Source: Candidatus Doudnabacteria bacterium (GTDB lineage: Bacteria; Patescibacteriota; Doudnabacteria; UBA920). Taken from it: a stretch of DNA of 48,936 nucleotides. The stretch covers positions 1 to 48,936 of the forward strand of contig CAIVSE010000077.1 in assembly GCA_903908535.1 (NCBI GenBank), in the 5' to 3' direction. How positions within the stretch are numbered: position 1 is the stretch's first letter; each line of letters opens with the position of its first letter. Below are positions 1 through 48,936 of the stretch, in pieces. The position numbers and the translations under genes were made by a program. The notes beneath the pieces were generated by a model that saw only the letters and a program-made list of their open reading frames with translations, had not been told where the DNA came from and did no database searches.

Positions 1-46
1 CCTACTGTTTACAAAACAGTTGCTCTACCAACTGAGCTACGCTGGC
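1..46 (-). tRNA. tRNA-Thr(TGT), truncated by window edge
   Basis: Reverse complement GCCAGCGTAGCTCAGTTGGTAGAGCAACTGTTTTGTAAACAGTAGG: acceptor 5' strand, D-arm and anticodon arm with TGT. Confidence 0.85.
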
Positions 47-59
47 AAGCGACGGCGGG

Positions 60-82
60 TCTACCAACTGAGCTACATCGGC
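60..82 (-). repeat. Truncated tRNA 5' fragment (acceptor strand plus D-arm) upstream of tRNA-Thr
   Basis: Reverse complement GCCGATGTAGCTCAGTTGGTAGA resembles the neighbouring tRNA 5' end, then diverges; no anticodon or T arm follows. Confidence 0.6.
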
Positions 83-171
83 ATTTACCGAACTTTGCTT
101 ATTTTAACATAGATATCAAAAAAAATCCAGCGGCTTGATTTTAGGCTGGATTTTGGCTAAAATTGTTTTAT

Positions 172-408
172 ATGATTATTACCAACGAACCAATTGTCCC
201 CGGCTCCCCGGTAAAATTTAAGGTTACCGGTTTTCCCGACGAAGACGCGGTTAAGGCTTCCGTGGAAAGGTTTTATGGCCTCAAGCCGGATGCCGACCGC
301 CAGTTTTTAATTTTTAATGCTTTTGATGAGCAAATTTTTGCAGGCAAAACCAGCGATGACGGACGGATTTTGTCGCTGGAGGCCACACATAAAATCAGCA
401 AACCTTAA
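172..408 (+). CDS. small hypothetical protein (start 163 or 172)
   Basis: Open frame MIITNEPIVPGSPVKFKVTGFPDEDAVK...; no family recognised. Confidence 0.55.
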   Translation: MIITNEPIVPGSPVKFKVTGFPDEDAVKASVERFYGLKPDADRQFLIFNAFDEQIFAGKTSDDGRILSLEATHKISKP

Positions 409-410
409 AT

Positions 411-1388
411 TTACCTGCCGATTCTTACGGTAAAGCTTCCCGGGCGCAACCCAAACAGCCTGAAAATTTGCATACCGTTACCGCCCGGTAAAGTAATTGT
501 GGGTATGGTCACGGAACTCGGCCTGGGCGAGGAGCCAAGGCCATTAACGCCGTGGCCATGGCGGTGGTAGCCGTTGTCCAATCCCGGAGTGCCCGTTGGG
601 GTTGATGTCTCGGCCGTACCGGTCCTGGTCACGCTAAAACTGGCGCCGTCGGGACCTAAAGACGAAGCATCGGCCAAATCCTGGTTATTGGAATTTAACA
701 TGCTCATAGCCTGGCCGCCGGCCTGGGCCGCGGTTAAGGTTTGGCCGTTTTCTATTGTGGTCGCATTGCTGAAATTAACCGCGCCAAAATTATCCAAAGG
801 GATAAAGCTATTGCCGGACATTGGCATTTCCTCTATCCATTCCGCGGATGACAGCGAAGAATTATATTGCGTGCTGGCCTGGTAGCTTTGGCCGGTGGTG
901 TTGTCCCGCAAACTAACCAGCCACTGGGCGGGACCTTGCTCGGTAATAGAGGCTATTATAGAATCCCCGGCATTAACAGTTAATGGCACGGGTTGGGAAC
1001 CCTGTGGCAGGGTTTCAAACCAGGCTTGATATTGGATATTGCCGTTTTGGTCTATAGTTTGTGTGCCGGCCTGGATTAAGTCCTGGGTGTTTATGCCGCC
1101 AATGCCCACCCAAGTGGCATCTGCCGAAGGGCTTGGGGAACTGCTAATTTGCGGAATGTTCCAGGTACCGCTAACCGAGGTAAAATTACTGCCGCTAGCG
1201 GTATAACCGGCCCAGTTGTAAGATTTATTGGCGCCGGCCGGCGAGTTTTGCGCCGGTTGCTGGCCGTATTCGCTATAACCGGGTGTGCCCGGCATTTGGA
1301 TGGCCAAAGCCGGCACGGCGGCTAGCATTAGTCCGCCGGAAATCGCCATGGCCAAAAGGGATTTTAAAAAACTTTTTATTGTTTGCAT
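411..1388 (-). CDS. secreted G1-family (eqolisin / Peptidase_A4-like) glutamic endopeptidase
   Basis: Signal peptide, then NWAGY...VSGTWNIP...ATWVGIGG...DLIQAGTQ...YQAWFETLP...SAEWIEEMP, the eqolisin pattern with candidate catalytic Gln and Glu. Confidence 0.8.
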   Translation of the reverse strand: MQTIKSFLKSLLAMAISGGLMLAAVPALAIQMPGTPGYSEYGQQPAQNSPAGANKSYNWAGYTASGSNFTSVSGTWNIPQISSSPSPSADATWVGIGGINTQDLIQAGTQTIDQNGNIQYQAWFETLPQGSQPVPLTVNAGDSIIASITEQGPAQWLVSLRDNTTGQSYQASTQYNSSLSSAEWIEEMPMSGNSFIPLDNFGAVNFSNATTIENGQTLTAAQAGGQAMSMLNSNNQDLADASSLGPDGASFSVTRTGTAETSTPTGTPGLDNGYHRHGHGVNGLGSSPRPSSVTIPTITLPGGNGMQIFRLFGLRPGSFTVRIGR

Positions 1389-1451
1389 AATTTGTGTCCT
1401 TGGTTAAGACTGCTACTTTATAATACATTTTCCGGCCTCAAAACTTACAGG

Positions 1452-1479
1452 TTGACAAATTGATTTTTTGGCTTAAACT
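1452..1479 (+). promoter_or_regulatory. putative sigma70-type promoter for the 1498 small ORF
   Basis: TTGACA at 1452-1457, 16 nt spacer, TAAACT at 1474-1479. Confidence 0.45.
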
Positions 1480-1497
1480 TATGGCAAGGAGGAATTC

Positions 1498-1677
1498 GTG
1501 CGGAAACTTTTTTTCTTTTGGCCGTACGCGGTGGTGTTTTGCTATGCCATGGTCTTCTTGACTATGAAGCCCCCGGTAAAGCCGGTAAATGTCCCAGGCG
1601 ACCGACCCAGTAAAGTCGGAATCCACAAGCTGTTCCAGCGCCCGTTCCAGCCTTCGCCGGAACGGAAAAAGTATTAG
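1498..1677 (+). CDS. 59-aa GTG-start small membrane protein, absent from the ORF track
   Basis: AAGGAGG SD 5 nt before GTG; VRKLFFFWPYAVVFCYAMVFLTMKPPVKPVNVPGDRPSKVGIHKLFQRPFQPSPERKKY; promoter upstream and terminator downstream. Confidence 0.6.
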   Translation: MRKLFFFWPYAVVFCYAMVFLTMKPPVKPVNVPGDRPSKVGIHKLFQRPFQPSPERKKY

Positions 1678-1715
1678 TTTGTTTACGGTTATTCCAGCTC
1701 GCCTGGCATAATCGG

Positions 1716-1741
1716 CCGCGGTTGCTAACCGCGGTTTTTTT
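1716..1741 (+). terminator. intrinsic terminator
   Basis: CCGCGGTTGCTAACCGCGG followed by seven T. Confidence 0.8.
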
Positions 1742-1839
1742 GTTGCAGGGACTATTTAAAAATTAAAACCCCACGACCCGAAGGTGTGAGGTTGCTTGTA
1801 ATTTTCAACAAGCTAAGGTAGTACTTTAAAACTGAAAAG

Positions 1840-3408
1840 TCAGCTGACTTTTGCCCGCAACTCGACGAAGTTGACCTTGCGGTTGATCTCCTCATCGTGA
1901 GAGGACAAAGTCAGGTTACCCGGGAGAGGGAAAAGGTCGTTTTCCAGGACGTCGCCGAAATATTTGCGGCGATACGGCAGGAACTCGCGGAAGTTGTCGC
2001 GGTTGCGGATGATTACGCCGCCGGACATAGGGTGGCGGTGTAACGCGCCGCTAGCCCAGTGGAATATCCCTGAGCCAACGGTGCCAAGCGTGTCGGTGAT
2101 GGGTGTTGGGGAGTTTCTGTCCCGTTGCCATGCGTGGTGCGCAATCTGACCTAGTCGATAAAAGTCTCGGTAGCACCAATAAAGTAAACGCTCAAGTTCA
2201 CCCGGTTTGAAGTTAGGGTGCGCCCAAACACGATGTGTTGTGTCGTAACGGTCAAGGTTTTTTTCCTCCAGCAAACCTTGAGCCATAAACTCGCCGTATT
2301 GCTCGGTGCCAGGAATCGGCGTGAGTACATAAAACGAAGCGGAATTCGGGCCGACAGAGCGTAAGACCTTCATGTGTTCCTTAATGCTCTGTTCGTCCTG
2401 ATCGGGAAAGCCGATGATGTTGGAGAAATGGGATGTAATTCCAAACTCCCGACAAAGCTCGACTATCCGAATGTAGGTGTCCGGCCGATTCTGACCCTTG
2501 TGTACGCCTTTGAGGTCGCGTTTATTAAAGCTCTCGACGCCGACAAAGATGTGATAACAGCCCGCCTTAGCCATGAGCTGTAACAGTTCGGGTTGACGTT
2601 CAATCTGTGTGTCGGTTTGGCACAAGAACTTCATGCCGATTTTGTCGTCGATCATGGCTTGCATGAGTTCCGGAGCTTCGGCGTACTTATTGAGGTTATC
2701 CGAGGTGAACATCACGAGCCGAACGCCGGCTTGTTTTGCTAACCTTAGCGTTTTCAGCGTTGTTTCAATCGGTTGACTGCGAACCCGCCGTCCCGCAATC
2801 TTGATGACGGAACAGAAGTTGCACAGAAACGGGCAACCACGCGCCGGGTAAATACCCATCATCGGAAAGACATACCGTCCCAGTTCGTGTTGTGTGGGCG
2901 GAATAATGACCGGTGCTTCCACTTCCGTGGCCCAGCGCCGATCTCCCCCATATACCGGTTTGAGTTCACCAACAACAGCGTCAGTGAGAATTTCACTGAT
3001 GATCATCTCTGCCTCGGAAAGGGCAAAACTGATGCCGCGATTTTGGAGCATCGTGGTGTCGCAGGTCATGGGATGAGGTCCGCCTACAATCGCAAGACAT
3101 CCGTGGTCGACTGCGTATGCGGCTAAATCCTGCGCTCGTTGGAACTGATGGCTTTGAACGCCGACGAACATGGCCAGCGTGGTTACGCCTTTTTCTGCAT
3201 GCAGGCGATTTTGGTATTCACTTGGAACATAGACGGCTTCGTCGTAATACTCGGTTTCAACCGTCCGGCCATTCAGCCGAGGCGGAATCATACTGAGTAT
3301 AAAGCGGCCGGTGCTGTTCGGAAGAAACCCCCACCTGAAACGGGCAACGTACCCGTCCGGGTTATACTTCGAGGGTTTGATAATTACTACTCTCAAAGTC
3401 TTGTTCAT
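1840..3408 (-). CDS. cobalamin-binding-type radical SAM protein
   Basis: CxxxCxxC motif in PARGCPFLCNFCSV; N-terminal B12-binding-like region VGGPHPM; GVESFNKRDLKGVHKGQN; SD GAGGAACGAATG. Confidence 0.85.
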   Translation of the reverse strand: MNKTLRVVIIKPSKYNPDGYVARFRWGFLPNSTGRFILSMIPPRLNGRTVETEYYDEAVYVPSEYQNRLHAEKGVTTLAMFVGVQSHQFQRAQDLAAYAVDHGCLAIVGGPHPMTCDTTMLQNRGISFALSEAEMIISEILTDAVVGELKPVYGGDRRWATEVEAPVIIPPTQHELGRYVFPMMGIYPARGCPFLCNFCSVIKIAGRRVRSQPIETTLKTLRLAKQAGVRLVMFTSDNLNKYAEAPELMQAMIDDKIGMKFLCQTDTQIERQPELLQLMAKAGCYHIFVGVESFNKRDLKGVHKGQNRPDTYIRIVELCREFGITSHFSNIIGFPDQDEQSIKEHMKVLRSVGPNSASFYVLTPIPGTEQYGEFMAQGLLEEKNLDRYDTTHRVWAHPNFKPGELERLLYWCYRDFYRLGQIAHHAWQRDRNSPTPITDTLGTVGSGIFHWASGALHRHPMSGGVIIRNRDNFREFLPYRRKYFGDVLENDLFPLPGNLTLSSHDEEINRKVNFVELRAKVS

Positions 3409-3554
3409 TCGTTCCTCCTCGGAAGAATGAAATTATTATCTCACTTTTTATAGCTTAAGTCAATGCTCGGTTTACTGCCAAAAATTTGTTTAACTTTATC
3501 CCCCATTAATTTTAGCGGCGTGCCATGAACCTGAGCGGAGCGAATGGTTCATGG

Positions 3555-3639
3555 TGGGCAGGATAGGATTCGAACCTATGAAGGCATAAAGCCAACTGAT
3601 TTACAGTCAGTCGCGTTTGACCGCTTCGCTACCTGCCCA
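3555..3639 (-). tRNA. tRNA-Tyr(GTA)
   Basis: 85-nt cloverleaf with long variable arm; anticodon arm ACTGACTGTAAATCAGT; T-loop GGTTCGAATCC. Confidence 0.9.
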
Positions 3640-3698
3640 TATTAAATTCTTAAGTAATTATACAGGAATTACCAAAAAAATCAATCGTTTTTATAATA

Positions 3699-4166
3699 CT
3701 AATTTAACCGCCAAATGCTAAAGTTCAGGTAAGCTGCAAAGGTTACCCAAATAATATATGGAACCATCAACCAGGCGGCAGCCGGTGAAATTTTGGAGAA
3801 TTCGAAAATTGTCAAAATAATAGACAGCCAAAGGAAAATAATTTCCGCAAAAGCCGCGGCCGGATTGTGCCAGCCAAAAAAGATGGCTGACCACAGGACA
3901 TTTAAAACTAACTGGATAAGAAATACTATGAGGGCAATGACAACGCCTGGGCTGGCTATTCCCCGTTGCCAGACCAGCCAGGCCGCAACGGCCATCAATA
4001 AATATAAAATGGTCCAGACCGGCGCGAATACCCAATTGGGTGGGTTTAGCCTTGGGCGGTTTAAAGTTTTATACCAGCCGCGGATATTTCTAGCGGTAAA
4101 AATGGAGCCCAAAGCTCCCGCGCCTTCGGTTATAACAATAGCCAATACCAATTGTAAAATATTCAT
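3699..4166 (-). CDS. TspO/MBR family protein
   Basis: GWYKTLNRPRLNPPNWVFAPVWTILYLLMAVAAWLVW signature, five hydrophobic segments. Confidence 0.9.
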   Translation of the reverse strand: MNILQLVLAIVITEGAGALGSIFTARNIRGWYKTLNRPRLNPPNWVFAPVWTILYLLMAVAAWLVWQRGIASPGVVIALIVFLIQLVLNVLWSAIFFGWHNPAAAFAEIIFLWLSIILTIFEFSKISPAAAWLMVPYIIWVTFAAYLNFSIWRLN

Positions 4167-4253
4167 TTTTTTGTTTTTAATTTTCCCATTTTAACTATAG
4201 CACTTTTGGTTTTATTTACAACAAAAAACCCTAACATAAGTTAAGGTTGTTTG

Positions 4254-4298
4254 TGGAGCCCAAGTGCGGAATTGAACCGCAGACCTGCTCCTTACCAT
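4254..4298 (-). tRNA. 3' half of the disrupted host tRNA-Thr(GGT), from anticodon loop to encoded CCA (attR)
   Basis: Reverse complement ATGGTAA GGAGC AGGTC TGCGG TTCAATT CCGCA CTTGGGC T CCA; completes the 5' half at 17880-17917. Confidence 0.9.
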
Positions 4299-4487
4299 CA
4301 ATAACCCCGAAGCAATTTTTGCACTTTGTGCAATAATTACAGGGAGAAAATGATTTTTTAGTTCACAAATATATACCGTTGCTAGGGCCTATTTATAACC
4401 AGTTATATTATAGACAAAGGAGTCTAAAAAAGCACTGCAACAACATATTTAATTTTTAAATGGGCTTACGGCTTAATTTTACATAAT

Positions 4488-5429
4488 TTACTTGAATAAT
4501 GCAACCCGCAGAGCGTTAAGGCCAGACTGCAAATTAGTGTCTGGCAACCATCGCAAATACACATTTATTGTTGTCCGTACGTCTTTGTGCCCCATCATAG
4601 ATGATAACCGCAGCAAGTCTTTTGTGGCCACGTAAAAATTTACGGCAAAGGTGTGGCGAAACCTATGAAGATGGCATTTTAGTCCCGTCGCTTCTTCCAG
4701 TTTTTTTATGAAGTGTTTGCCCCCGTGTTCCGTAAAGTTCCTATCTTCGGAGCTGGAGACCCATAAGTATGGAGTGGTTAGGGTTTTGCGGGCTTCCAGG
4801 TAAGTTCCCAGGTGGCTCATTAAATTTTCTTCAATTGGGACATAGTGGGTAATACGGGACTTTGAGATTTCCGCCCGCACGGTTAAAATTTTATTTTTTA
4901 AATCAAGGTCATCCAGCCGTAAACCGAATAATTCTTCTTTACGAACCCCAGTCATGCTTAGGAAATAAATCATGGTGTTATTTCGGATTCGCTGCAAAAG
5001 ATTCTCCCAAACAATATTGCGGCCCACGGCTAGGCAAATTTTGTCAAACTCCTCCAGTGTGAAAGCCCTTCTATCCGTGTACGAAACTTCTGGGTGCGGA
5101 ATTTTGTCAAAAGGGTTAGCGGTTATATGTCCTCCAATAACCAGCCAATTAAAGAATGAGCTTAACTTCCCCCTTATTGTGGATATGCTTGAATTTTTTA
5201 ATTTGCGGACTATCAGATGTTTGCCGACCTTCCTTTCCCGTGAGTTTAAGTAAGCAAAAAGATTTACCATTAGTTCGGGATTTAAATCTGCGGCCTGAAT
5301 GTCTGGCTTAAATTCAGTCAACAAGCCAAAATTATCCCGATAATTTTTTACGGTTTTTGGGGACTTCCCTTCCAAGTTTTCCGCCTGATTTACAAAATCT
5401 TCAAATAATTGTTTTAAGTTTTTTTCCAT
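4488..5429 (-). CDS. tyrosine recombinase/integrase adjacent to attR
   Basis: SAM-like N-terminal; catalytic pattern TGVRKEEL...HLHRFRHTFAVNFY...LSSMMGHKDVRTTINVYL. Confidence 0.92.
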   Translation of the reverse strand: MEKNLKQLFEDFVNQAENLEGKSPKTVKNYRDNFGLLTEFKPDIQAADLNPELMVNLFAYLNSRERKVGKHLIVRKLKNSSISTIRGKLSSFFNWLVIGGHITANPFDKIPHPEVSYTDRRAFTLEEFDKICLAVGRNIVWENLLQRIRNNTMIYFLSMTGVRKEELFGLRLDDLDLKNKILTVRAEISKSRITHYVPIEENLMSHLGTYLEARKTLTTPYLWVSSSEDRNFTEHGGKHFIKKLEEATGLKCHLHRFRHTFAVNFYVATKDLLRLSSMMGHKDVRTTINVYLRWLPDTNLQSGLNALRVALFK

Positions 5430-5595
5430 TGGGAACAGGTCTTTCTTCCAGGTTCTCCAGGCCTTTTTCTACGAATTTATTTATCAGGTCTAGGACTTTC
5501 GCCTGCTCATAGGCAGCTAAAATTTTTACACGCTTGTGTAATTTAGCATCCAGCCTAACCTGTTTTGTGGGGTCGCTTCGTAATTTTGTTGACAT
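5401..5595 (-). CDS. small ribbon-helix-helix-like protein (possible excisionase/regulator)
   Basis: KQVRLDAKLHKRVKILAAYEQAKVLDLINKFVEKGLENL; overlaps the integrase start. Confidence 0.6.
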   Translation of the reverse strand: MSTKLRSDPTKQVRLDAKLHKRVKILAAYEQAKVLDLINKFVEKGLENLEERPVPNGKKLKTII

Positions 5596-5924
5596 AAGAG
5601 TTTATAACCGCTTCTATTTCCTTTCATCCCCTCCTTCGGCTCATGGAAAGCCTGCTTCTACAATCAGTCAGCATGTCCTTTACAAAACGTTTGGCAAATA
5701 AAACGGGAAAAATAGGATTTGCCACGGCTTTTGGTTATTCACGCTGAATTTTTGTCTGACTAAAAGCGGACTAAAATTACTATTGCCGAACGGGTGAAAG
5801 TCCCCCGTTGTCAAGCGGTCAGACAGAGCGGGGACAATTATCCATTCGCCAATAGTTTGCGGCTGGTTTTTTTCGGGAGACTAACCGACGACTCCCTTCC
5901 ATGAGGTTGTTGCTTGGGAAAATC

Positions 5925-6251
5925 CAAACAAAAAAACCTAAAAACTACCCATATTCTAATTTTTAGAATACAAATAATTTTTAGGTTTCTCGGCGTTCAA
6001 CTGGCCGCCCTAAAATTTTTACGCTATACACCATTGCAGCCTGTCTGCTCGGATGTTTGACGCCGTTTAGCTTCAATGATTAAAGCTCGCGGTGGAAGGT
6101 TATAGTGTCTCCACTTGGACTGTTTTTAGTCCGTCACCCGCTTTTGTGGCAGGTGTTTACCTAAAGGCTCCGATTATTCCAGGGACGAGCCTAAAAGGGT
6201 TCCAAATATCGTAAAACTTATGAAATTTTAAAAAATCTTCTACTAATAACT
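5925..6251 (-). ncRNA. stand-alone structured ncRNA of ~325 nt, unknown class
   Basis: Promoter TTGACA-17 nt-TAAAAT (minus strand, 6258-6286); serial stems AGGCTC/GAGCCT, CACCTGC/GCGGGTG, GGACT/AGTCC, GTGGA/TCCAC, AGCTTTAA/TTGAAGCT, GGCGT/ACGCC; terminator AACCTAAAAA...TTTTTAGGTTTTTTT; no convincing ORF. Confidence 0.7.
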
Positions 6252-6311
6252 AAGGGTATTTTAAACCGAAGCCGAAAAACTGTCAAGAACAAATTACCAG
6301 TTTTCGTGGTA

Positions 6312-6340
6312 TTGCCAAAATAAGCTAAAAGAGTTAATAT
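6312..6340 (+). promoter_or_regulatory. putative promoter for the secreted-protein/SIR2 gene cluster, divergent from the ncRNA promoter
   Basis: TTGCCA-17 nt-TAATAT. Confidence 0.55.
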
Positions 6341-6400
6341 TAAAGCACAATTTAATCAGTTTGCCTAACCCCACAGCGGTGCTATGGGCATGGCAAAAAC

Positions 6401-6503
6401 CCACTCTCATGCAGCGACGGTCGTCTGTCTTGCTTTAGCCATGAGAGTGGTCTCTGCCCGAAAGGGCAGATGGAGCAAGCGGGCGGCCTTTTTTGATGCC
6501 CGC
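6401..6503 (+). promoter_or_regulatory. structured 5' leader of the 6517 gene
   Basis: CCACTCTCATG/CATGAGAGTGG, TCTGCCC-GAAA-GGGCAGA and GCGGGC/GCCCGC inverted repeats with an internal T-run, immediately before ATG 6517. Confidence 0.55.
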
Positions 6504-6516
6504 AGAAAGACTATTT

Positions 6517-7890
6517 ATGAAAAAACTTCTATTGACGATTTTAGTAACAATTTTACTGGCTCCTACTTTGGCTTCGGCTGATGATTTTGAAGGCTTAAGT
6601 TCTTTGGGCAGCCAAACAACCACAACGACTCCAAGTCCTATATCTTTTTACTATGGGGATAACAACCCTTCAACAAATATTACGTTTAAAACCAACTGTA
6701 AAAAATTACCGTCGGTGTCAATTGCTGGATTGCCGGCAGGTGCTTTCACTCCTTCTGTTAGCACTAACCCACGTTCACTCGGTTCCTCCGTTTTGTTTGT
6801 AACAGTTTCATTCGGCGGCGCGTTACTTGAAGAGGGGCAATTTTCAATAAGCATAACCCTAACAGATGCCTGTAATCCAAATTTAACACAAACCACTTTA
6901 TACAATGTAAAAGTTTCAAGCACCTTTGATGTAACAAGTAATTACGTTTTGCCATCTGGATATACCGGCCTTGCCTATAACGCGGCCATCAATTTCCAGT
7001 ATAAAGGAATATATACCCCCTCCGTAAGTTTTACTGGATTACCTGCGGGGATGACTCTTAGCAAGGTGGTGCAAAATTCCCCCAATACCTCCGGCATTAT
7101 TCCCGTGCAGTCTTACTCTGTGATTTTAAGCGGCACCCCAACACAGTCTGGTTTCTTTAACCCACAACTATTTATAACTGACCCGACAACTGATAACACG
7201 GACACATATTCTGACAATTTGTCGCTTACAATTATCCAAAGCTCTAATGCTCCCACAATCCAGGCTTCCACCACTCCAGTCACTAGCAGCCAGCCTGGAA
7301 ATATAACCGACCTGGCAGGGACAAATATAAGCTCTAATGGCACGGTATATATGATTACCGCCAGCGGCCAAAAACGGCCGTATACTTCCGCTGGAGCCTT
7401 CCTGTCTTATGGTTTTAATTCCTGGGCTGACGTTGTTACAGCCAGCTCGGCCGATTTAGCTTTACCAACTGGAAATTTTATTCCACCACGGGACGGGAAG
7501 ATTATCTGTTCCAACAAGGGAAGTGATACGGGCACTTGTTATTTAATTACCAACAGCGAAAAGGCCGCCTTTACCAGTTCGGCGGTATTCACAGGTTTAG
7601 GGTTTAGTTTTTCTAATTCTTTGAGCGGTGACGTTTCTTTCCTAAATTCTGCTCCCAATATAAATTCTGTAACTCAAACTCACCCAGAAGGGGTTTTGTT
7701 AAACAAAGGCGGGACGATTTACCTTGTCGGCAACAATGGCTTGCTGGGAGTTCCCGATGTAAACACTTTGACCTCTTGGGGTTACACTTCCAGCGATTCA
7801 GTGCTTGCTAATTCGGCCGACAATGCTTTGCCGCAAATAGGCGTTATGCCCGCTCATACCGCTGGGGCTTTAAATCCTTTTGGAAACTGA
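6517..7890 (+). CDS. secreted surface protein with putative Ig-like domains and a conserved C-terminal repeat domain
   Basis: Signal peptide MKKLLLTILVTILLAPTLASA; LPSGYTGLAYNAAINF-type Ig-like repeats; C-terminal ASGQKRPYTSAGAFLSYGFNSW shared with the 11823 ORF. Confidence 0.8.
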   Translation: MKKLLLTILVTILLAPTLASADDFEGLSSLGSQTTTTTPSPISFYYGDNNPSTNITFKTNCKKLPSVSIAGLPAGAFTPSVSTNPRSLGSSVLFVTVSFGGALLEEGQFSISITLTDACNPNLTQTTLYNVKVSSTFDVTSNYVLPSGYTGLAYNAAINFQYKGIYTPSVSFTGLPAGMTLSKVVQNSPNTSGIIPVQSYSVILSGTPTQSGFFNPQLFITDPTTDNTDTYSDNLSLTIIQSSNAPTIQASTTPVTSSQPGNITDLAGTNISSNGTVYMITASGQKRPYTSAGAFLSYGFNSWADVVTASSADLALPTGNFIPPRDGKIICSNKGSDTGTCYLITNSEKAAFTSSAVFTGLGFSFSNSLSGDVSFLNSAPNINSVTQTHPEGVLLNKGGTIYLVGNNGLLGVPDVNTLTSWGYTSSDSVLANSADNALPQIGVMPAHTAGALNPFGN

Positions 7891-7905
7891 TATCAAAAAT
7901 ATTTT

Positions 7906-9036
7906 ATGAACTTCCAGGAATTACAATCAAAGTGGTGGTATAGACTTCTAAAGATTATTTTTGCCTTGGCTTTTGTGGTCGGTGTGATTTTTGCATTTGT
8001 CGCCATTAGCCAGTATTTACCATCTAAAAGCACTCCTGCCGCAAAATCTATATTGAACTTCCAACAATTTTCACAATTACACGACGATGGGTTAAGTGTT
8101 CAACAGATTGTAGATTTTAACCACGTTCTCTATCCCTCATCTTCCAGCACTCCTTCCCAGTCCTCGGTAAAGACACCTTCTTGGCTGACTTACTTTGAAA
8201 TTTTAATTGGAGCTATACTGGTTGAAATAATATTTTTTTGGCTGATTCGTGGAGCGTTTTTGTATATTTTTGTTGGAAAAAAAACTTTAGCCACCAATGG
8301 CGCACTTTTTGGCGCAAAAAAAGCGACTAAAGTAGTTTTGGTGTTGGTTGGTGTTGCGCTGCTTGTTTTTGTAATTGTACGTATTTATTCCACAGTAAAA
8401 AATTACGGAGTAGTAAGTAATCCCGTTATGCCGCCTTCCCTTCAAATGCCAGTTACTGTTTTACCGACTAACGACGCTATTAACGGAAGCGGGACTTACT
8501 CCGATAAATACCCTCTAACATTTTCCGTAACGGGGAATAGCCAACTTACGAGTGAATTGGCCGCTTACGGGGTAATATATAAGGTCTGGCTGGGACTAAC
8601 AGGCTGGACTGGTTCGGGCAGTATCGGGGTAGACGGTAGTAGTGTTGTAAGTTTACATCCTGTTGGCGGGGGTGCCGATTATGGAGAGAGGGTTTCCTAT
8701 TCTGAAATACCCGCCTGCGCTGGATGTATGGAAGAAAACGCCGCACCTTACTTTTCAAGTGCAATGCAGACATACCAAGAATACGATGAAAAAAGTTTTG
8801 GTGTTCCTATAACCGTACCGCAAGGGCTAGAAGTTACGCCTATTTCATCCACGTTAGTAACTTACACATTGCCCGACGCTGACGGTCTGTCAACGCTCGG
8901 CGTGGTCTATTACCTTCCTGGTAGCCAAACAGTCAATGCTTATTACACAGATGCTGAATTTGTTTTGCCTGTGGGAGATACGGATTTATTAAACTTTTTG
9001 GCGCAGAATTTTATTCAGCAGGAAGGGTTAAAATAA
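7906..9036 (+). CDS. hypothetical membrane protein
   Basis: Open frame with three hydrophobic segments (approximately aa 15-35, 95-115 and 140-165). Confidence 0.7.
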   Translation: MNFQELQSKWWYRLLKIIFALAFVVGVIFAFVAISQYLPSKSTPAAKSILNFQQFSQLHDDGLSVQQIVDFNHVLYPSSSSTPSQSSVKTPSWLTYFEILIGAILVEIIFFWLIRGAFLYIFVGKKTLATNGALFGAKKATKVVLVLVGVALLVFVIVRIYSTVKNYGVVSNPVMPPSLQMPVTVLPTNDAINGSGTYSDKYPLTFSVTGNSQLTSELAAYGVIYKVWLGLTGWTGSGSIGVDGSSVVSLHPVGGGADYGERVSYSEIPACAGCMEENAAPYFSSAMQTYQEYDEKSFGVPITVPQGLEVTPISSTLVTYTLPDADGLSTLGVVYYLPGSQTVNAYYTDAEFVLPVGDTDLLNFLAQNFIQQEGLK

Positions 9037-9128
9037 AGTTATTGCGCCAACCTGGTTGGCAGGCCCAAGGCGTCCGGCTCGTGCTTTGACTATAACCCGA
9101 CGATGGGCGGTAGTTAAATTATAATTTT

Positions 9129-9323
9129 ATGGTAAAAAAACTATTGCTAATTATGAAGCCCAGTACAGGGGAAACAGCGGAAGAATTTGCCGCCCGTACT
9201 TGGCAAAACTTGGCAGGCCGAGGTTTAGCAAAAGACGGAAAGCTGGTTTCCCAGGGCGAAATGGGTAAAATTTTAGACAAAGAGCAAACGCTAAAAAATC
9301 AAGACGGCGTTATTCTAGGGTAG
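9129..9323 (+). CDS. small hypothetical protein
   Basis: 64-aa open frame MVKKLLLIMKPSTGETAEEFAARTWQNLAG. Confidence 0.45.
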   Translation: MVKKLLLIMKPSTGETAEEFAARTWQNLAGRGLAKDGKLVSQGEMGKILDKEQTLKNQDGVILG

Positions 9324-9377
9324 GAAGAGGCGGGCTGATTTGTATAATGGCCGAAAAGGGCTATAATATAAGCGGAA

Positions 9378-10412
9378 ATGGATTTTAAAATGGGGGTAAT
9401 TAAATATATGCCAAAACCAGTAATAATCTTGGGGGCAGGTGCTTCTTATGACTACATTCACAGAGGCGATAGTAACCTTCCGCTTAATCACGAGCCTCCT
9501 TTAGCGAATAACCTTTTTGATAAAAGGTTTGAAGGGATTATTAAGCATTTTCCGCAAGTGATGAACCTTTCAGCCAGCGTGGCCTCGGCTTCACGGCAAG
9601 GAAAAGGATTGGAAGAACTCTTTACAGAGATTCAGGCCAAAAGTTCGCAGAATCCCGAAAGACTGCAACAGCTCATAGCCTGCCAGTTCTATCTGCAAAA
9701 ACTTTTTAGAGATATTACCAGCAATTATGGGAGCCAATCCCAAAATAATTACAGCGAGCTTATTAACCAGATTAGGGACAATGGCGGCCAAGCGTGTGTG
9801 GTAAATTTTAACTATGACTTGCTGTTTGAGCAGGCTACTGGGTACAAATTAGAAAATGTTGGCGATTTTGTCGCCCACCCTATCAAAATAATTAAGGTTC
9901 ACGGGGCCTATAACTGGACTAAAGTTTTGCGGAACGCTTTTCGCATCCCAAGCGACGGTGACACTTACGGCTTTTTGATGAACAACCCAGAACATCTACT
10001 AAAAAATCCATCAGAAGATACAGACCCAATTTATATTCAGGACGGCTACGGTATGACGGATGGCAGTGGAGATAAATACTTCTTTTATCCCTGGATTGCA
10101 ATTCCCATTGCAGATAAAAATACCTTCGTTTGCCCGCCCGACCATCTGGTCGTATTAAAGGAAGCGTTGCGGCAAACCGATAGAATTTTAATTGTGGGAT
10201 GGAAGGCGGCAGACCAACACTTAGTTAAGCTAATGGGAGATGTTGTTCAGCAGGCTGTAAAAATAATTATTGTTAGCGGTTCAGGTAAAACCGCAAGGGA
10301 AATCCAAGCTAAATTATCGGGAGTAATAAACGCCACTTTTCCAAACTCGGTAGCTACGTTCAGCGATTTCGTGGGTAGTCAAATTTGCCAAGAATTTTTT
10401 CAAACCGAATAA
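9378..10412 (+). CDS. SIR2-like domain protein (possible NADase effector); start may be 9408
   Basis: VIILGAGASYD nucleotide-binding motif, CVVNFNYDLLFEQ and KVHGAYNW (candidate catalytic N and H), C-terminal ILIVGWKAADQHL. Confidence 0.8.
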   Translation: MDFKMGVIKYMPKPVIILGAGASYDYIHRGDSNLPLNHEPPLANNLFDKRFEGIIKHFPQVMNLSASVASASRQGKGLEELFTEIQAKSSQNPERLQQLIACQFYLQKLFRDITSNYGSQSQNNYSELINQIRDNGGQACVVNFNYDLLFEQATGYKLENVGDFVAHPIKIIKVHGAYNWTKVLRNAFRIPSDGDTYGFLMNNPEHLLKNPSEDTDPIYIQDGYGMTDGSGDKYFFYPWIAIPIADKNTFVCPPDHLVVLKEALRQTDRILIVGWKAADQHLVKLMGDVVQQAVKIIIVSGSGKTAREIQAKLSGVINATFPNSVATFSDFVGSQICQEFFQTE

Positions 10413-10413
10413 T

Positions 10414-11226
10414 ATGCCCTACCTAAGTTTGCCCTTTGCCAGAAAGACTTGGATTGTAAACGCTACAAAGTTTTGGACCACGCTGGCCTTAATCTTCGCC
10501 CTGCTTGCTCTTGATGTAGTTTGGTTAGTTGTCAGGGCAAAGACTTTAAATTTTCGTATCTTTGTAGTCACCCCTCCCCTGAAAGCCGTAATATCTTTGC
10601 TAATAATTTTGGCCATAGTTGTTCTGTTCATTTGGTTTATGGTTAAAGTGGATGAGCGACTGGACGCCAGGATGGAAAAGTGCTTGGCCAATTATGAACA
10701 CGCCCGCAAAGGTGATGACGGGGAAATCCTGGTACGTAAATATTTAAACCAATATTTGGACGAGAAACAGTACAAAATCTATCCTAATTACAAGATTCCC
10801 GCAGTAAAGGCGGATTATGACTTCGTAGTTGTCGGCCCCAAGGGCGTAATTTTAATAGAAGTTAAAACTTATGACGTCCATACAGTCTTTACCTACGATA
10901 AAGCATATGGCCAATCAGCGGATGGCAAATTATTTTCACTCTGGGATATTCGGGAAAAAGTTAAATGGCGGGCTGGGCAGTTAGAGAGGTATTTGGCCGA
11001 ACACGGCTTGGATAATATCAACGTACGCAAGGTGGTCCTGTTTGTGAATCTCAAATCGGTGGAAATCCAGGGCGGCTGGAAGAATAAATATAAGGTCTAT
11101 GTGGCCCAGGGTATTCCCGCATTTGCTGATTACCTTTTTCGCCAACAGCCAAGCCCCCAGTTTACGCCCGAATATGTTAAACGAGTTTGCGATGCCTTTA
11201 ATATTCAAACTACACCAGCTGTATGA
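10414..11226 (+). CDS. membrane-anchored NERD-domain (nuclease-related) protein
   Basis: Two N-terminal TM segments, then GDDGEILVRKYLNQYL...ADYDFVVVGPKGVILIEVKTYD. Confidence 0.8.
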   Translation: MPYLSLPFARKTWIVNATKFWTTLALIFALLALDVVWLVVRAKTLNFRIFVVTPPLKAVISLLIILAIVVLFIWFMVKVDERLDARMEKCLANYEHARKGDDGEILVRKYLNQYLDEKQYKIYPNYKIPAVKADYDFVVVGPKGVILIEVKTYDVHTVFTYDKAYGQSADGKLFSLWDIREKVKWRAGQLERYLAEHGLDNINVRKVVLFVNLKSVEIQGGWKNKYKVYVAQGIPAFADYLFRQQPSPQFTPEYVKRVCDAFNIQTTPAV

Positions 11227-11807
11227 TTAACGACATCTTGGAACAAACCGCAGAGGACTATTTTCGGCATTTGGGATATTTCACCCAGCACAACGTTAAG
11301 TATAAGCCGAACAAGAAGGGGCCTGCTTACGCCGTCCATTCCGACATAGATATAATCGGCATTAACCCCACTAAACGTGGTATAGAGCGGGTTGTGGTGG
11401 TAAGCTGTAAGAGCTGGCACGGCGGCATACGGATAAAAGGTTCCCTAGATGCCATAAAAAGGAGTTTAAGGAGAACAAGGAAGATTTACCGTGAAGTAGC
11501 CCAGCCGTACTGGTCAAAGGCTTTAAAAGATAAAGTCTACGAGCTGACTGACCAAAAAACTTTCGTCTTCTATTTTTGTTGTACCAGGTACGATAAACGG
11601 CATAGGGAACTGTGGGAGGGTGACAAAGAGTTTCGGAAAAATCTGGCTGGCTGTAAGATTAAACTACTGGACTTTGAAGAAATGGCCACGGCCATATGGC
11701 CCGAAATGCACATTATTACACCTTCCAACAGCGAACTCGGCAGGCTGTTCCAGTTCATCCACTTTAGCGGCGGGAAATTACATTATAAGGATTTAATTAA
11801 AAAATAA
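11223..11807 (+). CDS. PD-(D/E)XK-like nuclease-fold protein
   Basis: SDIDIIGINPTKRGIERVVVVSCKSWHGG resembles a restriction-endonuclease-like core (the usual acidic residue before the Lys motif is Ser); 4-nt overlap with the upstream gene. Confidence 0.6.
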   Translation: MINDILEQTAEDYFRHLGYFTQHNVKYKPNKKGPAYAVHSDIDIIGINPTKRGIERVVVVSCKSWHGGIRIKGSLDAIKRSLRRTRKIYREVAQPYWSKALKDKVYELTDQKTFVFYFCCTRYDKRHRELWEGDKEFRKNLAGCKIKLLDFEEMATAIWPEMHIITPSNSELGRLFQFIHFSGGKLHYKDLIKK

Positions 11808-11822
11808 TTAAGCCAAAACTTT

Positions 11823-13205
11823 ATGAAAAAAATTTATGTCAGCCTCTTCGTTCTTGTGCTTTGCTTGGCCTTCTATGCGCCCAATGCTAAAGCAGAAAAT
11901 CAAGCGTTTCAAATAATAACAACATCGCCTTTGCCCAATGCTTCCCTTGCTGATTATTATTCAGCTACCATTAAATATATTTATAGCGGCATTTGTGACC
12001 CTATTGTTACTACTCAAGGACTACCGCCGGGCATCAATTTAGGAAGTGGCTCAGTAAATGCTACTGATTTAGGCTCAACCACTCTAGTGGGTGCTCCAAC
12101 ACAAGAGGGGGTCTATACGGTTAAGTTTTATTTAAGTGATTCTTGCGGTTCCACCTTAGAACAAGATTTTAGCCTAACAGTAGTAAGTTATGTTCAAAAA
12201 GTTACAACTACTCAGGCAGGGGGCGCAACTACTGGTTTTCCTTACAATTCTACAATTAGCTTTGACTGGTTTGGCCCCACTGTCCCCGCAACAATAGTTT
12301 CAGGTTTGCCCCCAGGAATTGCCTCAAGCATTCCAGTTATGACCCCTGTTCAACAGGCTTCGGTTAGTGGCTTTTCGGACGCCATAACTTTGACCGGCAC
12401 GCCAACCCAAGCTGGTGTCTATAATGTTTTGGTTACAGTAACTGACCCTACTGCAAGTACAACTTTAGATTATCCTTTATCCATAGGCGCAAATCCATAT
12501 GCGTCCAATAATCCGCAACCAGCCGCTAGTCCAACATCCGTTCCAACGCCAATAGTTTCGAATCCCGCCATAACTAATCAAACAACCCCCACAACCGTAA
12601 ACCAAACATCAACCAGCGGCACAGACCCCGCCGGCACAAATGTTATCTCTAACGGTATAGTCTATGAAATAACCGCCAGCGGCCAAAAACGGCCATATAC
12701 TTCGGCTGGAGCTTTCTTGTCTTACGGTTTTAACTCCTGGGCCAATGTAGTTACAGCCAGTTCCGCCGATTTAGCTTTGCCCACGGGGAATTTTATCCCG
12801 CCACGTGACGGGAAGATTATTTGCTCCAACAAAGGAAGCGATATGGGAACTTGTTACCTAATTACAGATAGCAAAAAAGCCGCCTTTACCAGTGCGGCCG
12901 TGTTTACAGGTTTAGGATTTAGTTTCTCCAATTCCTTGAGCGGTGATGTTTCCTTTTTACCATCTGCCCCAAATATCAGCTCTGCCAGCCAGTTGCATCC
13001 TGCGGGCATTTTAGTAAATAAGGGCGGCACAATTTACCTCACAGGCGATAATGGACTGCTTGGTGTGCCAGATATGGCCACACTGACCTCTTGGGGTTAT
13101 TCCTTAACCGATTCTGTCCCCGCCAATGCCGCCGATTCAGCTACGGCGCAAAGCGGCGTAATGACAGCTCACACGGCTGGGGCGTTGAACCCATTTGGTA
13201 ATTGA
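11823..13205 (+). CDS. secreted surface protein, paralogue of the 6517 ORF
   Basis: Signal peptide; near-identical C-terminal ~190 aa (ITASGQKRPYTSAGAFLSYGFNSWANVVTASSADLALPTGNFIPPRDGKIICSNKGSD). Confidence 0.8.
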   Translation: MKKIYVSLFVLVLCLAFYAPNAKAENQAFQIITTSPLPNASLADYYSATIKYIYSGICDPIVTTQGLPPGINLGSGSVNATDLGSTTLVGAPTQEGVYTVKFYLSDSCGSTLEQDFSLTVVSYVQKVTTTQAGGATTGFPYNSTISFDWFGPTVPATIVSGLPPGIASSIPVMTPVQQASVSGFSDAITLTGTPTQAGVYNVLVTVTDPTASTTLDYPLSIGANPYASNNPQPAASPTSVPTPIVSNPAITNQTTPTTVNQTSTSGTDPAGTNVISNGIVYEITASGQKRPYTSAGAFLSYGFNSWANVVTASSADLALPTGNFIPPRDGKIICSNKGSDMGTCYLITDSKKAAFTSAAVFTGLGFSFSNSLSGDVSFLPSAPNISSASQLHPAGILVNKGGTIYLTGDNGLLGVPDMATLTSWGYSLTDSVPANAADSATAQSGVMTAHTAGALNPFGN

Positions 13206-13226
13206 TGGTTATTAAAGTTTTATAGT

Positions 13227-14222
13227 ATGGCCGTCCTGTTTTTCCAAAATAAGTTTCATCCAAAAGTTAAGTATGGCCCGAATTTTGATTTAGAGGCCAG
13301 TTTCCTTTCTGAAAAAGGGGTGGCTTTTGAAGGGGAAGGTGGATTTTTTGCCATCAGTATGAACTTTGGAGGAGACCCTTATTTTGCACCAGTTCCAAAC
13401 CCTCCCGAAATTTCTTTAAAGGATTGGGTTTTAAAAAGTTTTGGGGATGGTAATCCGACAGAGCACGGGACTGTCCCTGGTGTATGTTATAAGCGGATTT
13501 GGAGGCCTGGTATAAATAACTATTATAACCGTGGTTTTGAAAAAACAATTTCGCAGAAGGAACTTACCCAATCATCCGTTTCCTTGCAGATTTTACTGGA
13601 TAAATTAGAGAGTTTGTTTGAATTTTTAGAGCCGAGCGAGCAAAATGAATCCGCATATGGTCATAGAATAAGAGAAATTATTTTGTTAGCTTCTATGGAA
13701 GTTGAATCTGCTTGGTCTGCGGTTCTCAGGGATAATGGTTATACATCGGAGCAGGATTTTAATACCAAGGATTATGTTAAACTTCTAAACCCAATGTTTT
13801 TGGATGGATATAAATTATCTCTCCAGCAATATCCCCAATTTAGCCCTTTTAGTCCTTTTGAAGGCTGGAACCCCGCTGCCCCGACCCATTCTTTAATTTG
13901 GTATGATGCCTACAACAAAATAAAACATGACAGAGAGAAAAACCTGCCTTTGGCTACATTGCAAAATGCTATTACGTCAGTTGGTGCAGCGGCGGTAATG
14001 TACAGAGCGCAATTTGGATTTAATAGACCATTTACTTGGACCCAGCAACCAAAACCGCCTTTTATAGACAGTATATTTTCGCTAGAGACGAGTGACGGAT
14101 TCAAAAAATACGAAAAAGATTTTTATATATCAAAATTAGGCCTTCGCCAGTCTGGTTCCACTATTGAGCTTGACCATGGTCCCGCCCAAAACTGGACAAT
14201 ACTAAATTATAAATTTGATTAA
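13227..14222 (+). CDS. hypothetical protein
   Basis: 331-aa open frame; no family recognised. Confidence 0.65.
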   Translation: MAVLFFQNKFHPKVKYGPNFDLEASFLSEKGVAFEGEGGFFAISMNFGGDPYFAPVPNPPEISLKDWVLKSFGDGNPTEHGTVPGVCYKRIWRPGINNYYNRGFEKTISQKELTQSSVSLQILLDKLESLFEFLEPSEQNESAYGHRIREIILLASMEVESAWSAVLRDNGYTSEQDFNTKDYVKLLNPMFLDGYKLSLQQYPQFSPFSPFEGWNPAAPTHSLIWYDAYNKIKHDREKNLPLATLQNAITSVGAAAVMYRAQFGFNRPFTWTQQPKPPFIDSIFSLETSDGFKKYEKDFYISKLGLRQSGSTIELDHGPAQNWTILNYKFD

Positions 14223-14278
14223 CGAAAAGCTACTTCCTGTAATTAGACTTATGGGAAGTCGGAGCGTATTTTGTATAA

Positions 14279-14316
14279 AAAAACCGTAGAACCTTTTAGA
14301 GGAACTACGGTAGGTG
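14279..14316 (-). terminator. intrinsic terminator downstream of the M50-like gene
   Basis: Reverse complement CCGTAG...CTACGG followed by TTTTTTT. Confidence 0.7.
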
Positions 14317-14339
14317 TTTGGCTTGATGGTCGGTGATGC

Positions 14340-15158
14340 CTACTTCCCGAACAGCCAGTGAAAGTCCTGTAACGTAGAAGTAATTAGGTCGTAGACGAAC
14401 AACCCAAATATTATCAACATTCCAGCCAGTCGGTACAGAGCCAGCAACAAGCGTGGGGCCTTAATCTTTTCTAATGACGTTTCTATAATACGTCCACCGT
14501 CCAGCGGCAGAAATGGCAGCGTGTTCATCAATCCCAAACAAAGGGACAAAGTGCAAGCCATCATCACCCCTTTGGTAAAGTTCAGGTTGTAATGGTAAAC
14601 ATCGGCAGCAAGTTTTAAGTATCCGCCGTTTGACTTAAATGCTTCGGGGTGAAAAACGGAGGCGTGGGCCATAAGAGCTAATAAGCACAGCCCCAAGAGC
14701 GGAACCCCGTATCGGCAGAATTGTTTCTTTAGCGGCAGTAAAACTAAGGCCATAACTGCACAGGCTCCAGCTATTCGGTAGTCGGCCATTGTCAGTTCGC
14801 AGACAGCCAGAACCACGAGTGGATAAAAGATACTCCCCCAAACACCCGCCCCGTAAATCACGGAGGATTCGCTGTAAGGCAGCCACCGTTGTATTTTCAG
14901 GCTGTCCCTGGTTGAGTTCTTGACGTAAGCCATAAACGGCAGGATGTTGAGGTAAAACGGCGTGTTGGGTAGCAGCCAAGGAATACTAAGCCGCAGCCGA
15001 GGCCAAGATGTGATTGGTACCCCAAAGCCCCATTCTCTGACCCTGAGCCCACGTTTTAACATCTCACGGGCGTGTTCATACTCGTGGAGCAGAACAAAAA
15101 TAACCGTAACCAAAATACACGTCACCAAGCCAAGCATATTTGTCCCCCTTTGACTCAC
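14340..15158 (-). CDS. M50 (site-2 protease-like) membrane metalloprotease
   Basis: LLHEYEHA (HExxH) in the first TM region and NTLPFLPLDGGRII second motif. Confidence 0.8.
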   Translation of the reverse strand: MSQRGTNMLGLVTCILVTVIFVLLHEYEHAREMLKRGLRVREWGFGVPITSWPRLRLSIPWLLPNTPFYLNILPFMAYVKNSTRDSLKIQRWLPYSESSVIYGAGVWGSIFYPLVVLAVCELTMADYRIAGACAVMALVLLPLKKQFCRYGVPLLGLCLLALMAHASVFHPEAFKSNGGYLKLAADVYHYNLNFTKGVMMACTLSLCLGLMNTLPFLPLDGGRIIETSLEKIKAPRLLLALYRLAGMLIIFGLFVYDLITSTLQDFHWLFGK

Positions 15159-15227
15159 AATTGTACTGCATTTATAGGGGTTCTGTCAAGCGGTTTTAGG
15201 GTGGCTTATATTATTAAAAGGAATTTT

Positions 15228-15614
15228 TTAAACATCCTGGTCCGCACTGTTTTTTGCTGAATAATCTGTAATGTTAATTATGAAGGGTTGACTTTCGGCG
15301 TTACCCAACTCTTGTCGTGGGCTAAACTCTTTCTTTAGTTTGCGTTCCAAATACCATTTCGCTTCGTTTGAGTTGTCCAAACTCTCCACAATTGTTTGAC
15401 GGGCTTTTAAAATTGGCTGTTGCCGCAGTCCGTCAATTTTGTCGGAAAATTCGGGTTTTTCTTTCAAAAAATTATAGAAGGTATCCCTGCTGATTCCCGC
15501 AAAGGAACAGGCTTCTTCGGCCGTTGCGTCAATGGCAAAAGCCGTCTCCAGTTTTCGGACAACGGTTGCCGTCATCACCGATGGCCTGCCAACTTTTTTA
15601 GTTTTAGATTTCAT
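15228..15614 (-). CDS. small helix-turn-helix protein, terminase-small-subunit-like or recombinase accessory
   Basis: VGRPSVMTATVVRKLETAFAIDATAEEACSFAGISRDTFYNFLKEKPEF; directly abuts the recombinase gene. Confidence 0.6.
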   Translation of the reverse strand: MKSKTKKVGRPSVMTATVVRKLETAFAIDATAEEACSFAGISRDTFYNFLKEKPEFSDKIDGLRQQPILKARQTIVESLDNSNEAKWYLERKLKKEFSPRQELGNAESQPFIINITDYSAKNSADQDV

Positions 15615-16520
15615 TTAAAAGTTCACCCCCTGAAAGGTTGCGTAATAGCGGGGTAAGTCCGCTTTATGCTTTATATTGTCGTTGTATACCTGTAACATCT
15701 CCAGGCTTTTGTGTCTGGTGTATTGGGCAACTTCCAACAAGTCGCCTTTATAAGTTTTAATTAACATGGTAGTAAAGTAGTGCCTGAGGCCGTGGACACA
15801 TTTTGTAATATTGAGTTCGCCAAGCAGGCATTTTACAATTTGTCTTAACGCCCTGGTTGTCAGCCTGTGATTTATGCTGTTGTTGCTCCTGCTGGTGAAC
15901 AGCGGGCCACTGCCAACCTTATTGGCTTTAGCATAAATCTTTAAATTTTTAACCGTTTCGGGATGCAGGTTGATAATTTCCTTGTCATCTCTCCCCTTTC
16001 CCCGCACAAAGGCTACCCCACTTACAAGGTCTAAATCTTTTACGTCCAGCCTAGCAATTTCTATCTGCCGTAATCCTTGCAGGGTTAAAAGGCTAAAAAT
16101 GGCCTTTAGGCGTGAGCTTTCGGGATTTTCGGGTAAAGATTGGAGTTTTTGCGAAACGCTTTGGATTTCGGCTTCTGTAAGGCCGTCTCGTTTATGCTTC
16201 TTGCTTTGGTTAAAACTTTTTACGTTTTGGGTGATGTCTGCGGGTAAAGCCCCTTGTCGGTTAAGCTCCTTTAGGAAGATTTTGGCTGCCGCCAAATATT
16301 TGTTTTTAGTCGCTGTGCTGTAATCGTTACGACCGTCCAAATACCGTTTGAACTTTAAAAAGCTGTTGCGGTCAAAGCCTTCCCTTTGGATGAAGCCCAC
16401 GAACATACCAATGCGGCACTGGTAATCTTTCCGTGTGCCTTCGCTAACATCTAGGTTTTCAAAAATCCTTGCGGCTTGCTGTTCGGGGTTGCTTATGACT
16501 TGTAGAGTTTTAGTGTCCAT
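15615..16520 (-). CDS. tyrosine recombinase
   Basis: LTLQGLRQIEIARL...CVHGLRHYFTTMLIK...VAQYTRHKSLEMLQVYND. Confidence 0.9.
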   Translation of the reverse strand: MDTKTLQVISNPEQQAARIFENLDVSEGTRKDYQCRIGMFVGFIQREGFDRNSFLKFKRYLDGRNDYSTATKNKYLAAAKIFLKELNRQGALPADITQNVKSFNQSKKHKRDGLTEAEIQSVSQKLQSLPENPESSRLKAIFSLLTLQGLRQIEIARLDVKDLDLVSGVAFVRGKGRDDKEIINLHPETVKNLKIYAKANKVGSGPLFTSRSNNSINHRLTTRALRQIVKCLLGELNITKCVHGLRHYFTTMLIKTYKGDLLEVAQYTRHKSLEMLQVYNDNIKHKADLPRYYATFQGVNF

Positions 16521-16524
16521 ATGA

Positions 16525-17418
16525 TTATAAATTATTTAATGGGTGTTTGGTCATTTGCGAACGTAAATGTTCGGCACTGGCTGACAAATAAATTGTCGTG
16601 GTCTTAATGTCCGAGTGTCCCATCATTCGGGAAAGGCTGTAAATGTCGCATCCGCCTTCCAGCATCAGCGTGGCAAAAGTGTGCCGCAGCTTATGAATGG
16701 TAAACTTAATTTTTGACGCTTTAACCATAGTTAGCAAGAGTCTTTTTAAGCCGCTGTCCGTGAATCCTTTATCGTGGTTCAGGGAGATAAAAAATTCTGG
16801 GCAAGTCCTTTTTAGCCGCTTCCGCTCTTCCAGGTATTTTTGCAGACTTTCCGCCAGCTTATAGCATATCGGCAGGATTCTATCCTTACCGCCTTTCCCC
16901 TGCCGAATAAATATGGATAAATTTTCCAGGTCAACGTCGGTATACTTTAAATTTAGCAGTTCCTTTTTCCTTATGCCCGACAGGATGAAGGTGGAAAATA
17001 TGGCGTGGTTCCTGTAACGCAGGAATTTATAAGAATACGGGAAATTGTACGAGACTTCCAAAATTTTCATCGCTTCCTGCCGAGTCAGTTTTGGCGGCAG
17101 TCTTTTCTCCAGCTTTGGGATTTCTATGTCGTCCGTGGGGTTAAACTGCATATAACCCTCTTTCACGCACCACCTAAAGAATACGGCTAAAGATTTGTGG
17201 TAGCAGATGAACGTGTTGGGCGTCCAACCTTGGGAAGTCCTGCCGTAGTAGAATAATTCCCGTGTATTGTCTTTGGTGACCTGCTCCAATTCCTCTATGC
17301 CCGCAAACCTCGTATAATAATTTATTACCTGTTTGTAGCGTTTTAATGTCGGTTTTGAATAGCCTTTTATGTACTGCGAATAATCGCAAAACTTTTGGGC
17401 TAATGTCGCTATTTGCAT
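16525..17418 (-). CDS. tyrosine recombinase
   Basis: LSGIRKKELLNLKY...IHKLRHTFATLMLE...LSRMMGHSDIKTTTIYLS. Confidence 0.92.
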   Translation of the reverse strand: MQIATLAQKFCDYSQYIKGYSKPTLKRYKQVINYYTRFAGIEELEQVTKDNTRELFYYGRTSQGWTPNTFICYHKSLAVFFRWCVKEGYMQFNPTDDIEIPKLEKRLPPKLTRQEAMKILEVSYNFPYSYKFLRYRNHAIFSTFILSGIRKKELLNLKYTDVDLENLSIFIRQGKGGKDRILPICYKLAESLQKYLEERKRLKRTCPEFFISLNHDKGFTDSGLKRLLLTMVKASKIKFTIHKLRHTFATLMLEGGCDIYSLSRMMGHSDIKTTTIYLSASAEHLRSQMTKHPLNNL

Positions 17419-17422
17419 ATAA

Positions 17423-17450
17423 AAAACACTCCAACGTTAATTGCAGTGTT
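17423..17450 (-). terminator. intrinsic terminator just after the element tRNA and just before the recombinase start
   Basis: Minus strand AACACTGCAATTAACGTTGGAGTGTTTTTT. Confidence 0.6.
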
Positions 17451-17456
17451 TTCTAC

Positions 17457-17741
17457 TGGAGCCCAAGTGCGGAATTGAACCGCAGACCTTCTCCTTCACT
17501 TTTACCTCAATTTCTAACTGGCTACCTGGCCGCCAGTTGTTATATAAGGGTTAGACTGTATCTTACGCTTACCGTAAAGGTTTAGCGTTCCTTGTCAGTC
17601 GTTCGGGCGATTGCTCGCCACGGTCTTGGCCATTGCGGGCTATTAACCGTAATTCGGATTTCATTAAAATGTTTCCATTTTAACGGGCAAGCCTCTTGTA
17701 AGGCCACCATGGAGATGCTCTACCAACTGAGCTACTTGGGC
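17457..17741 (-). tRNA. element-borne tRNA-Thr(GGT) interrupted by a group I intron-like sequence
   Basis: 5' exon 17706-17741 (GCCCAAGTAGCTCAGTTGGTAGAGCATCTCCATGGT), 3' exon 17457-17496 (AAGGAGAAGGTCTGCGGTTCAATTCCGCACTTGGGCTCCA); joined they form a perfect 76-nt cloverleaf with CCA. Confidence 0.9.
17497..17705 (-). other. group I intron in the tRNA anticodon loop (between positions 36 and 37)
   Basis: 5' exon ends in T, intron ends in G; candidate P1 GGU/GCC with terminal U.G; hairpin TTAAAATG-GAAA-CATTTTAA; P6 GGCGA-GCAA-TCGCC; P7 GACTG/CAGTC preceded by J8/7-like AAGATA; P8 ACGCT/AGCGT; P9 AACTGGC/GCCAGTT. P3 not clearly assigned. Confidence 0.85.
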
Positions 17742-17879
17742 AAACAACGGTATAAATTTTTGTGAACTTTGACCAGCCCACGACCTGTTTAGGGCGGAAC
17801 AGGGTCATCCTACTCTTCTCTTTTGGCATTTCTGCTTTTGGATTAGAGCAATTCCTTGATAACAAGCAGGGCCTGTTTA

Positions 17880-17917
17880 TTACCATGGAGCTGCTCTACC
17901 AACTGAGCTACTTGGGC
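17880..17917 (-). tRNA. 5' half of the disrupted host tRNA-Thr(GGT) (attL)
   Basis: Reverse complement GCCCAAGTAGCTCAGTTGGTAGAGCAGCTCCATGGTAA, then element sequence TAAACAGG. Confidence 0.9.
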
Positions 17918-17938
17918 GCGTTAACGTTCCAACACATT

Positions 17939-18787
17939 CTACACGTTTTTTAATTTTTCCGCAATGTCCGCGTTAAACGGTTCAAACTTTTGGGCCTTGA
18001 GCAATGCGGCTTTGGCGGCCAGCCGGTTGCCGGTCTTTTGCAGAGCCCCGGCCAGGGTGGTGTAAAATTTAATGTTGCGGGGTTCCAGGACAATGGCCTG
18101 CTTAAAAGTTTCGGCCGCCTCATTCAGCTGGCCTAAAGCCTCCTGGCACACGCCTTTATTATATAGCCGATTGGGCTGGGAAGGGTCAATGGCCAGGGAC
18201 TGGGCGTAATTTTCCACGGCCGGCCCGTAATCTTTTAGTTTATAGTTGGCCTGGGCCAAACGCGCGTAATATTCGGCATTAGTCATATTATGACGGACCA
18301 AATACTGGAAGATATCGCGCGCGTCGGCAGACTGGCCGCTGTCCAGATAAAATTTACCCAGTTGGTTATAAAGCTGGAGGTTTTTAGGGTCAGCTTTAAT
18401 TTTTTCCAGATAATAATTATCATCAGGCTCGCCGGTTTGATTTTCGGCCTGCGCAGGGATTGGCCGGGCGGCCGGCAGCGCCGCCGCGCTTACCGCATTA
18501 CGGCCAAAAATTTTTTTGACGCGGTAGCCTACTGCCGCGGATGGCCTTAGGTCCTTGGCCTCCAGAAGGAAGTGCCACAACCTTTGGCTTTGCCGCTGAA
18601 AGTAAGTCCGGAATTTGGGAATATCAAGCCAGGGCAGGCCTTTAAGCTTAATTTTTTGCGCCAAGGGGTCAGCCTGCTCCGGCTGGATTTTCGATGCCTC
18701 CGGTAAATGCCGCAGGATCATAAGCACAATCCCGAGAAAAGAAACTATAAGTAAAATATTTGGAATAATTTGGTAAGACAAGCGCAA
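17939..18787 (-). CDS. TPR-repeat membrane protein
   Basis: One N-terminal TM; repeated TPR pattern NLQLYNQLGKFYLDSGQ, NAEYYARLAQANYKLKDY, NRLYNKGVCQEALGQLNEAAETF. Confidence 0.85.
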   Translation of the reverse strand: MRLSYQIIPNILLIVSFLGIVLMILRHLPEASKIQPEQADPLAQKIKLKGLPWLDIPKFRTYFQRQSQRLWHFLLEAKDLRPSAAVGYRVKKIFGRNAVSAAALPAARPIPAQAENQTGEPDDNYYLEKIKADPKNLQLYNQLGKFYLDSGQSADARDIFQYLVRHNMTNAEYYARLAQANYKLKDYGPAVENYAQSLAIDPSQPNRLYNKGVCQEALGQLNEAAETFKQAIVLEPRNIKFYTTLAGALQKTGNRLAAKAALLKAQKFEPFNADIAEKLKNV

Positions 18788-18873
18788 TAATTTCCAATTT
18801 TTAATTTTCAGTTTTCAATGACTTTGCGCCATTGAGTTTGAAAATTGAAAATTGTTAAATGAAAATTTTAATT

Positions 18874-19455
18874 TTAGTTTCCCAAAACGAAACGCGAAAA
18901 GCGGCGCACCACTACATTCTCCCCCATTTTGCCCACGGCTTGCGCTACTAGATCCTTTATTTTTGTATCCGGATTTTTTACAAACGGCTGTTCCATTAGG
19001 CAGGCTTCCTCATAGTATTTGGCCACGCGGCCCTCCACCATCTTATTTATGATATCTTCCGGCTTGCCTTTGGCTTGTTCTTTATAAATTTCCTGTTCTT
19101 TTTCCATCACGTCACCCGGCACATCCGCAATACTTACGTATAAAGGATTAGCCGCGGCAATGTGCAGGGCAATTTCTTTAACCAAAGTTTTAAAGTCGTC
19201 GGTGCGGGACACAAAGTCGGTTTCGCAATTAACTTCCACCAAAACGCCCACGCGGGAACCTGGATGGATGTAGGCTTCAACCAGGCCTTCCTTGGCCGCG
19301 CGTTCGGACTTTTTTCCGGCCTTCATGGCGCCTTTTTTGCGCAAAATTTCCATGGCTTTGTCCTTATCGTTGCCGGCTTCCGTAAGCGCTTCTTTGATAT
19401 CAACAATCCCCGCTCCGGTTAATTCGCGCAGTTCTTTTAAAATATCGTTAGACAT
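18874..19455 (-). CDS. tsf: translation elongation factor Ts
   Basis: LKELRELTGAGIVDIKEALTEAGNDKDKAMEILRKKG; VNCETDFVSR. Confidence 0.97.
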   Translation of the reverse strand: MSNDILKELRELTGAGIVDIKEALTEAGNDKDKAMEILRKKGAMKAGKKSERAAKEGLVEAYIHPGSRVGVLVEVNCETDFVSRTDDFKTLVKEIALHIAAANPLYVSIADVPGDVMEKEQEIYKEQAKGKPEDIINKMVEGRVAKYYEEACLMEQPFVKNPDTKIKDLVAQAVGKMGENVVVRRFSRFVLGN

Positions 19456-19480
19456 ATGATTTTGTTTAGGTTAAATTAAT

Positions 19481-20224
19481 CTACTTAACTTCTTCAGCTG
19501 ACGGTTCGGCCACCGGAGCCGCTTCCTTGACTATCGCGGCCGCGCCCTTGGCTTCGTTAATGGCGTTGCTCATAGCCTGGCAGATAAGCTCTATGGCTTT
19601 GGTGGCATCGTCGTTGGCCGGAATCACATAGTTAATCCCTTCCGGGTTAACATTGGTATCTACAACGCCCACAATCTTTATGTTACTTTTTTGGGCTTCC
19701 TTTACCGCAATATCATCGTGTTTAACGTCAGTAACAAAAATGGCATCCGGCAGTTTCTTCATGTTTTTAATGCCCTCGAACAGCTTTTCCATCTTTTCTA
19801 TTTCGCGGTCAATCATCAAACGTTCTTTTTTGGTGTATTTGGTTTCCAGTTCTCCGGTAGCCTTTAAGCCTTCCAGGCGTTCCATTTTGCGCACGGTGCG
19901 CTGGATGGTTTTAAAGTTGGTAAAGGTGCCGCCCAGCCAGCGGACGTTAATGTAAGGCATGCCGCAGGCCATGGCTGCGTTTTTTAAAATGTCCTTGCTT
20001 TGCCGTTTGGTTCCCACAAATAAGATGGTACCGCCTTTGCCGGCCACGTCGCCGGCAAATTTCATGGCTTTTTCCAGGTTCTTTTTGGTCTGTTCCAAAT
20101 CCAAAATATGGATACCGCTCCGAACCGTAAAAATGTACGGCTTCATTTTGGGGTTCCACCGGCTGGTGGTATGGCCAAAATGCGCTCCGCTTTTGAGCAA
20201 ATCTAAAAGGGTGATGTCTTTCAT
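19481..20224 (-). CDS. rpsB: 30S ribosomal protein S2
   Basis: LLKSGAHFGHTTSRWNPKMKPYIF; RWLGGTFTNF. Confidence 0.98.
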   Translation of the reverse strand: MKDITLLDLLKSGAHFGHTTSRWNPKMKPYIFTVRSGIHILDLEQTKKNLEKAMKFAGDVAGKGGTILFVGTKRQSKDILKNAAMACGMPYINVRWLGGTFTNFKTIQRTVRKMERLEGLKATGELETKYTKKERLMIDREIEKMEKLFEGIKNMKKLPDAIFVTDVKHDDIAVKEAQKSNIKIVGVVDTNVNPEGINYVIPANDDATKAIELICQAMSNAINEAKGAAAIVKEAAPVAEPSAEEVK

Positions 20225-20391
20225 GGTCCTTATCCTTCTATCCGGTGGATTTATAAGATGCCCACAGGCCTTATAAACAGGAGGGTTTACCGGATATGTT
20301 AATTAATCTGTCTAAATTATAGCAGGCCTTGACGAAAATGGCAAATAAGGATACAATAAACGGGACATGACCCATTAATTGTTCATAAACC

Positions 20392-20655
20392 ATGAAAACA
20401 GCTATCCATCCCAAATATTTTAATGATGCCATAGTCACCTGCGCCTGTGGCAAAACTTTTACCACCGGCAGCACCCAGGCTACGCTTTACACCGAAGTCT
20501 GCAGCCAGTGCCACCCGTTTTATACCGGCAAGCAAATGCTACTCGACACCGCCGGCGTAGTCGATAAGTTTAAAAAGCGCAGCGCCGCCGCCGCAGCCAT
20601 TAAGTCTGTGGTCAAGGTCAAAAAAGAACGCAAACCGCGCGTGAAAAAAGCATAA
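20392..20655 (+). CDS. rpmE: 50S ribosomal protein L31
   Basis: MKTAIHPKYFNDAIVTCACGKTFTTGS...CSQCHPFYTGKQ. Confidence 0.97.
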   Translation: MKTAIHPKYFNDAIVTCACGKTFTTGSTQATLYTEVCSQCHPFYTGKQMLLDTAGVVDKFKKRSAAAAAIKSVVKVKKERKPRVKKA

Positions 20656-20691
20656 TGGGGACATAACCCATTATCAGCAATATTTATATTT

Positions 20692-20717
20692 AAAACCCCG
20701 CCGTAAGGCGGGGTTTT
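20692..20717. terminator. bidirectional intrinsic terminator
   Basis: AAAACCCCGCCGTAAGGCGGGGTTTT. Confidence 0.85.
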
Positions 20718-20778
20718 GCGTCGGTTAGGGAAGGTCTATTTTTCATTTATTAGCCATTTAAGTGTTTACTTAAATCGC

Positions 20779-21444
20779 TTATTTGACAATATTTAGCAAA
20801 TCCTTAAGGTTAGTAATGGTATAATCCACGGCTTCCGATTTTCTGTCTCCGTATTCAGGCAGTTTGTACCAAATGGTGGTCATGCCGAAGTTTTTTGCTT
20901 GGACTAGTCCCCTCTCTATGTTATCGTCTATCATGACGGATTTTTTAGGGTCGGCGCCGGTGCTATTAAATACGGCCTGGTAAAGTTGTGGGTCAGGTTT
21001 CTTAAAACCATAGTCAAGCGAGACCTCATTATGGTCAAAATATTGCAAAATGCCGGCTTGTTCCAACACTGTTTTAATGTACGCGTGCTGGTTGGCAATA
21101 ATTCCCAATTTATATTTTTGGCTTAGTATTGGTAGGACTTCTTTTATTTCTGGACGGATGTTTTTGACTTCAAAATAGTTTGGTAAACCTTTTTCTCGTT
21201 TCAACAGGTCTTGTTTAGCATCTTTAAATTTGTCGCCTGGCACAATTAATGAAAGCATGTTTTCTGCAAGGTTGCCAATTATGGAGCTGGCTTTTTGATG
21301 GAGATTAAAGACGTCCTGAAAAGTTAAATTAGGATTGTATATCTGCGCAGACTCCAAAATTAGTTGCCGCCTGGCATTATTAAAAGCTGATTCATTTATA
21401 ATTACTCCTCCAACATCAAAAAATATCCAGTCAATATTGTTCAT
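20779..21444 (-). CDS. HAD-superfamily hydrolase
   Basis: FFDVGGVI...GIIANQHAYI...KKPDPQLY...MIDDNIERG. Confidence 0.88.
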   Translation of the reverse strand: MNNIDWIFFDVGGVIINESAFNNARRQLILESAQIYNPNLTFQDVFNLHQKASSIIGNLAENMLSLIVPGDKFKDAKQDLLKREKGLPNYFEVKNIRPEIKEVLPILSQKYKLGIIANQHAYIKTVLEQAGILQYFDHNEVSLDYGFKKPDPQLYQAVFNSTGADPKKSVMIDDNIERGLVQAKNFGMTTIWYKLPEYGDRKSEAVDYTITNLKDLLNIVK

Positions 21445-21484
21445 AATTTTGCTTATTTGGCAATAAGCAGTAATTTATTTTAGT

Positions 21485-21726
21485 CTAATGCTTTTGTTTG
21501 CGTAATTGCTTTTCGATTTTCCTACGTTCAGATCTTGGCATTTGAGATATTTGGTTTTCTTTAACATAATCTATAACATGGCACGAAGGCATTCGGAAAG
21601 ACAAGACTGTTCGTCCTTGATGGTTAGTAACGGAGTTGGCTGGCGAGAATTTACAAATGCAATTCTTTGGTTTTTGTAAAAGTCCAGTCCTATTAAATTT
21701 AAACCGGGAAGAAATACTTTTTTCAT
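21485..21726 (-). pseudogene. small Cys-containing ORF interrupted by a -1 shift in an A6 tract (or frameshifted/slippage gene)
   Basis: ATG at 21724-21726 plus AAAAAA; adding one A gives MKKSISSRFKFNRTGLLQKPKNCICKFSPANSVTNHQGRTVLSFRMPSCHVIDYVKENQISQMPRSERRKIEKQLRKQKH*. Confidence 0.4.
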
Positions 21727-21731
21727 AAGTT

Positions 21732-22340
21732 TTAAATTATTTCCACTCCAAGTTTTTTTAAATCCTCGATAAATGTATCGTTATCCGTAAACAAAATTTC
21801 TTTTAACCCGATTTCCTTGGCGGCGATGGTATTGCGGTCTTTGTCGTCTACAAACACCGCTTGTTCTGCCGTTACGCCAGCTTTTTTTAACGCTAAGTTA
21901 TAAAATTCCGGGTCGGGTTTTTTTAGATGTTCAACGCAGGATAAAACTAAAAAATCAAAATGTTTATAAATGCCCATGCGCTCATCCACAACCATCCTGG
22001 AAAAAGTCAGATTGGAAAGCACTCCGATTGTATAATTTTTGCGCAGCAAATCGATTGCCTTGAGCAGTTGGGTGTTAATTGTCCTGACCTTTAGCATTTC
22101 CTCAATCCAAATTGACTGCAAGTCCACCCCCTTACCGGCCCCCGCTTTTTTAAAAGCCTCAAAAAATTGTTCCAGGGTTATGTTGCCGAGGATTAAGTCG
22201 CTCCAGTTTTCTTGGTGGTAATTGTCTATTAGCTGAACGTCAATGCCTACACGGCCAGAGAAATTTTTATATAGTTCCTGAAAACTGCCAAGAGTTACCA
22301 CTCCCCCGATATCAAAAATAATGGCTTTAATATTCTCCAT
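21732..22340 (-). CDS. HAD-superfamily hydrolase
   Basis: MENIKAIIFDIGGVV...GVLSNLTFSR...KKPDPEFY...FVDDKDRN; start at 22340 preferred over 22388. Confidence 0.88.
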   Translation of the reverse strand: MENIKAIIFDIGGVVTLGSFQELYKNFSGRVGIDVQLIDNYHQENWSDLILGNITLEQFFEAFKKAGAGKGVDLQSIWIEEMLKVRTINTQLLKAIDLLRKNYTIGVLSNLTFSRMVVDERMGIYKHFDFLVLSCVEHLKKPDPEFYNLALKKAGVTAEQAVFVDDKDRNTIAAKEIGLKEILFTDNDTFIEDLKKLGVEII

Positions 22341-22424
22341 ACTTAAAGTATAACATAAGCCGCTGCCCTTGTTTTTTTGGCTAAACATGCTATAATCATT
22401 TGAAATTCTTGAGGAGGAATTTAT

Positions 22425-23120
22425 ATGCCTGTTACGAACCGCACTATGACCGCTTTTGAGGCACTCCGCCTGGCATTTGTAGATGAAGGGAAACTTAACC
22501 CCCCGTTTGAAAAAGTCCCGCTGGAGATTTTACAGCTAGACTGGGAAAAAGCTAAAAATTTGCAGGTTGACCCGGAAACTTTCGACCACCATAAAGCCTG
22601 GGAGATTATCTGCCAAATTGGCTTTTGCAAAGCTGCGGTTTTGCCGCTCATCGACCCGGCCATTGCCCAAATTATAAGCCGGCTGATGGATTTGCCGGTT
22701 CTGCCCATTGCCAGCTGCAGCGGCCACGACTGGGCGACCATGGCTTGGGTAACTTTATTTTTTCGCGACGCGGCTTTTGGACAAAGGTTTTTGGCCGCCT
22801 GCGAAATTAACTGCGCCTGCGCGAAAATTACAGTCTCCGTGAATAGTTATATTGCGCGCCAAGTCGGCGGCTTCGGCCCGAGAATACCGGTTGAGCAATG
22901 CCTGGCTAACCGTCTGCCGCTGACCATTTCCGCGGACACACAAAGCGGCGATGACTGTCAGGCCTTTTGGCGGGCTTTTTCCCAGGCACTTGACTTGTTT
23001 GACCGCAAAGGGTTGATAGTTATAGACAAGAGCCAGCTGGACTCCTGTGTCCCTGACGATGAACGTCCTAAATACCTGCGCGAGATTTGGAATTCGCTGT
23101 GGTGGGGAGGTGGAGAATGA
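22425..23120 (+). CDS. hypothetical protein
   Basis: SD GAGGAGGAATTTATATG; 231-aa frame; no family recognised. Confidence 0.7.
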   Translation: MPVTNRTMTAFEALRLAFVDEGKLNPPFEKVPLEILQLDWEKAKNLQVDPETFDHHKAWEIICQIGFCKAAVLPLIDPAIAQIISRLMDLPVLPIASCSGHDWATMAWVTLFFRDAAFGQRFLAACEINCACAKITVSVNSYIARQVGGFGPRIPVEQCLANRLPLTISADTQSGDDCQAFWRAFSQALDLFDRKGLIVIDKSQLDSCVPDDERPKYLREIWNSLWWGGGE

Positions 23121-23395
23121 GCCGGACCAAATTTACAGTCTTGCCCCATGATAATCCGCCACTTGGTTTACCCAATAAGTATGGTCTGTTGGAAAGTCTG
23201 GATAGCTCCTTCCCCTACACTGTCTTTTGTACAAAAAAAGCCTGGCTGACAGTTTTGGAGCGGGTTAACCTTGCGGTTGAAGAAAAGCTGGCCAGGGAAC
23301 GGGAAGTTTTACAGTCGGATTTACCTGAGAGTATCCTGGAACTTGACCATATGGTTGCCCAATCCCATATCCCGCCGAACAGGCATAAAATATAG
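23117..23395 (+). CDS. hypothetical protein, translationally coupled
   Basis: ATGA overlap with the upstream stop; MSRTKFTVLPHDNPPLGLPNKYG. Confidence 0.65.
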   Translation: MSRTKFTVLPHDNPPLGLPNKYGLLESLDSSFPYTVFCTKKAWLTVLERVNLAVEEKLAREREVLQSDLPESILELDHMVAQSHIPPNRHKI

Positions 23396-23408
23396 GCAAC
23401 AAAAAAAC

Positions 23409-23448
23409 ACGGTACGGCAGCCAAAACTGCCGCGCCGTGTTATTTTTA
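23409..23448 (+). terminator. intrinsic terminator
   Basis: CACGG...GGCAG-CCAAAA-CTGCC...CCGTG then TTATTTTT. Confidence 0.75.
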
Positions 23449-24132
23449 TTAGTGTTTATACTTGGCGTGGCCGGTCCAGCCGGGGCTGGCCCTAATTATT
23501 CTAACGGGTCCTATTAATGGCCTGTGTGGCCTTAGGTTGCCCGCAGTTTCATCATCATCATTTTTGTAAACCGCGGCCGCCTGGTCCCAGAGCTCATTAA
23601 GTTTTTCCTGATTGAAACCGCTTTCAGGCACCATGCCGCCCAAGTCGGCAATTTGCTGCGCGACCACGCCGATAAATATAGTCCGTATTTTTTCCAAATC
23701 ATCCGGCCTAAACTGTTTTACAAGATGTTCCGGAACCTGTTGCGCGGCTTCCTGTCTTAGTTTTTGGTCGTTCATCAATTTTTCCAAAGCATCGATGTTC
23801 TGTACCATGGCGTCAATCTGCACGCCAGTTACATCCGGCTGGTCAGCTAAGTAATCAAAATACTCATTGTAAGCGTCCAAATACATTTGGATATTATCCG
23901 GGTTATCCTGGTCGGCAAAATCTTTGCCTTGACTAATAATCCCAGCTTCCTTGGATTTCATGAGGTCATAGTATTTTTGAATGACGGTCAGTTGTTCTTT
24001 TCTTTTTACCAAAGCTTCCTGCCTAGCCTCCACAGGCAATTTGGAGATAAATTCCTGAGATTTTTTAGTATCCTGAATTTTTTGGTGTGTTTGATTATAT
24101 TCATCCCACTGCTCTTGGTGTTTTTCTGCCAT
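23449..24132 (-). CDS. hypothetical helical protein
   Basis: 227-aa hydrophilic helix-rich frame. Confidence 0.6.
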   Translation of the reverse strand: MAEKHQEQWDEYNQTHQKIQDTKKSQEFISKLPVEARQEALVKRKEQLTVIQKYYDLMKSKEAGIISQGKDFADQDNPDNIQMYLDAYNEYFDYLADQPDVTGVQIDAMVQNIDALEKLMNDQKLRQEAAQQVPEHLVKQFRPDDLEKIRTIFIGVVAQQIADLGGMVPESGFNQEKLNELWDQAAAVYKNDDDETAGNLRPHRPLIGPVRIIRASPGWTGHAKYKH

Positions 24133-24220
24133 ATATTATTTGATAAATATTTATAGATAAATTATAGCAAATTATAGGTAAAAGAAAAGGCGTCCCGGTG
24201 GGATCGGGACGCCGAGGTTT

Positions 24221-24655
24221 TTATTGCTTCACCTCCTTGGCTTGCTGCGCCGCCGCACAGGCGCAGAAGTCTTGGGCGATCTTACCGGCGGCCTTATCCA
24301 CGAACTGGTTATAATGCACCAGTTCCGGGAATTCCGACAGGTTAGCGGGCTTTATGCGCTGGCCCGAAGCGTATGGGACCAGGGTGCCGTGGATGCTAAC
24401 GGTTAGCACCGACTGCGCCGGTTCCCACTTGACCTTGCCAGTCAGGCTGGTGCCGTTCTTGCCGGATTTGGCGCCGCGCGAGTAAAGCTGGGCACCAATG
24501 GCATCGGCCACATAACCGGCCTCGTCGCCGTCGAGGACAATGTCCTTGATGGTCAGCGCCGAAAGGTTGCAGGCGGCCTTGTCGGCCGAAGCGGTTTGGC
24601 AACCGGTCAGGGCTGCCAGCAAAATAACTAGCGCGAAAGCAAAAAAAGTTTTCAT
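24221..24655 (-). CDS. small lipoprotein
   Basis: MKTFFAFALVILLAALTGCQTAS: signal peptide with lipobox LTGC; start revised to 24655. Confidence 0.7.
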   Translation of the reverse strand: MKTFFAFALVILLAALTGCQTASADKAACNLSALTIKDIVLDGDEAGYVADAIGAQLYSRGAKSGKNGTSLTGKVKWEPAQSVLTVSIHGTLVPYASGQRIKPANLSEFPELVHYNQFVDKAAGKIAQDFCACAAAQQAKEVKQ

Positions 24656-24771
24656 ATGTCCTCCAAAAATTTGAACTGGAAAATGTTGGCGTGACTGCTC
24701 CATCTAGTTGCATGTGGCTTGTCCCGATAAAATCGGGACATTCACCACGCCAATCAAACTTGGTTTACCGG

Positions 24772-24954
24772 TCAGCGCTTGCGCATCGACTGGCCGGAAA
24801 AGGGGCAGGATACCAAGCGGCGTTCAAAACCGATTTGCGCCTTGACGCTTTTGATCTTTTTGGGATCGGTTACGAATTTCCGTCCGTCCCAGCGAAGATT
24901 CTTGCTGAGTAGAAATTCGGTTGCCTGCCGCTCTAAGTTACTTTGAGTCATCAT
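24772..24954 (-). CDS. small hypothetical protein
   Basis: 60-aa frame with upstream GAGGAG motif. Confidence 0.5.
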   Translation of the reverse strand: MMTQSNLERQATEFLLSKNLRWDGRKFVTDPKKIKSVKAQIGFERRLVSCPFSGQSMRKR

Positions 24955-25231
24955 TTAAGATGTCTCCTCCCCGCAGTCCGCTATGGGCTAACGGACTATG
25001 AGGAGGAGAGATGAACAACGTCGTTCGAGAACGACGTTGTGAACGGGCGTCCATCTCTTTGTAGGTATTATTAGTTCGATTATTCCTCCTTAAAACTATT
25101 TGGCCTTTCCCATTAATTTTTCACTAATCCGAACGGATTGCTTGCGGCGCAGGACGCGCCGCAAGCAGGCTTTTAGTCTCTTATAGCCTAGTGTCCCGAT
25201 GTTGTCGGGATTCGCGCAGTCAGACTGGGAT

Positions 25232-26881
25232 TCACTGCGCGTCGTCCGGAGCTTCGGGGCTCTGCCGGATTTCCGCCTGGCGCAAATTCATCCTGCTAAT
25301 TTCTCTCAGTTGGCTTTCGCCGCCCTCAAGCATTAACGGAATGTATTTGACCACAGCGTCGCTCCATCCGTAAATGAAGCGCACTCCAGGTTCGTTAGCT
25401 GGTGCAACAGCGTGGCTGTAAGGGGCGAGTTGGACCACAAAGGCTTGCGCCTGAGGATTCACAACTGCCCGATACTGCCGCCACAACGAGATGAACGAGT
25501 CCCGGGTTTGGAATCCCGAGCCATACGCCCAATCTTCGTTGTCGGTTAGGCCCACAAACGCATCCACTTTGACCTTGCGGTCAAGTAAACGCTGAATGGG
25601 GCTGCCGAGCGCCGTGCCGCCACCACCGAGCTCATGGATTTTTTCCGCCGTGACCATAACATCGTCACGTCCGGAAAGTCCATGGTCAGCAATGACACAG
25701 GTTTCGAACGGGAGCGAAATCGCCCGACCTTCGATTTTACGCAACAGAGCTCCGGTAAAGATGCCGGCGATATCAATGCACTGCGTCTCTCCCCTTTCGG
25801 AGATTGGCGTAGTGCTCATTGAACCGCTGACATCAACACCTAAAGCTACTGTCGCGTTGCCGAAAGAAGGCATGTTGGCAAACGAAAGATTCAACGCAGC
25901 GCGGAGGGTATCCGCGATTCTGCTGTCAAAACCTTCGCTGCCCACATACTTTCTCCAGGCATCAAAGAATCGGAACGGCAAAACTTTGGAACGCTCCACG
26001 GCTTGCTGGTTGGAAAGTTTCTCCACAGCGCGCTGGACATTGGTCTCTTTTTGGAACACGCCGTGACGGGTAAAGGTCACGAGATTCCGCAAAAGGTTCA
26101 TGTACGGCGCTTGGTAAAGCAACTCTTCCCAAATTCGCGGCGTCATGTGCTTGACGGCTGGCACCACGACTTCAAACGGCAACCGCCCCTTTTGAATCAG
26201 GGCAATGGCTTCGTCTTCAGTCGTGGCCAACTTTAAAGCCACATACGCACGAATTTGCGGGTTGAGCTCGGGATTACTCCCAAGCTTACCCGAAACCAAC
26301 CAACCGAGGCGTTCGGCAACTGCGTCGTCGTCCGTACGCGGGTGGGTCATGCGCACAATGTCTCGAAGTGACACGCCCTCTGAAGCGGCCGAACCGTACT
26401 TCAGGGTGTGGTACTCGGACATTTGCGTCAGCCACTTCGCGACGGATTTAACAACGTAGCCGCCAAGGCCCTTTTTGCCGGCCACCTGGCCCGAGAGCAA
26501 CGCGCCGGTAAAGACGCGCAGATCGTCGGGGATGCAGATAACCTGGTCAAAAATGGTCTCAAAAGGCTCGCGGGTTTTGCCGCGGCCTCCGCTAAGCTCT
26601 GCTAGCGCCAACACGTTTTGGTCTTTGATCAGACCCCGGTTACGGCCATAGACAATGGCTTTGGCCAGGAATTCCGGATCTTCGGACCGGGCTTTAAGGA
26701 TGGCATCCTTCCACTCCGCTTCAAGCTCGCGCTTGCCGGCGTAAAAGGTGTCCCCAAAAATCCCAACGGTTAGCAGCTGTAGGACGCGCTCCCGCGGGGA
26801 GCGACTAAAGGTTTGGCCGCCTTCGTAGTTGCCTACGTTGGTCTGGGCCGCTGTCAGTGCGGAAAGCGTCGTCTGGTTCAT
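25232..26881 (-). CDS. TROVE-domain Ro60/Rsr-like RNA-binding protein with vWA domain
   Basis: TROVE repeats (FLAKAIVYGRNRGLIKDQNVLALAELSGGRG; PFEVVVPAVKHMTPRIWEELL) and MIDAS-like DVSGSMS in the C-terminal vWA domain. Confidence 0.9.
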   Translation of the reverse strand: MNQTTLSALTAAQTNVGNYEGGQTFSRSPRERVLQLLTVGIFGDTFYAGKRELEAEWKDAILKARSEDPEFLAKAIVYGRNRGLIKDQNVLALAELSGGRGKTREPFETIFDQVICIPDDLRVFTGALLSGQVAGKKGLGGYVVKSVAKWLTQMSEYHTLKYGSAASEGVSLRDIVRMTHPRTDDDAVAERLGWLVSGKLGSNPELNPQIRAYVALKLATTEDEAIALIQKGRLPFEVVVPAVKHMTPRIWEELLYQAPYMNLLRNLVTFTRHGVFQKETNVQRAVEKLSNQQAVERSKVLPFRFFDAWRKYVGSEGFDSRIADTLRAALNLSFANMPSFGNATVALGVDVSGSMSTTPISERGETQCIDIAGIFTGALLRKIEGRAISLPFETCVIADHGLSGRDDVMVTAEKIHELGGGGTALGSPIQRLLDRKVKVDAFVGLTDNEDWAYGSGFQTRDSFISLWRQYRAVVNPQAQAFVVQLAPYSHAVAPANEPGVRFIYGWSDAVVKYIPLMLEGGESQLREISRMNLRQAEIRQSPEAPDDAQ

Positions 26882-26885
26882 TTAG

Positions 26886-26941
26886 ATCTCCTTTTCCGAG
26901 ATATCTTCCTGTAGATAGAAAAACATTTTAGAAAAGGAGAT
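26886..26941 (-). promoter_or_regulatory. Shine-Dalgarno-sequestering hairpin of the TROVE gene
   Basis: Perfect 11-bp inverted repeat ATCTCCTTTTC / GAAAAGGAGAT; the right arm contains AAGGAG 6 nt before the start ATG (26879-26881). Confidence 0.6.
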
Positions 26942-27059
26942 GATTTTTAAAGTCCTATTTTGAACCCACAAATTTTTATAGGTTCAAATTAAGAGGGATG
27001 AAGTGGTTAGTTTCATCCCCGTAAGCCGGATTTAACCGGGCATATATTTTTTCCTCCTG

Positions 27060-27760
27060 GAAAGTAGGTTAGTAGGTCGTCCCGACTTTGTCGGGACGAC
27101 CATGCGGTGACAATTTGTCGAAGTATCCTCAACCGGCAGTCCTCGGCCAGTAATTCGTGGCTGTCTACGGACAAAAGGTGGTTAAGGAGTGCCTGAGCGT
27201 AACCTGCGCCCAGGACTTTGTCCCCCGCCGCCTGGGAAATTCCAAACGGCGGAGCCGGAAGCGACAAGCCAAATACCAGTCAATTTTGGTTGGTTTGTCG
27301 AAGTAACCTCACCGAGCAGTCCTCAGCCGGCGCATCGCAACAGTTCCAGTCAGAGCCTCATGATTAACCTTCCGCTGCAGCAGAAGGTTAACCGCCTTTG
27401 GACATCTAACTTTTCCTATCACTAGCTCCGGGGTCAATCCACCTTCGCTCCTTTTGGGAGCTTCGGCGGACTTTGCGGACAAATCCGCTTGCGCGGGTGG
27501 TAAGGTAATCGCAGGCTTCGGAAGGGCCGAGCCTGTCGCTTCCTCAGAACCATCTGGGTTCCCGATAACTCCAGTCTGATTCCTCCCCAGGGCCCGCCAA
27601 ATCGGGATATGGCGGGCTTTAGGGAAAAATCAGGCATTAATTTCAGCGGCAGGTTAGTGGGTTTGGGCTCGCCCTATTTCCCGACTTGTCGGGAAGCAAT
27701 AATGCGATAAGTGGACGGCTTAAGGCCGGTTAACCCGCCGGCTGAAATGTAATGTTATAA
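27060..27760 (-). ncRNA. long structured leader upstream of the TROVE gene, candidate Y RNA-like RNAs
   Basis: Two related segments (TTTGTCGAAGTATCCTCAACCGGCAGTCCTCGGCC at 27115 and TTTGTCGAAGTAACCTCACCGAGCAGTCCTCAGCC at 27295); long closing stem ATTTCAGC...GCTGAAAT around 27640-27748; ORF-poor. Confidence 0.45.
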
Positions 27761-27805
27761 GTTTTTGACAAAATGCTTTTTTATTTGTTTAAGCTTACAA
27801 AAGGG

Positions 27806-27834
27806 ATGTTAGCAAATTCTATAAATTTTGTCAA
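27806..27834 (-). promoter_or_regulatory. sigma70-like promoter reading toward the TROVE leader
   Basis: Minus strand TTGACA-17 nt-TAACAT. Confidence 0.65.
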
Positions 27835-28013
27835 GGGGTATTGACATAAAATATAGTCAAAACAATACTTTTACTATTAAATAAGCCATAAAATCTTATC
27901 AAAAACTGTTTAAAAATGATGGCAAAACAAGAAAATTTAAATGCAAAATATTAAAAATTATCTTAAAATAAATTTGTATCTACTACTTCATTCTGTATAA
28001 ATGTTTGCCGCTA

Positions 28014-28042
28014 TTGACAAAATAGTTAGGTTGTGATATTAT
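28014..28042 (+). promoter_or_regulatory. sigma70-like promoter
   Basis: TTGACA-17 nt-TATTAT. Confidence 0.7.
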
Positions 28043-28048
28043 TTGTTT

Positions 28049-28516
28049 ACGACCGAAATGTCGGAATTCTATGTAGCGGAGGTGAAGGATGGGACACTAG
28101 GCGGAGAAAGGCCCCGATTACCCCGAAGGTTCGGGAGGGGCCGAGTACCTTACTAGAGAACATCTGGAACCTAAAAATAAAAAAGAAAAGGAGGCTTATG
28201 GAAAACAATGGGCGGTTAGAACGTATAGTCTCCTGACGACTGTTGGGGTCGAGGGAGCAAAAAAATCGCAGACTGAGATGGGAAGTGGTTCTGCCGGTCA
28301 CAAAACTTTGTAACGACAAACTCGGCAAGATCACATAGCCCCATGTCGCGGCAATCTACTTACTCGGAATAAGCCGGGAGTCCGAACGCCGCAGTTCCAC
28401 TATTGTTGTCCAATCGCTGCCCGCGGCCCAACCGCTTAGGCAGCAAAAAAGAGGCTAACAAGCCAGACGAAGCCCGGGGCACGCATCTAAACAGATGGTC
28501 CCCGGGTATTTTTTTT
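28049..28516 (+). ncRNA. candidate ~465-nt ncRNA next to the TROVE locus
   Basis: Own promoter; stem GGCCCC...CCCGAA-GG-TTCGGG-A-GGGGCC; terminator CCCGGGGCACGCATCTAAACAGATGGTCCCCGGGTATTTTTTTT; only a 12-codon ORF with good SD inside (28198-28236). Confidence 0.55.
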
Positions 28517-28557
28517 AAAGTTGATTATCACCTATTAATATAGTATTATTAACATAT

Positions 28558-29334
28558 ATGAACTTAACCAAAGAACTCCAAAATATCGGCCTGACCGACA
28601 AAGAAGCCAAAGTATATTTGGCCGCCTTGGAATTGGGCCAGGACAGCGTTCAAAATATTGCCAAAAAATCCGGCGTTAACCGCGCCACTACTTACGTTAT
28701 TTTAAATTCCCTTATCCAAAAAGGTTTGTGTAGCACTTACGAACAGGATAAAAAAACCCATTACATTGCTTCCGACCCCGGCCAACTGGAAGGTATTTTT
28801 GAAATTCAAAAAAAGGAACTGGAAGAAAAGCAAAAATATTTAAAAACCATTGTCTCCCAATTGCAGTTAATCAACAATAAGCAGACTAACAAGCCGGTGG
28901 TAAAATTTTATGAAGGCAAGCAGGGTTTGATTAATTGTTTTATGGAGTTTACTACTTCCGGTAATTTAGACCCTAAGGCTGATAATTTTCGTTTAGTTTT
29001 TTCTAAGGACAAACTTGATAATTTGTTTACGGAAGAAGACCGCAAAAAATTTGTAAACGTTCGTTTAACCAAACAGGCTAAGAGCAAAGCATTGTATAAT
29101 TCTAAAAATGTTACTATGACCGATACGCCGGAAAGTTCCCGCATTAAAGTTTCAGAGGAGCAGTCCCCTTTCCCTTGCGACATTGGCGTGTTTGGCGATA
29201 ATGTTCGAATACTATCGGAAGGTAAAAAACTTTCGGGTATATTAATCACCGACAAAGATGTTGCTACGACCATGCGTTCGTTGTTCGATTTGGCATGGGA
29301 AGCGGCGCAAGCGAGAGCAAAAAAAGAAAAATAG
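28558..29334 (+). CDS. TrmB-family transcriptional regulator
   Basis: MNLTKELQNIGLTDKEAKVYLAALELGQDSVQNIAKKSGVNRATTYVILNSLIQKGL; likely leaderless (TTGATT-17-TATTAT just upstream). Confidence 0.85.
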   Translation: MNLTKELQNIGLTDKEAKVYLAALELGQDSVQNIAKKSGVNRATTYVILNSLIQKGLCSTYEQDKKTHYIASDPGQLEGIFEIQKKELEEKQKYLKTIVSQLQLINNKQTNKPVVKFYEGKQGLINCFMEFTTSGNLDPKADNFRLVFSKDKLDNLFTEEDRKKFVNVRLTKQAKSKALYNSKNVTMTDTPESSRIKVSEEQSPFPCDIGVFGDNVRILSEGKKLSGILITDKDVATTMRSLFDLAWEAAQARAKKEK

Positions 29335-29376
29335 CCATGGGCTGGTTTTGTGTTAGAATATAATTAGCTGGCCCAT

Positions 29377-30432
29377 ATGGAAATTGGCTTTCAAAAAATT
29401 TTGGATGAATATCACAAACTGACCGAAGAAATGTCTTCTGGCGGCGGTTTTGATATGGCTAAGTTGGGCAAACGGCAGGCCGAGTTATTGCCGGTGGTGG
29501 AAAAAATCCAAAGGCTGGAAAGTTCGGAAAAGCAATTAGCGGAAAATAAACAGATGCTTAACGATCCCGACGCGGAAATTAAGTCCATGGCCCTGGATGA
29601 GGGCCGGCGTTTGGAGGCGGAGATTCTGGAATTACAATCGGCTATAGAAGAAATGCTCCTGCCTAAAGACGCGCATGACGTCAACGACGCCATTGTGGAA
29701 ATCCGCGCCGGCGCCGGCGGCGATGAATCCACGCTTTTTGCGGCCGAACTGTTCCGAGCTTATGGCAAGTACGCGGAAAGTTTAAATTGCAAAATTCACA
29801 TTAATTCCACTTCCAAGAGCGATGCCGGCGGTTATAAAGAAATTGTTTTTGAAATTTACGGTAAAGCCCCCTACTCCGTGTTTAAATATGAAAGCGGCGT
29901 GCACCGCGTGCAGCGAGTACCGGAAACAGAAAAATCCGGCCGGGTGCACACTTCCACCATTACGGTGGCGGTTTTACCTAAGCTGGAAGAAAAGGATTAT
30001 ACTATAAATCCAAACGACCTAAAAATTGAAGCCACTACTTCTTCCGGACACGGCGGACAGAGCGTTAACACTACTTATTCGGCAGTGCGTATTTTACATA
30101 TTCCAACGGGTATTACCGCCCAGTGCCAGGACGAGCGCAGTTTTATGCAGAATAAGGAAAAGGCCATGGATGTTATCCGCGCCCGCGTGGCAGCTTATTA
30201 TGAGGAAATAGAAAACAAAAAAGTGCGCGATTTAACCAAGAGCCAAATTGGCACCGGCGACCGCAGTGAAAAAATCCGCACCTACAACTTTCCACAGGAC
30301 CGCGTAACCGACCATCGCATTAACCAAAATTTTAACCAGATAAACTTAATAATGGAAGGTAAGTTTGCGGACATTACCCTGGCTTTGCAGAAGGCAGACT
30401 TGCAGGCTAAAAAGGAAGCGTTAAAAAAGTAA
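29377..30432 (+). CDS. prfA: peptide chain release factor 1
   Basis: [25 protein letters not shown] motif [19 protein letters not shown]. Confidence 0.95.
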
Positions 30433-31241
30433 TGACCATTGCTGAAGCGTCTAAAAAATATCATAAAATAGAACTAGAACTCCTTTTGGCCCATGTACTA
30501 CAAAAACCAAAGGAGTTTGTTTTTTTGCATGAGGAAACAAAATTGATCATCAAGCAGCAACGAGAAGTGGAGAAATTAGCCAAACTCCGCTTACAGGGGC
30601 GCCCTGTGGCTTACATTTTAGGTTACAAAGATTTTTACGGTCTGCGTTTTAAAGTCAACAGAAACGTGCTAATTCCGCGCCCGGAAACTGAATGGTTGGT
30701 TGATCGCGCCATGACAAGGGCGGCCCTTGGAAAGGCAAAAATCCTCGATATTGGCACAGGCAGCGGCGCAATTGCTGTTAGTTTAGCCAAAGAGCTGCGC
30801 TCAAGGGCGGCCCTTGAAGCCTCGGACATCTCGCAAAAAGCCTTGATGGTTGCCAAGCAGAACGCTAAAAACCATAAAGTTAAAATTAAATTTCATCATT
30901 CCAACCTTTTTTCTAACATTACAGGAAAATTTGATATTATTATCGCCAACTTACCCTATGTATCGACGGCTGATTATCGGAAGCTTCGGAGTGGCTTGCG
31001 CTTTGAGCCAAGGGGCGCCCTTGTAGCCAAGGATAACTTCGAAATTTACCAGGATTTCCTAAAAAAGCTTCCGGATTATACGTCTAGGGGCGCCCTTGTG
31101 TTGCTGGAAATGGACCCTAAAACCAAAAAATATTTGCAAATTTGGCAAAAAAAATATCTCCCAACATGGAAGATAAGTTTTTACAAAGATTTTAACAATT
31201 TGTGGCGCTACGCGGAACTCACTCGGTCAGCCGCTCTATAA
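30432..31241 (+). CDS. prmC: release factor glutamine methyltransferase
   Basis: RPVAYILGYKDFYGL, VLIPRPETEWLV, DIGTGSGAIAVSL, NLPYV; immediately follows prfA. Confidence 0.93.
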   Translation: MTIAEASKKYHKIELELLLAHVLQKPKEFVFLHEETKLIIKQQREVEKLAKLRLQGRPVAYILGYKDFYGLRFKVNRNVLIPRPETEWLVDRAMTRAALGKAKILDIGTGSGAIAVSLAKELRSRAALEASDISQKALMVAKQNAKNHKVKIKFHHSNLFSNITGKFDIIIANLPYVSTADYRKLRSGLRFEPRGALVAKDNFEIYQDFLKKLPDYTSRGALVLLEMDPKTKKYLQIWQKKYLPTWKISFYKDFNNLWRYAELTRSAAL

Positions 31242-32103
31242 ATTTGTCCAAAGGCTCGCCCGGGCTGACGCGCACCCGGGGCAATTCCATTAAATCATTG
31301 AGGTTGACCCAGGCTGTGTCATGCACAGTCATGCCCATTACAAAACTCAGGTTTTTGGCCTGCGCCAAATAGTCGGCGTTGTAGTGGCCATAAGGGTACA
31401 TTAGGTAGGGTTCAGCCGCGCCCAAATGGTTCTGCAGGGCCTGCTGGCAGCTGCTTAAATTTTGGTAGATGTAAGCGGTATCATATTTGGGGTTTGAGCC
31501 GTCAAAATGGTTTTCGGTGTGGCAGATAATTTCCATACCCTGCCGTTTGGCGGCCGCAATTTGGCCCCAGTCGGCGTAAGTATTGGTGCCGCTGGTCGTG
31601 CCGGGGAAATGGGTGATAATCCCGAACAAGCCGGTGTAGCCGTATTGCCGCAAAATGGGGGTGCCGTTAGTAAAAGCGTCATCATAGCCGTCATCAAAGG
31701 TAAAGATGACCGGCTTTTTCGGCATGGTAAAGCGTTTTTGGGTGTAGAGGTAAAGGTCGTTGAGGGAAATGGAAGTATATCCCTGGGATTTCAGCCAGGA
31801 AACTTGTTGCGCGAATTCCTGCGGGCTCACAGTCAACCCAATACGGATGGAATCTACCGTACCCGTGGGAACGTAGCCAATATGGTGGTACATTAAAATT
31901 GGCAGGTCCATACTGGTGGAGGTGGCGCGGGGCAAAGGGGCGAAGTCTTGGGCTGTGGGCCGCATCTGGATTTGCGGCGCCGAGCTTATCACCGCCTGGA
32001 CGTTTTTAATTTTGTCCGAACGTGCAAATAGAACCAGGGCCACGGCTCCGCCGGCTATAATCAACCCAACAACCGCAAATAATAAAGCCTTGTTTAATTT
32101 CAT
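31219..32103 (-). CDS. polysaccharide deacetylase (NodB-like), membrane-anchored
   Basis: MYHHIG...PVIFTFDDGYDDAF...EIICHTENH; start revised to 32103 (MKLNKALLFAVVGL). Confidence 0.88.
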   Translation of the reverse strand: MKLNKALLFAVVGLIIAGGAVALVLFARSDKIKNVQAVISSAPQIQMRPTAQDFAPLPRATSTSMDLPILMYHHIGYVPTGTVDSIRIGLTVSPQEFAQQVSWLKSQGYTSISLNDLYLYTQKRFTMPKKPVIFTFDDGYDDAFTNGTPILRQYGYTGLFGIITHFPGTTSGTNTYADWGQIAAAKRQGMEIICHTENHFDGSNPKYDTAYIYQNLSSCQQALQNHLGAAEPYLMYPYGHYNADYLAQAKNLSFVMGMTVHDTAWVNLNDLMELPRVRVSPGEPLDKFIERLTE

Positions 32104-32152
32104 GATAACAAAAATCCCCCGCTCCATAAGAAAGCCGGGGGATTTAAAATAA

Positions 32153-32839
32153 TTATTTTTTCTTCTCTTCCGCCGGCTTTTCGCCTTCCGGAGCCGCGCC
32201 AGCTTCTGCAGGTTTAGTTTCAGCCGCGCCTTCCACAGCGGAAACATCTTCCACCACCGGCTGGGCCAGTTCGGCTTCCACGTCGCGCGGCGGCTGGACT
32301 TTAATAACCAGTTCATCACCCGGCGTTAACACAGTAACTTTTGCCGGGACTTTTAAGTCTTTAACAAAAATTTCATCCTGTAAAGTTTTTAAACCGGCAA
32401 TATCAATTATAATATTGTGCGGCAGGTCGGCCGGTAAACATTCCACTTCAACTTCGTTTAAAACTTTTACCAAAACTCCGCCCAAAGTTTTTACGGCGGC
32501 CGATTCGCCCGTGAATTCCAAAGCTACACCGGCAGTAAGTTTTTCAGTCATGCTGACTTCATAAAAGTCCACGTGTTCGGGGGTGGATTGTAAATAATGG
32601 GCCTGAACGTCATGGATTAAAACCGGATGGGTTTTGCCGTCAGCTGTCTGTAAATCTATAATTGTGCTTTCACCCGCCTTTTTAAAAACTCTTTCGAATT
32701 CTCCGAAGTTTACGCTTAAATTTTGGTTTTCCACTTTGTGGCCATATAAAACAGCCGGAATTAAGCCCATTTTTCGGATCTTTTTAGGCGTCTGCGTCTT
32801 AATATCGCGCGCTTCCGCCTTTAGCTGAATTTTATCCAT
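32153..32839 (-). CDS. rplY: 50S ribosomal protein L25 (CTC/TL5 type)
   Basis: LKAEARDIKTQTPKKIRKMGLIPAVLYG; DVQAHYLQSTPEHVDFYEV. Confidence 0.93.
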   Translation of the reverse strand: MDKIQLKAEARDIKTQTPKKIRKMGLIPAVLYGHKVENQNLSVNFGEFERVFKKAGESTIIDLQTADGKTHPVLIHDVQAHYLQSTPEHVDFYEVSMTEKLTAGVALEFTGESAAVKTLGGVLVKVLNEVEVECLPADLPHNIIIDIAGLKTLQDEIFVKDLKVPAKVTVLTPGDELVIKVQPPRDVEAELAQPVVEDVSAVEGAAETKPAEAGAAPEGEKPAEEKKK

Positions 32840-32918
32840 ACAGTTCCTTGTGTTCTACCCATCTCCCGTATAGGGATACTCATAGAATGTTAATGTGTCG
32901 GAATTTTAACACAAAAGG

Positions 32919-33284
32919 TTAAACTTGTCCAGCTATTGTGCCCACAAAATCTCCCTGGAATTCCTGTAAAGTAAGATGTAAATTAATAAGTTCATCGGTG
33001 GAAATACGGGAAAAATCCTTGAACTTCATGGAATCGGCGGAAGTTAAGTCCGTGACCATTCCCACGCTGTAAACCTGCGGGCCGCGGATTTCTACATTAA
33101 ACATCACCGAACTTTTGCATTTGGCGCAGTCGGAATGGATTAGTATGCGCGCCTCGTTAAAAGGCATATGCTGCTGGCTGGAAATAACCCTGGTCTGTTC
33201 CACCAGATATTTAGTCGAACATATGGGGCATTTAAGCATGGCCTCCAGCCACTGCATAATTTTTTGTAGATCCATATTATTCAT
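32919..33284 (-). CDS. hypothetical protein with CPIC zinc-ribbon-like motif
   Basis: LKCPICSTKYLVE...HSDCAKCKSS. Confidence 0.65.
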   Translation of the reverse strand: MNNMDLQKIMQWLEAMLKCPICSTKYLVEQTRVISSQQHMPFNEARILIHSDCAKCKSSVMFNVEIRGPQVYSVGMVTDLTSADSMKFKDFSRISTDELINLHLTLQEFQGDFVGTIAGQV

Positions 33285-33306
33285 ATATTCATTGTATCAT
33301 TTTTTG

Positions 33307-34404
33307 TTAGAATCTCAAAGCCTTGCTCTGCATGGCAATGTTTTGCACGACCCCGAGGCTTATTAATGCCACAATTAAAGATGATCCCCCGGCTGAAACA
33401 AACGGCAAAGGAATGCCGGTCACCGGCAACAGACCAATGTTCATGCCCACATTAATGGCCACGTGGGCGAAAAACATAAAAAATACGCCGGCGGTTATGT
33501 ACATGCCCAGGTCATCGCGCGCCAGTTTGATGATTTTAACCAGCCTGGCCAGCAAAAACAAATACAGGGCCAGCAAAGCTATACTGCCCAAAAAACCAAC
33601 CTCCTCGCTGCTGGCGGAAAAAATAAAATCCGTCTGCTGTTCCGGCAAAAATTTGTTCTGGCTTTGCAGGCCCTTGCCCAGGCCCATACCAAAAACCTGC
33701 CCGCTGCCCACGGCAATAGCCGCCTGCCGCACGTTATAGCCTTTGCCCATGGGGTCCAGTTGGGGATCTAAAAATACCAGCACGCGGTCGCGCTGAAAGG
33801 GCTTGAGAAAAAATTTCCAGCCAATGCCGGTGACCGCGCAGGCCGCCAGTAAAATAACAACCAGGAATTTTTTTTGGATGGGACTGATTAAGATAATACC
33901 TATCCAGATAACCATAATAATAACAGCAGATCCTAAATCCGGTTCCAGTAAAATCAATCCGGCCGGCACGGCCGCGTAGACAAACGACCACAAAATGTTC
34001 CGCCAGCTGTTAATCTCTCCGCGTCTTAAATACAGCAGGCGCGCCAGCCCCAAAATTATGGAAACTTTCATGAATTCCGCGACCTGGAAATTAAACACGC
34101 CGAGGTCAATCCAGCGGCTGCTGCCCTTAATGTGCCGGCCCAGCACGGCCAGGTAAATCAGTAAAATTACAAAAATTACATACAGCAGGCGGTTGCCTTT
34201 GGCCAAAGCGTGGTAATCAAAAAACGAGAAAAATAAAAAACCGGCCAGGCCGGGCAGTAACACCAGCAATTGTCTGGTAAAAATATTGCCGCTGTTGCCT
34301 ACCGTAGTGCTGTAAAGCAGGGCCAGGCCCACCACCACCAACAGGCCGGTGGCGATTTGCAGGGGCGCGTCAAAGTATTTAAATTTATTCAAAAAAGAAA
34401 ACAT
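33307..34404 (-). CDS. rodA: FtsW/RodA/SpoVE family glycosyltransferase
   Basis: GKGYNVRQAAIAVGSGQVFGMGLGKGLQSQNKFLPEQQTDFIFSASSEEVGFLG; TGIPLPFVSAGGSS. Confidence 0.93.
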   Translation of the reverse strand: MFSFLNKFKYFDAPLQIATGLLVVVGLALLYSTTVGNSGNIFTRQLLVLLPGLAGFLFFSFFDYHALAKGNRLLYVIFVILLIYLAVLGRHIKGSSRWIDLGVFNFQVAEFMKVSIILGLARLLYLRRGEINSWRNILWSFVYAAVPAGLILLEPDLGSAVIIMVIWIGIILISPIQKKFLVVILLAACAVTGIGWKFFLKPFQRDRVLVFLDPQLDPMGKGYNVRQAAIAVGSGQVFGMGLGKGLQSQNKFLPEQQTDFIFSASSEEVGFLGSIALLALYLFLLARLVKIIKLARDDLGMYITAGVFFMFFAHVAINVGMNIGLLPVTGIPLPFVSAGGSSLIVALISLGVVQNIAMQSKALRF

Positions 34405-35261
34405 CAGTGGTTTAAGTCCGAAGCCGGGGTTATGGTGGCTTCCGGCAGAGTAATGTTACTGTTGTCTAAAACGTCTGTTTCCGGGTAAACATTAACTGTG
34501 GTTACGGCCGTGGTATAAACGTTGGGCCATAATTGCACGTAGGCGCGGCGTTCAAACGGCTCAAAAGTAAATTCCGTGCGCGTGCTGGCGGCTATAATTT
34601 TGCCGGCGGCATCCCTTAAAATAAAACCAATATCAACTTCGTTCAGCTGATAGGGGCTGTTGTTGTAAACGGTGCCCTGGACCACAAAGGCCGGCGGGTT
34701 TTGCTGGTTGGAAGCGGCTGGCGTGGAGGCCGACAGCGAGACAGTGGGAATGTTCAAACGTTTTTGCCATGGCAGGTTTTGGGGAAACTGGATTTGCGCG
34801 CCGGTAATAGTTTCCGTGGTCTGGAAGTTAGGTAAAATTAAATATTTGGTTTCGCCCGGAAGCAAATACAGGGTGGCCTGGCTGCTGCCCACCTGCTGGT
34901 TCTGGGCGTTAAAAAGTAGGAAGTCGTAACTAACCTTATCAAGCGACAGCGTCAGGTTTTTGTTGGTAATCTGCGCGGCCACGGAATAAATGCCGGCGCC
35001 GGCTTCAGTAATGTTAATATTGGAAATTTGTGGCGCTTGCGGGTTTTGGAAGGCCGGCATTGCCGCCAGCTCATCTTTGCGGTATCTGCCCAAATCCACA
35101 TGGAGTGCAGTTTCCTTTATCGCTATATAAGCCGGAATAATCATGATAAGGCAAAAAATAAACACGCGTTTTTGCGCCGAACCAAAACCGGATAGAGCTT
35201 TTTTTGTCTGCAACTCGGCTTCAGCCACTTCCAACTCCAATTTTTCTTTTACAAAAGCCAT
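34404..35261 (-). CDS. hypothetical membrane-anchored protein
   Basis: Single TM and extracellular beta-rich region. Confidence 0.7.
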   Translation of the reverse strand: MAFVKEKLELEVAEAELQTKKALSGFGSAQKRVFIFCLIMIIPAYIAIKETALHVDLGRYRKDELAAMPAFQNPQAPQISNINITEAGAGIYSVAAQITNKNLTLSLDKVSYDFLLFNAQNQQVGSSQATLYLLPGETKYLILPNFQTTETITGAQIQFPQNLPWQKRLNIPTVSLSASTPAASNQQNPPAFVVQGTVYNNSPYQLNEVDIGFILRDAAGKIIAASTRTEFTFEPFERRAYVQLWPNVYTTAVTTVNVYPETDVLDNSNITLPEATITPASDLNH

Positions 35262-35316
35262 AAAATTAAGTTTTCATTTAGCAATAACATTATAGCAAAA
35301 TTGGGGAATTTTTGGT

Positions 35317-38300
35317 ATGATAAATGAAATGCCCTTCACCCATCTCCACTGCCATAGCCATTATTCCCTGCTGGACGGACTGTCTAAAATCGATCCGCTC
35401 ATTGAGCGCGTTAAAGAGCTTAATATGGAAGCCTTGGCCATTACTGACCACGGCGTTATGTACGGCGCCATAGAATTTTACACCCATTGCCGGGAGGCCG
35501 GCATCAAACCAATTATCGGCGTGGAAGCTTACGTGGCGCCGCGCGGTTTAGCGGACCGTGAAGGCAAAGTGGATTCCGACTACCATCATTTAACTCTTTT
35601 GGCCAAAACCTACCAGGGCTATAAAAATTTAATGATGCTGACGACCATTGCGCACCTGGAAGGTTTTTATTATAAACCCAGGATAGATTTGGAGGTTTTA
35701 AAAAAATATTCCAATGGCGTCATTTGCCTCTCCGGCTGCATGCGCGGCGAAATCGCGCGCGCCGTGGTCAATAAGAGCGAGGATGAAGCCCAAAAAGTTT
35801 TGCAAAAGTATGTGGATATTTTTGGGCCGGATAATTTATATATAGAAATTCAGCGTTTGGCCAAGCACGATGACGGCTCGGAAAAATCGCGCAATGAAAA
35901 ATTAATTGCTTTGGCCAAAAAAAACAATTTATCTTTGGCGGCCACGGCCGATTGCCATTATATTTTTCCGGAAGACTCAGAGGCCCAGGATGTGCTGGTT
36001 TGTATTGGTACGGCCAGCAACGTCAACGAAACCGACCGGCTGGATATGCGTGGCTATGATTTGTCTTTAAAATCAGAGCAGCAAATGCGCGAGTTGTTTT
36101 ATGACGTGCCCGAAGCCGTGGAAAACACTCAAAAAATCGCGGATTTATGTAACGTGGAAATTCCCATTGACCAGCGGTACTTCCCAATGGTTCCCATCCC
36201 CGAAGGGCTGACCTCGGAGGAATATCTCAAAAAAATCACCCACGAAAAAGCCGTGCCGCTTTACGGTAAAAACGGGACGGTGCCGCCGGAAATTTTAGAA
36301 CGCATAGATTACGAACTGAATATTATCTGCAAAAAAGGTTTTGACACTTATTTTTTAATGGTGGCGGATTTAGTCCAGGGTGCGCATAATATTGGCGCCA
36401 TTACCAACACTAGGGGCTCTGCTGCCGGCAGCATTGTGGGTAAAATTTTAGGCATCACCAACGTTGACCCGCTGTATTATGAACTGCCGTTTGAACGGTT
36501 TTTGACTATGCACCGTCCCACGCCGCCCGATATCGACCTGGACATTGCCGACAACCGCCGCGACGAAGCCATTGCCTACATTACCGAACGGTACGGCAAA
36601 GACAAAGTCGCGCAAATTATTACTTTTGGGACTATGCAGGCGCGGGCCAGCGTGCGCGACGTCGGCCGGGCTTTGGGTGTGGCTTACAGCAAGTGCGACC
36701 AAATTGCCAAAATGATTCCCTTGGGCAAACAGGGCTTCCAAATGACTTTAGACAAAGCGCTGGATATGAATGCCGAACTAAAGGATATCTACCAGCGCGA
36801 CCCGGACACTAACCGCATCATCAATATTGCCAAAAAACTGGAAGAAAACAAGCGGCACGCCTCGGTGCACGCAGCCGGCATTGTCATCACTCCCACGCCG
36901 CTGACCGACTATATGCCTTTGCAAAGAGAACCGGACGGTGAGCGCGTCATTACCCAGTACGACATGTATTCGCTGGATGTTAACGCCAAAAGCAGCGCCA
37001 TTGGCGTGGTTAAAATGGACCTCTTGGGCATCCGCAACCTTTCTATTTTGGAAACTGCCGTGAATTTGGCCCAGAACCGCCATAAAATAAAAATAGATAT
37101 TTACAATCTCCCCCATCCCGACCCCAAGACCTTCCATTTGCTTTCCGAAGGCCACACGTTTGGCGTGTTCCAGCTGGGTTCATCCGGTATGACCCGTTAC
37201 TTAAAAGAACTTAAAGCATCCACTATTTTTGATATTATGGCCATGATAGCTTTGTACCGTCCGGGTCCCATGCAGTTTATCCCCCAATATATAGAGCGCA
37301 AGCTGAACTCTAAATTAATAAAATATTTTGACCCGGCTTTTGAACGGATTTTAAAGCGGACCTACGGCATTTTGGTTTACCAGGACGATTTATTGACCAT
37401 TGCGCACGATTTGGCCGGCTACAGCTGGGAAGAAGTGGATAAATTCCGCAAGGCCGTGGGCAAGAAGATTCCTGAGGAAATGGCCAAGCAAAAAGTTAAA
37501 TTTATAGACGGCTGCATGAAAACTTCGGGCTGGAACCAGGCCAAGGCCGCGGAAATTTGGGCCTGGATAGAACCCTTTGCCGCCTACGGTTTTAATAAGT
37601 CACACTCCGCTTCTTATGCCGTAGTCAGCTATCAAACCGCTTACATGAAGGCTAACTATCCGGTGGAATTTATGGCCGCGGTTATGACCGCGGAAAGCGG
37701 CGATGAAGATAAAATTTACGCGGCCGTGGAAGAATGCGCGGCCCTGGGCATCAAAGTTTTACCGCCAAATGTTAATGAATCTTTGGGCGACTTTACCGTA
37801 GTCGACGATCATACCATAAGGTTTGGCCTGAACGCCATAAAAAATCTGGGCAGCGACGTTATTGCTAAAATTATTGAAGTCAGGCAAAACGGGGCTTTTA
37901 ACACGCTGGAAGATTTCCTTATCCGCGCCCATACCAAAAATTTAAATAAAAAATCCTGGGAAGCTTTAAGCAAAGCCGGCGCCCTGGATGCTTTTGGCGA
38001 CCGCGGCACGTTATTGGCCAATACCGAAGAGGTTTTGGATTTTACCCGCCAGCATTTTAAAGACGCGGATAATGGGCAAAATTCTTTGTTCGGCAAATCT
38101 TTGCAAATGGGCAAATTGACGTTACGCGAGGTGCCGCCCGCAACCATGAACGAAATGCTTTTGTGGGAAAAAGAAATTTTGGGCTTTTTTGTTTCGGCCA
38201 ACCCGCTGGACAGTCACCGTGAAGTCTTAAAAGGTTTTACCGCTTTTAGAAGTTTACAGCAAAGCGATTTAGGCCGCGCCGTGGTCATGGGCGGCATTAT

Positions 38301-38784
38301 CTCCAAACTCAAAAGGATTTTAACCAAAAAGAACGACCCTATGGCCTTTTTTACGCTCCAGGATTCCACCGGCAGCATTGAGGTTTTGGTTTTCCCCAAG
38401 ACCATGGAAAAAGTTTTACCGCTTTTAGAAAATGATAAAATTGTGGAAGTTTCCGGTAAGCTTTCGGACAAGGACGAGGAGTTTAAATTATTGGCCGACG
38501 ACATTAAAGAATTGCCCACGGACGATTTGTATAACATGGCCCTGGCGGAAATGCAAAAAGAAAAATCTATTGTCCTGCATATGAACACGCTGGCCGGATC
38601 GGAGGCCTTAAACGCAATTAAAGATATTTTGCAGCAGCATCCCGGAAATGCACAAGTTTATTTATCCGTCGGCGTCGGCGGTAACGCGAAAAAAATAAAA
38701 ACCCAGTCTATGGTTAAAATAGACGGCAATTTGGTTAGCGAGTTAAAAAGCATTCCGGAAGTCGTGATGGTGGATGTGAAATAA
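35317..38784 (+). CDS. dnaE: DNA polymerase III alpha subunit
   Basis: PHP motif [71 protein letters not shown]. Confidence 0.97.
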   Translation: [1155 protein letters not shown]

Positions 38785-38905
38785 AAGTTCCGAAGGAACT
38801 TTTCTTAACTCCTCGGCTCGCTTTCCCGATTAAAATCGGGAAGACTCGCCTACGTCGCGAATAAAACCTTATAAATAAGCCAAGTCAAAACTGTGGAAAA
38901 CTTTC

Positions 38906-38934
38906 TTGATAATCCTTGTTTTATCTGATATAAT
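38906..38934 (+). promoter_or_regulatory. sigma70-like promoter of thrS
   Basis: TTGATA-17 nt-TATAAT. Confidence 0.75.
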
Positions 38935-38940
38935 TATTTC

Positions 38941-39335
38941 AGTTCTTCAAGTGAGATCCCCGTACCACTTCATCGGGTACGGGACACAGTCGGCTACCAA
39001 CCGATGAACTTGAAACAAATAGTAATTAACCTTAAAGTGTTCTAGAGCCACTTTTTGGTGAAAAGACTCTGTATTAGTCGGCCTAAAGGCCTCCGGTGCA
39101 GGGTAAACTGGGACGGAAACGTCTTCCCATTAGATTAGGGAGACCCCAGGATTTGGTCCTATCATTTGTCAACCGATAAATGATGGATCATATCCTGGGG
39201 TTTTGTGTTAGATATTGGAGAGGACAACCCAAAAAGGGTTTTCCTCTCCAACGTCCAACTGCGTTGGACTGCCTCACTTTTCCAACGAATCCTCGACATC
39301 GGAGTGAATCCGACGCCTCGGAACTATAATTAACC
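38941..39335 (+). promoter_or_regulatory. long structured thrS leader RNA
   Basis: TTCAAGT/ACTTGAA enclosing CCCGTACC/GGTACGGG and TCGG-CTACCAA-CCGA; large stem CCCCAGGAT/ATCCTGGGG; TTGGAGAGGA.../...TCCTCTCCAA; GTCCAAC-TGC-GTTGGAC. Confidence 0.65.
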
Positions 39336-39343
39336 AATTTCCT

Positions 39344-41080
39344 ATGTCACAAAACCAAGAACTTGAACATCTTCGCCACTCACTCGCCCACCTTTTAGCC
39401 GCGGCGGTAATTAAGTTGTATCCTGGTACCAAACGGACAATTGGTCCGGCCATAGACAACGGTTTTTATTATGATTTTGAATTCGCGGAACCGATTACTG
39501 AAAAAGATTTGCCGAAGATTGAAAAGGAAATGAAGAAGCTGCTTAAAACCTGGTCAACCTTTGAGCGGCGGGAAGTCAGCGCCGACCAGGCCCGGGAACT
39601 TTTTAAAGATAACCCCTACAAGCTGGAACTGATAAATGAATTTTCTAAAGACGGCCAAACCTTAACCATCTACAAATCCAGCGAATACTTTGAGGACCTC
39701 TGCCGCGGCGGCCATGCCGAAAATATGTCCAAAGTTGACCCGGAAAGCTTTAAGCTGGCTAAATTAGCCGGGGCTTACTGGCGCGGGGACGAAAAAAATA
39801 AAATGCTCACCCGCATTTACGGTTACGCCTTTGCCACCAAGGAAGATCTGCAAAATTATTTAAAAATGCTGGAAGAAGCCGAAAAGCGCGACCATAAAGT
39901 TTTGGGGCCAAAGCTGGAATTGTTTATGTTCCATCCCACTGCCCCCGGTATGCCATACTGGCTGCCCAAGGGCGTGATTCTTTATAATCAGTTGATTGAT
40001 TTTTGGCGAAAAGAACACCAAAAGCGCGGCTACCAGGAAATTGTCTCCCCTCTTTTAAATAAAAAAGAACTCTATATTACCTCCGGGCACTACGAGCATT
40101 ATTGGCCCGATATGTTTGTGGCCAACATGGGTGAAAACGAAGAATACGGCATAAAGGCCATGAACTGCCCCAACGCCATGGTGGTGTTTGGCAGCAAACT
40201 CCGAAGCTATAAAGATTTGCCTTACCGGTTAAGCGACACCGACATGTTGCACCGCTATGAAGGCTCGGGAAGCTTGAATGGCTTATTGCGTGTCCGCGAA
40301 TTCCGCCAGGACGACGCGCATATTTTTGTGACCGAAGAAATGATAGAAGCCGAATACGAACGGGTGTTTGAAATCACCAAGCTTTTTTACGGCATCTTTA
40401 ACCTGGAATACCACTACCGCCTGGGCACCCGGCCGGAAAAATTTTTGGGCGACGTGGAAACCTGGAACCGCGCCGAGCAGTCTTTAAAGAAGATTCTGGA
40501 AAAAAGCGGGCGTGATTATTCCGTGGAAGAAGGCGATGGCGCTTTTTACGGGCCCAAGGTGGATATTTTAATGAAGGACGCCCTGGGACGCGAGTGGCAG
40601 ATGGGCACCATCCAGCTGGACTTCCAGCAGCCGCGCCGCTTTAATTTGGAATACGTGGCCGAAGACGGCAGCCGCAAAACCCCGGTGGCTATCCACCGGG
40701 TGATTTACGGCTCGCTGGAAAGGTTTATTGGCCTGCTAATAGAACATTATGCCGGCGCTTTCCCGCTGTGGCTGTCCCCTGTCCAAATTGCCATCTTGCC
40801 GATTTCCGACAACCAGATTGGCTACGCTAAAAAAGTCCGTGACGGATTGTCGGCGGCTAATGAAAATCTTCGGATTGAAATTGACGAGCGCCCGGAAAGT
40901 ATTGGCAAAAAAATCCGCGAAGCCAGCATGCAAAAAATCCCCTACCAAATTATTGTGGGGGAAAAAGAAGTGGAAGCTAATAAAGTTGCAATCAGGACCC
41001 GTGACGGATCTGATTTAGGTCAAATATCAACGCAAGAATTTTCTGAGAAGATAAATTTGGAAATTAAAGAAAAGAAGTAG
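39344..41080 (+). CDS. thrS: threonyl-tRNA synthetase
   Basis: RHSLAHLLAAAV; MNCPNAMVVF; GEGDGAFYGPKVDI; class II aaRS motifs. Confidence 0.97.
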   Translation: MSQNQELEHLRHSLAHLLAAAVIKLYPGTKRTIGPAIDNGFYYDFEFAEPITEKDLPKIEKEMKKLLKTWSTFERREVSADQARELFKDNPYKLELINEFSKDGQTLTIYKSSEYFEDLCRGGHAENMSKVDPESFKLAKLAGAYWRGDEKNKMLTRIYGYAFATKEDLQNYLKMLEEAEKRDHKVLGPKLELFMFHPTAPGMPYWLPKGVILYNQLIDFWRKEHQKRGYQEIVSPLLNKKELYITSGHYEHYWPDMFVANMGENEEYGIKAMNCPNAMVVFGSKLRSYKDLPYRLSDTDMLHRYEGSGSLNGLLRVREFRQDDAHIFVTEEMIEAEYERVFEITKLFYGIFNLEYHYRLGTRPEKFLGDVETWNRAEQSLKKILEKSGRDYSVEEGDGAFYGPKVDILMKDALGREWQMGTIQLDFQQPRRFNLEYVAEDGSRKTPVAIHRVIYGSLERFIGLLIEHYAGAFPLWLSPVQIAILPISDNQIGYAKKVRDGLSAANENLRIEIDERPESIGKKIREASMQKIPYQIIVGEKEVEANKVAIRTRDGSDLGQISTQEFSEKINLEIKEKK

Positions 41081-41839
41081 CTACGTCAAAATCCTGCAGC
41101 CGTAGTCGGTCACGGCCACGGTGTGTTCAAAATGCGCGCTAAGCCCCCCGTCTTTGGTGGAAATGGTCCATCCGTCCGGCTCATACTGCAAAAAATATTC
41201 ATGTTCGCAGAGCATGGGCTCTATGGCCAAAACCATGCCGGTTTGCAGTTTCGGGCCGGTGCCGGGTTTGCCGTAGCAGGGCACAAAAGGGTCTTCATGG
41301 ACTTCGTAGCCTACCCCGTGCCCGCCCAAATCCCGCACCACGCTAAAACCTTCGTCCTCGGCCGCCTTTTGCGTGGCCCAGGCAATGTCGCCAATGCGGT
41401 TGCCCGGCCTAACCTGTTTTAAGGCCATATCCAAACTTTTTTTTGTGGTTTCAATCAGCAATTTGGCTTTGGAGCTAATCCTGCCCACCGCTACGGTTAT
41501 GGCCGTATCTGTAAACAGCTTTTTATATTCCATACCAATGTCCAAACTAACAATATCGCCCTGCTTTAAAATGTTAAATTTGGAGGGAATGCCGTGGACA
41601 ACCTGGGAGTTCACGGAGGTGCACAACCCGGCCGGAAACGGATTTTTTTTTGGGCCATAATTTTTAAAGCTGGGGATGCCGCCGGCTTTGGCAATTTCCG
41701 CTTCCGCAAATTCGTTGAGCCGCCAGGTGGTTATGCCCGGCTCCGCCAGTTCCGCCGCGCGCAATAAAATATCACGGAGGATTTTGCCGCCTTCCGCGAT
41801 TAGTTCTATGTCTTTGGCGGTTTTAATTTGGCCTTTCAT
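41081..41839 (-). CDS. map: methionine aminopeptidase
   Basis: VSLDIGMEYKKLFTDTAIT; GHGVGYEVHEDPFVP; MVLAIEPML. Confidence 0.96.
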   Translation of the reverse strand: MKGQIKTAKDIELIAEGGKILRDILLRAAELAEPGITTWRLNEFAEAEIAKAGGIPSFKNYGPKKNPFPAGLCTSVNSQVVHGIPSKFNILKQGDIVSLDIGMEYKKLFTDTAITVAVGRISSKAKLLIETTKKSLDMALKQVRPGNRIGDIAWATQKAAEDEGFSVVRDLGGHGVGYEVHEDPFVPCYGKPGTGPKLQTGMVLAIEPMLCEHEYFLQYEPDGWTISTKDGGLSAHFEHTVAVTDYGCRILT

Positions 41840-42434
41840 ATGCTTCTAATTTTTTCATTAAACGTGACTTAGCCTGCACAATGGTTCCCATTGTGGAAAT
41901 TTTTAGGTAAGGGTAGCGGGCTTTAAAAAAAGCCACGACCTGGGAAATATTTTTTTTGTAATAATCCAGGCGGTTTTTTAGGGCCTGCTTGTTGTCATCG
42001 GGCCGCTTGGAAAATTTGCCCTTAAAATAAGCGGCGCGGCCGGTCATGCGCGCAATAACTTCCTTGAGCGGAATGGAAAGATAAATAAACAGCACGCGCT
42101 GGCGCTTTTCCTGCTTCAACCATTTAGCCACCAGCCTGGCTTCGCCCAGCATTTTTGGCGTACCGTTAAAAAGTATACCCTGCTTTTTTGGCCTGCCGTG
42201 GATTTTGTCATGCAGCAGTTGGCGCACTAATTCTGTGGGTGTCAGTTTGCCGCTGTCCAAAGTTTTGTCTAAATGGTATTTTTTGCGCAGCTTGGGGTTA
42301 TGCTCCAGCTGGCGCAGCTCCTGACCCATATCCAAATTATATAGATGGTATTTTTGGGTTAAAAATTTGCCGTGGGTAGCCTTGCCCGCGGCCGGATCTC
42401 CCAAAAGGATAATGTTTAAAGGTTGTTTTATCAT
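41823..42434 (-). CDS. adenylate kinase-like nucleoside monophosphate kinase
   Basis: P-loop variant LLGDPAAGKATHGKFL; FNGTPKMLGEARLV; RPDDNKQALKNRLDYY. Confidence 0.85.
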   Translation of the reverse strand: MIKQPLNIILLGDPAAGKATHGKFLTQKYHLYNLDMGQELRQLEHNPKLRKKYHLDKTLDSGKLTPTELVRQLLHDKIHGRPKKQGILFNGTPKMLGEARLVAKWLKQEKRQRVLFIYLSIPLKEVIARMTGRAAYFKGKFSKRPDDNKQALKNRLDYYKKNISQVVAFFKARYPYLKISTMGTIVQAKSRLMKKLEAYERPN

Positions 42435-43009
42435 TACAGGCCCAAAGCGGAATTAATTTTAGCGGATATTTCCTCAATTGTCCCCAGGCCGTCTATTTTC
42501 ATAAACTTCCCGTGTTGCTTCATAAAGTCCAAAATCGGCAAAGTCTGTTCGTAATATTGCTGCAAACGTTTTTCCACCGCTTCCCTGGTGTCGTCCGCGC
42601 GGTGTTCCCGCTGTGCCCGGAGCATAATGCGCTTAACAGATTCTTGTTTGGGAATATCCAAAAACAGGGTGATAAAATTATTGCGTCCCTGTTTGGGCAA
42701 TAGTTCCATTAAAAATTCCGCCTGGGACAATCTCCGTGGAATGCCGTCAAAAATTACTCCCTGCTCCGCCGGAATGCTGTCCAGCTTTTGGCGGGCAACT
42801 TTAAGCAACAGTTCGTCGGAAAGGTAGACGCCTTTTTCCATGGTTTCCTTAACCTCGCGGCCAATTTCGTTGTCCATTTTGGCGGCCTGCCGGCAAATGG
42901 CGCCGTTATCCCAGTGGAAAAAATCCAGTTTGGTCGCTAAAATTTTGGCCTGCGTGCCCTTACCGCTGCCCTGCGGGCCAATAAAGAAAATTGTCTTCAG
43001 TTCATTCAT
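42434..43009 (-). CDS. adk: adenylate kinase
   Basis: FIGPQGSGKGTQAKIL; IFDGIPRRLSQAEFL; RADDTREAVEKRLQQYYEQT. Confidence 0.92.
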   Translation of the reverse strand: MNELKTIFFIGPQGSGKGTQAKILATKLDFFHWDNGAICRQAAKMDNEIGREVKETMEKGVYLSDELLLKVARQKLDSIPAEQGVIFDGIPRRLSQAEFLMELLPKQGRNNFITLFLDIPKQESVKRIMLRAQREHRADDTREAVEKRLQQYYEQTLPILDFMKQHGKFMKIDGLGTIEEISAKINSALGL

Positions 43010-43071
43010 GACAAATGTATTTTACAGGAGTTGTGGAATAATGTAAACAGTAAAAATACAAACAAAATCCC

Positions 43072-44778
43072 GTGAACGATATTTTTATTGAAATTACCTT
43101 AGTCCTGGTCCTGGCCGGCGCCGTGGCATTTATAGTCAGCCTGCTCAAGCAGCCCAGTATAGTCGGGTACATTTTAACCGGTTTGATAATCGGGTCTTTT
43201 GGTTATGTGCGTCTGCATGACGGCGCGACTCTTAGCGGTTTGGCCCAAATTGGCATTACCCTTTTGCTGTTTATGGTCGGCCTGGAGCTGGACATTACCC
43301 AGCTTAAAAAAATCGGCCGTAATTCGCTGCTGGCCGGCATCGGGCAGGTTATTTTTACCAGTGCCGTTGGCTTTTTAATTTTACGTGCTTTGCATATTGG
43401 CTTAATCCCCGCCCTGTTTATTGCCCCGGCTTTGACTTTTTCATCCACCATTATTGTAGTTAAGCTGCTGTCCGAAAAGCGAGATTTGCAAAGTTTATAC
43501 GGCAAATTGGTGGTCGGCATATTCCTGACGCAGGATGTGGTTTCTATTTTAATACTTATCGGACTGTCCACCTTCAGCAGCGGCAGCGTTTATGGTTCCC
43601 TCCCGGCCTGGCAGAATATTGTTTTGGTTTTGGTTCGCGCCCTAATTTTGGTGTTGCTGACCATGTGGCTTTCGGCCAGGGTCTTCCCCAAAATTTTAAA
43701 ATACATTGGCGGCAACGACGAACTGCTGTTGATTTTTGCTTTGGCCTGGGCCCTGGGTCTGGCCGTTTTTGTATCCCTGCCGTTTATGGGTTTTTCTTTG
43801 GAGATTGGCGGGTTTTTAGCCGGTTTGAGTCTGGCCCAAAGCGGCGTGCATTATGAAATTTCCAGCCGGATTAAATCCATCCGCGACTTTTTTATCATCA
43901 TTTTTTTTGTGGTTTTGGGCAGCGGGTTGGTGTTAACCCATGCCTCAACGCTCATTGGGCCGGCCATTATCCTTTCGCTGTTTGTGCTTATTGGCAACCC
44001 GTTAATTATTATGATCCTGCTGGGCGCGCTGGGCTACAAACCGCGCACATCTTTTTTCGCGGGAGTTACGGTGGCGCAAATTTCGGAATTCAGTTTAATC
44101 TTAGTGGCGCTGGGATATCAAATGAATTTTTTACAGTCCAGTGACGTTGGGCTGGTTACGCTCATCGGCATCATTACCATTGCCCTGTCCAGCTATATGA
44201 TAAAATATGCCGGCTGGCTTTACGACCGTCTAAAACCTTTGTTGGTGATTTTTGATTTTCGTAAGGGCGCGGCTGAAAAGCATTTAACCGCCGGCAAAAC
44301 TTTAAAGGGCCACATTGTCTTAGTCGGGGCGCACCGTTTGGGGCATCATTTAATAGATGCCCTGGCCAAACAAAAACGGCCGTTTGTAGTGGTGGACTTT
44401 AACCCCGAGGTGGTGGAAAAATACGTGGAGCAGGGCCTGCTAGCCATTTGCGGCGACATTACCGACAGCTACATTCAGGAAGAAGCCCATATTCGGGATG
44501 CCAAACTGATTATTTCCACTATCCCCGACTTTAACAGCAACCTGGCTTTGCTGGAAGCGGTGCAAAAAAATTCTCGCGGTCGCGCTAAACCAAAATTAAT
44601 TTTTATCGCCCAGGACGAGGCGGAAATTAAGGCGCTTTACGATCGCGACATTGATTACGTTATTTCCCCGCACTTTATGGGCGGTCTGCATTTGGCCAAA
44701 ATTTTGGAAGACCAGGACGGCTTTAAGAGCTTAAAAAAGTTGCGCGAGCATCACTTAAAAATACTGGGAACAAAATAA
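43072..44778 (+). CDS. Kef-type CPA2 cation/proton antiporter with TrkA-N domain
   Basis: QPSIVGYILTGLIIG; TFSSTIIVVKLLSEKRDLQSLYGKLVVGIFLTQD; C-terminal Rossmann HIVLVGAHRLGHHLIDAL; GTG start. Confidence 0.9.
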   Translation: MNDIFIEITLVLVLAGAVAFIVSLLKQPSIVGYILTGLIIGSFGYVRLHDGATLSGLAQIGITLLLFMVGLELDITQLKKIGRNSLLAGIGQVIFTSAVGFLILRALHIGLIPALFIAPALTFSSTIIVVKLLSEKRDLQSLYGKLVVGIFLTQDVVSILILIGLSTFSSGSVYGSLPAWQNIVLVLVRALILVLLTMWLSARVFPKILKYIGGNDELLLIFALAWALGLAVFVSLPFMGFSLEIGGFLAGLSLAQSGVHYEISSRIKSIRDFFIIIFFVVLGSGLVLTHASTLIGPAIILSLFVLIGNPLIIMILLGALGYKPRTSFFAGVTVAQISEFSLILVALGYQMNFLQSSDVGLVTLIGIITIALSSYMIKYAGWLYDRLKPLLVIFDFRKGAAEKHLTAGKTLKGHIVLVGAHRLGHHLIDALAKQKRPFVVVDFNPEVVEKYVEQGLLAICGDITDSYIQEEAHIRDAKLIISTIPDFNSNLALLEAVQKNSRGRAKPKLIFIAQDEAEIKALYDRDIDYVISPHFMGGLHLAKILEDQDGFKSLKKLREHHLKILGTK

Positions 44779-44842
44779 GGATATTAAATAAAAACACCGG
44801 ACCGAGAGAGCGATCCGGTGTATTAATTTTGATTCAGCGTTG

Positions 44843-45022
44843 TTAGCGGCCGGTGATGGCTTTTTTCGCGCCCATACAGCCGAGGGCTATAAAGGCCAAA
44901 CCCAGGCTTAGTCCAAGCACTCCAGGAGGCGCGCCGTGTTGAGGCCAGACCACCATTACCGATGCGCCTATCAGCCACAATCCTCCTACAATCAGCATAA
45001 CCGAACAAAAGCCCACAATCAT
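44843..45022 (-). CDS. 59-aa small membrane protein, absent from the ORF track
   Basis: SD GGAGTGAACGTATG; MIVGFCSVMLIVGGLWLIGASVMVVWPQHGAPPGVLGLSLGLAFIALGCMGAKKAITGR. Confidence 0.65.
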   Translation of the reverse strand: MIVGFCSVMLIVGGLWLIGASVMVVWPQHGAPPGVLGLSLGLAFIALGCMGAKKAITGR

Positions 45023-45095
45023 ACGTTCACTCCTTCAAGGCCTTAAGGATGCCACAGCTATGGGAAAATGTCAATGTTTATGGTAAAATGGCTGT

Positions 45096-46517
45096 ATGCT
45101 GAAGCTCTATAATACCTTGTCTAAAAAGATAGATGAGGTCCCCAAAAAAGACCACTTAAACCTTTATACCTGCGGTCCTACGGTTTATAATTACGCGCAC
45201 ATTGGCAACTTGCGCAGTTTTATTATGGCCGATTTGCTGTTTAGGACCCTGGAATACGACGGTTACAATCCACGCTGGGTCATGAACATTACGGACATTG
45301 ACGACAAGACTATTAAAGGCACGATCGCGGAATATGGCGAGAATGCCACGGTTGAAGATTTATTTAATTTTACCGAAAAGTATTTTCAAGGTTTTGTCAG
45401 CGACCTTAAAGAGGTTAACGTCTCGGTTGATAAAATAGAGTTTATCAGAGTGACTGATAAAATGAAGGACATCCAGGAGTTTATGATTGGTTTGGTAAAA
45501 AAGGGCTACGCTTACGTTGCCGACGACGGGATTTATTTTAGCATAGAAAAATATCAAAAGGATTTTGGCGATTACGGCCAGCTGGTGGGTGAAAAGTTTT
45601 TGGAAGGCAAAAAAGTTGGCGCCCGCGTGCAGGTGGATGAATACGATAAAGAAAGTTTGAGTGATTTCGCTTTATGGAAATTCCATAACCCCAAAACCGA
45701 CGGCAAAATTTTTTGGGAAGATTTAGTCAAAGATCCGGAAGTAAAGATAGCCGCGGGTCGTCCGGGCTGGCATATTGAATGTTCTGTAATCAACAAAGCG
45801 GCGTTTAATGGTGAACCTACGGACATTCATACCGGCGGCGTGGATTTGATATTTCCGCATCATACCAACGAAATTGCCCAAAGCCAGGCATTGCTGGGTA
45901 AAGGTAATTTTGTACACCACTGGTTCCATTCCGAACATTTACTGGTGGACGGTAAAAAGATGGCCAAGAGCGCCAATGATTTTTACACACTCAATGATTT
46001 GGCCCAAAACACCAGCTATGTTGGTCCGGGACTGAGGTATCTATTTTTGCAAGCTAAATATTCCACCCAGCAGGATTTTACCTTGTCTTCCTTTGCCGGC
46101 GCGCTTAAAAGTTTTGATTCCCTTAAATGGTATATAGAAGGCGTGTTGGGCGGCGGTATAATGGAAAAACTTACGGGACCGCAGACAACTTTTAACTACG
46201 AGCCGTTGGAAAAAGATTTAGATTTTCCGGCCTGGCTTGGTAATTTGCAAAAGCTTGGAAACAATACCGAGGTGTCCTGGGAATCTAAGTTGGGATTTAT
46301 TTTAGAGGCTTATAAATTTTGTGGCATTGATTATAAACAGTATCTGTTTAAAAATTTTGAGTGGCCGGCGGAAGTCTTAAAGTTTGTCCGCTTGCGTGAA
46401 GAAGCAAAAAAAAATCAGGACTTTGCTAAATCCGACGAGTTGCGCAAACAAATAGAAGACCTCGGCTACGAGGTTATGGATACGCCGGAAGGGCAAAAAA
46501 TTCGCAAAAAACTTTAA
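45096..46517 (+). CDS. cysS: cysteinyl-tRNA synthetase
   Basis: YTCGPTVYNYAHIGNLRSF; GRPGWHIECS; HTGGVDLIFPHHTNEIAQ; KMAKS. Confidence 0.97.
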   Translation: MLKLYNTLSKKIDEVPKKDHLNLYTCGPTVYNYAHIGNLRSFIMADLLFRTLEYDGYNPRWVMNITDIDDKTIKGTIAEYGENATVEDLFNFTEKYFQGFVSDLKEVNVSVDKIEFIRVTDKMKDIQEFMIGLVKKGYAYVADDGIYFSIEKYQKDFGDYGQLVGEKFLEGKKVGARVQVDEYDKESLSDFALWKFHNPKTDGKIFWEDLVKDPEVKIAAGRPGWHIECSVINKAAFNGEPTDIHTGGVDLIFPHHTNEIAQSQALLGKGNFVHHWFHSEHLLVDGKKMAKSANDFYTLNDLAQNTSYVGPGLRYLFLQAKYSTQQDFTLSSFAGALKSFDSLKWYIEGVLGGGIMEKLTGPQTTFNYEPLEKDLDFPAWLGNLQKLGNNTEVSWESKLGFILEAYKFCGIDYKQYLFKNFEWPAEVLKFVRLREEAKKNQDFAKSDELRKQIEDLGYEVMDTPEGQKIRKKL

Positions 46518-46523
46518 AAATAA

Positions 46524-46560
46524 CCGTCCCGACAGCCGTTAAGCTTATCGGGACGGTTTT
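46524..46560 (+). terminator. intrinsic terminator after cysS
   Basis: CCGTCCCGAcagccgttaagcttaTCGGGACGGTTTTT. Confidence 0.8.
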
Positions 46561-46563
46561 TGG

Positions 46564-46833
46564 CTAGTTGGCCGCGGGTTGGATGTTTTTCCATTCCAGT
46601 CTCGTTTTGGCCAGAAAGGTAAAGCAGAGTTTTTTGTAGGAAGGCGACCAGTGATAGCTGTGGCGAACGAGGTCGTAAAATAATTCCAGCGCGGACAACC
46701 TGACCTCCTGCTCCATTGTGGAGGTATAGTCTTTCCATGCCAGCAGGGACCTGACAATTCCATCCTCATCTTGTGAGTTGTCTATTTCGCCTATTGAACG
46801 AGCAGTGAAGGCATTAATCTTCTTTGTTTCCAT
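46564..46833 (-). CDS. hypothetical protein
   Basis: SD GGGAGGTCAAATG; METKKINAFTARSIGEIDNSQDEDG; start revised to 46833. Confidence 0.6.
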   Translation of the reverse strand: METKKINAFTARSIGEIDNSQDEDGIVRSLLAWKDYTSTMEQEVRLSALELFYDLVRHSYHWSPSYKKLCFTFLAKTRLEWKNIQPAAN

Positions 46834-46951
46834 TTGACCTCCCAGTCGAATTCGTTTATATTTATTGGCGACGTAGGCGAGTAAATTATTTTGTGAATTT
46901 ACGAGCCGAGGAGCCAAAACGATATTATCGTTTTATCATATTTTTCACTTT

Positions 46952-47938
46952 ATGTCAAAGAATTTTTGGAAAAACCTAAAAAGGCCCATTTTTGCCCTGG
47001 CGCCAATGGAAGATGTTACGGACTGCGCCTTTCGCGAAATGTTCACAAAATACGGCAAACCGGACGTCATATATACGGAATTTGTGTCTACAGAAGGCTT
47101 AATGCATCCTGAAGGCCGTAAAAAACTGGCTATAGACTTAAAGTTTACGCAAATCCAGAGGCCAATGGTGGCGCAAATTTGGGGCGCCAACCCGGACAAG
47201 TTTCGGGCGGTTGCGGAATATATTGCGTCTTTAGGTTTTGACGGTATAGACATTAATATGGGCTGTCCGCAGTCCAAGGAAATCCAGGTCGGCGCCTGCG
47301 CGGCTTTAATACGCGACCATGATTTAGCGGTAAAAATAATTAAGGCTACGCAAAAAGGCGCTGGTGGTTTGCCGGTTTCTGTTAAGACCAGACTGGGTTA
47401 TAGCAAGCTGGATGAAATGGAAGATTGGGTCAAATGTTTATTAGGTACCGGCATTGCGGAACTGACCCTGCACGCGCGTACCAAGCAGGAAATGTCCAAA
47501 GTCCCGGCGCATTGGGATAAAATTGCCGAAGCGGTAAAAATCCGCGACTCCGTAAAATCAGAAACCCTAATTTTAGGCAACGGAGATGTGTTATCGCGAC
47601 AGGATAGTTTGGATAAAATTGCAATGACCGGCGCGGATGGGGTAATGATAGGTCGCGCGGCATTTGGGAATCCCTGGTTATTTAGGGAAGATGGTTATCA
47701 ACCATCGGTCAAGGAACGTTTGACCGTAATGTTGGAACACGCCGAGCTGTTTGAACAAATGTTTGCTGGCATCAAAAATTTTGCCATTATGAAAAAACAT
47801 TTTAAAGCTTATGCCGGCGGTTTTGACGGCGCCGCGGAATTAAGGCAACAATTAATGGAAAGTAAGGATTTAGAGGAAACAAAAATTATTGTAGAAAAGT
47901 TCTTAGCGGGCCACGGGGAGACTTTTTTGACAAATTAA
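46952..47938 (+). CDS. dus: tRNA-dihydrouridine synthase
   Basis: LAPMEDVTDCAFREMFTKYGKPDVIYTEFVS; INMGCPQSKEIQVGACAALI; LHARTKQEM; GRAAFGNPWLF. Confidence 0.95.
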   Translation: MSKNFWKNLKRPIFALAPMEDVTDCAFREMFTKYGKPDVIYTEFVSTEGLMHPEGRKKLAIDLKFTQIQRPMVAQIWGANPDKFRAVAEYIASLGFDGIDINMGCPQSKEIQVGACAALIRDHDLAVKIIKATQKGAGGLPVSVKTRLGYSKLDEMEDWVKCLLGTGIAELTLHARTKQEMSKVPAHWDKIAEAVKIRDSVKSETLILGNGDVLSRQDSLDKIAMTGADGVMIGRAAFGNPWLFREDGYQPSVKERLTVMLEHAELFEQMFAGIKNFAIMKKHFKAYAGGFDGAAELRQQLMESKDLEETKIIVEKFLAGHGETFLTN

Positions 47939-48050
47939 CAACCCTTAGGTGTAATAAAGGTTTTGTCCACCAATCATCCACTCCCTATCCCCTTTTATAG
48001 GTTTTTCCGCCCTATTTTTATCTGTCTTTTTTTGCTAGAATACATATACT

Positions 48051-48936
48051 ATGGCAGATAACTTACAACGTCTCCCGCCACAAAATCTGGAAGCCGAAGC
48101 CTCGGTTTTAGGCTGCCTGCTTTTGGACAAAGACGCCCTTATAAAAGTTGCGGATTTAATTACCGCGGATGATTTTTACGACCCTAAAAACCAGATAGTT
48201 TACCAGGCCATCATCAGCCTGTTTGAAAAAAATTCGGCCATAGATTTATTGACCATGACCAACTGGCTGGAAGAAAAACAGCTGATGGAAAAAGTCGGCG
48301 GCTCATCTTATTTAACCTCCCTGGTTAACGCCGTGCCCACGGCTGCTCATGTAGTCAACTACGCGCTGATTGTCCGCAAAAAAGGCAGTCTGCGCCGGCT
48401 AATCGCCACGGCTAACGACATCAATAACATTGCCTATAAAGAAGACGGCGACATAGAGACTATTTTGGATGAAGCGGAGCAAAAACTGTTCGGCGTGTCG
48501 CAAAAGCATTTAAAGCAGAATTTTATCCCCATTACCTCGGTATTGCAGGAAACTTTTGAGCGTATTGACCAATTGCATAAAGACAAGGGTGCGCTACGGG
48601 GGCTGTCCACCGGTTTTGTGGATTTGGATCAGCGCCTGGGAGGCTTGCAAAAGTCTGATTTGATAATTTTAGCGGCCCGGCCTTCCATGGGCAAAACGGC
48701 TTTGGCTCTGGATGTTGTGCGACACGTGGGCGTGGACATGAAGGTGCCGGTGGGTATATTTTCCCTGGAAATGAGCAAAGACCAATTGGTAGACCGCCTA
48801 CTGTCCAGCCAGGCCGAGGTGGACTTGTGGAAAATCCGCACCGGGCATTTAAACGATGATGACTTTGAACGTATTGGCCAGGCTATGGGTGTGCTTTCTG
48901 AAGCGCCAATTTTTATAGATGACAGCGCCGGCAGCA
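48051..48936 (+). CDS. dnaB: replicative DNA helicase DnaB, truncated by window end
   Basis: MADNLQRLPPQNLEAEASVLGCLLLDKDALIKVADLI; Walker A region AARPSMGKTALALDV; VGIFSLEMSKDQLVDRLLSSQAEVD. Confidence 0.96.
   Translation, partial: MADNLQRLPPQNLEAEASVLGCLLLDKDALIKVADLITADDFYDPKNQIVYQAIISLFEKNSAIDLLTMTNWLEEKQLMEKVGGSSYLTSLVNAVPTAAHVVNYALIVRKKGSLRRLIATANDINNIAYKEDGDIETILDEAEQKLFGVSQKHLKQNFIPITSVLQETFERIDQLHKDKGALRGLSTGFVDLDQRLGGLQKSDLIILAARPSMGKTALALDVVRHVGVDMKVPVGIFSLEMSKDQLVDRLLSSQAEVDLWKIRTGHLNDDDFERIGQAMGVLSEAPIFIDDSAGS

Follow-up and report, generated by a model that had tools for sequence, protein, structure and literature searches.

Upstream of the integrase genes in a mobile element of Candidatus Doudnabacteria lies a promoter followed by a heavily folded stretch, which we tentatively read as the 5' leader of an RHH-Int1 operon that is attenuated and possibly releases a stable RNA of ~325 nt. 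We give this reading somewhat less than an even chance. It is slightly favored over an independent small RNA because the structure continues to the RHH and Int1 genes, because no other good promoter was found, and because a related element shares the layout. The leader and the small RNA would not contradict each other, provided that the RNA left by termination is both stable and active. By its promoter and its fold statistics this orphan RNA is real; its status as a gene is unproven, and it is without a class.

Results

The window, by which we mean the whole stretch of DNA analysed (48,936 nt), is contig C77 of a 1.04 Mb genome, in a phylum where the relatives have genomes of ~0.5-2 Mb, a range consistent with Patescibacteria. 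The features discussed below are collected in Table 1.

Table 1. Positions of the promoter, the folded stretches, the neighboring genes and the element boundaries in the window.
Feature	Position	Strand	Remarks
Left att	4254..4293	.	displaced 3' half of tRNA-Thr
Int1, tyrosine recombinase	4488..5429	-	catalytic R, K, H, R, H, Y columns all present
64-aa protein, weakly RelB/RHH-like	5401..5595	-	first downstream gene; RelB-like antitoxin E 0.04, below cut-off
Second structured stretch, hairpin to RHH gene	5596..5924	-	z -3 to -4 on the minus strand, -2.7 on the plus strand
27-bp A/U-rich hairpin, 3-nt loop, U-run	5925..5989	-	predicted terminator/attenuator; fold z -8.5 (5925-5991)
Structured core, six-hairpin ring closed by 14-bp helix	6003..6191	-	minimum-energy fold, -63.3 kcal/mol
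Promoter TTGACA-17-TAAAAT	6258..6286	-	sigma-70-type, 11/12
LOOT RNA (RF03000)	6362..6488	+	divergent leader of secreted-protein gene
Int2, tyrosine recombinase	16525..17418	-	63% identity to the G084 and G097 relatives
Right att	17457..17496	.	3' half of intron-bearing tRNA-Thr(GGU), adjoins Int2

The near-consensus promoter that a preliminary description had reported is well supported, as five sites with at least 11 of 12 matches occur on the two strands of the whole window, compared with an average of 0.2 in ten shuffled versions. Transcription would be expected to start near 6251 on the minus strand. The core that follows has a fold z-score of -4.3 on the minus strand, where none of 200 shuffles was as stable, and of -1.6 on the plus strand. 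Windows of 190 nt from the same sequence gave a mean z of -0.7 and reached -4.4 at the 2.5th percentile; the core by itself thus belongs to about the lowest 3% of windows, is not unique, and alone would be no proof of an RNA. The six or more consecutive hairpins described earlier were recovered as six, inside the closed ring. The absence of a convincing ORF was likewise borne out, since the stop-to-stop frames inside the stretch reach 52 aa at most and none appeared gene-like by eye. A cluster of four TTTAGG motifs in the RNA is a weak feature, equalled in 3 of 200 shuffles and chosen after the fact.

The RNA was also said to end in a double-hairpin terminator. A hairpin with a U-run is present, but it is one hairpin and not two; its near-perfect pairs span ~5989-5933 and the U's continue to 5925. 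Judged from its predicted fold, it is probably an intrinsic terminator or attenuator. A simple terminator scan, with its requirement for G-C pairs and its maximum count of 20 pairs, did not list it.

Structure does not end at this hairpin. The stretch between it and the RHH gene contains a strong long hairpin (~5780-5860, minus strand), and when the region 5586-6300 was folded as a whole, the minus strand gave z -7.1 (40 shuffles) or -8.1 (20 shuffles) and the plus strand -3.9, the corresponding values for 45 other windows of 715 nt being -2.0 on average and -7.9 at best. The entire stretch from promoter to gene is therefore more striking than the core alone. No promoter with at least 9 of 12 matches was found in the ~330 nt scanned between the hairpin at 5925 and the RHH gene. 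Since the same-strand structure passes the hairpin and such a promoter is absent before the RHH gene, the simplest reading is that the promoter, the structured leader with its attenuator-like hairpin, the RHH gene and Int1 form one transcription unit. The start of the RHH gene is overlapped by a 33-codon frame with a strong Shine-Dalgarno sequence (AAGGAGGGG) before it (5526-5657, minus strand); this frame is a possible leader peptide or a possible case of translational coupling.

The element that carries these features is 13.2 kb long (4254-17496) and is enclosed by a 40-nt direct repeat (98%), both copies of which correspond to the 3' half of a tRNA-Thr(GGU) gene. Because this repeat brackets the region, the preliminary description was right to place the RNA inside the element, and also in noting that it is divergent from the cluster of secreted-protein and SIR2 genes. 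Besides Int1 and Int2 there is a third tyrosine recombinase (15615-16520), and the cargo includes two related secreted proteins, a NERD-domain protein, an M50 peptidase and a SIR2-like protein, for which all matches came from PADLOC (best E 5e-8). The two secreted proteins (6517-7890 and 11823-13205, both on the plus strand) are 50% identical and share a near-copied segment of 300 nt with 82% DNA identity. Elsewhere in the window we observed a Ro60/Rsr-like protein (25232-26881, minus strand) with a TROVE remnant and a vWA domain, scoring 114 bits against NCBIfam RNA-bind_Rsr, which is below cut-off, as well as a very stable fold on both strands at 39141-39329 (z -14.8 and -10.3) that is probably a large inverted repeat.

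Relatives of Int1 at 33-37% identity were found in G021, G097 and G084, a weaker one in G327, and more in G429 and G437. Halves of a tRNA-Thr split in the anticodon loop flank the element in three cases (window, G084 and G097), with the displaced 3' half (ATGGTAAGG...) past Int1 and the tRNA-Thr next to Int2. The window element and those at L365 and L366 represent one family, with a tyrosine recombinase at each end and the anticodon loop of tRNA-Thr(GGU) as its target. The window and G084 also have a hairpin with a U-run between the tRNA and the Int2 start codon.

Among these relatives, G084 (L038) has a promoter TTGACA-16-TAGAAT at 8803..8776 on the integrase strand, also with 11 of 12 matches, and ~135 nt past it a hairpin of -28 kcal/mol (8632-8582) with a U-run to 8575. 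The Int1 start codon, at 8560, lies 15 nt past the end of the U-run, which leaves no space for another promoter; if the hairpin terminates, G084 Int1 would thus be expressed by read-through alone. By analogy, this layout supports a leader in the window as well. However, the comparison should be interpreted with some caution, since an alignment of the two leaders was no better than shuffles and revealed no significant sequence similarity, so that the layout is the sole link between them. The pair of near-consensus promoter and terminator is not clearly repeated upstream of Int1 in G097 and G429, the other two relatives in which the region before Int1 is long. A motif GTAAACA..TGCCACAAAA is common to the window RNA (6141-6160, minus strand) and the G084 leader (L038 8640-8665, minus strand) and absent from the other loci compared; it was spotted by eye, is possibly due to chance and, given the alignment result, is not claimed as homology.

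Searches for a class were negative. The preliminary description did not recognize the class of the RNA, and no Rfam 15 family (including GOLLD, ROOL, OLE, tmRNA, RNase P, 6S and group I/II introns) matched 5596-6290 at its gathering score; at E up to 5 the matches to the same stretch were limited to miRNA, snoRNA and lncRNA families, all of them below cut-off and at chance level. BLAST against 145 relatives returned only A/T-rich noise, and BLAST of the whole region against the family and the phylum (~380 genomes) returned no homologue. A covariance model of the core (R1) matched only itself in 379 phylum and 49 order genomes, and nothing at the loci of the related integrases, where its filters were switched off, or at 61, 84 and 40 further loci, among them viral integrase and LOOT-bearing loci; being built on one sequence, R1 has limited reach and could miss distant relatives. 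No homologue was found in the phages and plasmids searched, nor in viral contigs probed by integrase, cargo proteins and exact motifs, where motif matches stop at the seed. As no search gave a homologue, no RNA class is claimed; the suggestion of a new mobile-element RNA class would need homologues.

Several particular identities were considered and rejected. The stretch lacks the tRNA-like domain and tag frame by which ARAGORN recognizes a tmRNA, and the tmRNA of this genome is elsewhere (L032). A type III toxin-antitoxin RNA is contradicted by the lack of a repeat family in the region and of a ToxN-like toxin among the neighbors, and a TnpB/IscB guide RNA or retron by the lack of TnpB, IscB and reverse transcriptase among the neighbor proteins scanned. 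An attP site was dismissed, the att repeats being at 4254 and 17457.

Two further structured sequences of the element deserve mention. LOOT RNA scored above cut-off in 43 of 191 relatives, with copies noted in L022, L024, G097:C2:81290-81418, G084:C1:268879-268997 and L374 (10100-10215), and four elements (window, G084, G097, G429) have it upstream of Int1, at a distance of ~1-4 kb. The copies that we read (window, L022, L024, L037, L038) stand directly before the start codon of MKK... proteins, mostly secreted, and the 3' end looks switch-like, with a GGCC..GGCC-TTTTTT terminator against an overlapping hairpin. The other is an intron-like insert of ~210-250 nt, found at an identical point of the tRNA-Thr anticodon loop (ATGGT^AAGG) at 17497-17705 (minus strand) in the window and at ~14460-14710 (minus strand) in L038 (G084), with the common core ACGGTTAA..AGACCGTGGCG..CGCCCGAACGACTGACAAGG..ATACAGTCTA. 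In appearance these inserts are divergent group I introns, although Rfam gave the window copy only 13 bits (E 0.94), and intron and element share their insertion point in the tRNA-Thr. A second orphan tRNA-Thr 5' half (17882-17917, minus strand), 176 nt upstream of the first, suggests an older insertion or a decayed tandem copy.

Discussion

The layout of an attenuator leader is present in the window: a promoter, a structured leader and a terminator-like hairpin lie upstream of RHH-Int1 on the same strand. The promoter match, the folds, the hairpin, the gene order, the absence of a second good promoter and the layout in one relative are computed observations. For transcription, termination, read-through, and the switch with its signal, we infer the following course. 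Transcription would start near 6251, and the nascent RNA would form the ring of hairpins. Most polymerases would halt at the A/U hairpin and its U-run near 5925, leaving the stable RNA of ~325 nt, while read-through on some signal would yield a longer structured leader joined to the RHH-integrase mRNA. The integrase would thus be made just occasionally, and the leader would keep it in check. As a switch, the 3' strand of the helix that closes the ring (AUUUUAGG, ~6016-6008) might re-pair with the 5' arm of the terminator (CCUAAAAAU, ~5985-5977). In predicted folds a nascent transcript of 290 nt adopts this alternative pairing and the full-length transcript adopts the terminator; the switch draws no support from conservation. 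Two points count against the leader: the stability of the terminator hairpin greatly exceeds that of the proposed antiterminator, and not finding a consensus promoter within 330 nt says little.

The closest competitor, a serious one that we nevertheless hold to be somewhat less probable, is a stand-alone small RNA gene of ~325 nt that ends at the 5925 hairpin and acts in trans or binds a protein, with the RHH and integrase genes using an unrecognized promoter of their own. Such a gene would account for a complete unit of promoter, RNA and terminator without an ORF, and for the bias of the core fold to the minus strand. However, the structure goes on downstream on the same strand, a separate promoter for the next genes was not found, and none of the searches gave a homologue, which one would not usually expect if an RNA of this size had a function in trans. 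The preliminary description had proposed a stand-alone non-coding RNA gene that may be a new mobile-element RNA; what stands is that the RNA is probably transcribed, structured, non-coding, unclassified and located in a mobile element, whereas the structure past the terminator, the absence of a second good promoter and the hairpin before the G084 integrase fit a leader or attenuator at least as well as a separate gene.

It is also conceivable, if quite unlikely, that the stretch has no function as RNA: it would then be intergenic DNA that has decayed or is structured by chance, its promoter being real and its terminator serving to insulate the integrase. The unexceptional rank of the core alone would fit this, as would the absence of conservation, other elements of the family differing in sequence here; yet the fold of the whole region is strand-biased and matches the best of the 45 control windows, and chance would not be expected to produce an 11/12 promoter. 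Slightly less probable still is a single large ornate RNA of ~650-690 nt (6251 to ~5600) that would work as an RNA particle, with the A/U hairpin as a structural arm instead of a terminator. The strong full-length fold (z -7 to -8) speaks for it, as does the setting, a mobile element at a tRNA gene like those of GOLLD and ROOL (PMC12286853); against it are the lack of a homologue, the U-run directly after the hairpin and the Rfam result, with no match to GOLLD, ROOL, OLE or other families beyond chance-level ones at E up to 5.

A broader pattern is conceivable, although we consider it improbable enough to be offered as speculation: a fast-evolving structured RNA of ~690 nt could control, or assemble with, the integrase module of dual-recombinase tRNA-Thr elements, its layout and place being conserved but not its sequence, so that each element has its own version. 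If the leader is real, these bacteria with small genomes control the excision and integration of mobile elements through RNA folding in a leader, and this would provide a testable mechanism in a group where, to our knowledge, almost nothing is known about the control of mobile DNA. A better handle than the orphan RNA is the element family itself, with its two recombinases, its insertion in the tRNA-Thr anticodon loop, its LOOT-led secreted proteins and its SIR2/HEPN-type cargo, which also places LOOT RNA in a biological setting.

Among known RNAs, the nearest in position is LOOT RNA, which is likewise structured and leader-like; it shares the element with the window RNA, whose promoter is 76 nt away. 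However, it is on the opposite strand and differs in sequence and structure, and the window RNA does not match RF03000. GOLLD and ROOL have been proposed to work as RNA particles. They are large, heavily folded ornate RNAs of mobile elements, often near tRNA genes (PMC12286853). The window RNA resembles them in being heavily folded and in lying in a mobile element near a tRNA gene, but is shorter and has neither an Rfam match nor homologues. In Tn916, attenuation controls a mobile element, and terminators in leaders gate its expression (PMC9632896). The likeness is in the proposed arrangement, a terminator-bearing leader ahead of the recombination genes, where read-through would switch the element on (PMC9632896). 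The element described here differs in that it lacks both a tet(M)-like gene and a demonstrated leader peptide, and in that the leader is directly upstream of the RHH-integrase genes.

Follow-up and report, generated by a model that had tools for sequence, protein, structure and literature searches.

What is the 209-nt insert that interrupts a tRNA-Thr(GGU) gene in this stretch of DNA, and why does it lie where it does? The stretch, a contig of 48,936 nucleotides from a Candidatus Doudnabacteria bacterium, is called ‘the window’ here. On its minus strand the order is GCCCAAGTAGCTCAGTTGGTAGAGCATCTCCATGGT, 209 nt, AAGGAGAAGGTCTGCGGTTCAATTCCGCACTTGGGCTCCA; the insert thus follows U36 of the anticodon, between positions 36 and 37 of the tRNA, and its last base is G. 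It divides the loop ATGGTAA into ATGGT and AA, and the anticodon stem of the gene that bears it is TCTCC/GGAGA. ARAGORN calls no tRNA in the unspliced sequence and a canonical tRNA-Thr(ggt) once the 209 nt are taken out. An earlier note, made from the letters alone, had placed a 209-nt interruption at 17497-17705 in the anticodon loop of a tRNA-Thr(GGU); its coordinates are exact, on the minus strand, and the comparative structure agrees with an insertion within the loop. The parts of the gene are:

17706..17741, minus strand: 5' exon of the element-borne tRNA-Thr(GGU), ending CTCC-ATGGT
17705..17497, minus strand: group I intron, 209 nt
17457..17496, minus strand: 3' exon of the element-borne tRNA-Thr(GGU), AA-GGAGA...CCA

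The minimum-energy fold of the window's own copy alone (-74.5 kcal/mol, z = -5.1, equalled by 0 of 200 shuffles) contains the anticodon stem, P1, P2 with a GAAA cap, P4, P5, P6 with a GCAA loop, P7, P8 and P9. A DNA search over 148 related genomes found eleven full-length homologues, every one in a tRNA-Thr with anticodon GGU and at the identical insertion point. From the resulting alignment of 12 sequences, window included, RNAalifold recovers the anticodon stem, P1, P2, P4, P5, P6, P7, P8 and P9. P3, a pseudoknot, was put into the consensus by hand to give a structure of 53 pairs, in which 96.5% of cells are paired across the 12 homologues and 31 pairs change on both sides (0/500 shuffles); when the partners are slid by one base, pairing in this alignment falls to 42-46%. 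Among 28 distinct sequences, in an alignment fitted to a covariance model and so biased towards that model, 96.7% are paired and both sides change in 36 of 50 pairs. Two helices of the core are:

17600-17596 with 17558-17554, minus strand: P7, GACTG pairing with CAGTC (fold and RNAalifold consensus)
17658-17656 with 17591-17589, minus strand: P3 pseudoknot, TCC pairing with GGA (covariation)

P7 is invariant but for one A-U variant among the 28 sequences, and P3 covaries three ways (CCC/GGG, UCC/GGA and CUC/GAG); with P3 included, no helix expected of a group I intron is missing. The earlier note had proposed a group I intron, and comparative structure and covariation agree. The U that it saw before the 5' splice site forms a U.G pair in P1 in 28/28 distinct sequences, the terminal G is present in all 12 aligned introns, and its P1, GAAA-capped hairpin, P6 with GCAA loop, P7 GACTG/CAGTC, P8 and P9 all occur in the minimum-energy fold. 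The check that it suggested, an Infernal search with Rfam RF00028, gave no pass: the window intron reaches 13.1 bits with an E-value of 1.1, far short of the gathering score of 50, and beyond the S element its alignment is wrong. The gathering score is a curated cut-off and no defining structural feature, and none of eight homologues passes it either. RF00028 misses the whole subgroup, and we therefore built a covariance model of our own, whose E-values are rough. By comparative structure, the insert belongs to the group I introns of phage type and escapes the general Rfam model RF00028. An archaeal-type, protein-spliced intron is ruled out on structure.

The question of why the intron lies at these bases leads to the surrounding DNA, in which the following features stand out:

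17939..20224, minus strand: host synteny block of TPR protein, EF-Ts and ribosomal protein S2
17917-17880, minus strand: 5' half of the original host tRNA-Thr(GGU), attL, with stem GCTCC and the core ATGGTAA (17886-17880) at its end
4298-4254, minus strand: 3' half of the original host tRNA-Thr(GGU), attR, starting with the core ATGGTAA (4298-4292), stem GGAGC
4292..17879, no strand: integrative element of about 13.6 kb, one core copy counted, placed by the split halves and the intact gene in sisters
16525..17418, minus strand: int1, XerC/D-like tyrosine recombinase of 297 aa (Pfam PF00589; 59-72% identity in relatives)

The 5' half, 139 bp upstream of the intron-bearing gene, reads ...CAGCTCC-ATGGTAA and then diverges; the 3' half reads ATGGTAA-GGAGC.... 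Together they form a complete anticodon stem (5/5 pairs) and a complete acceptor stem (7/7); joined by script, they are called as tRNA-Thr(ggt). Since these distant halves share the stem GCTCC/GGAGC and the intron-bearing gene has TCTCC/GGAGA, the two halves belong together: judged by their stems, the halves 13.6 kb apart are one tRNA-Thr(GGU). The upstream 5' half might also be taken for the relic of a tandem tRNA; this is ruled out by its stem, which agrees with that of the distant 3' half (4254-4298) and not with that of the adjacent copy. In the sister genomes G020 and G010, tRNA-Thr(GGU) is whole and intronless in the same synteny, and the block of TPR protein, EF-Ts and S2 adjoins it with or without the element. 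The 13.6 kb is, by its ends, an integrative element, and the 7-bp anticodon loop ATGGTAA serves as its attachment core.

Both junctions bear just half a tRNA with the core ATGGTAA; attP has no tRNA half, so that a tRNA is not restored at either end. Within the element there is a cognate tRNA gene of matching isotype, whose spliced form is tRNA-Thr(ggt). No other tRNA-Thr(GGU) was found among the tRNAs of the genome, a metagenome assembly in 93 contigs and 87.7% complete, in which Thr(TGT) and Thr(CGT) alone are found elsewhere. In this context, which was not in the earlier note, the intron-bearing gene reads as a replacement for the host tRNA-Thr(GGU) split at the same bases. Near both ends of the element, at 4343-4385 and 17742-17775, lie inverted copies of TTCACAAA(A)..TATACCGTTG, candidate arm sites for the integrase.

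In every close relative int1 lies directly 3' of the tRNA, and the residues R...K...H-R...H...Y of Int1 are invariant among relatives. Between the tRNA and the int1 start codon there is, as read from the sequence, a terminator-like hairpin, like others in the relatives:

17420..17455, minus strand: terminator-like hairpin AACACT...AGTGTT with a T-run

A promoter scan upstream of the element tRNA did not rise above shuffles.

Searches with the int1 alignment recover the same module in about ten further patescibacterial elements, and the layout is found in Doudnabacteria (G021 is of the same family as the window genome), Parcubacteria, Komeilibacteria, Uhrbacteria, Buchananbacteria and Kerfeldbacteria. 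Both split halves are present in eleven genomes, several of them estimated to be 94-100% complete; in seven of the eleven the halves share a contig, and the elements there measure about 8 to 29 kb. In each genome the two halves match fully (anticodon stem 5/5, acceptor 7/7) and give tRNA-Thr(ggt) when joined by script. The replacement gene lies ~140-250 bp inside the element, directly upstream of int1. All of these genomes are metagenome assemblies, save one odd isolate contig. That contig (L126, ~9600-10900), labelled Niastella populi, a Bacteroidota isolate, carries an intron-bearing tRNA-Thr and int1, and has a near-palindrome, GTGTTTA-ATGGTAA-TAAACAC, where the split half is expected, which resembles an unrecombined attP; it is either cross-phylum transfer or contamination. 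No free element or virus with a close int1 was present in the viral contigs searched, and a plasmid collection gave just XerC/D-like matches of <60% identity to int1. Remoter int1 relatives (L138 and L139) adjoin tRNA-Thr(UGU) and tRNA-Lys(UUU), neighbours that point to target switching within the integrase family.

How might the pieces work together? We think it quite probable that this is tRNA-dependent integration of the kind seen in some actinophages, in which the integrative element carries a replacement tRNA-Thr(GGU) with a phage-type group I intron, and the intron, or a recoded stem, shields that replacement. Since the element splits the host tRNA-Thr at the very bases where the intron lies, the intron probably conceals the spare gene from the integrase that the element encodes. 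Any element that breaks an essential tRNA gene needs to supply another, but an exact copy would in turn be open to attack by the integrase. The elements compared here appear to have solved this in two ways: an intron interrupts the att core, or the stem is recoded. The sequences show that integration split the host gene at ATGGTAA and that the element brings a whole tRNA-Thr(GGU) next to its integrase gene; that Int1 performs the integration we infer. The intron would leave the transcript by the usual guanosine-initiated two-step reaction, and the spliced, working tRNA would take over from the broken and presumably essential host tRNA. As DNA, the intron would make the replacement gene no target for Int1, and would thereby block both deletion between attL and the internal tRNA and insertion by sister elements. 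If the loop of the replacement were target-like and uninterrupted, the integrase of the element would act on it; recombination with attL would then remove the arm region, and the tRNA that stayed next to int1 would be intact. Once integrated, the element would be hard to lose unless it were excised precisely, with the host gene thereby made whole again. In relatives with an intronless replacement, the same end would be reached by the recoded anticodon stem.

One locus (G683), in which int1 adjoins an intact, intronless tRNA of the NNTCC type and no split half, looks by its layout just like that deletion product; the other reading is an ancestral 3'-half layout. The locus is among the points that weigh against the shield reading. 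Of two int1 relatives, one (L158) has an intact tRNA-Thr without intron as its neighbour and the other (L128) a 3' half alone; these are probably the classical tRNA-restoring layout or deletion products.

The replacement genes themselves bear on shielding. Eleven bear the intron: those of the window, G021, G009, G086, G583, G617, G528, G562, G482, G423 and the Niastella populi contig. A split half was detected for ten of these, and in each of the ten the stem is still of the target type, NNTCC; among the split targets of the close integrase family, the stem ends in TCC in 14/14. The four intronless replacements of close relatives (G267, G689, G678 and G099) have the stems ACGCC, CCACC, CCACC and TCGCC, and two distant relatives (G263 and G326) are likewise without intron and without TCC. 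In the close family, then, the target-type stem accompanies 10/10 intron-bearing and 0/4 intronless replacements (Fisher p 0.001), and with the more distant members, 17 in all, 10/11 versus 0/6 (p 0.0006). Among the matches listed from a phylum sample, resident intronless genes have T at the third place of the stem, the T of NNTCC, in 117/149 cases and A or G in 6/149; set against those listed matches, A or G in all four intronless replacements gives p 1e-5. On the integrase tree, parsimony requires at least four changes of intron state, and the stem changes along in every independent pair that differs. Such contrasts are few, two on well-supported branches and four on the best tree, with two of the four intronless cases close kin, and an independent-pairs test on this too poorly resolved tree gave no significance. 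Because just two pairs are well supported, we regard the association of stem and intron as suggestive, not proven.

A narrower claim, that the element family took up a self-splicing intron as a DNA shield against its own and sister integrases, and that resident hosts bearing the intron would be immune, we favour only slightly on the sequences at hand. Selection for shielding is a claim separate from the origin of the intron. If true, it would give a group I intron a concrete, assayable selective role, make the old idea of tRNA introns as guards against integration directly testable, and account for a tRNA-Thr(GGU) that seems absent or broken to standard tRNA finders and to RF00028.

The principal competitor, which we consider unlikely though deserving of weight, is a neutral passenger intron: it would spread among tRNA-Thr(GGU) genes by homing or recombination, owing to the conservation of the anticodon loop, and any shielding would be an unselected by-product. 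The earlier note expected a Thr(GGU) host to be uncommon. That is partly right: such hosts are a small minority, about 5%, of the phylum genomes sampled, but the same intron recurs in 18 of the 389, and in 15 of these 18 the gene has no adjoining split copy. Presence in resident genes that lack the element speaks for a passenger, and makes an origin as a homing passenger, taken up by elements afterwards, likely; an element may simply have acquired an existing intron. So too does the intron tree, in which element-borne and resident tRNA-Thr introns are intermixed, as does an open reading frame for a GIY-YIG or LAGLIDADG-like protein just upstream of some resident copies. What the passenger reading leaves unexplained is the absence of the target-type stem from intronless replacements, and the occurrence of the intron in 11 of 17 element-borne copies versus about 5% of sampled genomes.

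The upstream frames just mentioned are free-standing (L195 1728-2378, minus strand; L198 1725-2309, minus strand; L202 1166-1402, plus strand) and are candidate homing endonucleases, GIY-YIG by Pfam or LAGLIDADG-like by eye, the latter without Pfam support. Farther afield, the same core (CGAACGACTGACAAG...ATACAGTC) occurs on >25 IMG/VR phage contigs, whose introns score 38-125 bits with the new covariance model and in some cases evidently lie inside protein genes; on the tree, phage introns and tRNA-Thr introns form two separate groups (100/100). An annotated phage collection held no nucleotide match to the intron or to a related phage-contig intron. Another group I intron-like element lies near tRNA-Thr in G067 (L186, 1807-2007, minus strand; RF00028 47 bits), apparently in the neighbouring tRNA gene, and there is a weak second R1 match in G040 (L011, 2519-2736, minus strand).

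It is very improbable that the interrupted gene is a dead copy, its intron unspliced, with ACC/ACU decoded by, for example, tRNA-Thr(UGU) or by a tRNA encoded in the 12% of the genome that the assembly lacks. The incompleteness of the genome gives this reading some room, but the pairings of the catalytic core and of the splice sites are preserved and covary, the exons fold to a perfect tRNA, and the host gene is split in 11 genomes, among them the nearly complete ones mentioned above. An assembly artefact, or chance tRNA fragments beside an unrelated island, could be suspected in a metagenome assembly of 93 contigs, but this is scarcely credible and is refuted by recurrence, as the layout returns in many genomes of several families and the halves match each other, not the internal copy.

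Group I introns interrupt bacterial tRNA-Arg genes, among others. They are known also in Leu-UAA, fMet and Ile2 (PMC3984707, PMC8450103), and with these the present intron shares its short, ORF-less form, its place in the anticodon loop and the use of the anticodon stem exons; it differs in its tRNA-Thr(GGU) host, in a core nearest to phage-contig introns, in its location within an integrative element and in being missed by RF00028. The tRNA-dependent lysogeny of actinobacteriophages (Guerrero-Bustamante and Hatfull 2024; PMC10865867) was shown genetically for Lys and inferred for Ile2, Leu and others. There, as here, a tyrosine integrase is used, the host tRNA is destroyed and the element brings a whole tRNA of matching isotype. 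The phage tRNA of that work is described without an intron, whereas here, in Patescibacteria and as known from sequence, a tRNA-Thr(GGU) replacement lies next to the integrase and has a group I intron at the att core or a recoded stem.

A disruption of tRNA-Thr(GGU) in Caldiarchaeum (Sugahara et al. 2012; PMC3293823) likewise has a 5' fragment upstream of an intron-bearing copy and an adjoining recombinase gene, and its authors proposed that the element brought the intron and was thereby protected. That case involves protein-removed archaeal introns, with the added intron at 24/25, in one population, with a 1.8-kb insertion and no far half demonstrated; the present one involves a group I ribozyme at 36/37, both halves and many genomes. 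The hypothesis of Randau and Soell, as cited in PMC4090602, holds that tRNA introns block integration, and shares with ours the idea that an intron in a tRNA attachment site removes attB; as cited there it concerns archaeal host defence, whereas here the element itself carries the intron in the replacement gene. Among open-licence papers, we found none that describes a group I intron in a replacement tRNA or, for Patescibacteria, within tRNA-Thr(GGU).

The rest of the element raises the question of what kind of element it is. Its further features include:

15615..16520, minus strand: second tyrosine recombinase, 301 aa
4488..5429, minus strand: third tyrosine recombinase, 313 aa, at the far end of the element
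15228..15614, minus strand: small protein like a phage terminase small subunit (PHROG 4102, E 6e-20)
6362-6488, plus strand: LOOT RNA (RF03000, 55.9 bits), just upstream of a secreted-protein-like ORF

The second recombinase has no close copy in the G021, G009 or G086 regions. The terminase-like protein is possibly a packaging gene of the satellite type; no virion gene was found besides it in the 13.6 kb. The traits considered for a phage satellite are an integrase with a small terminase of its own, the lack of capsid genes and a size of 8-29 kb; the element in the window shows them, and it is possibly a satellite. PADLOC gave a weak SIR2 match and one marginal match, and nothing more. At 9378-11807, on the plus strand, a SIR2-like protein, a NERD-domain nuclease and a possible restriction-like protein lie in tandem, cargo of a defence type. 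The secreted-protein-like ORF downstream of the LOOT RNA, at 6493-7890, and the one at 11823-13205 are near-identical in their C-terminal region.
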